40,812 bases of DNA from Clostridiales bacterium. GTDB taxonomy: Bacteria; Bacillota; Clostridia; Peptostreptococcales; T1SED10-28. Numbering within the stretch: the first letter of the stretch is position 1; every line of letters begins with the position of its first letter. Below, piece by piece: positions 1-40,812 of the stretch. The stretch lies in assembly GCA_007120165.1 (NCBI GenBank), contig SKOH01000058.1, forward strand, positions 1-40,812. Reading direction: 5' to 3'. The notes beneath the pieces are model-generated. The model was not told where the DNA came from, made no database searches, and was given only the letters and a program-made list of their open reading frames with translations. A program made the position numbers and the translations under genes.

Positions 1-1165
1 GCCCGACGGAGCCGACAATAGAAACCGGGGCCTCAAAACCGGGTTTTAGACGGTTAAAGGCATCATTCGTTGAGTTAATAAAAGGGTTAATCACTTCATA
101 ATTCTTTAATAATCCAATAAATGCTCCCCACCCAACAGGATTTAAGAAATCTTTTTTGATATCATCAGGTACAAAAGCATTGATTTTTTTTCCATTGTTC
201 AATTGATACTGCACACCTACATGGGTGTGTTTTCCGCTTCCCGCCACCCCTTCAATAGGCTTCGCAGCAAAGGTTACTTCCAAGCCGTAAAGCTGAAAGA
301 TTTCTTCTATAAGTTCTCGAATAAATAATTCATTGTCTGCGGCTTGCAGGGCAGTACTGTACTTCCAGTCGACTTCCAGCTGTTCCATTACATGATTGAA
401 CTTACCTGTTAATCCGATTTTTGCACTTACGCCTCCTACTTCCTTATGGGCCATCTCCGGTCCGAAGCCGTAATCCTCCAAAACAATCATTACTTCTTCT
501 AAGGCGGTTCTTACATTTCCTTTTGTACGCTTCCAGTATTGCTCTTTTAGCAACTGGGACGTGGTCAATTTTTCTTCATCGGCAGATTCTTCAGGACTTT
601 TCACCCAAAATTCCAATTCTGTAGCGGTTGTTAGTATTACTTTTTTGACTCCTTTCGAATGAAGGTCCTTAAACTTTCCATCCTTATACTTATCGATGGA
701 TGTTAACATAAACTCTTCAAAATAGTTTTCCGCTCTTTTTAGAATGGAACGGGAGTCTACCATCTTTTCATTGTGCTTTAAAAAGGCAGGGATTCTCAAT
801 GTCCCCAAAGGCATATTGGTTTTGGAATCCTTATGATAATAATTGTAATCCACAAACCAGTTAACATCTAAATCAGGGATCAGATCAACTTTTGCATTGT
901 TAAGCGTAGCGATTTTATGCAGAATTACACTGGAACCGTCGGTTTGCACCCCTTCTTTTAAAAAGCTGTTTAACTCTTTTAAAAACAGAGAGACGGGAAT
1001 TTTTTCATCGGTATCATTTCCTCCGAGATCTACCCCGACCAAAGAGACGAACTTAATGTAACTATGGGCGGATAGAATTTCTTTTAAATATTTTTCCTGA
1101 TGGGACCAGGGCGGTAGGGTAAATAATTTGTCTTTCGAGAGTATTTCCTTTAATGCTGCTTCCAT
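1..1165 (-). CDS. Glutamine synthetase family protein (3' end cut by window edge)
   Basis: Absent from the ORF track because it runs off the left edge; I translated it by hand. It is open for 388 codons from the ATG at 1165, which sits behind an AAAGGAT ribosome site. Family motifs are visible: DGSSV in the beta-grasp region, TELEFWV at the start of the catalytic domain, KPIEGVAGSGKHTHVG (glutamate/ATP-binding block) and NAFNRLKPGFEAP near the edge. The enzyme would ligate ammonia to glutamate using ATP. The N-terminal part before the catalytic block looks longer than in ordinary GSI, and EAPVSIVGSVG recalls the equivalent GSIII segment, so the class is left open. It is transcribed from its own promoter (1266-1294). 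The C-terminus cannot be seen. Confidence 0.88.
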   Translation of the reverse strand, partial: MEAALKEILSKDKLFTLPPWSHQEKYLKEILSAHSYIKFVSLVGVDLGGNDTDEKIPVSLFLKELNSFLKEGVQTDGSSVILHKIATLNNAKVDLIPDLDVNWFVDYNYYHKDSKTNMPLGTLRIPAFLKHNEKMVDSRSILKRAENYFEEFMLTSIDKYKDGKFKDLHSKGVKKVILTTATELEFWVKSPEESADEEKLTTSQLLKEQYWKRTKGNVRTALEEVMIVLEDYGFGPEMAHKEVGGVSAKIGLTGKFNHVMEQLEVDWKYSTALQAADNELFIRELIEEIFQLYGLEVTFAAKPIEGVAGSGKHTHVGVQYQLNNGKKINAFVPDDIKKDFLNPVGWGAFIGLLKNYEVINPFINSTNDAFNRLKPGFEAPVSIVGSVG

Positions 1166-1188
1166 GGAATCAATCCTTTCTTATTTAT

Positions 1189-1224
1189 CGAACTAATAGT
1201 TCGTTTTATTAGATAATGTTCGTT
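1189..1224. promoter_or_regulatory. Inverted repeat plus direct repeat in the glutamine synthetase leader
   Basis: The palindrome CGAACTAATAGTTCG (1189-1203) lies between promoter and start codon. Its GTTCGTT half recurs at 1218-1224, 19 bp away. The position downstream of the predicted transcription start fits a repressor operator or RNA element controlling nitrogen assimilation. It is not a GlnR box I recognise, so function is inferred from symmetry and position only. Confidence 0.35.
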
Positions 1225-1265
1225 ATAAAACATATTTAATCGTTTCCAATATCTATAATATATGA

Positions 1266-1294
1266 ATTATATAAAATCATCCTTGGCTTGTCTA
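1266..1294 (-). promoter_or_regulatory. Promoter of the glutamine synthetase gene
   Basis: On the minus strand TAGACA (1289-1294), a 17-bp spacer and TATAAT (1266-1271) form a near-consensus housekeeping promoter about 100 bp before the start codon. Confidence 0.65.
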
Positions 1295-1382
1295 CCTTTG
1301 TTCTAACTAAAGTAAATAATTATACTCATTAAAAATTATTACTGAAGATAATGTGACAAGTAATAACTTGATAAATCAAGAA

Positions 1383-1410
1383 AGATCACTGCTTATTCTG
1401 CGAGTGATCT
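1383..1410 (-). terminator. Probable terminator overlapping the aroK stop region
   Basis: AGATCACT (1403-1410, minus strand) pairs with AGTGATCT (1383-1390), followed by TTTCTT. The stem begins inside the last codons of the upstream fusion gene. The U-tract is short, so efficiency is uncertain. Confidence 0.45.
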
Positions 1411-2205
1411 TTTTCGCTCGTAATCCTCTAATTGTCGAATTAAAACTTTAACAAGATTTTCCGGAGGTTCACCTTCTGCGAAAAGACTGATATCCGCCAC
1501 TTGGTTATAAATATCTCGCCGGTTTTCTAAAAGATTTGCGATCTTTGTTCGCAGATCCCTTGTTTCAGCTAACAGTGGTCTGGTGTCGTCGAGTATTAAT
1601 CGATTATATATAGTGTCTATGTCGCCTTCCAGATGAACGATCATGCCGTTTTTTCTCATGTTTTCTACATTTTTTGGATTTAAAATAATTCCACCGCCAC
1701 AGGCAATTATTTTCTTTTGTTTAGCTCTTTTCCATTCCCTATGAATATTAAGAATAAGTTTGGCTTCCAGACTGCGGAAATAATCCTCGCCGGATTCTTT
1801 GAAAATTTCTTTAATTTTCCGTTGTTCCTGGGCCTCAATAAACAAGTCGGTATCCAAAAAATCCCATTGTATTTTTTCTGCTAGGGTTTTTCCTAAAGTC
1901 GTTTTTCCCACTGCCATAAAACCTATGATGTAAATATTTTCCTTTAAGAGATCGTTCCACTGATAGTACTTGCTTACCTCTATGATTTTTTGATACACTT
2001 CTTTCAGATGACTGTTGTATTTATCATTTTCTTTTATTATTCCCTCAAGTACTTCCTTCTCTCTTAGAGGATTTTCAATATATTCTCCTGCTTGGACCTT
2101 ATATGCAAGGATCTCGTCCAGGAGAGAAAATCGCTCTCTTAGAAGATGGGCAATTTGTTGGTCTAACTGATTTATTTGATCTCTGGTACGGTTTATGGTT
2201 TTCAT
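1393..2205 (-). CDS. aroK: Bifunctional chorismate mutase (AroQ type) - shikimate kinase
   Basis: Residues 1-83 form an AroQ-class chorismate mutase domain: the spaced Arg/Lys pattern R8, LLRER, AYK and NPLREKEVLE matches the helical active-site residues. Residues 90-270 are a shikimate kinase: P-loop GFMAVGKT (95-102), substrate aspartates in FLDTD, ACGGGI near 170, and the lid arginine in DTRPLL. The protein would therefore phosphorylate shikimate and convert chorismate to prephenate, two separate steps of aromatic amino-acid synthesis. The start has an AAGGGA site at good spacing. No other aro gene is visible beside it. At 270 aa it is about a normal 170-180 aa kinase plus a mutase domain. 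Confidence 0.92.
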   Translation of the reverse strand: MKTINRTRDQINQLDQQIAHLLRERFSLLDEILAYKVQAGEYIENPLREKEVLEGIIKENDKYNSHLKEVYQKIIEVSKYYQWNDLLKENIYIIGFMAVGKTTLGKTLAEKIQWDFLDTDLFIEAQEQRKIKEIFKESGEDYFRSLEAKLILNIHREWKRAKQKKIIACGGGIILNPKNVENMRKNGMIVHLEGDIDTIYNRLILDDTRPLLAETRDLRTKIANLLENRRDIYNQVADISLFAEGEPPENLVKVLIRQLEDYERKRSLAE

Positions 2206-2250
2206 ATAGATTCCCTTCTTTTATAGAACTTTCATAGATTTGGCGCTAAT

Positions 2251-2427
2251 TTATTTTTCATGGTTTTGTTTATAGGGTAATACAAAAATAATTAACAGGG
2301 CGATTACTGAAAACAAAAAGCCTAAAAAGAACCAGATAAAAGGATTTCGTTTTTTTTCCTTTGCTTTAATTGCAGTAAAAAGTACAAAGAATAATTCAAA
2401 AACAATAATATAAATATAATATTCCAT
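2251..2427 (-). CDS. Small two-helix membrane protein, 58 aa, unknown function
   Basis: This ORF is too short for the supplied track. It begins with ATG (MEYYIYIIVFELF) behind a strong CTGGAGG site seven bases upstream and ends in TAA. Residues 3-20 and 31-51 are hydrophobic and separated by a lysine-rich turn (KAKEKKRNPF), so two membrane helices joined by a basic, probably cytoplasmic, loop are predicted. A TATACT box with a weak -35 (TTTCTG, 17-bp spacing) lies upstream. It sits between mgtC and the aroK fusion on the same strand. I do not recognise the family. Confidence 0.7.
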   Translation of the reverse strand: MEYYIYIIVFELFFVLFTAIKAKEKKRNPFIWFFLGFLFSVIALLIIFVLPYKQNHEK

Positions 2428-2509
2428 AACTAAGCCTCCAGGTTATTTTATTATGCTTAGTAAAGTATAACATAAAAGAAAAATCTCAGAAATAGAATTC
2501 AGAAGAATC

Positions 2510-3241
2510 TTATAATTTTTCATCGAAGATTTCATCGCGACTACTTGAAATTTCTTTATCATCCCATATAATATTTTCCACCCCTTGTATTTTTTTCAAT
2601 TCAGTAAAGCAGGAACCTCTTTTGAAATTCCGCGGGGTGCCTACGAAAAAAGTAATCTCCAGGTCTTTTTCATCTTCCTCATCACTATAGCTTTTTTGAT
2701 CAACAATAATATTTTTGATATTAATCTGATATTTTCCAAAGATGGTCCCTATTTCTCCCACCAATCCTGGACGACTGATAGCTTTAAACCGGACTTCGGA
2801 AAATCTTTTAAGTTTATAAATTTTCCCCTCCAAAGCTTTTAACCCCAGCAAAGAAAATAATGCTAAAAATGTTGTGAAGGAAGCCGCCATATAATAACCC
2901 AGCCCAATGGCCAAACCAATCCCTCCGCTAATCCAAATGCTTGCAGCCGTTGTAAGGCCCCGTACGTTAGTGCCTTCCCGTAGAATGGTTCCGGCTCCTA
3001 AAAATCCGATTCCACTTACTACTTGAGCGGCTAAACGAGCCGGTTCTCCCCCTGCGCCATCGGGACCCAGCCCGTGAAAACCATAAGCTGATAAAATCAT
3101 TATTAAACAGGAGCCTAAGGTAACTAAAATATGGGTACGAAAGCCAGCGGGACGATTGCTTATTTCCCGTTCAAAACCGATAATCCCGCCTAAAACAGCG
3201 GCTAAGGCAAGTCTCAATGCAAGTTCTGCTGTGCCAATCAT
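2510..3241 (-). CDS. MgtC/SapB family membrane protein
   Basis: The first ~140 residues carry the MgtC/SapB signature: LGGIIGFERE, RPAGFRTHILVTLGS, GIGFLGAGTIL and NVRGLTTAASIW, with four to five membrane helices. The last ~100 residues form a soluble ACT-like domain (SRPGLVGEIGTIFGKYQINIKNI). Relatives include the Mg2+-stress and virulence factor MgtC and its environmental homologues; the transported species or partner is not known from sequence. The start has AAAGGAGG nine bases upstream. A possible promoter (TTGAAA with TATATA) lies at 3291-3320, back to back with the beta-CASP gene promoter. Confidence 0.9.
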   Translation of the reverse strand: MIGTAELALRLALAAVLGGIIGFEREISNRPAGFRTHILVTLGSCLIMILSAYGFHGLGPDGAGGEPARLAAQVVSGIGFLGAGTILREGTNVRGLTTAASIWISGGIGLAIGLGYYMAASFTTFLALFSLLGLKALEGKIYKLKRFSEVRFKAISRPGLVGEIGTIFGKYQINIKNIIVDQKSYSDEEDEKDLEITFFVGTPRNFKRGSCFTELKKIQGVENIIWDDKEISSSRDEIFDEKL

Positions 3242-3290
3242 AGGACATTTCCTCCTTTTATGTTGTATATTAAGTGGATAAACAACTTTT

Positions 3291-3320
3291 TATATAATTT
3301 ATCAATAGAAAATATTTCAA
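3291..3320 (-). promoter_or_regulatory. Possible promoter of the MgtC-family gene
   Basis: Minus strand TTGAAA (3315-3320), 17-18 bp, then TTATAT/TATATA (3291-3297). The region is AT-rich, so chance matches are likely. Confidence 0.35.
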
Positions 3321-3357
3321 GAGCATATTACTGATTTTGTTCCAATAGATACTTCCA

Positions 3358-3386
3358 TTGTTTTTTTGGGTATAGAATACTTATAA
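3358..3386 (+). promoter_or_regulatory. Probable promoter of the beta-CASP nuclease gene
   Basis: TTGTTT (3358-3363), 17-bp spacer, TTATAA (3381-3386), about 35 bp before the start codon and just upstream of the GAGGAGGG ribosome site. Confidence 0.45.
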
Positions 3387-3421
3387 CCACAATTTACTAA
3401 TATAATCAGAGGAGGGAAACC

Positions 3422-5053
3422 ATGAACATACAATTTTTAGGGGCTGCAAAAGTTGTTACCGGGAGTAATATTTTAATTACCACTAAAAATTATAAATTAT
3501 TAATTGATTGCGGTTTATTCCAAGGGAGTGAAGAATTAGAAAAACTCAATCATGAACCCTTTCCCTATAATCCGGAAGAAATAAATTTTATGCTGCTCAG
3601 TCATGCTCATATCGATCATAGCGGAAGGATCCCTAAACTTGTAAAAGAAGGTTTTAAAGGAAAAATTTATTGTACGAATGCCACCTATGATTTATCGGAT
3701 ATCATGTTGAAAGATAGTGGGCATATCCACGAATCCGATACCAAATGGTTGAATAAATCCAGAAACCGATCCGGTAAAAGTCTCCTTGAACCATTATATA
3801 CAGTGGCCGATGCTGAAAATAGTCTGCGTTACTTTGAACCGGTGCTTTATGATCAGAAAATCGATATTACGGAAGATATTTCCGTTCGGTTTAGAGATGC
3901 AGGCCATATTTTAGGTTCTTCCATCGTGGAATTATGGATTCGGGAACAGACAGATACCGTAAAAATTGTTTTTTCCGGTGACCTGGGATCAAGGGGCAAA
4001 CCCCTCATTAGAGATCCTGAATTTATCAAAGAAGCAGATTACCTAATTCTTGAATCCACTTATGGAAATAGAATTCATGAGAATAAAGAATTTCGAATGA
4101 AAAAATTAATGGGTATTATCAATGATACGGTTTCCAAGAATGGTACAGTAATCATTCCCTCCTTTGCGGTGGGAAGGACTCAGGAGTTGATTTATGAACT
4201 TCATAAATACTACGAAGAACATAATAACATTGAAGAATTTTTAAAAATCCCTATTTATATTGATAGTCCTATGGCAATTTCCGCTACGGAAATTTTCAAA
4301 AGAAACACCTCAGCCTTTGATGATGAAGCCCGGGAGTATATTTTAAAGGGAACAAATCCTTTGGATTTTGAGAATCTTTATTACGTTAGGGACCATAAAG
4401 AATCCATGAGACTTAATGAGGCGGATTATCCCAAAGTTATAATTTCAGCTAGTGGAATGTGTACTGCCGGTCGGGTGCGTCATCATTTAAAGCATAATTT
4501 ATGGAAAGATAAAAACGCTGTAGTTTTTGTTGGTTACCAGGCCCATGGAACCTTGGGAAGGATTCTCCAAGAAGGAGTTAAATCTGTTAAAATTCTCGGA
4601 GAAGAAATTGCGGTTAAAGCTGCTATTCACAGTGTGGAAGGATTTTCTGCCCACGGGGATCAGCAGGATTTGATTGATTGGGTGGGTCATTTTGTGAAAA
4701 ATCCGCAAAAAATATTTTTAGTCCATGGAGAAGAGGACAATGCCCGAGGTCTATATGAGTTGATCAAAGAAAAATACGGGCTTAAATCTTTGATTCCTGC
4801 TATGGGGTATTCCTTTACCGTGGAAGAATCTGTCCTTAAAGAAGAGTCGGGGGAAATGCTTAAACCGGTAGAGCGTAAAGAAGTAATCAGGAAGGAACTT
4901 CAGGAAGTGTTGAATCAGTTTCAGTATTTAGAAGAAAAAACCGATCGTTTCTTAGACGATATAATTTTAGAAAAGGAATACGATAAGATTAAAAACAAAC
5001 TACTGGATTTACAAAGGGAGTTAATGGATATCACAATGCTTATCGGTAAATGA
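3422..5053 (+). CDS. MBL-fold beta-CASP ribonuclease-like protein
   Basis: The N-terminal metallo-beta-lactamase core has HAHIDH (residues 61-66), DAGHILGSS and FSGDLGSRGKPL as zinc ligands. The beta-CASP region follows with ESTYGNR, PSFAVGRTQELIYEL and YIDSPMA. The C-terminal RNA-specificity motif is GFSAHGDQQDLIDW, then IFLVHGE. This arrangement marks the CPSF/YSH1-like group of RNA-processing or degrading hydrolases rather than RNase J, which has a different C-terminal layout. The last ~70 residues are charged and probably coiled-coil. It is a single-gene unit with its own ribosome site (AGAGGAGGG) and an intrinsic terminator directly behind it. The RNA target is unknown. Confidence 0.88.
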   Translation: MNIQFLGAAKVVTGSNILITTKNYKLLIDCGLFQGSEELEKLNHEPFPYNPEEINFMLLSHAHIDHSGRIPKLVKEGFKGKIYCTNATYDLSDIMLKDSGHIHESDTKWLNKSRNRSGKSLLEPLYTVADAENSLRYFEPVLYDQKIDITEDISVRFRDAGHILGSSIVELWIREQTDTVKIVFSGDLGSRGKPLIRDPEFIKEADYLILESTYGNRIHENKEFRMKKLMGIINDTVSKNGTVIIPSFAVGRTQELIYELHKYYEEHNNIEEFLKIPIYIDSPMAISATEIFKRNTSAFDDEAREYILKGTNPLDFENLYYVRDHKESMRLNEADYPKVIISASGMCTAGRVRHHLKHNLWKDKNAVVFVGYQAHGTLGRILQEGVKSVKILGEEIAVKAAIHSVEGFSAHGDQQDLIDWVGHFVKNPQKIFLVHGEEDNARGLYELIKEKYGLKSLIPAMGYSFTVEESVLKEESGEMLKPVERKEVIRKELQEVLNQFQYLEEKTDRFLDDIILEKEYDKIKNKLLDLQRELMDITMLIGK

Positions 5054-5102
5054 TACTTTGCTCACTCTTTCTTGTAAGTTTATAGAAGAAATTCTGAGAA
5101 TA

Positions 5103-5132
5103 AAAAACAGTAGATAACTATCTACTGTTTTT
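5103..5132. terminator. Bidirectional intrinsic terminator
   Basis: AACAGTAGATA pairs with TATCTACTGTT, flanked by A-run and T-run, so it makes a hairpin with a U-tract on both strands. It ends the beta-CASP gene (+) and the convergent 51-aa ORF (-), whose stop codon TAG lies inside the hairpin. Confidence 0.85.
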
Positions 5133-5273
5133 CCATGCATTGATTCGTTGATTTCGATTACTATGAAGTTTATTCCACTCACAATAGCCCTTTACCTCGC
5201 GGGAGGATTCGCTACTGTTTTTTCTTATACTTTCATAGGATTTCATAAGTTCATTAGCGTTTTTTTTAATCAC
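5118..5273 (-). CDS. Small basic protein, 51 aa, unknown function
   Basis: Not in the ORF track. The reading frame starts with GTG behind GAAGGTGG and ends with TAG inside the terminator hairpin. The product is hydrophilic and basic, with tryptophan and arginine residues near the end (GYCEWNKLHSNRNQRINAWKNSR region) and one cysteine. It has a complete expression unit: promoter TTGCAA-16-TATAAT, a leader of about 35 nt, a ribosome site, the ORF and a terminator. The longer plus-strand ORF over the same bases (5148-5354) has no such signals. I recognise no family. A structured or regulatory RNA from the same promoter is the alternative. Confidence 0.6.
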   Translation of the reverse strand: MIKKNANELMKSYESIRKNSSESSREVKGYCEWNKLHSNRNQRINAWKNSR

Positions 5274-5314
5274 TTTTTCCACCACCTTCGAATAAATAAT
5301 CTTATTTTAGTATT

Positions 5315-5342
5315 ATTATACAGGTATTTGATATTATTGCAA
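5315..5342 (-). promoter_or_regulatory. Promoter of the 51-aa ORF
   Basis: Minus strand TTGCAA (5337-5342), 16 bp, TATAAT (5315-5320). Its -35 lies only eight bases from the -35 of the divergent apbE promoter. Confidence 0.7.
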
Positions 5343-5350
5343 GGCCTAAA

Positions 5351-5379
5351 TTGACTAATTTTCATTATTTTGATAAAGT
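5351..5379 (+). promoter_or_regulatory. Probable promoter of apbE
   Basis: TTGACT (5351-5356), 17-bp spacer, TAAAGT (5374-5379), giving a leader of about 105 nt. No riboswitch fold was recognised in that leader. Confidence 0.5.
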
Positions 5380-5492
5380 TATGAAGAGGTTTTTTTATCT
5401 TTTAATGAATAGAGAATTAATTTTAGGACAGCAGAAAAACCGGTACAGCATATTACGACGGTTGTTCAATTTAGTTTTAAGGAGTGGAAAAT

Positions 5493-6542
5493 ATGAAAAA
5501 GAGATTTGTCAGCAGCGTTTTTATTTTGGTCGTTTTTATTACTCTTGTGCTTTTGTTTGGTTGCTCTGAAGAGGAGGATTATCAGTTAATTCAAGAAAGC
5601 CGATTCGCTTTGGGAACATACAATCAAGTAACGGTTTATGCTCCCGGTGAAGAAGAGGGTCAAGGCATTATTAACGAGGTTTTTGCAAGAGTAGATGAAA
5701 TCGAAAGTTTAATGAGTTCCAATATTGATGACAGCGACATCTATATGTTAAACAGCCAAGCGGGAGAATCTGCCGTTACCGTAGATCCGGAAACATTTAA
5801 GCTGCTCCAGCTGGGAAAGGAATATAAAGACCTTACCGACGGTGCTTTTAATATCGGAATTGGAGCGTTAATTGCTCTTTGGGATATTGGCGGGAACGAC
5901 CAGAGAGTTCCAGAGGATGGCGAAATTCAAGAATTACTCAATCGGATTGATCTAAATCAGTTAACCTTAAATCAAAATAATTACGAGGCAAAACTTGAAG
6001 ATCCTGAAATGTCTGTAGACCTTGGAGGTATTGCAAAGGGTTATGCAGTGGACGAAGCCATTCGTATAATCGAAGAGCATGGCGTTGAACATGCCATAGT
6101 GGACTTTGGCGGCGATATTTACGTCCTTGGCAGCAATCCTGATGGCAATGAATGGAGAATTGGAATCAGTACTCCGGAAATTGGAGGTTCCGGTGTGGCG
6201 GCAAGACTTTTTTCTTCCGATATGTCGGTAGTATCCTCCGGTGACTATGAGCGTTATTTCTTTGAAGATGATCAGCTTTATCATCATATCCTTGATCCAG
6301 CCACCGGCTATCCTACGGATAATGAACTTTCAAGTGTAACCGTGGTCTCAAATACCGCTTTGGCAGGAGATGTTTTTTCTACCGCAATTTTTATTATGGG
6401 ATTAGAAGAGGGACTAGATTTCCTTAAGGATCAGGAGGACATTGAAGCCATTTTGATTACGAATAACAAGGAAGTATATCTAACTGATGGCATCGTTGAT
6501 CTATTTGAAATCATGGACGAGGAGTACATTATCGTTGAATAA
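5493..6542 (+). CDS. apbE: FAD:protein FMN transferase, lipoprotein (ApbE)
   Basis: The enzyme attaches FMN covalently to Thr/Ser of target flavoproteins such as the RnfG/RnfD or NqrB/C subunits of ion-pumping oxidoreductases. The N-terminus is a lipoprotein signal ending in the lipobox LLFGC (lipidated C24), so it acts outside the membrane. Family motifs seen: FALGTYNQV, GAFNIGIGALIALWDIG, VDLGGIAKGYAVD, VDFGGDIYVLG, SSGDYERYF, HILDPATGYP, and AGDVFSTAIFIMG with the Mg-binding Asp. I moved the start from the track's GTG at 5484 to the ATG at 5493, because the GTG lies within the AAGGAG ribosome site. No Rnf genes are in the window. Confidence 0.93.
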   Translation: MKKRFVSSVFILVVFITLVLLFGCSEEEDYQLIQESRFALGTYNQVTVYAPGEEEGQGIINEVFARVDEIESLMSSNIDDSDIYMLNSQAGESAVTVDPETFKLLQLGKEYKDLTDGAFNIGIGALIALWDIGGNDQRVPEDGEIQELLNRIDLNQLTLNQNNYEAKLEDPEMSVDLGGIAKGYAVDEAIRIIEEHGVEHAIVDFGGDIYVLGSNPDGNEWRIGISTPEIGGSGVAARLFSSDMSVVSSGDYERYFFEDDQLYHHILDPATGYPTDNELSSVTVVSNTALAGDVFSTAIFIMGLEEGLDFLKDQEDIEAILITNNKEVYLTDGIVDLFEIMDEEYIIVE

Positions 6543-6591
6543 ATCGGAATTTTTATATTAATGAATGACTATTCTAATAGCCTGCTAAATT

Positions 6592-6647
6592 AAAAACGTA
6601 ATCTAGCCCTTAAGTACCTTTATACTTTATTGGCAGATTACGTTTTT
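6592..6647. terminator. Bidirectional terminator between apbE and the HAD gene
   Basis: AAAAACGTAATCT (6592-6604) pairs perfectly with AGATTACGTTTTT (6635-6647) around a 30-nt loop. T-runs on both strands let it serve the two convergent genes. Confidence 0.7.
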
Positions 6648-6671
6648 ATTTAATGCATTCTATGGATGGAC

Positions 6672-7400
6672 TCAATCGAGAATTTCCACGTCGGTGCTCA
6701 ATTTATAAATTACATCCTTTCGTTCTACAATCACTTGAACCTTATCTTTCAATGCTTTATCGGATTTAATGTTAATTAATAATTCTTTTACCGGATTAAT
6801 AGCTGTCGGATTCCCCACAGCCCGCAACATGGAAATATCACCGTTGGTATCCCCATAGGCGTAGCTTTTCTTCAAATCCAGGTCATACTTTTCTTTAAAA
6901 TTTTTAATTGCCTCTTCTTTGCTGTGAGAATCCCACATTTGGTCAATCTCTCCGGTTAACAGGCCCTGATTATCTACATGATATTTAGTGCCTACGAAGT
7001 CCTGTACTCCATATTTTTCTGCCATTTTTTCTACTAAGTAATCCGGGCCTCCGGAAATAAAAATAATGGTATGTCCCTGATCTTTATGCCATAAAATTCG
7101 ATCACGGGTGTAGCGGTATACCCGCTCTCCTTTTTTAGCAATTACCTGATCACACATAAATTCCATGTGCTTACGATTGATTCCTTTAATGGAATTTAAG
7201 TAAATATGGGCTACTTCCAAAAGATAGTCTTCATAGTTTCCTTGTCGTTTATCCCAGTTGTGAAAAGTTTGCTTTGCCTCATTATGCCATATGGAAGGAT
7301 CGATAATCTCATATTTAATCATTTTTTTAAAATGTTCCACCATTAAGGAATCTCTGTATAGGGTTCCATCTACATCGAATAATGCGCCAATATTTTTCAT
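6672..7400 (-). CDS. HAD-superfamily (subfamily IB) hydrolase, phosphoserine-phosphatase-like
   Basis: A haloacid dehalogenase phosphatase with all four motifs: I, FDVDGT (nucleophile D9, general acid D11); II, FISGGPDY; III, the lysine in HSKEEAI; IV, YAYGDTNGDISML (metal-binding aspartates). The cap and order match the SerB-like IB group, which dephosphorylates phosphoserine and other small phosphomonoesters; the substrate cannot be read from sequence. I set the start at ATG 7400 (MKNIGALFDVDGT) rather than the track's 7439, because AAAGGAGAGG lies just before it and family members begin at the first motif. It is probably a single-gene unit. Confidence 0.85.
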   Translation of the reverse strand: MKNIGALFDVDGTLYRDSLMVEHFKKMIKYEIIDPSIWHNEAKQTFHNWDKRQGNYEDYLLEVAHIYLNSIKGINRKHMEFMCDQVIAKKGERVYRYTRDRILWHKDQGHTIIFISGGPDYLVEKMAEKYGVQDFVGTKYHVDNQGLLTGEIDQMWDSHSKEEAIKNFKEKYDLDLKKSYAYGDTNGDISMLRAVGNPTAINPVKELLINIKSDKALKDKVQVIVERKDVIYKLSTDVEILD

Positions 7401-7450
7401 GTCTATCCTCTCCTTTGCTCTTTCAATAAATATACCCAATTACATTCAAA

Positions 7451-7486
7451 GAAAACTCCATTTCTCTTTTGAGAAATAGAGTTTTC
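7451..7486 (-). terminator. Terminator of the Na/Pi cotransporter gene
   Basis: A 16-bp stem, GAAAACTCTATTTCTC with GAGAAATGGAGTTTTC around an AAAA loop. The one imperfect pair is a G-U on the minus-strand RNA and an A-C on the plus strand, which indicates it is read on the minus strand. TTTG follows. Confidence 0.7.
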
Positions 7487-7530
7487 AAATTGTTAAAGTA
7501 CTGCAGTTATGTTACATACACTGAGTCTTT

Positions 7531-9150
7531 TTAGGCTTGAGAATTCAACTTGATTTGATCCAATACAGAGTATGCTATATTTGAAGCATGGTCGCTGATA
7601 CGCTCAAGGTTACTGATAATATCTAAAAATACAACACCGGATCCGGTATTACAAAGATTGTTATTGAGTCGTTCAATATGATTGGAGCGGAGCTTTTTCT
7701 CCATTGCATCCACCTGGTTCTCAATTTCTAAAACTTCCAAGGCAAGTGCTTGATCCAGGTTAGCCATCGCAGTTAAAGACTTCTCATAAGCATCAATTGT
7801 CATTGTACTCATTTCGTCTAATTCATCATTTGCTTCTTCGGTAAAAAGTAAATTATTTTCCAGTTTATATAATGCCAATTCGGCGATGTTATCCGCGTGG
7901 TCTCCTACCCGTTCAATATCATTGATAGTATTAAAAAGTCCTGTTAAAATTTCTCGATTTTTCTTAGAGATATCGGTATTAGATAATTTTACCAGGTATG
8001 CGGATAATTCCCGTTCAATTTCGTTTACAACTTTTTCTATTCTAAACCCTTCCATGATCTCTTTTTCATTTTTATTGAAAAAGCCGGATAAAGCCGTGTG
8101 CAGAGTCTTTTTTGCTGTATTCCCCATGTGTAGAGTTTCGCGCATAGCGGAGTTTAATGCAATGGATGGGGTCTCCAGCAGTCGAATATCAACGTACTTG
8201 ATACCCTCCTGAATATCTTCCTCTCCCGGAACAATTTTTTTTGCGGTTTTAACAATTAATCCAGCAAAAGGCAACAGCATCAATGTGCTTACTATATTGA
8301 ATATCGTATGGGCATTAGCAATTTGTCGTGTGACATTATCCGGTGTTAAATATTCTACTACCCAGTAGAGTGGAGCTCGTAAAAAAATTAAAAATACCAG
8401 GGTACCTACCACGTTGAATACAAAGTGAGCAGCTGCAGCTCGCCGTGCGGTTCGATTCGCTCCAATTGAAGAAATAATTGCGGTAACAGTAGTTCCGATA
8501 TTTATTCCGAACAACACCGGAAGTGCCGCATTTAATGGTACCAAACCCTGAAGGGATAAAGCCAGAACGATACTGGTTGAAGCGGTACTACTTTGCAGTG
8601 CTACGGTAATGAAGAAACCGGCTAAGACACCCAATAGAGGATTGTCGGAAAAACTGATGATTAAATCTTGAAATGCCTGAAGCTCCCGAAGGGGCCGTAC
8701 GGCATCCCCCATAAAGCTCATTCCTACAAAAAGGATTCCGAAACCGATAAATGCTTCCGAGATTTGTTTAATTCTACGATTTTTTGTAACCAGCCAAATC
8801 AGTACTGCAATACCGATAATTATCGGTGCGTATTGATCAATGCGAAAGGAAATAACTTGGGCTGTAACGGTGGTACCAATATTGGCCCCCATGATAACCC
8901 CTACGGCTTGACTAAGATTCATCATCCCTGCATTTACAAACCCAACCACCATTACTGTGGTGGCACTACTACTTTGTACAATAGCTGTTACTACGGCCCC
9001 TACGACGACCCCTAAAAGACGGTTAGTGGTTAACAGACCGATAATATCTTTTAATTTGTCGCCGGCTGCCCGTTGTAAACTTGAACTCATAACATGCATA
9101 CCATAAAGAAAAAGACCAAGACCACCTAACACACCAAAAAATATTTCCAT
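7531..9150 (-). CDS. Na/Pi cotransporter family protein with C-terminal PhoU-like domain
   Basis: Two inverted copies of the Na/Pi-cotransporter repeat are present, each with its glutamine-serine motif (AIVQSSSATTVMVVG and ALQSSTASTSIVLAL), plus GANIGTTVTA and GINIGTTVTA. Together they form the membrane part (residues ~1-320). The remaining ~200 residues are helical and PhoU-like, with NDIERVGDHADNIAEL and NLERISDHASNIA repeats. It probably imports phosphate with sodium; the exact solute is inferred from family. I start at ATG 9150 (MEIFFGVLGG), which has GGGAGGC upstream; the track's extra 15 residues run through the ribosome site. An extended -10 promoter lies upstream. Confidence 0.9.
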   Translation of the reverse strand: MEIFFGVLGGLGLFLYGMHVMSSSLQRAAGDKLKDIIGLLTTNRLLGVVVGAVVTAIVQSSSATTVMVVGFVNAGMMNLSQAVGVIMGANIGTTVTAQVISFRIDQYAPIIIGIAVLIWLVTKNRRIKQISEAFIGFGILFVGMSFMGDAVRPLRELQAFQDLIISFSDNPLLGVLAGFFITVALQSSTASTSIVLALSLQGLVPLNAALPVLFGINIGTTVTAIISSIGANRTARRAAAAHFVFNVVGTLVFLIFLRAPLYWVVEYLTPDNVTRQIANAHTIFNIVSTLMLLPFAGLIVKTAKKIVPGEEDIQEGIKYVDIRLLETPSIALNSAMRETLHMGNTAKKTLHTALSGFFNKNEKEIMEGFRIEKVVNEIERELSAYLVKLSNTDISKKNREILTGLFNTINDIERVGDHADNIAELALYKLENNLLFTEEANDELDEMSTMTIDAYEKSLTAMANLDQALALEVLEIENQVDAMEKKLRSNHIERLNNNLCNTGSGVVFLDIISNLERISDHASNIAYSVLDQIKLNSQA

Positions 9151-9200
9151 TATGCTGCCTCCCAGTTTATAACAAAATAAATGATTGTCATGCAAATGTC

Positions 9201-9209
9201 ATTATATCA
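9201..9209 (-). promoter_or_regulatory. Extended -10 promoter of the Na/Pi cotransporter gene
   Basis: Minus strand TGATATAAT matches TGnTATAAT about 50 bases before the start codon. No good -35 is present, as allowed for extended -10 promoters. Confidence 0.45.
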
Positions 9210-9268
9210 AAGCACCAAAATAAATACTATCAAGTTCAATAAATTTCTTTGATTTTTTGATGAATTCT

Positions 9269-9613
9269 TCAGATTTCAATATCTTGAATAAAGACGTTTA
9301 CCTGTTCCACTGGGATATCCGTCATGGACTGCACCATTTCTTTGATCCGTTTTTGAACTTTTTCAATAACCTCGGGAATTTTGATCCCCAGCTGAATTAC
9401 AAGGGCGATATTCACCACGATCTCTTCATCCCCTTTTTGGATCTTTACACCCTTTTTGCTGGAAGTTTTTTTACTGAACACTTCAGCAAAGGAATCAGAT
9501 CTTCCACTGGAAAAGGAAACAATCCCCTCCACGTCTTTCACCGCCTCCCGTATGACGGTCATAATTACTTCATTAGAAATTTCTATTTTTCCTTCTTTAC
9601 TGATAATTTCCAT
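9269..9613 (-). CDS. Asp23/Gls24 family envelope stress response protein
   Basis: This 114-aa protein matches the Asp23 (DUF322) pattern: GKIEISNEVIMTVIREAVKDVEGIV at the start, the middle beta-hairpin with IVVNIALVIQLGIKIPEV, and the end VQKRIKEMVQSMTDIPVEQVNVFIQDI. Family members are abundant cell-surface-associated or cytoplasmic proteins tied to alkaline or envelope stress and, in many Firmicutes, to fatty-acid or cell-wall genes. The biochemical role is unclear. It overlaps the upstream mobA-like gene by 17 bases and its AAGGAGG site lies within that gene, so the two are probably translated together. Confidence 0.88.
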   Translation of the reverse strand: MEIISKEGKIEISNEVIMTVIREAVKDVEGIVSFSSGRSDSFAEVFSKKTSSKKGVKIQKGDEEIVVNIALVIQLGIKIPEVIEKVQKRIKEMVQSMTDIPVEQVNVFIQDIEI

Positions 9614-10247
9614 CGGTCATCCTCCTTATAGATTCATTAATCATTTTAGCTCTTTCGTAATCTTCCCGGTTATTAATATTATAAAAACTGATTTCTTTAG
9701 GGTCAAAACGATGTATGACTTCTTCCCCTACGGTTAGAAGTCTCACATCGGGGTAAAGACTGATGATTTTATACTGCTGTCGGTTGATCATTTTTTTCAT
9801 GGGAACTAAACAATTCTTATGATAAATCCCATGTAAGGGTTGGTAATAATCCCCAATTTTTGGGACCACCACATCATACTCCTTGGACATAGCAATAAAA
9901 TATTTGATCAGTCCTTTATTGATAAAGGGCATGTCACAGGGTAAAAAAAAGCCATAGTCCGTAGGTATTTGGGACAATCCGGAATAAAGACCAACTAAGG
10001 AGTTTTTGCTGGTGGTTTTCACAAGATCCTGAACAAAGCAGATATTTTCTAAAAAGCTATAGCTCTCTGGGTAATTCGTTACAATGTATATGGTCCCCTC
10101 AAATATCAATTGAAGTTTTTGAACCATGATTTCTATTATTTTAAGGTCATTAATTTCTAGTAAAGCTTTATTTTCTCCCATTCTTTGATTTGCGCCCCCG
10201 GCTAGAATTACCGGTGTGATATCAGTCTTTCCAATGGTATCAACCAT
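9597..10247 (-). CDS. mobA: MobA-like molybdenum cofactor guanylyltransferase / NTP transferase
   Basis: The N-terminal nucleotidyltransferase signature LAGGANQRMGENKALLEI (residues 15-32) and the metal-binding FLPCDMPFI are typical of MobA, which attaches GMP to molybdopterin to form the dinucleotide cofactor of formate dehydrogenases and relatives. The later QPLHGIYHKNC block also fits MobA. The ATG directly follows the stop codon of the CopZ-like gene (TAAATG) with only a weak ribosome site, so translational coupling is likely. No other molybdenum-cofactor gene lies in the window, so a different NDP-sugar or nucleotide substrate remains possible. Confidence 0.8.
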   Translation of the reverse strand: MVDTIGKTDITPVILAGGANQRMGENKALLEINDLKIIEIMVQKLQLIFEGTIYIVTNYPESYSFLENICFVQDLVKTTSKNSLVGLYSGLSQIPTDYGFFLPCDMPFINKGLIKYFIAMSKEYDVVVPKIGDYYQPLHGIYHKNCLVPMKKMINRQQYKIISLYPDVRLLTVGEEVIHRFDPKEISFYNINNREDYERAKMINESIRRMTDGNYQ

Positions 10248-10526
10248 TTATAAATTTTCGCTTTCGATATTTTTTTCTTCTTGAAGAATTTGATATTTAT
10301 TAATATCCTGGGTAAGCAGTATCTCTTCCGGATCCATAGAATAAAAAACCACTTCGCAGTCTTCATTATCGCATAAATGGTAGTGGGTTCCGTGCACATA
10401 GGGTCTGACCGAATCTTTAACCATATCGAAAACTTCCTCTGCTATGACTTTATGAGTGGCACTTCCACACAATGGGCAAGGGGTTTCCTGTTTATTACAC
10501 CCTTTTTTACATGTACTACAGGACAT
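10248..10526 (-). CDS. CopZ N-terminal-like Zn/[2Fe-2S]-binding protein
   Basis: A 92-aa cysteine-rich protein: CSTCKKGC at the start, CPLCG at 17-21, then HYHLCDNEDCEVVFY at 48-62. The CPxCG...YxLCxNxxCxVVFY layout matches the N-terminal domain of archaeal CopZ, which holds one zinc and one [2Fe-2S] cluster and can act as a redox-active copper chaperone. Here the HMA copper domain of CopZ is missing, leaving a stand-alone domain preceded by an extra CxxCxxxC. It starts behind ATAGGAGGC. It is the first gene of a three-gene unit with mobA and asp23. A link to metal cofactor handling is inferred. Confidence 0.75.
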   Translation of the reverse strand: MSCSTCKKGCNKQETPCPLCGSATHKVIAEEVFDMVKDSVRPYVHGTHYHLCDNEDCEVVFYSMDPEEILLTQDINKYQILQEEKNIESENL

Positions 10527-10595
10527 ATGAACGCCTCCTATTATATCCTTCCTATCCTTTATACTTATACTTATTTACGGGTTGCATCTATAAAC

Positions 10596-10604
10596 ATTTT
10601 AACA
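10596..10604 (-). promoter_or_regulatory. Possible extended -10 promoter of the copZ-like/mobA/asp23 unit
   Basis: Minus strand TGTTAAAAT resembles TGnTATAAT, about 70 bases before the first start codon. The match is modest and no clear -35 is seen. Confidence 0.3.
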
Positions 10605-10652
10605 CACAGAGGGTTGATATGCTACAATAAACCCGGCATTCAATAAATCTCA

Positions 10653-10681
10653 TTGCATTTTACTTCTGTAGGATTTATAAT
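10653..10681 (+). promoter_or_regulatory. Promoter of the TPR membrane protein gene
   Basis: TTGCAT (10653-10658), 17-bp spacer, TATAAT (10676-10681), with a leader of about 70 nt before the CCGGGAGG ribosome site. Confidence 0.65.
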
Positions 10682-10759
10682 GGGGCTTATAGACTAAGGG
10701 TACGAATAATTGATAGATTTTAAGCTATAAAAGATTAAAATTTTAACCGGGAGGTTACT

Positions 10760-11488
10760 ATGAAAAAACAATTTGATAATCCGTATTTACAAGTAAGTGA
10801 ACCGAAATCATCGTTGGATTTCTTAAGTACGATTGAACAGAAAAAAAGCTCTTTTTATCCTCTTCAATCCTTACTAGGCGTTGTCGGTGTAATGTTGATC
10901 TTTTTAAGCTTTCAAATGCCGGTGTATTTTTTCATCGGAGCGGTTTTTCTATTTCTCAGGGTCTTTTGGCGAAAGAAAAGTGATCCGTTATTATCCGCTC
11001 TGCAACAAAGCAAACTGTATTATCGAAAAAAACGCTTTAATAAATGTCTCGCTTCCTTAGACCGGTTAATTGAAGAGTATCCAACGAATTATGGCCTTAA
11101 GCTGATTAAAGGAGAATGTTATTTACACATGAATCGGTTGGGAGAAGCCTATGAAATCTATAAATATGGGTTTGAAAATTCCAAGGAATCCTTTTTAGAT
11201 GAATCCTCTCAAAAGCACATGGTGTATTTGCTTTTTTTAATAGTTCATTTTCGGGATTTTGAATTTGGGAAACAGGTAGCAGCGTTTTACCGGGTCAATG
11301 AAAAGGCGGAGTTTTTCATCATTTTATGGAGTCATTATTACTTAGGAATTATATATTATTATAATGAAATGCCCGATAAATCCATTAAACATCTTAAGAA
11401 AGTTTTCAATCTTAATAGTGATTTTAAAAGTATCCCCAAGGTTCTTAAAAAAGTTAAGCAAAGGGAAAGTATCGAATCCCTCATATAA
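10760..11488 (+). CDS. TPR-containing membrane protein, unknown function
   Basis: The first ~33 residues are polar, residues ~34-70 form two closely spaced membrane helices (LLGVVGVMLIFLSF and VYFFIGAVFLFLRVFW), and the remainder is a soluble, helical tetratricopeptide-like region (FNKCLASLDRLIEEYPTNYGLKLIKGECY; YLGIIYYYNEMPDKSIKHLKKVFNLN). Such proteins usually scaffold protein interactions at the membrane. It is a lone plus-strand gene with its own promoter, a GGGAGG ribosome site and a strong terminator, so it is a self-contained unit. No partner can be inferred. Confidence 0.75.
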   Translation: MKKQFDNPYLQVSEPKSSLDFLSTIEQKKSSFYPLQSLLGVVGVMLIFLSFQMPVYFFIGAVFLFLRVFWRKKSDPLLSALQQSKLYYRKKRFNKCLASLDRLIEEYPTNYGLKLIKGECYLHMNRLGEAYEIYKYGFENSKESFLDESSQKHMVYLLFLIVHFRDFEFGKQVAAFYRVNEKAEFFIILWSHYYLGIIYYYNEMPDKSIKHLKKVFNLNSDFKSIPKVLKKVKQRESIESLI

Positions 11489-11490
11489 GA

Positions 11491-11519
11491 AAACAGACCG
11501 GGTAATGCCCGGTCTGTTT
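11491..11519. terminator. Strong terminator between the TPR gene and leuS
   Basis: AAACAGACCGGG and CCCGGTCTGTTT form a perfect 12-bp stem around a 5-nt loop, followed by TTTTCTTT on the plus strand. The opposite strand has TTTTCTTA, so it may also stop leuS transcripts, for which no nearer terminator is seen. Confidence 0.9.
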
Positions 11520-11656
11520 TTCTTTGATGTTCCAGTTATATTTGCTTTAAAGTACATATTTGGCAATCTCTTTTATCTTCGTCGAAAACTTTTTACGGAA
11601 ATTGTAAACATCCAATGGGCTTCAACAATGTTTTCTTAGCAATTAAGGTCCAATAA

Positions 11657-14080
11657 TTAGCCCTTAACCACTATATTATAAATTCTACCGGGAACGTAAA
11701 TCTCTTTTACGATCTGCCGGTTTTCCAAATGCTCCTTTACCCCGTCGGCATCTTTAACAATTTTTTCTACGGTTTCTTTCGGCGCATCAGGCTCAATTTT
11801 AACCTTGCTTCGAACCTTGCCATTGACCTGAACTGCAATTTCAATGAACTTATCCACCGTCTTTCCTTCCTCCCAGGCCGGCCATTGTTGTTCTACAATT
11901 CCTTGATTGTGTCCCAACGTTTCCCATAATTCTTCAGTTATATGAGGGGCTACGGGATTGAGAAGTATCAGAAAGGCTTTAAATTCTCCCTTGGTAACGC
12001 TGCCAAAGTCGTAGAAATCATTGATTAAGGTCATCAGTGCGGCGATCCCTGTATTGTACTTTAAGTTTTCATAGTCATCGCTGACTTTTTTAATGGTTTG
12101 ATGCATCTTCACTTCCAGTTCTTTTGAGAAGGCCTCTTCTTCGCTCATCATATCCTGGACTTTCCATACCCGGTCCAGAAATCTTCGGCAACCCTTTACT
12201 CCGTTTTGGGACCAGGGAACACTTTTTTCAAAATCGCCAATAAACATCTCGTAAACCCGAAGGGTATCTGCTCCAAATTCTTCTACGATTTCATCAGGAT
12301 TTACTACATTCCCTTTGGATTTGGACATTTTCTCATTGTTTTCCCCAAGAATCATTCCATGGGAAGTCCGTTTCTGATACGGTTCTTTTGTGGGTACCAC
12401 ATTAATATCGTATAAAAATTTATGCCAGAATCTGGAATACAATAAATGAAGCGTGGTATGCTCCATACCCCCATTATACCAATCCACCGGCAGCCAATAA
12501 TCCAATCTTTCCTTAGAGGCCAGAGCTTCATCATTATCCGGATCCATATACCGTAGATAATACCAGGAAGAGCCGGCCCATTGAGGCATGGTATCGGTCT
12601 CCCGTCTTCCCTCTTTTCCGCAGGAAGGACAAGGGGTTTTAACCCAGTCCGTAATATTGGCCAGGGGTGATTCACCGTCATCGGTAGGTTCATAATTTTC
12701 CACTTTCGGCAGCTCTAATGGAAGCTCTTTTTCCGGAATTGGCACCCAGCCGCAATCCTCACAATGAACCAGTGGAATCGGCTCCCCCCAATACCGTTGT
12801 CGGGAGAATACCCAGTCCCGAAGCTTATAATTTACTTTTTTCTCTCCCAGGCCCCGGTCGTCCAACCAGTTACTGATCTTCTCAATTCCTTCCTGGGGCT
12901 TAAGACCGTTAATGAAATCCGAGTTTACAAGTATACCCTGGTCTACATCGGTAAAGGCCTTCTTTGTAACGTCTCCCCCCTGAACCACTTCTTTAATCGG
13001 AAGGTCAAACTTTTTGGCGAACTCCCAGTCTCTGGTATCATGACCCGGTACCGCCATAATGGCTCCGGTTCCGTAGCTCATTAATACATAGTCGCTGATC
13101 CATACCGTCATTTCCTCCTTAGATACAGGATTGATGGCTTTAACTCCCTGCAGCATTACTCCGGTTTTATCTTTTAAAAGTTCACTCCGCTCAAAATCCG
13201 ATTTTTTTGCGGCTTCATGTTGATACTGATGAACCTCATCAAAATTCTTTATTTGACTACGAAGCTTTTCCAGCACCGGATGTTCCGGTGAAATGACCAT
13301 ATAGGTAGCTCCAAACAAGGTATCCGGACGGGTGGTAAATACTTTAAGAGCTTCATTCGTCCCTTCAAGGACAAACTGAATTTCCATTCCCTCGGATTTA
13401 CCAATCCAGTTCTTTTGCTGAATTTTTACCCGCTCGATGTAATCCACTTCATCAAGATCGTTAATCAGTCTTTCCGCATATTCAGTTATTTTTAGCATCC
13501 ACTGATTTTTCACCTTTTGTACGACTTCACCGCCGCAGCGTTCACAAGCGCCTTGTACCACTTCTTCATTGGCCAGTCCCACCTTGCAGGAGGTGCACCA
13601 GTTGATCGGGATTTCCTGTTTATAGGCTAATCCTTTTTCAAAAAGCTTTAAAAAGATCCACTGGGTCCATTTGTAGTAACTGGGATCCGTGGTATTGATT
13701 TCTCTGGACCAGTCGAAGGAAAAACCTAAGGATTGCAGCTGAGCTTTGAATCGAGCCACATTATCCCTGGTTACCTTTTCCGGATGGATTTTATTTTTTA
13801 TGGCATAGTTTTCCGTCGGCAGGCCGAAGGCGTCCCAACCCATGGGAAATAAAACATTATACCCCTGCATTCTTCGTTTCCTGGCCACTACATCCAGAGC
13901 CGTATATGGTCTTGGATGACCTACGTGAAGTCCTTGTCCTGAAGGATAAGGGAATTCAATCAAGGCATAGAATTTCGGGCGATCATCGCTTTCATTAACA
14001 TGAAATACCTTTTTTTCTTCCCATCGTTTCTGCCATTTTTCTTCGATGGTTTCCGGATGATAATTGGGGTTTGTATTCAT
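11657..14080 (-). CDS. leuS: Leucyl-tRNA synthetase
   Basis: Class I synthetase charging tRNA-Leu. The HIGH box is in [13 protein letters not shown], the CP1 editing domain follows ([12 protein letters not shown] and [19 protein letters not shown]), then [13 protein letters not shown], zinc-type cysteines, and the KMSKS box in [14 protein letters not shown]. At 807 aa the length is normal. I place the start at the second ATG of the track ORF (14080), because the AGGAGG site is only one base from the first ATG and seven from the second. Expression is controlled by the T-box leader upstream. Confidence 0.97.
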
Positions 14081-14121
14081 TTTCATTCCTCCTTTAAAAA
14101 CTTGGTTTGTATTTTTCTTTC

Positions 14122-14345
14122 ATCAAAAAAATCTTCCTCTCATTTAGAGACGAAGATTCGCGGTACCACACTAATTGATAAATGCTATACATTTATCCAC
14201 TCTTCGATTAACGGATCGTAACCGGTTTAGCTTACTGTTTTCAGCTAAACTGCTCCTTAGACGAGTTCGGTAACTTTGTCTGCCGCATCCCACCCTTTGC
14301 GGCTCTCTGTAAAACAAAGGCATTACCTACTACTTCCAATCATTG
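14122..14345 (-). promoter_or_regulatory. T-box leader (tRNA-Leu sensing) of leuS
   Basis: The minus strand carries the T-box core TGGTACCGCG (14159-14168), which pairs with the CCA end of uncharged tRNA. It is followed by a terminator: AATCTTCGTCTC/GAGAGGAAGATT and a run of seven T (14124-14157). Upstream, the Stem I region contains AGTA and GAACTC; the CTC (14263-14265) in the specifier-loop context is a leucine codon, matching the gene controlled. Low charging of tRNA-Leu should favour the antiterminator and leuS transcription. Confidence 0.93.
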
Positions 14346-14372
14346 CATTGAATATTCATTTATATACAACTG

Positions 14373-14401
14373 ATTATAACAAAGTTATCTGAATAAATCA
14401 A
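14373..14401 (-). promoter_or_regulatory. Promoter of the leuS T-box transcript
   Basis: Minus strand TTGATT (14396-14401), 17-bp spacer, TATAAT (14373-14378), starting transcription just before Stem I. Confidence 0.75.
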
Positions 14402-14440
14402 TTAAAACTCCATGAAAAACTTGAGGATGAAACGCAAAAG

Positions 14441-15367
14441 CTAACGGTTCCCATTACTATCTGCAGGTTTGATTCCAAAGTAGTTGGTTCCCCAGACACC
14501 TAATAAAATCAGCACTGCTCCTACCACATGAAACCAATAAAAGGGTTCGCCTAAAACCAAAATTCCTGCAATAATGGAGACCACCGTCACCAAATTGCCA
14601 AAAACAGCAGATTTGGTCGCTTCAATTTTGGAGAGCATATAATTCAGCATAAAAAAGGCTATAACGGAAGATAATATTCCTAAATAAGCTACTGCTAAAA
14701 AGGCGCCAGGATTTAAAAGCGGTACAAAATAAGCAGTTATTTCTCCTCTTATGATATGGTCCGTGACGGCGATTCCATTAAAGACCACAAGACCCACCAT
14801 CATCATGAAAAAAGTGATTTCTATAGCATTAAAATACAGCGAGGATTTTCTTGATAAAATATTAAAAGCTCCAGCGGAAAAAACCGCCCCTAAAAGCACC
14901 AGCATGCCAACAAAGTTTCCTTTCACTTCGCTTTCCCGCATAACAGTGATAAAAATCACTCCTGCTACAGAGAGCAGAATAAAAATCCACTGTTTGGTAC
15001 TGGGTCTTTCCTTTAGAAATATCACACCCAGTATGGCCGCCACCACGGGTATTAATGAAATCATCATCCCGCTTTCCGATGCCGAGGTCATATCCACTCC
15101 GGTTACCTCACAAATGAAATATAAAACCGGTTGAAACAAGGTCAAAAAAAACAATGGTTTCATTCTCCGACCGGAAAAATTAATTTTAATTATATTAAAT
15201 AGTCGGAGAACCCATAACAGGGTACTGGCAAATAGAAAACGAAGCCCCAATAAATGAAAGGGATCCAGTATTTCTAATGCCCCCTTGGTAAAAGTAAAGG
15301 AAAACCCAAAAATAACGGCCACGAGCACTCCTGCAAGAATCGGCAGCAGCTCTTCTTTTTTATCCAT
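14441..15367 (-). CDS. DMT-superfamily (EamA) transporter
   Basis: Two tandem EamA repeats of five hydrophobic helices each make up the 308 residues (first repeat starts PILAGVLVAVIFGFSFTFTKGAL; second starts FVGMLVLLGAVFSAGAFNILSRKSS). KERPSTKQWIFILLSVAGV and GEPFYWFHVVGAVLILLGV are typical ends of each repeat. The family exports amino acids, metabolites or drugs; the substrate cannot be assigned. The start has GAGGGAG upstream. It lies upstream of the leuS T-box promoter with no clear terminator between, so some read-through into the leader is possible. Confidence 0.88.
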   Translation of the reverse strand: MDKKEELLPILAGVLVAVIFGFSFTFTKGALEILDPFHLLGLRFLFASTLLWVLRLFNIIKINFSGRRMKPLFFLTLFQPVLYFICEVTGVDMTSASESGMMISLIPVVAAILGVIFLKERPSTKQWIFILLSVAGVIFITVMRESEVKGNFVGMLVLLGAVFSAGAFNILSRKSSLYFNAIEITFFMMMVGLVVFNGIAVTDHIIRGEITAYFVPLLNPGAFLAVAYLGILSSVIAFFMLNYMLSKIEATKSAVFGNLVTVVSIIAGILVLGEPFYWFHVVGAVLILLGVWGTNYFGIKPADSNGNR

Positions 15368-15444
15368 AAACTCCCTCTTCTCCTTAATATTATGTACGAA
15401 TACAGTTTAAAATCTACGTAAGCTCCTAGAGCCTTAAAGACAAT

Positions 15445-15472
15445 AAAAAAGCATTATGGGTTACCATAATGC
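15445..15472 (-). terminator. Terminator of ssrA
   Basis: Minus strand GCATTATGG, four-base loop, CCATAATGC, then six T. It lies 14 bases after the tmRNA CCA end. Confidence 0.85.
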
Positions 15473-15485
15473 ATGGTTTTTAGAT

Positions 15486-15845
15486 TGGTGGAGGCGGTGG
15501 GAATTGAACCCACGTCCGAAAGCCTTTCACCATCAGCTTCTCCGAGTGCAGTTACTATTTTGAATTTCACCTTTCAAAACGCCTAGTAACAGGCTTTAAG
15601 ATCGGCTAGTCCTAATTGTACAACGTAACGTCAGGACATCCGTTAAGTCGTTCCCCACATAGGTTGGCGTCTGTTCCTAAGCTGTGGGAACTTAGAAGAG
15701 ACGGGCTACCTAATAAATTAGGCAGCTAATGCGTAATTATTGTTATCTGCGTTTATCTTTAGTGCTCAGTTTTTTTACGTGTGAAAGAGCAAAACACGAC
15801 TCGCTACTGATGGATACAGACCCCCGTCGAAACCAGTACGCCCCC
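15486..15845 (-). ncRNA. ssrA: tmRNA (transfer-messenger RNA)
   Basis: A 360-nt tmRNA on the minus strand that rescues stalled ribosomes with SmpB. The 5' end GGGGGCG pairs with CGCCTCC before the encoded CCA (one G-U pair), forming the alanine-type acceptor stem; the T-arm GGACGTGGGTTCAATTCCCAC is intact. The mRNA-like part reads GCA GAT AAC AAT AAT TAC GCA TTA GCT GCC TAA (15718-15750), encoding the degradation tag ADNNNYALAA after the tRNA-borne alanine. Its first base is the last base of the smpB stop codon. It is co-transcribed with smpB and followed by a terminator. Confidence 0.97.
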
Positions 15846-16315
15846 TAAATTTCCTTTTGACGCTGTCGAAGGGCTTTTTGAATATTACGATCAGCATCTC
15901 TTTTGGCAATATCCCGTCGCTTATCATGGAGGGCTTTACCTTTGGCCACTCCTATGGTCAGTTTAACCCTTCCATTTTTTAAATGGACGTCTAAAGGGAT
16001 TAGGGTATATCCTTTTTGTTTAATATAACCGATAAGTTTACGAATTTCTTTTTTGTGAAGCAACAGTTTTCGTACCCGTAGAGGATCTTTATTGTAGATG
16101 TTTCCCTTTTCGTAGGGGCTGATATTTACCCCGTGAAGAAAAACCTCTTCACCATCCACTTGGGCATAACCTTCCTTAATGTTGATTTTTCCCATCCGAA
16201 TGGATTTCACCTCGGTACCTACCAGGACGATCCCGGCCTCCAAAGCTTCTTCAATAAAATATTCGTGTCTGGCTTTACGATTTGTTGCCAGTACTTTACC
16301 CTTACTTTCTGCCAT
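15845..16315 (-). CDS. smpB: SsrA-binding protein SmpB
   Basis: SmpB binds tmRNA and delivers it to stalled ribosomes. Recognised by [29 protein letters not shown] at the start, NISPYEKGN, and the C-terminal [22 protein letters not shown] followed by a basic tail that enters the mRNA channel. I start at ATG 16315 ([19 protein letters not shown]), since the ATG three codons earlier overlaps the AAAGGAT ribosome site. The stop TAG shares its G with the first base of tmRNA. A perfect-consensus promoter drives the pair. Confidence 0.97.
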
Positions 16316-16369
16316 AACCTTCATCCTTTAACTGCGTCATCAGACAACATATGTTCAGTTGCTAGAGTA

Positions 16370-16398
16370 ATTATAACACGGGAAAGGACAACTGTCAA
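16370..16398 (-). promoter_or_regulatory. Consensus promoter of smpB-ssrA
   Basis: Minus strand TTGACA (16393-16398), exactly 17 bp, TATAAT (16370-16375). Both hexamers are perfect, in keeping with the high abundance of tmRNA. Confidence 0.9.
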
Positions 16399-16442
16399 TT
16401 AGTAAACGTTGCCCTCTCCCGCTCTCACTTGTTTTTACAGGA

Positions 16443-18614
16443 CTATTGATGGGGGTTATTATTTTCCTTGGTTTCAGAAGTGCTGGATTTTTTTCCATTG
16501 ACTAAACTAAAGTTTACTTCCCCTTCCATAACATTTACTTTCTCTACTTTTACCGTTAATGACTCGCCTATACGGAACTGTTTTTTGGTACGCTCTCCAA
16601 TAATCTGTTGATTCTCCCGATCATAGTGGTAATAGTCGTCGGTCAGAGAGCTGAGACGAATGAGCCCTTCAATAGTATTAGGCAGTTCCACAAAAATTCC
16701 GAAGGAAGTGAGACTGGTAATAACCCCTTCAAATTCTTCCCCGATTTTCTTGGACATATACTCCGCTTTTTTAAGGTCTACCGTTTCCCGCTCGGCGGCA
16801 GCCGCTTCCCGTTCCCTGGTTGAGGACTGATCGGCAATTTTCGGTAAACTCTTTTCCAATTTTTTCAACACATTTTTCGATAATTCGTTGTTCAGCTGCC
16901 ACTTGATGATTCGGTGAATCATTAAATCCGGATACCTGCGGATTGGAGACGTAAAGTGACTGTAATACTCTGCAGCAAGTCCAAAATGCCCCACATTATC
17001 TGCAGAGTATTCGGCCTTTTGCAGGGATCTTAACATCAGGGTATTGAGCATTTTTTCTTCCTTTTTACCCTTTACCTTTTCATTGATCTCTTGAAGGGCT
17101 TTTGGATGCACTTCGTTTTGGATCCCTTTGATTTGGTATCCGAAATTATAAATGAATCGATTGAACTCCTGTATTTCTTCGAGATCCGGTTCTTCATGAA
17201 TTCGGTATAAAAAAGGAATTTCCATCCAATGGTAGCGCTCAGCGATGGTTTCATTACATACCAGCATAAACTCTTCAATGATTTTATTGGCAATTCTGCG
17301 TTCTTCTTCTTCGATGTCTATAGGAGTACCTTCGTCATCCAGAATTACTCGAGCTTCAGGGAAGTCAAAGTCGATGGCCCCGCGGTCCATACGCTTTTTA
17401 CGAAGAATTTCACTAAGTTCTTTCATATGCTTAAAGATATCAAGATAGGCTTCGTATTTTTTCATTAATTCCCGGTCTTCCTTTTCCAATATATCCGAAA
17501 CATCTTCATAGATTAAACGTTCCTTAGTATTGATAACACTTTCGAATACCTCTTCATTTTGGACTTTACCTCTGGCGTCGATCTCCATAAAAACCGACAC
17601 CGCTAACTTATCGGTATTGGGATTAAGACTGCATAGATTATTTGAAAGTTTTTCCGGCAGCATAGGGATTACTCGGTCAATTAAATAGACACTGGTGCCT
17701 CTTTCCAAAGCTTCTTCATCCAAATCCGTACCTTCTTTTACATAATGGGTTACATCAGCAATATGTACCCCTAGTTTAAAGTTTCCATTGTCCAATTTTT
17801 CAATGGATACGCCGTCATCTAAATCCTTTGCATCGGCCCCGTCTATGGTAACAATAGTTAGATCCCGTAAATCCTTTCTTCTGTGGAATTCATTTTCTGA
17901 AATTCCTTCCTTGAACTTATTTACTTCCTTTTCCACGCTTTTAGGAAACTCCAGCGGCAGTTGATGCTGTTTGATAATGGATAGGATATCCACCCCTTTA
18001 TCTTCCTGATAACCAAGAATTTCACTGACTTTTCCTTCCGGACTCTTTCTTCTGCCTTCGGGCCATTTAACAATGTTGCAGACTACCTTCTGACGGGTGG
18101 TGGCACCCTTCTCGCTGCCCTTTGGAATAAAGATATCCTGCTGGATCCTTTTGTCATCGGGGATTACAAAACCGAAATTTTTACTGCTTTCATAGGTCCC
18201 GACAATTTCTTTATTGCAGCGTTTTATAATACGGATGATCTCTCCTTCGGCCCGACTTGTTTCGGTTTTAGGAGATTCTATTCTGCCTATGACTTTATCA
18301 CTGTTCATGGCACCGTTCATGGCTCCCGGAGGAATAAACAGATCTTCAGAATCTTTTTTCTCAGAGATTAAAAACCCGAACCCCTTGGGGAATACTTCCA
18401 GTCGACCCACCACAAGGTCTAATCGTTCAGGAACTGCGTATCGATTTGTTTTCGTTTGAATAATTAAGCCTTCATTTTCCATATCATTCAGCGCCTGGCT
18501 GAACTCTTTTTGTTGGCTCTTATCGATATTAAAGGCTTGCATCAATTCTTTCTTAAGCAACGGTTTGTAGGCGGATCTTTCCATATAATCCAATAATTTT
18601 TCTTTGATTTTCAA
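16443..18614 (-). CDS. rnr: Ribonuclease R (RNase II/RNB family 3'-5' exoribonuclease)
   Basis: Domain order is that of RNase R: winged helix (residues ~1-70), two OB/cold-shock domains (~70-215, with PKGFGFLISEK and SKNFGFVIPDDK), RNB catalytic domain (TIDGADAKDLDDGVS with the metal-binding aspartates; HFTSPIRRYPDLMIHR), and an S1 domain near the end (GEEFEGVITSLTSFGIFVELPN). It degrades structured RNA processively, including defective mRNAs released by trans-translation, which fits its place beside smpB-ssrA. The start is TTG, eight bases after GGAGG. The 723-aa length is normal for Firmicutes. Confidence 0.96.
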   Translation of the reverse strand: MKIKEKLLDYMERSAYKPLLKKELMQAFNIDKSQQKEFSQALNDMENEGLIIQTKTNRYAVPERLDLVVGRLEVFPKGFGFLISEKKDSEDLFIPPGAMNGAMNSDKVIGRIESPKTETSRAEGEIIRIIKRCNKEIVGTYESSKNFGFVIPDDKRIQQDIFIPKGSEKGATTRQKVVCNIVKWPEGRRKSPEGKVSEILGYQEDKGVDILSIIKQHQLPLEFPKSVEKEVNKFKEGISENEFHRRKDLRDLTIVTIDGADAKDLDDGVSIEKLDNGNFKLGVHIADVTHYVKEGTDLDEEALERGTSVYLIDRVIPMLPEKLSNNLCSLNPNTDKLAVSVFMEIDARGKVQNEEVFESVINTKERLIYEDVSDILEKEDRELMKKYEAYLDIFKHMKELSEILRKKRMDRGAIDFDFPEARVILDDEGTPIDIEEEERRIANKIIEEFMLVCNETIAERYHWMEIPFLYRIHEEPDLEEIQEFNRFIYNFGYQIKGIQNEVHPKALQEINEKVKGKKEEKMLNTLMLRSLQKAEYSADNVGHFGLAAEYYSHFTSPIRRYPDLMIHRIIKWQLNNELSKNVLKKLEKSLPKIADQSSTREREAAAAERETVDLKKAEYMSKKIGEEFEGVITSLTSFGIFVELPNTIEGLIRLSSLTDDYYHYDRENQQIIGERTKKQFRIGESLTVKVEKVNVMEGEVNFSLVNGKKSSTSETKENNNPHQ

Positions 18615-18667
18615 ATATTTTCCCTCCTTTTAAAAGCTTTTACATTCCCTTTGGGTGCTTATAATAG

Positions 18668-18967
18668 TTATAATCCATAGAAAAGCACGGCAAAGAGAAA
18701 AGCCCATTGTAGTACATATATACCCGGTATTCCCATATAAAACTTCTTTTTAGAAGTTTTATGTTTAAAAATCAACATTCCAAATGCAATACCCCCGCTG
18801 CCTCCTAAAAAAGCAAGTAGCATAAATTGGTTTTCCGGAATTCTTCTTTGCCGATTCTCTGCTTGTTTTTTATCCCAAGCCATTATGATAAACCCCACCG
18901 TAGATAGCAGGGTTAAATAAAAGTAAAAGCCTATGCCATAATTTATAATTATCTCCTGTATGTCCAT
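18668..18967 (-). CDS. DUF1294 family small membrane protein
   Basis: A 99-aa protein with the DUF1294 pattern: an N-terminal helix (YFYLTLLSTVGFIIMAWDKKQAENRQRRIPE), then LLAFLGGSGGIAFGMLIFKHKTSKKKF and a final hydrophobic helix. The motifs MAWDKKQA, RRIPE and GG.GG...GM...KHKT are diagnostic. No function is established. TTAGGAGGC precedes the start. It lies between the hppA terminator and rnr with about 50 bases to rnr, so it probably leads the rnr transcript. Confidence 0.88.
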   Translation of the reverse strand: MDIQEIIINYGIGFYFYLTLLSTVGFIIMAWDKKQAENRQRRIPENQFMLLAFLGGSGGIAFGMLIFKHKTSKKKFYMGIPGIYVLQWAFLFAVLFYGL

Positions 18968-18982
18968 TTGCCGCCTCCTAAG

Positions 18983-19014
18983 AAAAAAGCCCCTAACCTT
19001 AGTGGATTAGGGGA
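18983..19014 (-). terminator. Terminator of hppA
   Basis: Minus strand CCCCTAA(T)CC pairs with GGTTAGGGG with one bulged T, followed by C and six T. Confidence 0.8.
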
Positions 19015-19057
19015 CTTTTGAAAATATTCATGCAATATCCTATTTAAAAATCATACT

Positions 19058-21067
19058 TTACAGACTTAACAGTCCGCCAATACTTAAGAATAATGGAGCG
19101 AATACTACGGATACAATGGTCATCAACTTAATAAGGATGTTGATAGAAGGACCGGAAGTATCTTTGAAAGGATCTCCTACAGTATCTCCAACGACTGCAG
19201 CTTTATGCGCTTCGCTTCCTTTTCCACCGTGTGCTCCACCTTCAATATATTTTTTTGCATTATCCCAGGCGCCGCCAGCGTTGGCCATCATAATAGCAAG
19301 TACTACCCCGGCTGCTAACGCTCCGGCAAGAAGTCCTCCTACTGCTGCAGGTCCCAGTAAAATTCCCATGAAAATCGGGGATGCAACGGCTAGAATTCCA
19401 GGAATAATCATCTCCCGAAGAGCCGCTTTTGTACTAATGTCTACGCAACGGGCGTAGTCCGGTTTTTCTGTACCTTCCATGATTCCAGGGAACTCACGGA
19501 ATTGTCTTCGAACCTCTCCAATCATTTCGAAAGCGGCTTTTCCCACTGCTTCCATGGTAAGAGCGGAGAATAGGAATGGCAGCATTCCTCCGATTAAAAG
19601 ACCAATAATAACGGTTGGTTCCGTTACGCTAATTCCGACTTCTGTTAATTGAACAGCTTCTGTATAAGTTGCAAACAATGCAAGGGCAGTCAGGGCTGCA
19701 GAACCAATTGCAAAGCCTTTACCAATGGCTGCAGTAGTGTTTCCAACTGCATCCAGCTTATCTGTGGTCTCTCGAACTTCCGGCGGCAGGTCGCACATTT
19801 CTGCTATTCCTCCGGCGTTGTCGGCGATTGGACCATAAGCATCTACCGCTACAGTCATACCTGTGGTTGCAAGCATACCTACGGCTGCTAAAGCAATACC
19901 ATATAAGCCTGCTGAACTAAAAGCTACGAAAATTCCGATACAAATGAATATGATAGGTACGGCTGTTGAAAGCATTCCTACGGATAAGCCACTGATAATC
20001 GTTGTAGCCGCACCGGTTTCCGCTTGATTTGCAATTTTCTTAACATAACCATATTTTTCAGAAGTATATACTTCTGTAAGTTGACCAATAAGCATTCCTA
20101 CAACAAGTCCTGCAACAATTGCTACAAAAGGTCCGGTGGCATCCAGTAAATAATTACTTAAAAAGAAAGCAACGATTACGGTAATAATACCACTAACCCA
20201 AGTTCCTGCCTTTAAAGACTTTTGAGGGTCGGTTCCATCTTTTCCCTTTACAAAGAAAGTACCGATAATGGATGCTAAAATTCCTGTTGCAGCCAGTAAT
20301 AGTGGGAACATAGCTCCTTCAAGTCCGAAGGCAATCAGACCTAGGGCTATCGCTGAGATAATGGACCCTACGTAAGATTCAAAAAGGTCGGCGCCCATTC
20401 CAGCAACGTCTCCTACATTATCTCCAACGTTATCTGCAATGGTTGCAGGGTTTCTTGGATCATCTTCAGGAATACCCGCTTCTACTTTTCCTACTAAGTC
20501 CGCACCAACATCGGCAGCTTTTGTATAGATTCCGCCACCAACTCGGCCGAATAAAGCAATGGAAGATGCTCCAAAAGCAAAACCTGTGATGATTTGAGCG
20601 GCGGAGTCAGCCCCTTGAGTTGCTTCCAGTAAAAAGAAAAGACCTCCCACACCAAGTAAACCCAGACCAACTACGCTCATTCCCATTACTGCACCTCCAG
20701 AGAAGGCAACATCCAACGCTTTGTTCATACCACTCTCCCGCGCTGCATTGGCTGTACGTACATTCGCCATGGTGGCAACCTGCATACCAAAGAATCCGGC
20801 AAGTCCTGAAAAAAGAGCTCCGATAATAAAACAAACAGCGGTAAGCCAGTTTACTCCAAATCCTAATACAATAAAGACAACTGCTACAAAAATAGATAAT
20901 GCCTTATACTCCCGTGTTAAAAATGCCATGGAACCTTCGTGTATGTAAGCTGCTATTTCTTTCATACGGTCGGTTCCGGCGTCTACTTTTTTGACTTTTG
21001 CTGTTAAAAAGTAGGCAAAAATAAGCGCAACAACACCTAGAATAGGTGCAATGAGTACGATTTCCAT
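19058..21067 (-). CDS. hppA: Membrane-bound ion-translocating pyrophosphatase
   Basis: This integral membrane enzyme couples PPi hydrolysis to pumping of H+ or Na+. Signature blocks: [11 protein letters not shown] with [23 protein letters not shown] (PPi/Mg binding), the [18 protein letters not shown] region, and the C-terminal [21 protein letters not shown]. About 16 helices are expected in 669 residues. [18 protein letters not shown] has alanine at the position that is lysine in K+-independent enzymes, so it should be K+-dependent; many clostridial members of that class pump Na+, but ion choice is inference. I start at ATG 21067 because the track's first six residues are encoded by the ribosome site (AGGAGG). 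secG lies just upstream. Confidence 0.96.
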
Positions 21068-21100
21068 CTTACTATTCCTCCTCAAAGTTATGAAATTTTA

Positions 21101-21328
21101 TTATTGAATTGCCACAAGGGCTAATGCAATTCCGATAAACAGTACAGCTGCAACGGTTGTTGCTTTGTTTAGTAAAGATTCATAGCCTTTACCTTTTCTT
21201 CCCATTAATTGTTCTGCTCCCCCGGATATTGAGCCGGACAAGCCTGCACTTTTTCCAGATTGTAATAGTATACTTGCAATTAAAACGAGCGAAACTAAAA
21301 CCTGCCCCACCATTAATGCTAATCTCAT
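21101..21328 (-). CDS. secG: Preprotein translocase subunit SecG
   Basis: SecG is the small third subunit of the SecYEG export channel. The 75-aa sequence has two membrane helices around GKSAGLSGSISGGAEQLMGRKGKG, the conserved glycine/serine loop of the family. I choose ATG 21328 (MRLALMVG), spaced eight bases from GGGAGG, rather than the GTG at 21337, which directly follows that site. It is followed closely by hppA on the same strand, and the next gene after the hppA terminator unit is close to rnr, so secG/rnr/smpB/ssrA keep the usual Firmicutes order with hppA inserted. Confidence 0.93.
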   Translation of the reverse strand: MRLALMVGQVLVSLVLIASILLQSGKSAGLSGSISGGAEQLMGRKGKGYESLLNKATTVAAVLFIGIALALVAIQ

Positions 21329-21363
21329 TTCCTCCACCTCCCATGCTTGTTCTTAACATAGTT

Positions 21364-21392
21364 ATTCTATCACAGGCATCTGGTAAAATCAA
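21364..21392 (-). promoter_or_regulatory. Promoter of secG-hppA
   Basis: Minus strand TTGATT (21387-21392), 17-bp spacer, TAGAAT (21364-21369), about 35 bp before the secG start. Confidence 0.75.
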
Positions 21393-21440
21393 TGGAATTG
21401 TTTAGACGAAATCTATTTGATTCATGAATGATTTTACAAA

Positions 21441-21471
21441 AAAACCAATCTCTTAGTACGAGACTGGTTTT
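21441..21471 (-). terminator. Terminator of the glycolytic operon
   Basis: Minus strand AACCAGTCTC pairs with GAGATTGGTT (one G-U pair), loop GTACTAA, then a run of T. It lies directly after eno. Confidence 0.85.
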
Positions 21472-21492
21472 AAATGTTTATTACAGAATCCA

Positions 21493-22797
<1,305 letters not shown>

Positions 22798-22833
22798 TCA
22801 TATCTTATTATATTTTTTAAAGATTTAATGAGA

Positions 22834-24369
22834 TTAATTTGACTTACCTTTTTTTATCAGACTGGTACCTGTCATCTCTTTAGGCTTTGGCAAATCCAAT
22901 AGTTCGAGCACTGTCGGAGCTAGATCGCATAAACTTCCCGGACCGGTGAGGTTTTTCTTTTCCTTCTGTACCAAAATGAGTGGAACGGGGTTGGTTGTAT
23001 GAGACGTGACAGGTTTTTGATTTATATAATCATACATCTCCTCTGCGTTTCCGTGATCTGCTGTCATCAAGACCACTCCGTCCATTTTCAACACTCTTTG
23101 CACTACACGGTGCATATGGTGGTCTACCGCCTTTAAGGCTTGAATAAGGGCGTTCATATCCCCGGTGTGACCTACCATATCGGGGTTAGCATAATTGATC
23201 ACAATAAAATCATGGGAATTCTCTTCCAGCTTTTCCAATAATGTATCCGTTACTTCCTTTGCACTCATTTCCGGCTTTAAATCATAAGTGGCTACTTTCG
23301 GGGACTGAATCAGAGCCCGTTCTTCCATCGGATTAGCTTTTTCCACACCGCCATTAAAGAAGTAGGTTACATGGGCATATTTTTCAGTTTCTGCAATACG
23401 TAGCTGAGCTAGCCCTTGGGTACTTAGGTATTCGCCGAGGGTATTATCCAGTGTCGCCGGAGGATATAGCACCGGCAAAGTGCTAAAATTCTTGTCGTAC
23501 TGAGTCATGGTTACATAACGAAGATTTAAGTCCTTTTCCACGGGAAACTCAGAAAAGTTTTCTTCTGTCAGGGCTCGAGTCATTTGTCGAACCCGGTCCG
23601 CCCGGAAATTAAAGAACAGCAGGCCGTTATTTTTTTCAATTTTACCGTCGACTCCGGATATCGTAATTGGGGGCATGAATTCATCAGTTATGCCTTCCTC
23701 ATAAGCTTTAATAACGGCGTCTTCAGCATCTTCTTCTTCGCTGCCCAGTCCATTGACCAAGGCTTTATAGGCTCGCTCTGTACGCTCCCATCGTAGGTCC
23801 CGGTCCATAGCGTAATACCTTCCGGTGACGGAAGCAATTTCACCTACGCCGATTTCCTGGATTTTTTGTTCCAATTCCCGTATATAGTTTTTTGCTCCCT
23901 TCGGGGGAGTATCTCTTCCATCGGTGAAACAGTGGATATAGACTTTTTTTAAACCCTCACTCTTTGCGATTTTTAAAAGTTCATAAAGGTGCTTATTATG
24001 ACTATGCACCCCCCCATCGGACAAAAGACCTAAAAGATGAAGCTTTTGATCTTCTTTTTTAACATATTCCATTAGATCTTTTAGTCTTGGATTATCTTTC
24101 AGACGATCTTCTCGAATGTCTTTGGATATTCGAGTAAGTTCCTGATAAACCACACGACCGGCACCGATATTTAAATGTCCTACCTCCGAGTTGCCCATTT
24201 GTCCCTCCGGCAAACCAACAGCCTCGCCACTGGCATTTAATGTGGTGTTAGGATAGCCCTCTAGATAATACTGGAGATTTTTCATATCCGCCTGTTTAAC
24301 TCCGTTTCCCTTTACTTCCTCTCTTAATCCTAAACCATCCAAGATCATAAGCATTACTGGCTTTTTCAT
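22834..24369 (-). CDS. gpmI: 2,3-bisphosphoglycerate-independent phosphoglycerate mutase
   Basis: Interconverts 3- and 2-phosphoglycerate using two Mn2+ and a phosphoserine intermediate. Alkaline-phosphatase-fold motifs: LMILDGLG (metal Asp), GQMGNSEVGHLNIGAGR (catalytic Ser), TDGRDTPP, GRYYAMDRDLRWERTE, NYANPDMVGHTG and MTADHGNAEEM (second metal site). The 511-aa length is normal. The ribosome site (AGTGGGG) is weak and the gene starts 14 bases after tpiA, so coupling within the operon is likely. Confidence 0.98.
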   Translation of the reverse strand: MKKPVMLMILDGLGLREEVKGNGVKQADMKNLQYYLEGYPNTTLNASGEAVGLPEGQMGNSEVGHLNIGAGRVVYQELTRISKDIREDRLKDNPRLKDLMEYVKKEDQKLHLLGLLSDGGVHSHNKHLYELLKIAKSEGLKKVYIHCFTDGRDTPPKGAKNYIRELEQKIQEIGVGEIASVTGRYYAMDRDLRWERTERAYKALVNGLGSEEEDAEDAVIKAYEEGITDEFMPPITISGVDGKIEKNNGLLFFNFRADRVRQMTRALTEENFSEFPVEKDLNLRYVTMTQYDKNFSTLPVLYPPATLDNTLGEYLSTQGLAQLRIAETEKYAHVTYFFNGGVEKANPMEERALIQSPKVATYDLKPEMSAKEVTDTLLEKLEENSHDFIVINYANPDMVGHTGDMNALIQALKAVDHHMHRVVQRVLKMDGVVLMTADHGNAEEMYDYINQKPVTSHTTNPVPLILVQKEKKNLTGPGSLCDLAPTVLELLDLPKPKEMTGTSLIKKGKSN

Positions 24370-24383
24370 AAAAACCCCACTTT

Positions 24384-25130
24384 CTAGAAATTCACTATTT
24401 CGATGAAATCCTTCGGTTCTAGGCTGGCGCCTCCGACCAGCGCTCCGTCAATATCCGTCTGATTCATGATGTCTTCCACATTTCCGGGTTTGACACTCCC
24501 TCCATACTGAATAATCAATTCCTCAGAGATCTCTTCTGAAAAAATTTCCGCTACCATTGAACGGATATAAGCCGCCATTTCATTGGCATCTTCCGGGGAA
24601 GCTGTTTTTCCGGTACCGATAGCCCATACAGGCTCATAGGCAATAATGACTTTTGAGGCATTTTTTTCATTAATACTTTTAAATCCTTTGATTAATTGAT
24701 CCCTTACTACGTCAAAGGCCCTTTCTCCTTCTCTTTCTTCAAGGGTTTCACCGACACAAAGGATTGGACGGAGGCCTTTCTCTAAGGCTTTAACGACTTT
24801 TTTATTAATCCTGTCGTCAGTCTCATTGAAAATTTGCCGTCGCTCTGAGTGACCGAGTATAACAAACTCCACTCCCAGGTCCAACAACATATCGGGCGAC
24901 ACTTCTCCGGTAAAGGCCCCATCTTCTTCCCAACTCATATTTTGAGCGCCGAGTTTTATCGAAGTTTTGTCGATAATTTGTGAAGCCGAGTCAAGTACAG
25001 TAAATGACGGGCATATGACAACTTCAATCTCCGAATCACCCACTAAGGTTTTAAATTCTTCTAAAAACTTTTTTGTTTCTTCCTTATTTTTATTCATTTT
25101 CCAATTTCCTGCGATTATGGGTATCCTCAT
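24384..25130 (-). CDS. tpiA: Triose-phosphate isomerase
   Basis: Interconverts dihydroxyacetone phosphate and glyceraldehyde 3-phosphate. N-terminal IAGNWKMNK holds the active-site Asn and Lys, the catalytic His lies in ILGHSERR, the catalytic Glu and flexible loop in AYEPVWAIGTGKTA, and the phosphate-binding end in QYGGSVKPGN and GALVGGASL. The 248-aa length is standard. AGAAGGGATG precedes the start. Confidence 0.98.
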   Translation of the reverse strand: MRIPIIAGNWKMNKNKEETKKFLEEFKTLVGDSEIEVVICPSFTVLDSASQIIDKTSIKLGAQNMSWEEDGAFTGEVSPDMLLDLGVEFVILGHSERRQIFNETDDRINKKVVKALEKGLRPILCVGETLEEREGERAFDVVRDQLIKGFKSINEKNASKVIIAYEPVWAIGTGKTASPEDANEMAAYIRSMVAEIFSEEISEELIIQYGGSVKPGNVEDIMNQTDIDGALVGGASLEPKDFIEIVNF

Positions 25131-25167
25131 ACTATCATCCCTTCTACTTTGATGTATTAATCACTGC

Positions 25168-26358
25168 TTATTGATCCTCTATGCTGTCTATCCCCGGTAA
25201 AATTTTCCCTTCTAAGAGTTCCAAAGAAGCTCCTCCGCCGGTGGAAATGTGACTCATTCGATCAGCAAATCCAAATTTCTCTACTGCAGCAGCACTGTCA
25301 CCGCCGCCGATAATCGTAATGCCTTGACTGTCAGACAAACTTTTTGCTATAGCCTTGGTTCCGTGTTCAAAACTGCTCATTTCAAAAACACCCATAGGAC
25401 CATTCCAAACTATGGTATTGGCCTTTTGAATCACATCATTGAATAGGGTTACGGACTCCTGACCAATATCCAGTCCCATGGTATTTTCAGGTATACTGTT
25501 GACGTTTACCGTCCAATATTCGGCACTATTACTAAACTCCCTGGCAACAACGGTATCCACTGGAAGGAGCAGATCTACGCCTTCGCTTTTGGCATTTTGC
25601 ATTAATTCTTTGGCTAAGATGATTTTGTCATCCTCCAATAAGGACTTACCAACATTATATCCTTTAGCCTTAAGGAAAGTATAGGCCATTCCACCACCGA
25701 TGATTAATTGATCAACGATGCCTAATAGATTCTTAATCACCCCGATCTTATCGGAGACTTTCGCACCGCCTATAATGGCAACAAAAGGTCTTTTGGGATG
25801 TTCCAAAGTCTTTGCAAAAAATTCTAATTCTTTTTCCACCAAGAACCCTACTGCTGAAGGTAAATTTTTGGCTAAGCCGACGTTTGAAGCATGAGCCCTA
25901 TGGGAAGTCCCAAAGGCATCATTTACGTACAGATCTCCGATAGAGGCCAATTCTTTAGCGAAACTTTCGTCGTTGTCCGTTTCTTCTTTACGAAATCGGA
26001 TATTTTCCAATAAACCGACATCCCCCGCTTTCATTTCCAAAACGGCGGTTTTGGTTTGATCACTGATTACTTTCGGGTCTGAAAAAAACGCTACATTTTC
26101 ATCAAGCAGCTCTTCCAAACGTTTGGCCACCGGTTTCAGTGTCAGTTTTTGGTCACTCTTTCCCTTCGGTCGGCCCAAATGAGAGATTAAAAGTACCTTA
26201 GCCCCTTCATTTCTCAAATACTTAATAGTCTTCAGAGCCCCTTTGATTCTGCGGTCATCGGTAATGTTTCCGTGGTCGTCCTGGGGAACATTAAAATCGC
26301 AGCGAACCAAAACCATTTTTTCCTTGACGGATAAGTCGTTCAAAGTTTTTTTATTCAT
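25168..26358 (-). CDS. pgk: Phosphoglycerate kinase
   Basis: Transfers phosphate from 1,3-bisphosphoglycerate to ADP. Two-lobed enzyme with VRCDFNVPQD, SHLGRPKG, the ATP-lobe GGAKVSDKIGV, WNGPMGVFE and the C-terminal IIGGGDSAAAVEKFG. The 396-aa length is normal. A GGAGG site precedes the ATG, 32 bases from gap. Confidence 0.98.
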   Translation of the reverse strand: MNKKTLNDLSVKEKMVLVRCDFNVPQDDHGNITDDRRIKGALKTIKYLRNEGAKVLLISHLGRPKGKSDQKLTLKPVAKRLEELLDENVAFFSDPKVISDQTKTAVLEMKAGDVGLLENIRFRKEETDNDESFAKELASIGDLYVNDAFGTSHRAHASNVGLAKNLPSAVGFLVEKELEFFAKTLEHPKRPFVAIIGGAKVSDKIGVIKNLLGIVDQLIIGGGMAYTFLKAKGYNVGKSLLEDDKIILAKELMQNAKSEGVDLLLPVDTVVAREFSNSAEYWTVNVNSIPENTMGLDIGQESVTLFNDVIQKANTIVWNGPMGVFEMSSFEHGTKAIAKSLSDSQGITIIGGGDSAAAVEKFGFADRMSHISTGGGASLELLEGKILPGIDSIEDQ

Positions 26359-26390
26359 GATAGCCTCCTTAACTTGTTTTATAATTGGAA

Positions 26391-27395
26391 TTATTCGTTA
26401 GAAAACATAAAGTCTACAAGATCCACCACTCTAGATGAATAACCCCATTCATTATCATACCATGCAATGACTTTGATCAGATTATTATGCAATACATCGG
26501 TGGATAGTCCATCGATGACGGTGGAAAAATCACTTTTAATATAATCTGCTGATACTAACGGTTCATTAGAGTATTCAAGGATTCCTTTTAACTCATCCTT
26601 TGCAGCATCTTTAAAAACATCATTAACTTCCTTTATATCCGTATTTTTTTCAACTTCTACAACCAAATCCACCACGGAGACCGTCGGGGTGGGAACCCGC
26701 ATAGCCATTCCTGTTAATTTACCCTTTAGCTGGGGAAGGACTAATGAAACCGCCTCTGCTGCTCCTGTGGTTGTAGGAATAATAGACTGAGCCGCAGCTC
26801 TGGCCCGTCGCAGGTCTTTATGAGGTAGGTCTAGAATGTTTTGATCATTGGTATAGGAGTGAATCGTAGTCATCATCCCTCTTTTGATGGTGAAATGATC
26901 ATCCAATAATTTTGCAAAGGGCGCCAGGCAGTTCGTAGTACAAGAAGCATTGGAAATTATATGATGTCTGTTTGCATCATAATCCTTTTCATTAACCCCC
27001 ATCACAAGAGTAATATCTTCATTTTTCGCCGGTGCAGTGATCAGCACTTTTCGGGCGCCGGCTTTTATATGGAGGTTTGCCTCTTCTTTTGAGCGGAAAA
27101 TTCCTGTTGACTCAATCACCAGATCCACACCAAGTTCCTCCCAAGGGAGTTTGGAGGGGTCCTTTTCACTATAAATTTTAATTTCCTGACCATTGATGAT
27201 CAAAGCATCCTCAAGTACTTCCAAACTTTCACTAAATTTTCCGTAGATACTGTCGTATTTCAATAAATGACCTAAAGTTTTAGCATCGGTTAAATCATTA
27301 ATCGCCACAATTTTCCAATTAAAACCTTTCTCAAAATAAGATTTTAAAACGTTTCTTCCAATTCTACCAAATCCATTAATTGCTACTTTTTTCAT
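26391..27395 (-). CDS. gap: Glyceraldehyde-3-phosphate dehydrogenase (NAD-type)
   Basis: Oxidises and phosphorylates glyceraldehyde 3-phosphate. Rossmann start [14 protein letters not shown]34 in AINDLTD favouring NAD over NADP, catalytic C152 in [15 protein letters not shown], His in [10 protein letters not shown], and the C-terminal [15 protein letters not shown]. The 334-aa length is standard. It is the first gene of the glycolytic operon, with TAAGGAGG before the ATG. The leader between rpoN and gap carries a 12-bp tandem repeat. The central glycolytic regulator gene cggR, often next to gap in Firmicutes, is not here. Confidence 0.98.
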
Positions 27396-27428
27396 TATAA
27401 ACCTCCTTATAATTATAGTTTTTACAAT

Positions 27429-27452
27429 ATCTATATTATTATCTATATTATT
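27429..27452. repeat. Perfect 12-bp tandem repeat in the gap leader
   Basis: ATCTATATTATT occurs twice head to tail, 34 bases before the gap start codon. It may be an operator or simply AT-rich leader. No convincing gap promoter was found: a TATAAT (on the minus strand) at about 27498-27503 lacks a -35, and CCGACA-17-AATAAT is only a loose match. Confidence 0.5.
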
Positions 27453-27519
27453 TAAAATGATATCGTGTCTGTCGGGATTTTATTATATTAATGATCAATA
27501 TTATAGGACTATATATGAA

Positions 27520-28896
27520 TCAATACCGTTTCCTTTTAGAGGATGAGAGTATTCTCAAATTATCTCTGTACTTTGCCACGGTCCTGCGTGATATATGCAT
27601 TCCTTTATCTTGCAAAGTCTTAGCAATTTTTTCATCACTTAATGGTTTTTTGGGATTTTCTTGCGAGATCAGTTCTTTAATATAATCCTTAATGCTGTTT
27701 GAAGATAAGGACTCCCCCCCATCTGTTGCAATTCCGCTGGAGAAAAAGAATTTTATTTCGAAAGTCCCGGCCGGAGTTTGGACGTACTTTCCATTTGTTG
27801 CCCGGCTTACCGTAGATTCATGGACTTCGAGCTCATCGGCCACCTCCCTGAGGGTCAATGGCTTTAAGTGCTTTTTTCCCAACTCAAAATAATCTTTTTG
27901 CTTCTCGATAATATTTTCCACCACACGATAAATCGTCTGTTTCCGTTGTTCAATATTTTTAATCAGCCAAACCGCTGCATTAAGCTTGTCATTTAAATAC
28001 TTTTTCGTATCTCCACATTTTAAATTATCTCCACTCAACACCATCTTTCGATAATCCTCACGAATGTATAGACGGGGAACAGCGTTATCATTATAAACCA
28101 CCACATATTCGTCCTGAATTTTTCGGACAATCACGTCGGGAATAATATATTTGTTTTGATTGGTAATGAACTGTCTACCGGGTTTCGGTTCCAACGAACG
28201 AATATAATCACAGATCCTTTGCACTTCCATTGTAGTGATTTGTAATTTTTTTGCAATTTCAGGATATTTGTTAGAGCCCACCATTTCTAAATAATGTTCT
28301 ACAACTTGATATACCTTGGGGTTTTTTTCATTTTTATTTTTTAATTGAATCAGCAGAGACTCTTTTAAATCTCTCGCTCCTACTCCGGAAGGGTCGAAGG
28401 TCTGTATAATTTGTAAAATGCCTTCAATAATATGGGGTTCTTCTTTCGTTTCCTTAGCGATGGTATCGATACCTATAGTTAGATACCCATTCTCATCCAA
28501 ATTATTGATAATAAATTCTCCAAGTTCATGATATTTTCCTTCAATCGAAGTTAAATGCAGCTGAAACAACAGGTGTTCCGATAATGTGGCTTCCTTAGAA
28601 ATGATATTTTCATAACTGAACTCTTCCTGTTCAGGATTGTAGCTGCTTGGAGAATAATAACGATTGTCAAAATCTTCGATGTATTCCTTCCAATTAATAT
28701 CCTGGTTTTTATCTATTTTCTCCGGTCTATTCTTTTCTTCGGTAACTTCCAATACTGGATTGCTTTCCATCTGTTCTTTAACATATTGATCCAACTCCAA
28801 AGCATTCAGTTGCAATACGGTGATTGCCTGTTTCAATTGAGGAGTCATCACCAGCTTTTGAGTTTGCGTTAATTCCAGACCAAATCCCATTCTCAT
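27520..28896 (-). CDS. rpoN: RNA polymerase sigma-54 factor
   Basis: Alternative sigma factor that recognises -24/-12 promoters and needs an AAA+ activator. The N-terminal activator-interacting region I is QTQKLVMTPQLKQAITVLQL; the core-binding domain follows (GVGARDLKESLLIQL, typical DPSGVGARDL); then the HTH (LTLREVADELEVHESTVSRA) and the C-terminal RpoN box SRRTVAKYRDNLRI. I start at ATG 28896 (MRMGFGLELTQ), behind AAAGGTGG; the track's extra seven residues run through this site. It directly precedes the gap operon with about 125 bases between. No sigma-54 activator gene is in the window. Confidence 0.95.
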   Translation of the reverse strand: MRMGFGLELTQTQKLVMTPQLKQAITVLQLNALELDQYVKEQMESNPVLEVTEEKNRPEKIDKNQDINWKEYIEDFDNRYYSPSSYNPEQEEFSYENIISKEATLSEHLLFQLHLTSIEGKYHELGEFIINNLDENGYLTIGIDTIAKETKEEPHIIEGILQIIQTFDPSGVGARDLKESLLIQLKNKNEKNPKVYQVVEHYLEMVGSNKYPEIAKKLQITTMEVQRICDYIRSLEPKPGRQFITNQNKYIIPDVIVRKIQDEYVVVYNDNAVPRLYIREDYRKMVLSGDNLKCGDTKKYLNDKLNAAVWLIKNIEQRKQTIYRVVENIIEKQKDYFELGKKHLKPLTLREVADELEVHESTVSRATNGKYVQTPAGTFEIKFFFSSGIATDGGESLSSNSIKDYIKELISQENPKKPLSDEKIAKTLQDKGMHISRRTVAKYRDNLRILSSSKRKRY

Positions 28897-28928
28897 ATTG
28901 ACCACCTTTGCTTTCATAGTATACCTGC

Positions 28929-28937
28929 ATTATACCA
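28929..28937 (-). promoter_or_regulatory. Extended -10 promoter of rpoN
   Basis: Minus strand TGGTATAAT matches TGnTATAAT, about 33 bases before the start codon; the -35 region (TTTATT) is weak. Confidence 0.55.
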
Positions 28938-28986
28938 TTCTTAAAGTGAAAAATAAAGAAGTTCGAGCCAGGATTAATTTTTGGCA

Positions 28987-29026
28987 TAAAAATTGCAAAG
29001 ACTTGAATAACAGAGGTCTTTGCAAT
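28987..29026 (-). terminator. Terminator of the yjjI-yjjW-nupOPQ transcript
   Basis: Minus strand ATTGCAAAGAC pairs with GTCTTTGCAAT (11 bp) around a 13-nt loop, followed by TTTTTAT. Confidence 0.85.
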
Positions 29027-29086
29027 ACTAAGAGTCCTTTATTGAGAAGTTGAATTCATAGGCTACATGACAGGATCTTTTAAAGC

Positions 29087-30034
29087 TTACCTTCCACCCT
29101 TGTCATAAGGCTTACCCACTGCTTTCGGAGCAACAGACTGTCTGCTGAACAATACCAAAGCAATAACCGTCAGCACATAGGGGAGAGCAAAAAAGACTTC
29201 ATTGGGTAACTGAGCCAGAATCTCAAATCTTGAGGAATAAAGGGCAAAGATTCTTGAGAATCCGAAAAATAGCCCTGCCCCCAGTACCCCGATGGGTTTC
29301 CAGCGTCCAAAGATTAAAGCGGCTAATGCGATAAAACCGGTACCGCCTATACTCATTACTGTATATTGAATATCTTGAGTAAGGACCAGGATGCCTCCTC
29401 CAAGGCCTGCAAGAACACCAGAAATAACTACTCCAATATAGCGCATTTTAAATACACTAACTCCCATACTATCCAGAGCGTGAGGGTGCTCTCCAGCGGC
29501 TCTAAGTCGTAGGCCGAAAGGAGTTTTGTATAGAACAAACCAGCTTACAATCACTAAAATGATCGCAAGATGGACCGTTAAATATACCCGGGTAAATAAT
29601 ACATCCCCGATTAATGGGATCTCACTGAGTCCGGTAAAGGTATACCGCTGAAAACTTTGTGAAAAGCTCTGAGTTCTTTGTTGGCCGAAGATTACCTGGG
29701 CCATATAAATCGTTACCCCGGTGGCTAACATGTTAATAGCAACGCCGGAGATAATCTGATCCGCTTTTGCATGGATGCTTAGGTATGCATGAATTAACGA
29801 TATTAACCCGCCTACTATCGCTCCCAGTAAAATGGCGAGCCATGGAGCAAATGTGGTATAGGGCTGTAAATAAACCAAAGCCGTTGCGGCGGTAAATCCA
29901 CCGAACATCATCAGACCTTCCAGACCAATGTTAACAATACCGGACCTTTCAGAAAACATTCCACCTAAAGATGTAATAATAATGGGAGTGGAGAAAACCA
30001 CGGTTAAAGCAAGCATAGAGTATATTAAGCTCAT
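29087..30034 (-). CDS. nupQ: BMP-type (nucleoside) ABC transporter permease 2
   Basis: A 315-aa membrane subunit of the BPD_transp_2 class with about eight to nine helices. Characteristic: SERSGIVNIGLEGLMMFGGF near the start, and FGLRLRAAGEHPHALDSMGVSV, the cytoplasmic coupling helix. Family relatives include YufQ/NupQ of Bacillus and YjfF/RbsC-like permeases. It pairs with the upstream permease; the stop of the upstream gene and this start overlap by one base (TAATG type), indicating coupling. Substrate assignment to nucleosides rests on the BMP-family binding protein of the same locus. Confidence 0.9.
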   Translation of the reverse strand: MSLIYSMLALTVVFSTPIIITSLGGMFSERSGIVNIGLEGLMMFGGFTAATALVYLQPYTTFAPWLAILLGAIVGGLISLIHAYLSIHAKADQIISGVAINMLATGVTIYMAQVIFGQQRTQSFSQSFQRYTFTGLSEIPLIGDVLFTRVYLTVHLAIILVIVSWFVLYKTPFGLRLRAAGEHPHALDSMGVSVFKMRYIGVVISGVLAGLGGGILVLTQDIQYTVMSIGGTGFIALAALIFGRWKPIGVLGAGLFFGFSRIFALYSSRFEILAQLPNEVFFALPYVLTVIALVLFSRQSVAPKAVGKPYDKGGR

Positions 30035-31143
30035 TATTGTTCTCCCTCCTCTACCTTAAGTTTTTTCAGTGCAAGTTTAATGGGATGTTTCATAGCGACA
30101 AATACGATAATGATCGCAATAATTATGATCGCAATATCTCTCGGGATCCTGCTGATCTGCATAATCGTCTGGGAAGCCTTTAAACCGCCAAATAACAGTC
30201 CTGCAAGTACTGAACCAAGAGCGGTGCTTCCCCCAACAAGGGCGACTGCGATACCATCAAAACCGTAATTCTCAAAATGTCCGAGAACCCGGCCATACCC
30301 GAAGGTTCCAACCACTAAAATAGCGCCGGCAAGTCCGGATAATGCGCCGGCAATTGTCATGGAAAGGGCTGCATTTCTTTGTACTTTCATACCTGCATAT
30401 TCTGAAGCCAAAGGGTTAAATCCTACAGACTTTAACTCATAACCAAAAGTGGTTTTATTGATGATAAAGTAGAATAAAAAAGCACAAACAATCACGACTA
30501 GAAATCCCCAATGGAGCCGGGAATTATTGGTAATGGATGATAGGAAATCACTTTGTAATGTCGCTCTCGCTGGTAAATCCGCTGTTCGAGTACTGGTACT
30601 GTCAGGAAGAGCGCGGATATAGTAATTGGACACATACAAAGCCGTGTAGTTAAGCATAATGGTTACTACTACTTCATGAACCCGAAATTTTGCCTTTAAT
30701 ATCCCGGGGATGAAGCCCCAGAACGCTCCTCCTAAAGCACCTGCCAATAGGACAACAATTGGAAAAATAAACGCCGGTAAATTCAACATGAGTCCCGCAT
30801 AACTGGCAGCCAGAGCCCCAATCATAACCTGACCTTCTCCCCCAATGTTAAACAGTCCTGTTCTAAAGGCGAAGGATACCGAAAGCCCTGATAATATTAA
30901 TGGTATAGAATATACAAAAAACTCGCCAAAATACCGGGCGTTAAAAGCGGATTGATCGGTAAATAAATTCGGGAGGTTGATTCCCGTTACCGCTCTAATG
31001 AAAGAGGTGAAAAGATCTAAAGGATTTAGCCCGCTAAAAACCATAATTACGGATCCTGCTAAAAACCCTAGGACAATGGCGATAAAAGGAATTAAAAAAC
31101 TGTGATGTTCTTCATTTGCTAAAAAGCCTCTGAATTTATTCAT
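30034..31143 (-). CDS. nupP: BMP-type (nucleoside) ABC transporter permease 1
   Basis: A 369-aa permease with about nine helices. FRTGLFNIGGEGQVMIGALAASYAG and FGYELKSVGFNPLASEYAGMKV are the matching blocks of the YufP/NupP group; DGIAVALVGGSTALGSVLAGLLFG lies in the later half. Its start overlaps the end of the ATPase gene by eight bases, and its own last base overlaps the next permease, so ATPase and permeases are translated as one set. Confidence 0.9.
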   Translation of the reverse strand: MNKFRGFLANEEHHSFLIPFIAIVLGFLAGSVIMVFSGLNPLDLFTSFIRAVTGINLPNLFTDQSAFNARYFGEFFVYSIPLILSGLSVSFAFRTGLFNIGGEGQVMIGALAASYAGLMLNLPAFIFPIVVLLAGALGGAFWGFIPGILKAKFRVHEVVVTIMLNYTALYVSNYYIRALPDSTSTRTADLPARATLQSDFLSSITNNSRLHWGFLVVIVCAFLFYFIINKTTFGYELKSVGFNPLASEYAGMKVQRNAALSMTIAGALSGLAGAILVVGTFGYGRVLGHFENYGFDGIAVALVGGSTALGSVLAGLLFGGLKASQTIMQISRIPRDIAIIIIAIIIVFVAMKHPIKLALKKLKVEEGEQ

Positions 31144-32671
31144 CCTCTTTCACCTCCTTTTTCTTTGAACCGGCCATCATAAGTCCCAGTTCATTCTCAT
31201 CCGTTTCATCTGCCTGGACGATATCCACAATTTTTCCTTCATAAATAACCGCAATACGGTCTGATAGATTGAGAACTTCATCCAGTTCAAGAGACATTAA
31301 TAGGATGGCTCTACCTTTATCCCGCTCTTCTATTAGGCGTTCATGGATATATTCGATTGCCCCGACATCAAGGCCCCGGGTAGGCTGGGCTGCAATTAAA
31401 AGCTCCGGTGAACGGTAAAGTTCTCTTGCTACAATGGCCTTTTGCTGATTTCCTCCGGACATACCCCGTGCACCGGAAGTGCTTCCCTGTCCACTTCTTA
31501 CATCAAATTCCTCGATCCGCTCATCGGAGAATTTTCGAATTTCATCAAACTGTAAAATTCCGTTTTTGGAGAAAGGTTTTTGAAAATACGTTTGCAGAAT
31601 CATATTTTCTTCCAGACTGAAATCCAAAACCAGCCCTCTTTTTTGACGATCCTCGGGAATATGTCCAATACCCTTTAAGGTTTTTTGCCGAGTGCTCAAT
31701 TTTTCGATGGATTCTCCTTTGAGTAAAACAGAGCCCTTCTCTACCTCTCGAAGTCCGGTAATGGCTTCCATCAGATCTGACTGTCCATTTCCATCAATAC
31801 CGGCTACGGAAGTGATCTCACCGGCCCGTACTTCGAGATTAAGCCCCTTTACCGCATCCAATTTCCGATTGTTTTTAACCCATAAATCCTTCAGTTCCAA
31901 CACAACTTCTTTTGGTTTCGCCGGTTCTTTTTCCACCTCAAAACTTACCTCGCGGCCAACCATCATTTCCGCCATCTGTTCTTCAGAGGTTTCTGCCACT
32001 TCTACGGTACCGATATATTTCCCCTTTCGAAGTACCGTGCATCGATCAGCAACATCTTTAATTTCTTGTAATTTATGGGTAATCAGTACTATGGTCTTTC
32101 CTTCTTTTACTAAATCTCTCATAATTTTCATCAGTTCCTTAATCTCTTGAGGCGTAAGAACTGCGGTAGGTTCGTCCAATATCAGAATTTCAGCTTTTCG
32201 ATAAAGGGTTTTTAGAATTTCTGCTCTTTGCTGCATCCCTACGGAAATGTCGATGATTTTTGCATCCGGATCAACTCTAAGGCCATATAAGTCGCTGATC
32301 TCTTTTACTTTATCCCGAGCCGACTTCATATCCAGTCTTCTAAAGGATTTTGTAGGTTCTTCCCCTAGAATGATGTTTTCCGTCACGGTAAAATCCTCTA
32401 CAAGTTTAAAGTGTTGATGCACCATACCTATACCCAGTTTATCCGCCACTTTAGGATCAGTAATATTTACTTTTTCTCCCCTAACTTTAATTTCCCCTTT
32501 TTCCGGCTGGTAAAGACCAAAGAGAACACTCATCAGTGTAGACTTACCGGCGCCGTTTTCTCCGAGCAGGGCATGAATTTCACCTTCTTTTACTTTGAAG
32601 TCCACTTGGTCATTTGCTTTTATGCCGGGAAATTCTTTTGTAATTCCTAACATCTCGATTGCATACGCCAT
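31136..32671 (-). CDS. nupO: BMP-type (nucleoside) ABC transporter ATP-binding protein
   Basis: A 511-aa protein with two fused ABC domains, as in YufO/NupO and sugar-type transporters. Domain 1: Walker A GENGAGKST (37-45), signature SVGMQQRAEIL, Walker B LILDEPTAVLTP. Domain 2: degenerate Walker A GIDGNGQSD, signature MSGGNQQKAIVAREL, and LLIAAQPTRGLD. The second site is therefore probably weak or non-hydrolytic, which is normal for this class. AGGAG lies before the ATG, 16 bases after the yjjW stop codon, so it is very likely co-transcribed with yjjI-yjjW. Confidence 0.92.
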   Translation of the reverse strand: MAYAIEMLGITKEFPGIKANDQVDFKVKEGEIHALLGENGAGKSTLMSVLFGLYQPEKGEIKVRGEKVNITDPKVADKLGIGMVHQHFKLVEDFTVTENIILGEEPTKSFRRLDMKSARDKVKEISDLYGLRVDPDAKIIDISVGMQQRAEILKTLYRKAEILILDEPTAVLTPQEIKELMKIMRDLVKEGKTIVLITHKLQEIKDVADRCTVLRKGKYIGTVEVAETSEEQMAEMMVGREVSFEVEKEPAKPKEVVLELKDLWVKNNRKLDAVKGLNLEVRAGEITSVAGIDGNGQSDLMEAITGLREVEKGSVLLKGESIEKLSTRQKTLKGIGHIPEDRQKRGLVLDFSLEENMILQTYFQKPFSKNGILQFDEIRKFSDERIEEFDVRSGQGSTSGARGMSGGNQQKAIVARELYRSPELLIAAQPTRGLDVGAIEYIHERLIEERDKGRAILLMSLELDEVLNLSDRIAVIYEGKIVDIVQADETDENELGLMMAGSKKKEVKEDE

Positions 32672-32687
32672 AATATTTCTCCTATCT

Positions 32688-33413
32688 CTATAATATTATA
32701 GTAATATTTTTTAATCCCTCTTGCATTGCCAGATTTTTTAATTCATTCATTTTTTCAGCACTAGGAATATTATTCGCAATTTTAGTTCGTTGATGTAAAG
32801 AAAGCCCCCGATGATGTACGCGTATCAGTTTATATTCCACGTTCGGATAGTTTTTTAATAACTCTGCGGTTTTTTGTACGGTAGTTACCAAATCCATATA
32901 ATATTCGATACACACCGTTCGAACTTCGACAATTTTTTCAGCTTCCAACAAATTTTTTAAAATAAAAAGATCCTGGGGATAGGATAAACCCGTTAGGGTT
33001 TTCATATTCCCATAGGATTTTATGTCTACCAAGTATCCGTCGGTAACTTCAATCAAATTTTGATGTTCCTTCCAGTCAAAAATTAAATTTGTATCGATAT
33101 AACAAGTTAATGAATATTTCTTTATTTCTTTGAATAAAACTCTCAGAAAGTCCTTGTATAAAGTAGCTTCCCCACCGGAGACGGTGATCCCTTTTATAAA
33201 AGGCTTATATTTCAAAATTTCTTCCACTAATGCTTTCACAGTCATTTCCCTATAACCGTTAGAATTGCAGGGTTTAGGTATTGTCTCCGGATTATGACAA
33301 TAGACACATTTCAAATTGCAGCCCTGAACAAAAATTGCCGTGCGATTGCCGGGTCCGTCTACGTTGGAAAAAGGAATGATTCTATGCACCGGCAGGGTTA
33401 ATGCGTTATTCAT
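32688..33413 (-). CDS. yjjW: YjjW-family glycyl-radical enzyme activase (compact form)
   Basis: A radical-SAM protein that would install the glycyl radical on its partner YjjI. The cluster motif is CNLKCVYC (C32, C36, C39), preceded by IIPFSNVDGPGNR, typical of PFL-type activases, with SGGEAT binding SAM. Known YjjW proteins, as I recall, carry an inserted ferredoxin-like region with extra cysteine clusters after the CxxxCxxC motif. That insert is absent here, giving 241 aa. I start at ATG 33413 (MNNALTLPVHRII), which overlaps the yjjI stop (ATGAATAA). The track's start at 33467 is a TTG with no support. Confidence 0.85.
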   Translation of the reverse strand: MNNALTLPVHRIIPFSNVDGPGNRTAIFVQGCNLKCVYCHNPETIPKPCNSNGYREMTVKALVEEILKYKPFIKGITVSGGEATLYKDFLRVLFKEIKKYSLTCYIDTNLIFDWKEHQNLIEVTDGYLVDIKSYGNMKTLTGLSYPQDLFILKNLLEAEKIVEVRTVCIEYYMDLVTTVQKTAELLKNYPNVEYKLIRVHHRGLSLHQRTKIANNIPSAEKMNELKNLAMQEGLKNITIIL

Positions 33414-34929
33414 TTGATCGCCGTCTTCGTCTAAATACATTGGACATCTCGTCGGTACCGGCTCCAAGCATTGTGGTATCCCGTCGCACTACTTCTTCTT
33501 TTCGGGCTTTTTCCACTTCACTGCGTTTTACCAGGTAGCCGGTAACTCTTACCAAATCCCTGTTTTCACCGTAAAAAGATAAATACCGATGTCCCTCTTT
33601 AAAGCCCCCGATTAATATGTCTTCCAAGGCGTCGATATGGTCCAGATAGGTCTGATCGAAAGAGAATACGTCACCGACCCCGGAAGGAAAATACTGATGA
33701 AATTTGGATGATTGCATAAGATGCAGCGGCAGTGCAGGTTCTTCTCCAACTTTAATGCGGTGAGCCGGAGTATTATCCCGGTCGGTTTTATCAAGGCTTG
33801 CACCAACCTGAGCATGGAGAATATAGTTATTATTTGTACTTTGTGAAGAGACTCCCCGGTGGTTTTTAACAATGTCTTCAATGATTTGGAGGATTTCATG
33901 AGCCCAACGATCGCCGATCTCAGACTGGCCAAAAGTCTCCTTAATTCCTTGCATGATTAATAGTTCGTTTACGCAATCGGCTAAACCGATGATTCCCACC
34001 ATTCCTTGAAAAAGGTCCTTGTCAATAAAGCCTTCTGATACTAAGAAGGAAGTTTCGAAAAAATTACTTTGTTTTATCAAATATCGGATCCTTTTATCGA
34101 TCATTGATAATATGAGACCTGTGTATTTGGGCAATAGGGAGTTGATGAAATCTTCTTTACTATGAGCTTTTTTTACCAGGGTTCCAAGTTTCAGCCTCGG
34201 CAGGGTATAAGCACCGCCCCCAACCGGAAGGGCATTATAACAACTGGCAATACCATAACCGGAGTTTTCCTGCCCATAAATCTTGTGATTTGCAAAGGAA
34301 GGTTTGGCAACCTTTAACGCTGTTTTTAAAGCCCTCTGTAAGAACTCACTGTCATAATTATCTGGGTCGAGTTTCATCGTTAAATTTGGGGTGGGATTTT
34401 CTAATTCCTCCACGGCTTTTAGTATCAGTCTTCCTGCAGCAGTATCCCTTCCCGACAGATTACCATGACAAAAGGAATCGGAGATGGTTTTATCAATGTA
34501 ATTTAAAAATCTTTTAATTATATGGTAGTCCTGTTCTTCATTGGTAATAAAAGGATTAATCATAGTGTCCAGTTCTCCGATATAAACCGGGAAACTGGTA
34601 ATGGATGGTACATGATGATAAAGTATCCGAAGTCCTTCGAGTAAATCCTCTAGGGTATCGGGTTTTTCCAGCTCTAAGAAGGCGCACCCTTGTTTTATAA
34701 ACACCGAATAATTCGGGAGGATGTAGCGAGGTCTATAAATACCATAGCCTTCATTTAAGTCACAGATAATATGTTCAATTAGGCTCTCGTATTCCTCTTT
34801 AGAATAGTCCAAAAGCTCTCTGGGGTCCAGCATTCTTTCTGCTGCGTTTGCCAAGGCATGATGCTTTTGTTCGTAGGTCATGGAGCTGCTTTCAATGACC
34901 CCTCGAATTTCTTCTTTTGTTGCTATCAT
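33406..34929 (-). CDS. yjjI: YjjI-family glycine radical enzyme
   Basis: A 507-aa glycyl-radical enzyme. The radical site is VRVTGYLV (G464) near the C-terminus, and the likely thiyl-radical cysteine is C230 in GIASCYNALPVGGGAYTLPRL. Other blocks I associate with YjjI (DUF3029) are YRPRYILPNYSVFIKQG, LYHHVPSITSFPVYIGELD and FLVSEGFIDKDLF. It is not NrdD: it lacks the ATP cone and the C-terminal zinc cysteines and is far shorter. The substrate of YjjI is not known to me. The start has GAGGTG upstream. It is directly followed by its activase and then by nucleoside-type transporter genes; the transporter's binding-protein gene lies just upstream beyond a terminator. Confidence 0.9.
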   Translation of the reverse strand: MIATKEEIRGVIESSSMTYEQKHHALANAAERMLDPRELLDYSKEEYESLIEHIICDLNEGYGIYRPRYILPNYSVFIKQGCAFLELEKPDTLEDLLEGLRILYHHVPSITSFPVYIGELDTMINPFITNEEQDYHIIKRFLNYIDKTISDSFCHGNLSGRDTAAGRLILKAVEELENPTPNLTMKLDPDNYDSEFLQRALKTALKVAKPSFANHKIYGQENSGYGIASCYNALPVGGGAYTLPRLKLGTLVKKAHSKEDFINSLLPKYTGLILSMIDKRIRYLIKQSNFFETSFLVSEGFIDKDLFQGMVGIIGLADCVNELLIMQGIKETFGQSEIGDRWAHEILQIIEDIVKNHRGVSSQSTNNNYILHAQVGASLDKTDRDNTPAHRIKVGEEPALPLHLMQSSKFHQYFPSGVGDVFSFDQTYLDHIDALEDILIGGFKEGHRYLSFYGENRDLVRVTGYLVKRSEVEKARKEEVVRRDTTMLGAGTDEMSNVFRRRRRSNE

Positions 34930-34960
34930 TTTTTCACCTCAATTGTAATGATTCGCTAAA

Positions 34961-34988
34961 AAAACCAAGACTATAAAATCTTGGTTTT
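34961..34988 (-). terminator. Terminator between bmpA and yjjI
   Basis: Minus strand AAAACCAAGA pairs with TCTTGGTTTT around an eight-base loop, followed by more T. No promoter is visible between it and yjjI, so partial read-through is the likely way the downstream genes are expressed. This would give more binding protein than transporter. Confidence 0.8.
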
Positions 34989-35052
34989 TATAGCGAAATA
35001 TTAAATTCATAACTATTCTATTAACTTTCACTGATAGTTATACGTAAATGGA

Positions 35053-36120
35053 TTACTGTAATCTTTCAGGTGTAGTTGGCACTTCAATTTCACCGGCTAT
35101 AATTTGATCGATATAGTTTTGTACTTGTTCCAGAATATCGTCACTTAAATTTGGATTTTCCTCCGGCAAAGAAACCCCTTCGTTTTCTAAATCAAACTCA
35201 ATAATGTCTCCTCCAGGGAAGTTGCCTTCATAGGTCATTACGGACACTTCATAAGCCGCTACGTCTACTCTTTTCATCATTGAAGTAAGAACCGCTGAAT
35301 TATCTCCATCGTAGATTCCATCATCGTATTGGTCTCGGTCTACACCGATTGCCCATACATCATCTCCGCCGCTTCTTCGTTCCATGGCTTCGTTAATCAA
35401 TCCGTTACCAGAACCACCGGCTGCATGATAAATTACGTAAGCGCCATCATCAAACATGATGGATGCTATGGATCGTCCGGTTGACGGGTCAGAAAAATCT
35501 CCTACATATTCTACTAAAACAGTCATATTAGGGTCTACTGCATAAACCCCTGCTTCAAAACCTGCTTCAAACTTCTGAATTAACTCAAAGTCCACACCGC
35601 CGATGTATCCTACGGTGTCTTCTCCGGCTTCCTGGGCGGTAAGGGCTGCTGCCACTCCCACTAGGAAAGATCCTTGTTCTTCGGCAAAAATTGCATTTAC
35701 GATATTGTCTCGTTCTACAACCGCATCAATAAGCAAAAAGTTTTGGTTCGGGAAGTTATCGGCCACTTGACCAATAGCGTCTTCGAATAGAAATCCGGGA
35801 GCCACAATTAAATCAACTTCGTCATCTGCAAAACTTGATAGGTTGGGAACATAATCAGCATCCGCTTCGGATTGAAGGTAATTGGTCTCTGCACCATACT
35901 CATCAGCAAAATCCTGGATCCCTTCCCAGGTTCCCTGGTTGAAGGATTGATCATCGATTCCGCCGGTGTCGGTAACAAGGCCTACAAAAAAGTCTTCGCC
36001 ATTCTCCCCGTTTTCACCGTTTTCACCGTTTTCACCATTGTCATCTCCATTACAACCTGTTAATGCCAAAACCATTGTAAGTAAAGCTACCAATAACAAA
36101 ATCCATAAATTCTTCTTCAT
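35053..36120 (-). CDS. bmpA: BMP/PnrA-family substrate-binding lipoprotein (nucleoside type)
   Basis: Membrane-anchored binding protein delivering substrate to the NupOPQ-like transporter. The signal peptide ends in the lipobox LALTGC (lipidated C23). A linker of repeated Asn-Gly-Glu (NGENGENGENGENGED) follows, encoded by a 9-bp tandem repeat. The binding domain has LVTDTGGIDDQSFNQGTWEGIQDF, LIVAPGFLFEDAIGQVA and YIGGVDFELIQKFEAGFEAGV, typical of the BMP family, whose characterised members (PnrA, BmpA, NupN) bind purine or other nucleosides. The protein is strongly acidic. It has its own consensus promoter and AGGGGAGG ribosome site. Confidence 0.92.
   Translation of the reverse strand: MKKNLWILLLVALLTMVLALTGCNGDDNGENGENGENGENGEDFFVGLVTDTGGIDDQSFNQGTWEGIQDFADEYGAETNYLQSEADADYVPNLSSFADDEVDLIVAPGFLFEDAIGQVADNFPNQNFLLIDAVVERDNIVNAIFAEEQGSFLVGVAAALTAQEAGEDTVGYIGGVDFELIQKFEAGFEAGVYAVDPNMTVLVEYVGDFSDPSTGRSIASIMFDDGAYVIYHAAGGSGNGLINEAMERRSGGDDVWAIGVDRDQYDDGIYDGDNSAVLTSMMKRVDVAAYEVSVMTYEGNFPGGDIIEFDLENEGVSLPEENPNLSDDILEQVQNYIDQIIAGEIEVPTTPERLQ
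36000..36045. repeat. 9-bp tandem repeat in bmpA linker
   Basis: The plus strand shows repeated CCGTTTTCA-type units (coding strand GGTGAAAAC and close variants), about four copies, encoding Asn-Gly-Glu repeats just after the lipidation site. Copy number could vary by replication slippage. Confidence 0.8.
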
Positions 36121-36209
36121 TCTTCTACCTCCCCTAATGTAATATTTAGACTTTTACAGTACTAAAAAGAGTCTAATATTCCGTCCTGCGTTGCAAGGAC
36201 CTTAACCTC

Positions 36210-36238
36210 ATTATAATATAGCAAATCCCAAAATGCAA
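36210..36238 (-). promoter_or_regulatory. Promoter of the bmpA-yjjI-yjjW-nup locus
   Basis: Minus strand TTGCAT (36233-36238), 17 bp, TATAAT (36210-36215). The ~85-nt leader holds two small hairpins (GTCCT/AGGAC; TTAGACT/AGTCTAA) but not the conserved core of a purine riboswitch. Confidence 0.75.
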
Positions 36239-36297
36239 CGCTCATTTCCTTCTATACCCTGTAATTTAATCATTAAACTCCCCCGGTTAATTAAATA

Positions 36298-36354
36298 AAA
36301 GAACCCCTTTTTCCTAGGATAAGGGATATTATCTTGGCAAAAGTGGGGTTCTTT
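36298..36354 (-). terminator. Probable terminator of the grd operon
   Basis: Minus strand AAAGAACCCC pairs with GGGGTTCTTT, followed by TATTT. The 37-nt loop contains a second possible pairing (CCCTT/AAGGG) that would compete with the main stem. Confidence 0.65.
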
Positions 36355-36402
36355 AACGTGTGTCTATTAAATTGTCTGTAAATGAAATCTTCAGCAGTGA
36401 AA

Positions 36403-37587
36403 TTAGCAGTCGATCGGTTCACTGACCGCATAATCTGCAGCCTTTAAAACACTAATCGCTTTTTTGATTTTTTCTTCACTGACCATTACCACGGGTCCGG
36501 TGCATCCCATGCCGCTTTCTGCATAGATCTCATTTTTCCAAAGTTCCTGTACGGCATCTTCCAGTTCCATAATATCGATTCCGGATAAAGAACCGGTAAC
36601 CACTTCTTTCGGCGGTTGCTTCACGGTTTCTTCCTCATCGGATTTCTTGCTGGATTTGGTAAGGGCTTCAATAATATCCTTAAGGCCTGCTTTATTGGCT
36701 TTACTATACTCTTCTTTTACTTTTAGTTCTAACTTGCCTTCCACAAGCTCCGCAGCATATTCTAAAGCTTTCGCCACAACCGGAGTTCCTGAAGCCCGGG
36801 ATAGGATTAAAATATTCTTATCATAACCTTCACCAATTCCCGGACCATAGCCATATCCTAAGGCTTCATAGTCCCCTCCGGTATGGAATGAGGAGAAAAT
36901 CTTCATGAAAATATTACCGGTAAGTGTATCTTGTACCATGACATCCGGACTACCGGCTAAAAGATCGTTTCCTCTCATAACCACCCCTCCGTCGGCACGC
37001 ATGGATTCAGTAAACTTCATATCATAGCCATTAGCTACTAAGGTGTTAAGTGCTTTTTCCACTTGTCTTGCACCATCCACATTCAACACACCAATTGTTG
37101 GATTCTTTACACCAGAGGCTTTAGCAGCGATAACTCCGTGGATCGCGTTTCTTACCATGGCTTCTGTCCGATCCGCCGCTGAAGTTCCCGTGGTTGTGGC
37201 TAAGTACATCTCTTTACCTTTTCCGGGAGTGATGACTTTTCCTACGGTGGATACACCGATCGGGAAGTTGTAGTGCATCGTTACGCAGGCCTGAATTTTT
37301 TTCGAAGCCAGAAGCTCTTCCATAACATTATGCATAATAGTCTCGTCCTCTGCTTCAACCAATTCCAATTCGGTATCAATCTTGGGACCAATCAGTACTA
37401 CATCAAATTTACCGGTTTTAGCAGCAATTTCCGCGCCTTTAACAAGATTATCCACACCATGCTCACTACCTAATGTGGTAAGACCTACCGTTATTCTTTC
37501 TCCAAAATTTCCGGTCTCAATTCCTTTGGCTATATCATCAAATACCTTGCCAATTTGTCTTTTAATATCTTTTTGTTGTTCTGTCAC
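36403..37587 (-). CDS. grdD: Glycine/sarcosine/betaine reductase component C, subunit alpha
   Basis: Component C takes the carboxymethyl group from the selenoprotein carrier and releases acetyl phosphate; GrdD is its PlsX-like subunit. The sequence matches throughout: ITVGLTTLGSEHG near the start, ATTTGTSAADRTEAMVRNAIHG, GGVVMRGNDLLAGSPDVMV and the C-terminal AESGMGCTGPVVMVSEEK with a conserved cysteine. I place the start at the GTG at 37587, eight bases after AGGCGG; the track's GTG at 37596 is only two bases from it. It is the last gene of the operon, followed by a terminator. Confidence 0.92.
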   Translation of the reverse strand: MTEQQKDIKRQIGKVFDDIAKGIETGNFGERITVGLTTLGSEHGVDNLVKGAEIAAKTGKFDVVLIGPKIDTELELVEAEDETIMHNVMEELLASKKIQACVTMHYNFPIGVSTVGKVITPGKGKEMYLATTTGTSAADRTEAMVRNAIHGVIAAKASGVKNPTIGVLNVDGARQVEKALNTLVANGYDMKFTESMRADGGVVMRGNDLLAGSPDVMVQDTLTGNIFMKIFSSFHTGGDYEALGYGYGPGIGEGYDKNILILSRASGTPVVAKALEYAAELVEGKLELKVKEEYSKANKAGLKDIIEALTKSSKKSDEEETVKQPPKEVVTGSLSGIDIMELEDAVQELWKNEIYAESGMGCTGPVVMVSEEKIKKAISVLKAADYAVSEPIDC

Positions 37588-37620
37588 TCCATTCACCGCC
37601 TTTCTTAGTCAAGGTTCCCT

Positions 37621-39159
37621 CTATTCACCCATTAAATTTTTTGCAAAATCCTTCATGGTTTCAGCAATCATCATTCGGATTTCCTGCTCGGAAACACCAC
37701 CGCTTACTTCTAATTTTCCTGTATTCTTTTCTAGTATTACGGAAACTCCATCAAACTGATTTGTCATTCTTGCTAAGAAAAGGCTGCCTTTTCCTACAAT
37801 CATAGCCCGTTTGATTTCATCGTTTTTAAACGACTCCAAGGCAGGTCCCAGGTAAGGAACCCCTGAAGGAATATGCCCTTGAGTAGGTGCCCATCCGGGC
37901 ATTCCGTGTTTACTGCCGAATGTCGCCACATCCTGACGTTCCATTTCTTTACGTTTTACACCAAGGGCTGCAATCATCTTATAATTTGAAGCAGGCACGT
38001 CCCCGGCTCCTGCAGGTTTTGTAATATCCGGATTTTGCATCTCTACGGAATATTTATCCACATCGGTGATTTTCAGTCCTCCTTTATCAAGAGGTGCGGT
38101 AATTAGAGCCGTAATAACTGCCTGGGGGGAAGAGCCGGTGCCAACGGTGTGTCGACCTACTAAATCTGTACGGATAATTGGATGAAGGCCATCATTTTTG
38201 GTTACCAGTACCGCAAAACCACCGATAACGTCTTCCAATATCGGCATTTCTTTTTTGACATGATCCTTTCCGTTCATACCCAGTTTTGCCACGGCTCCTC
38301 CTGCGGCAACTAATACATTTTCATAAACCCCTGCCTGCACTAAGGCCGCAGCTTCAATAAGGGCATGGGTAGGTGCTGCACAAAAGGCTCGAAGATCGGA
38401 ACCGGTAGCATTAACGGCACCAATCATTTCTGCAATGGATTTGGCGAAGTTTCCGCCGCCCCGTTGATTAATATCGCCGCAAGCTTCTTCAGAACACTCA
38501 ATTACATAATCTATATCTTCTACATTAATATCATTTTTGGCAATTAAATTCTCCGCAGCTAAAACTCCCGAAGCTTTTACCGCTAAGTTTTCAAACATTA
38601 CATGGGCATTTAAGTTGGGATCGGTCTCGTGGGCTCTTTTCACGCATCCCACCACTTCATTATTATGGTATATAGCCTCCGCTGCATGGTTATTGATGGC
38701 CTTTTGAATATCAGTAAGCTCTTCCCCGTTTTTTAATTTCGTGATATGAATATCTTTTACTAAGGGATGGGCTTGTAGTTTTTGTTTGATATCGTGAGTA
38801 AAACTTTTTTCGAGCATGACCAGATCAAATACATCGTTAATTTTTATCAAGCCGATAAATTCTTCCTGGGGCATGATCTCTCCAAATTTTCCAAATCGTA
38901 CTGCGCCGTCCACTCTTTTATCATACCAAGGCATTTCAAAATCATTTAGATCTTCGGGCTTAAGCGTACCGATGTAGGCTTGGTTCGGCGGATAGGTTAC
39001 CACTTCTTCGAAACTTCGTAAATGTTCTGGGAGTTTCTTTAAGTATTCCGAGTCCGGATTTGCTCTTCTTTCGATGGTTTGCGTGGTCCCGCTGTGGGTA
39101 ATCATATCCGGGGTATGAACGAGCACATAGCCAGCCCCTTTTAATACTGAATAATTCAT
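37621..39159 (-). CDS. grdC: Glycine/sarcosine/betaine reductase component C, subunit beta
   Basis: The thiolase/FabH-like subunit of component C, which with GrdD forms acetyl phosphate. Hallmarks: GYVLVHTPDMITHSGTTQTIERR at the start, ECSEEACGDINQRGGGNFAKSIAEMIG, LRAFCAAPTHALIEAAALVQAG (probable acyl-carrying cysteine), and KHGMPGWAPTQGHIPSGVPYLGPAL near the end. I start at ATG 39159 (MNYSVLKGAGYV), preceded by GGAGGTGACAGTT; the track's longer start runs through this site. It is separated from the upstream selenoprotein gene by about 140 bases with a large hairpin. Confidence 0.94.
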   Translation of the reverse strand: MNYSVLKGAGYVLVHTPDMITHSGTTQTIERRANPDSEYLKKLPEHLRSFEEVVTYPPNQAYIGTLKPEDLNDFEMPWYDKRVDGAVRFGKFGEIMPQEEFIGLIKINDVFDLVMLEKSFTHDIKQKLQAHPLVKDIHITKLKNGEELTDIQKAINNHAAEAIYHNNEVVGCVKRAHETDPNLNAHVMFENLAVKASGVLAAENLIAKNDINVEDIDYVIECSEEACGDINQRGGGNFAKSIAEMIGAVNATGSDLRAFCAAPTHALIEAAALVQAGVYENVLVAAGGAVAKLGMNGKDHVKKEMPILEDVIGGFAVLVTKNDGLHPIIRTDLVGRHTVGTGSSPQAVITALITAPLDKGGLKITDVDKYSVEMQNPDITKPAGAGDVPASNYKMIAALGVKRKEMERQDVATFGSKHGMPGWAPTQGHIPSGVPYLGPALESFKNDEIKRAMIVGKGSLFLARMTNQFDGVSVILEKNTGKLEVSGGVSEQEIRMMIAETMKDFAKNLMGE

Positions 39160-39191
39160 AACTGTCACCTCCATAAGTTTTCGCAGTTTTA

Positions 39192-39226
39192 AATTACCAG
39201 CTACTCCGATGGAATAGCTGGTAATT
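39192..39226 (-). other. Long intercistronic hairpin between the B-component gene and grdC
   Basis: AATTACCAGCTA and TAGCTGGTAATT form a perfect 12-bp stem; inside it TCC and GGA can add three pairs around GAT after one mismatch. Only TTTAAAA follows on the minus strand, so it is a weak terminator at best. It may be a processing or stability element that sets different levels of B and C components. Confidence 0.6.
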
Positions 39227-39299
39227 GTTTCTTACTTTATTGATAGTACCCATAATGATCATTAATAATATGATATTCAGTTATTTTTTTGCAATACTT

Positions 39300-40607
39300 T
39301 TAGTCAAATACGGTTTGTCCGCTGACTTCAGTGGTTAAGGCTACTAAAGACCGCTCAACAATTTTTCGTCGAAGGGCTTTTGCTTCTTCATGATCCAGCA
39401 TCGGACTTCCCAGTGGATGGGGAATGGCAATTGCCGGAACAATCCGGTTTGCTCCCACCGTTAAGGAAATCGGTACTACTGTACAAATGTGAACCACCGG
39501 AATACCGGCCCGCTCAATTTCTTTCACCATCGTTGCACCGCAACGTGTACAGGTACCTCAGGTGGAGGTTAGGATAACCGCATCCACTCCATCTTTTATC
39601 AGTTCCTGAGAAAACTCTTCTGCAAAGGCTTTGGAACTTGCAACGGAAGTTCCATTTCCGGTCGTAGTATAGAAGTATCGATGAAGCTCTTTGATTTTTC
39701 CTTCTGTTTCCAGGTCCCGTAACACGTCCACTGGAAGTACACAGTCTGCATCCGCATTGGCATAGGTGGGGTCATATCCACCGTGAGCCGTTTCATGACT
39801 GGCTTCTAATAAATCACCCAGATCTGCAATATCATATTTTCCGTATTTAGAAGCACTGGAAGACTCAATTCTATCAGGATTTCCCTTTGGAACAATTCCT
39901 CCCGAGGTTACTAGAGCAACTTTTGCTTTGGTAATGTCAACAATTGGAGGTAATGGGTCTACCCGGTCAAAATTTGGCATGGGATATTCTGTTGTAAAGG
40001 GTTCTCCAGCCATTTTTTTCATCAGCATATCCACCGCTCTTTTTGAACCTCTTGTTTCATGGAAATAGTTTTTTCGAACGCCCATGGGGATATAGTTGTC
40101 CTCATCAGGACTTCCAATTTCTTCTCCATGAAGCATCTTAATCGCCAGACTCGCCATTAATGGAATGGCTTTACGCATTTTTGCTGCGGAGTTGCCGGTT
40201 TCAATAATATGCACCGACTTTTTAAACATGTCTGCTCCGGGGTTTTCCGGATACATACCGGTCATGCTTGGAATGTTTAATTCTTTTTTTACAGCATCCG
40301 CAATCGTACCACAGGCTACACCGTATCGCCCTGCATTGAATGCCGGTCCTGCAATGAAAAGGTCTGCATCGTATTTCTTCACTAATTCCAATACTTCCTC
40401 TTTGGCCTCTTGAAGATTCTCATTAAAGTATGAGTCTCCACAAATAATGGTAGCTACTATTTCACCCTCATCTTTAAGAGCTGCTTGCAGTGCCATCCCC
40501 GGGCCTACGACCCCTTCTCTTACTTCCGGTTTGATATCTGCTTTTTCTTCTCCGCCGATACCGCCGAAAAATTGATTTATATAATGGACAATTCTCTTAG
40601 TACTCAT
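39300..40607 (-). CDS. Selenoprotein component B of glycine/sarcosine/betaine reductase (GrdB/GrdF/GrdH family)
   Basis: The track splits this gene at an in-frame TGA (39558-39560). Read as selenocysteine, it is one 435-aa protein with Sec at residue 350 in LTSTUGTCTRCGATM, the family's catalytic motif. Upstream parts (VHYINQFFGGIGGEE, VREGVVGPGMALQ, CGDSYFNEN, FIAGPAFNAGRYGVACG) and the tail (PISLTVGANRIVPAIAIPHPLG) are colinear with the family. Component B binds the substrate amine and passes its carboxymethyl group to the Sec of protein A. A hairpin suited to SelB lies just after the TGA. Substrate choice between glycine, sarcosine and betaine cannot be settled. The gene before it is on the same strand, with no grdA between. 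AGGGGGG precedes the start. Confidence 0.93.
39531..39545 (-). promoter_or_regulatory. Candidate bacterial SECIS hairpin
   Basis: CGTTGC-GGT-GCAACG forms a perfect six-pair stem starting 12 bases after the TGA, the distance expected for a bacterial SECIS that recruits SelB with Sec-tRNA. Confidence 0.7.
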
Positions 40608-40642
40608 TATTTCCCCCCTCTCTAAATTTTAACGGGAATATA

Positions 40643-40812
40643 TTAATCATTGAACTTGCCGAATTCTCCTCGAATATCTTCCATTTCCTGAATGATCTCG
40701 TCGACCTCTAGAACCATTTCCATCATCCCTATTTGATCATCATAAACGCTTTCATCTACTGCACTTTTGAAAGTCTCTTCTACTGCATGAAATACTCTTA
40801 GTCCCAACTGAA
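40643..40812 (-). CDS. C-terminal fragment of the gene preceding the B-component selenoprotein (probably GrdE/GrdG/GrdI proprotein)
   Basis: Open at the right edge; the last 55 codons read [18 protein letters not shown]...[18 protein letters not shown] and stop with TAA, 35 bases before the selenoprotein start. The tail is acidic and helical. Assignment to the substrate-specific proprotein partner of component B rests on position alone, since grdE, grdG or grdI usually precede or lie near grdB, grdF or grdH. I do not recognise the tail by itself. Confidence 0.5.

Follow-up and report, generated by a model that had tools for sequence, protein, structure and literature searches.

The bmp, yjjI, yjjW and nupOPQ genes of the window, the 40,812-nucleotide stretch of Clostridiales DNA analysed here, stand in our estimate an even chance of forming one nucleoside-uptake transcription unit whose anaerobic radical enzyme acts on the imported substrate. 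YjjI is a member of an already known family without assigned function, and what is new is its physiological placement. Because yjjI recurs, in bacteria that are not related to one another, next to genes for taking up and degrading nucleosides, the enzyme probably has nucleosides or their sugars as substrates. The protein occurs in E. coli and in many anaerobes; the literature searched assigns it no reaction, and no functional study of YjjI, DUF3029, PF11230 or HI0521 was found in the openly licensed literature. Narrowing its role to nucleoside or pentose metabolism, together with an RNR-like fold and defined conserved active-site positions, makes the proposal directly testable in E. coli K-12. 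If the inferred chemistry holds, the glycyl radical enzymes (GREs) would gain a new type of reaction, and anaerobic nucleoside use a new step.

Organisation of the proposed transcription unit

The unit runs from position 36120 to 29087 on the minus strand, with the open reading frames in the order bmp, yjjI, yjjW, ATPase, permease, permease. Its features, all on the minus strand, are:

36293..36354, minus strand: terminator that ends the upstream grd genes (glycine/sarcosine/betaine reductase) and sets them apart from the bmp unit (fold -18.6 kcal/mol)
36188..36241, minus strand: region enclosed by the 8-base inverted repeat GCGTTGCA / TGCAACGC, around the promoter (arms 36234-36241 and 36188-36195)
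36210..36238, minus strand: putative promoter serving bmp-yjjIW-nup (TTGCAT, spacing of 17, TATAAT), conserved across four congeneric genomes
35053..36120, minus strand: bmp, PnrA-type nucleoside-binding lipoprotein (predicted) of an ABC transporter, 355 aa (PF02608, 271 bits)
34953..34996, minus strand: hairpin and T-run between bmp and yjjI (fold -23.5 kcal/mol)
33406..34929, minus strand: yjjI, YjjI-family glycyl radical enzyme, 507 aa (TIGR04040, PF11230)
32688..33419, minus strand: yjjW, short-form radical SAM activase for YjjI, 243 aa (TIGR04041, 210 bits; Radical_SAM PF04055)
31136..32671, minus strand: NupO-type ABC transporter ATPase with two ATP-binding domains (PF00005 twice; NF047930, 478 bits, under the cut-off of 670)
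30034..31143, minus strand: NupP-type ABC permease (PF02653, BPD_transp_2, 142 bits)
29087..30034, minus strand: NupQ-type ABC permease (PF02653, BPD_transp_2, 157 bits)
28985..29026, minus strand: terminator 3' of the last permease gene (fold -12.7 kcal/mol, then a T-run)

The open reading frames and family matches bear out the initial annotation, which had placed yjjI and yjjW between the BMP lipoprotein gene and the ATPase and permease genes on a single strand, with a stop/start overlap within the pair and 16 bases between yjjW and nupO. The sequence ATGAATAA is common to the yjjI stop and the yjjW start, giving an overlap of 8 bases, and the 16-base gap to the ATPase gene agrees with the coordinates; a longer yjjW beginning at a TTG at 33467 is a mechanical artefact, and the ATG at 33419 was taken as the start. 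The unit is delimited by the putative promoter at 36210-36238 and the terminator at 28985-29026, and the earlier remark that no internal promoter is evident also holds, with 40 promoter-like sites counted between 26 and 40.8 kb against 36.5 by chance. In the four congeneric genomes compared, the right arm of the inverted repeat is invariant and the left arm carries one substitution in G001, making the repeat a possible operator. A tie of yjjIW to the upstream grd genes was rejected, as the terminator at 36293-36354 and a separate promoter intervene and as grd is retained in two congeners (G001 and G002) in which yjjIW is gone or decayed.

The strong hairpin between bmp and yjjI, an element absent from the initial annotation, is likely an attenuator or mRNA-stabilising element, and its presence there means that expression of yjjIW-nup would depend on read-through. 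In G001 and G002 bmp still carries this sequence at its 3' end, yjjIW being lost or decayed there between bmp and transporter genes that are intact. This decay shows that the transporter has no need of YjjI, the pair being an optional addition rather than a transporter part, and that the function of YjjI is dispensable; the idea that YjjI and the transporter must go together was therefore rejected.

Transporter genes and their predicted ligand

Bmp carries the Bmp domain, retains the conserved D-x(8)-F-N-Q region and is closely related to family members with proven ligands, its best PDB relative being Treponema PnrA/TmpC (2fqw, E 1e-109), and nucleoside binding is predicted for it; PnrA itself is a purine-nucleoside receptor. 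With a lipoprotein, a double ATPase and a pair of permeases in their usual order, the locus resembles nucleoside ABC transporters of the PnrA/BmpD and NupNOPQ types; it differs in that genes for a radical enzyme and an activase interrupt the series after the binding protein, ahead of the ATPase. The best NCBIfam matches for all four transporter proteins are models of a 'putative B6 ABC transporter', as would be expected if the substrate were not nucleosides but, for example, vitamin B6, and the nucleoside reading were wrong. However, all four proteins score far under the cut-offs of these models (85 against 400 for Bmp, for instance), and solved nucleoside receptors match Bmp far better (E 1e-109, with ligand data for PnrA/BmpD in PMC7093131). 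The B6 label for bmp and nup was thus rejected on score, and a non-nucleoside substrate is extremely improbable.

YjjI and its activase

YjjI matches TIGR04040 over its whole length (654.9 bits against a cut-off of 498.3, positions 2-497 of 497) and shares with the YjjI family (TIGR04040/PF11230; E. coli YjjI b4380, H. influenzae HI0521) both the glycyl motif and a yjjW gene immediately downstream, here an overlapping one. Across 44 YjjI sequences the motif R461-V-T-G464-Y465 and the stretch S229-C230-x-N232 are conserved, C230 and G464-Y465 being invariant, with Gly464 predicted to be the radical residue and Cys230 the thiyl residue. YjjW falls under the TIGR04041 cut-off of 250 bits because it is missing an 8-Cys ferredoxin-like insert, as are 17 of 71 YjjW proteins in all. 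The YjjI tree places the window protein in a supported clade of 12 that contains both nup-linked and unlinked members, intermixed.

Gene neighbourhoods across genomes

The survey covered 78 yjjI loci and 63 YjjI genomes, with 80 genomes lacking YjjI for comparison; family searches over whole genomes were used in place of a single-protein contig scan, which returned only 5 close relatives. In 19 of the 63 genomes a BMP gene is no more than 10 kb away from yjjI, against 1.03 expected. On the YjjI tree this linkage is gained or lost 10 times, with well-supported branches forcing at least 8 of the changes, and the linked loci show several differing gene orders. These include udp-deoB-bmp-yjjI-yjjW-nup-cdd-add-deoC (L051), deoC-deoB-bmp-yjjI (L072), and deoD-bmp-yjjI accompanied by nup and cdd (L052 and L054). 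Elsewhere psuK-psuG (L069) or mtnA, a class II aldolase and DeoR (L103) lie near yjjI, xpt is directly downstream of yjjW in three loci (L104, L106 and L109), and the neighbours in other lineages include deo genes, cdd, add and udp. By raw counts that ignore kinship, BMP is present in 63/63 YjjI genomes and 40/80 genomes without YjjI, and DeoC in 63/63 and 58/80 respectively. The earlier proposal that YjjI is tied to nucleosides thus survives a neighbourhood survey set in advance, on the BMP excess, the 8-10 changes on the tree and the other nucleoside genes. Counting against it, 49 of the 78 loci have none of the surveyed nucleoside neighbours. In several loci of Bacilli (L080-L083 and L088) the genes lie in a housekeeping region, flanked on one side by RNase J and FtsK-like genes and on the other by peptidase-like genes, named by eye.

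Fold and comparison with other glycyl radical enzymes

All of the best 30 PDB fold matches of the YjjI AlphaFold2 model (pLDDT 92.2) are class III ribonucleotide reductases (NrdD), with an E of 1e-15 and a TM of 0.75 on query length. A PDB sequence search with YjjI alone as query gave no match, and a profile search gave weak, mixed matches to PFL, HPAD and NrdD, with YjjI roughly equidistant from PFL-type enzymes and NrdD by sequence profile; the nearest fold was settled by the fold search. Cys230 pairs with the finger-loop cysteine of NrdD and the glycyl loop lies at the equivalent place, but YjjI is about 500 residues long compared with about 700 for NrdD and is paired with YjjW rather than NrdG, models of which score far under cut-off. 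Furthermore, the ATP cone is absent from YjjI, as is the C-terminal zinc site of four cysteines that precedes the glycyl loop in NrdD, for which CGxxG...CPxC is seen in 8/8 NrdD sequences. The cysteine of the NrdD reductive half-reaction (PMC4493059; Cys79 in T4, Cys175 in E. coli) aligns with the invariant Tyr69 of YjjI in a profile alignment made at permissive settings, with low confidence in this N-terminal region. This replacement suggests that the YjjI reaction is most likely non-reductive and argues against the usual reduction to deoxynucleosides, whilst the NrdD-like fold makes a sugar substrate plausible; we infer that YjjI carries out radical chemistry of a non-reductive kind, with a nucleoside or pentose as substrate.

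PFL-type GREs (PFL, PflD and the diol dehydratases) have the same barrel fold (PflD, E 2e-12) and comparable profile similarity, with S229-C230 of YjjI aligning with C418-C419 of PFL, although YjjI is much shorter and has serine in place of Cys418. A Cys-x-Glu motif at the radical cysteine is the rule in GRE diol dehydratases, whereas YjjI has the invariant Asn232 at the +2 position. Plain diol dehydration is thus not indicated, and ordinary diol dehydratase activity was downgraded as a candidate.

Proposed reaction and alternatives

In the proposed mechanism, YjjW would generate a glycyl radical at Gly464, from which the radical would pass to Cys230, with the resulting thiyl abstracting hydrogen from a pentose, either that of a nucleoside or that of a pentose phosphate. 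The reaction would most likely be an elimination, a rearrangement or a C-N/C-O lysis, not deoxynucleotide synthesis, with products entering the DeoC/triose-phosphate route. The initial annotation had suggested that YjjI may use radical chemistry to convert a nucleoside, the pentose of one or something formed in its breakdown, which would open a new salvage or fermentation route to anaerobes; the tie to nucleosides is upheld by the survey, and the reaction step is something that we infer. A bolder reading, to which we give a rather low probability, is that YjjI adds a third class to the radical enzymes of the ribose ring. It would be an NrdD-like GRE without the reductive cysteine, lost in the course of its history, and would convert nucleosides or pentose phosphates non-reductively, for instance by isomerisation or by a 2'-elimination that releases the base. 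Anaerobes, and E. coli when FNR is in control, would then possess a branch of nucleoside fermentation that has gone unrecognised.

YjjI could instead serve nucleoside catabolism with neither a pentose nor a whole nucleoside as its substrate, acting on a nucleobase or on a small product, for example acetaldehyde or glycolaldehyde. The position of xpt behind yjjW and the presence of DeoC in all YjjI genomes tested would fit, as would the recurrence of aldolases that release two-carbon aldehydes (DeoC, and the class II aldolase of L103) and the hpt-pduL-deoC cluster of the window genome, which could pass acetaldehyde carbon to acetyl phosphate. The nearest fold, however, is that of an enzyme acting on the ribose ring, and the psuK/psuG, cdd and mtnA neighbours indicate a nucleoside or sugar, making a nucleobase or small product an unlikely substrate. 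Should YjjI be a small class III ribonucleotide or ribonucleoside reductase supplying deoxyribose units to DNA or DeoC, its fold, finger-loop cysteine and glycyl motif would be accounted for, as would an earlier domain prediction as NrdD (PMC3228777); the low-confidence alignment of E. coli Cys175 with Tyr69, the lack of zinc cysteines and ATP cone, and the YjjW partner render such a reductase very unlikely.

It is also improbable that the linkage is mostly passive, with BMP operons being common sites of insertion or rearrangement and YjjI having an unrelated role, for example in general anaerobic or nitrogen metabolism. The housekeeping-region loci of Bacilli, the majority of loci without a nucleoside neighbour and the loss of yjjIW from an operon that kept its transporter are consistent with such passive linkage, as is a nitrogen role predicted from co-expression with nitrate genes (PMC3228777), yet it sits poorly with 19 linked genomes against 1.03 expected, with repeated independent linkage in differing gene orders, and with the recurrence of non-BMP nucleoside genes.

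The E. coli locus

The E. coli pair likewise adjoins genes of deoxynucleoside catabolism, and the earlier statement that yjjW-yjjI lie next to deoCABD is correct, with yjjIW divergent from deoCABD. In contrast to family members beside deoCABD, the window yjjI sits within a BMP/nup operon, co-directional with the transporter genes. FNR directly activates yjjI in E. coli (PMC3688515), and in ETEC CRP binds between yjjI and deoC (PMC4287617).

Organisation of the gene unit

ORF calls and family scans place six genes on one strand at the positions assigned by the initial annotation, which described the glycyl radical enzyme (GRE) pair YjjI/YjjW within a nucleoside-type transporter locus:

36120-35053, minus strand, bmp, PnrA-type binding lipoprotein
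34929-33406, minus strand, yjjI
33419-32688, minus strand, yjjW, radical SAM activase of YjjI
32671-31136, minus strand, ABC ATPase (nup)
31143-30034, minus strand, ABC permease (nup)
30034-29087, minus strand, ABC permease (nup)

On inspection of the sequence, ATGAATAA is common to the yjjI stop and the yjjW start, and the gap from yjjW to the ATPase gene is 16 bases, both as originally described. This layout stands, but a strong hairpin in the bmp-yjjI intergenic region had been overlooked, and the genes downstream of it therefore need read-through. Such hairpins are frequent 3' of binding-protein genes. The signals within and around the unit are as follows:

36293-36354, minus strand, terminator 3' of the grd genes, setting the unit apart from upstream
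36210-36238, minus strand, conserved putative promoter, 5' boundary of the unit
36188-36241, minus strand, inverted repeat GCGTTGCA/TGCAACGC on either side of the putative promoter
34953-34996, minus strand, hairpin between bmp and yjjI
28985-29026, minus strand, terminator, 3' boundary of the unit

The inverted repeat, kept in four congeners with one substitution (left arm, G001), is presumably similar to the half-sites of CytR, the E. coli nucleoside repressor. The nearest solved relative of Bmp is Treponema PnrA, a purine-nucleoside receptor, and ligand contacts of this family have been described (PMC7093131).

Association of yjjIW with nucleoside genes

The neighbourhood survey proposed initially was run as a TIGR04040 search across the family, class and phylum to which the window belongs, plus two further phyla, with 20-kb regions extracted and E. 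coli, Haliovirga, Proteus, Vibrio and one Chloroflexota record added. BMP/nup genes lie within 10 kb of yjjI in 23 of the 78 loci with a called yjjI, and a BMP gene does so in 19/63 genomes against 1.03 expected at a mean of 2.3 BMP genes per genome (Poisson P about 5e-18, a statistic that ignores relatedness). The linked state changes 10 times on the YjjI tree, with at least 8 changes forced by supported branches, and gene order varies between bmp-yjjIW-nup (the window, L085, L086, L113-L115), yjjIW-bmp-nup (L055, L080, L082) and bmp-nup-yjjIW (L098-L100). At least one nucleoside-type neighbour occurs at 29 of the 78 surveyed loci, including:

L051: udp, deoB, bmp, yjjIW, nup, cdd, add, deoC
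L072: deoC-deoB-bmp-yjjI
L052, L054: deoD, bmp, nup, cdd
L069: PfkB kinase (pseudouridine kinase among its best matches, score below cut-off) and PsuG-type glycosidase, 3' of yjjW
L103: mtnA, class II aldolase, DeoR-type regulator
L104, L106, L109: xanthine phosphoribosyltransferase gene immediately 3' of yjjW

The E. coli setting cited initially, yjjI adjoining deoCABD, was likewise seen in the locus examined, where the two are divergently transcribed. Together, the enrichment, the repeated linkage on the tree and these other neighbours make a link between YjjI and nucleosides well supported.

BMP is present in 63/63 YjjI genomes vs 40/80 sampled genomes lacking YjjI (Fisher P 3e-13), and DeoC in 63/63 vs 58/80 (Fisher P 7e-7), the controls coming from the same groups but unmatched for kinship or size; among controls of at least 1.5 Mb the counts are 39/71 and 50/71. 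E. coli, absent from the control genomes matching BMP, has YjjI without BMP, and BMP is thus not required. One control genome without YjjI (G1110) has 23 BMP matches in 2.5 Mb.

E. coli yjjI is directly activated by FNR (PMC3688515), CRP binds between yjjI and deoC in ETEC (PMC4287617), and an anaerobic transcriptome of Yersinia intermedia lists yjjI and yjjW (PMC3792023). A Crp/FNR-type regulator gene lies immediately 5' of yjjI in L053 and L055, and related genes adjoin yjjIW in L096 and L116. MCP chemoreceptor genes immediately adjoin yjjIW in the Clostridia loci L042, L047 and L048; two of them encode a zinc-binding CZB domain.

Loss of yjjIW in congeners

The gene row grd-bmp-ATPase-permeases-rpoN-gap-pgk recurs in the congeneric genome G001, where yjjIW is missing and a 464-base gap (L125, 10896-11360) in its place preserves the hairpin together with roughly 18 codons' worth of the yjjW 3' end. 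In G002 (L130), decayed yjjIW lies between bmp (7566-8615) and the ATPase gene (5285-6820), with 35 yjjI codons containing a stop and yjjW fragments with stops and deletions, while in G003 the beginning of yjjIW is intact (L039, ending at the contig end). Most likely, therefore, yjjIW is ancestral at the bmp-nup site and was lost at least twice while the transporter stayed conserved; transporter and flanking genes are intact in G001 and G002, and the transporter proteins are 92-93% identical in congeners despite yjjIW loss. The pair is an optional addition to the bmp-nup unit. A second-site yjjI in G001 belongs to a different clade and lacks nup neighbours.

Fold and possible role of YjjI

A search of openly licensed papers found no study of YjjI function; an NrdD-like domain and a nitrogen role have been predicted (PMC3228777). 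The AlphaFold model (mean pLDDT 92.2) matches class III ribonucleotide reductase (RNR) in its best 30 PDB matches (E 1e-15, TM 0.75 by query length), followed by PflD (E 2e-12, TM 0.72), although profile comparison does not separate NrdD (E 2e-14) from PFL-type enzymes (6e-15) as relatives. C230 aligns with both the NrdD finger-loop cysteine and PFL Cys419, and G464 takes the radical glycine position. GRE dehydratases carry a Glu where YjjI has Asn232. The zinc cysteines and ATP cone of the NrdD system are missing, as is NrdG, and NrdD Cys175, the reductive cysteine (PMC4493059), pairs with the invariant Tyr69 of YjjI in an alignment of low local confidence. From this combination of fold and active-site positions we infer that YjjI may act on a sugar by a radical mechanism that omits the reductive step of RNR. 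A role in nucleoside or pentose metabolism is probable, whereas this specific non-reductive sugar chemistry is a tentative and rather doubtful assignment.

YjjW occurs in two forms, with an 8-Cys ferredoxin-like insert in 54 of 71 homologues and without it in 17, which include the window's YjjW (32688-33419) and are scattered over the tree.

In the window's own genome, deoC lies 3' of hpt and a PduL-type phosphotransacylase gene (L132, C169, 9252-11080), a cluster which suggests that deoxynucleoside carbon can reach acetyl phosphate.

Elsewhere in the window, a grdB-type selenoprotein gene has a SECIS element at its in-frame TGA (39520-39557, 39558-40607), the listed ORF stopping at the selenocysteine codon. 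A T-box leader precedes a leucyl-tRNA synthetase-like gene, and there is a tmRNA gene as well (14143-14352, 15486-15845).
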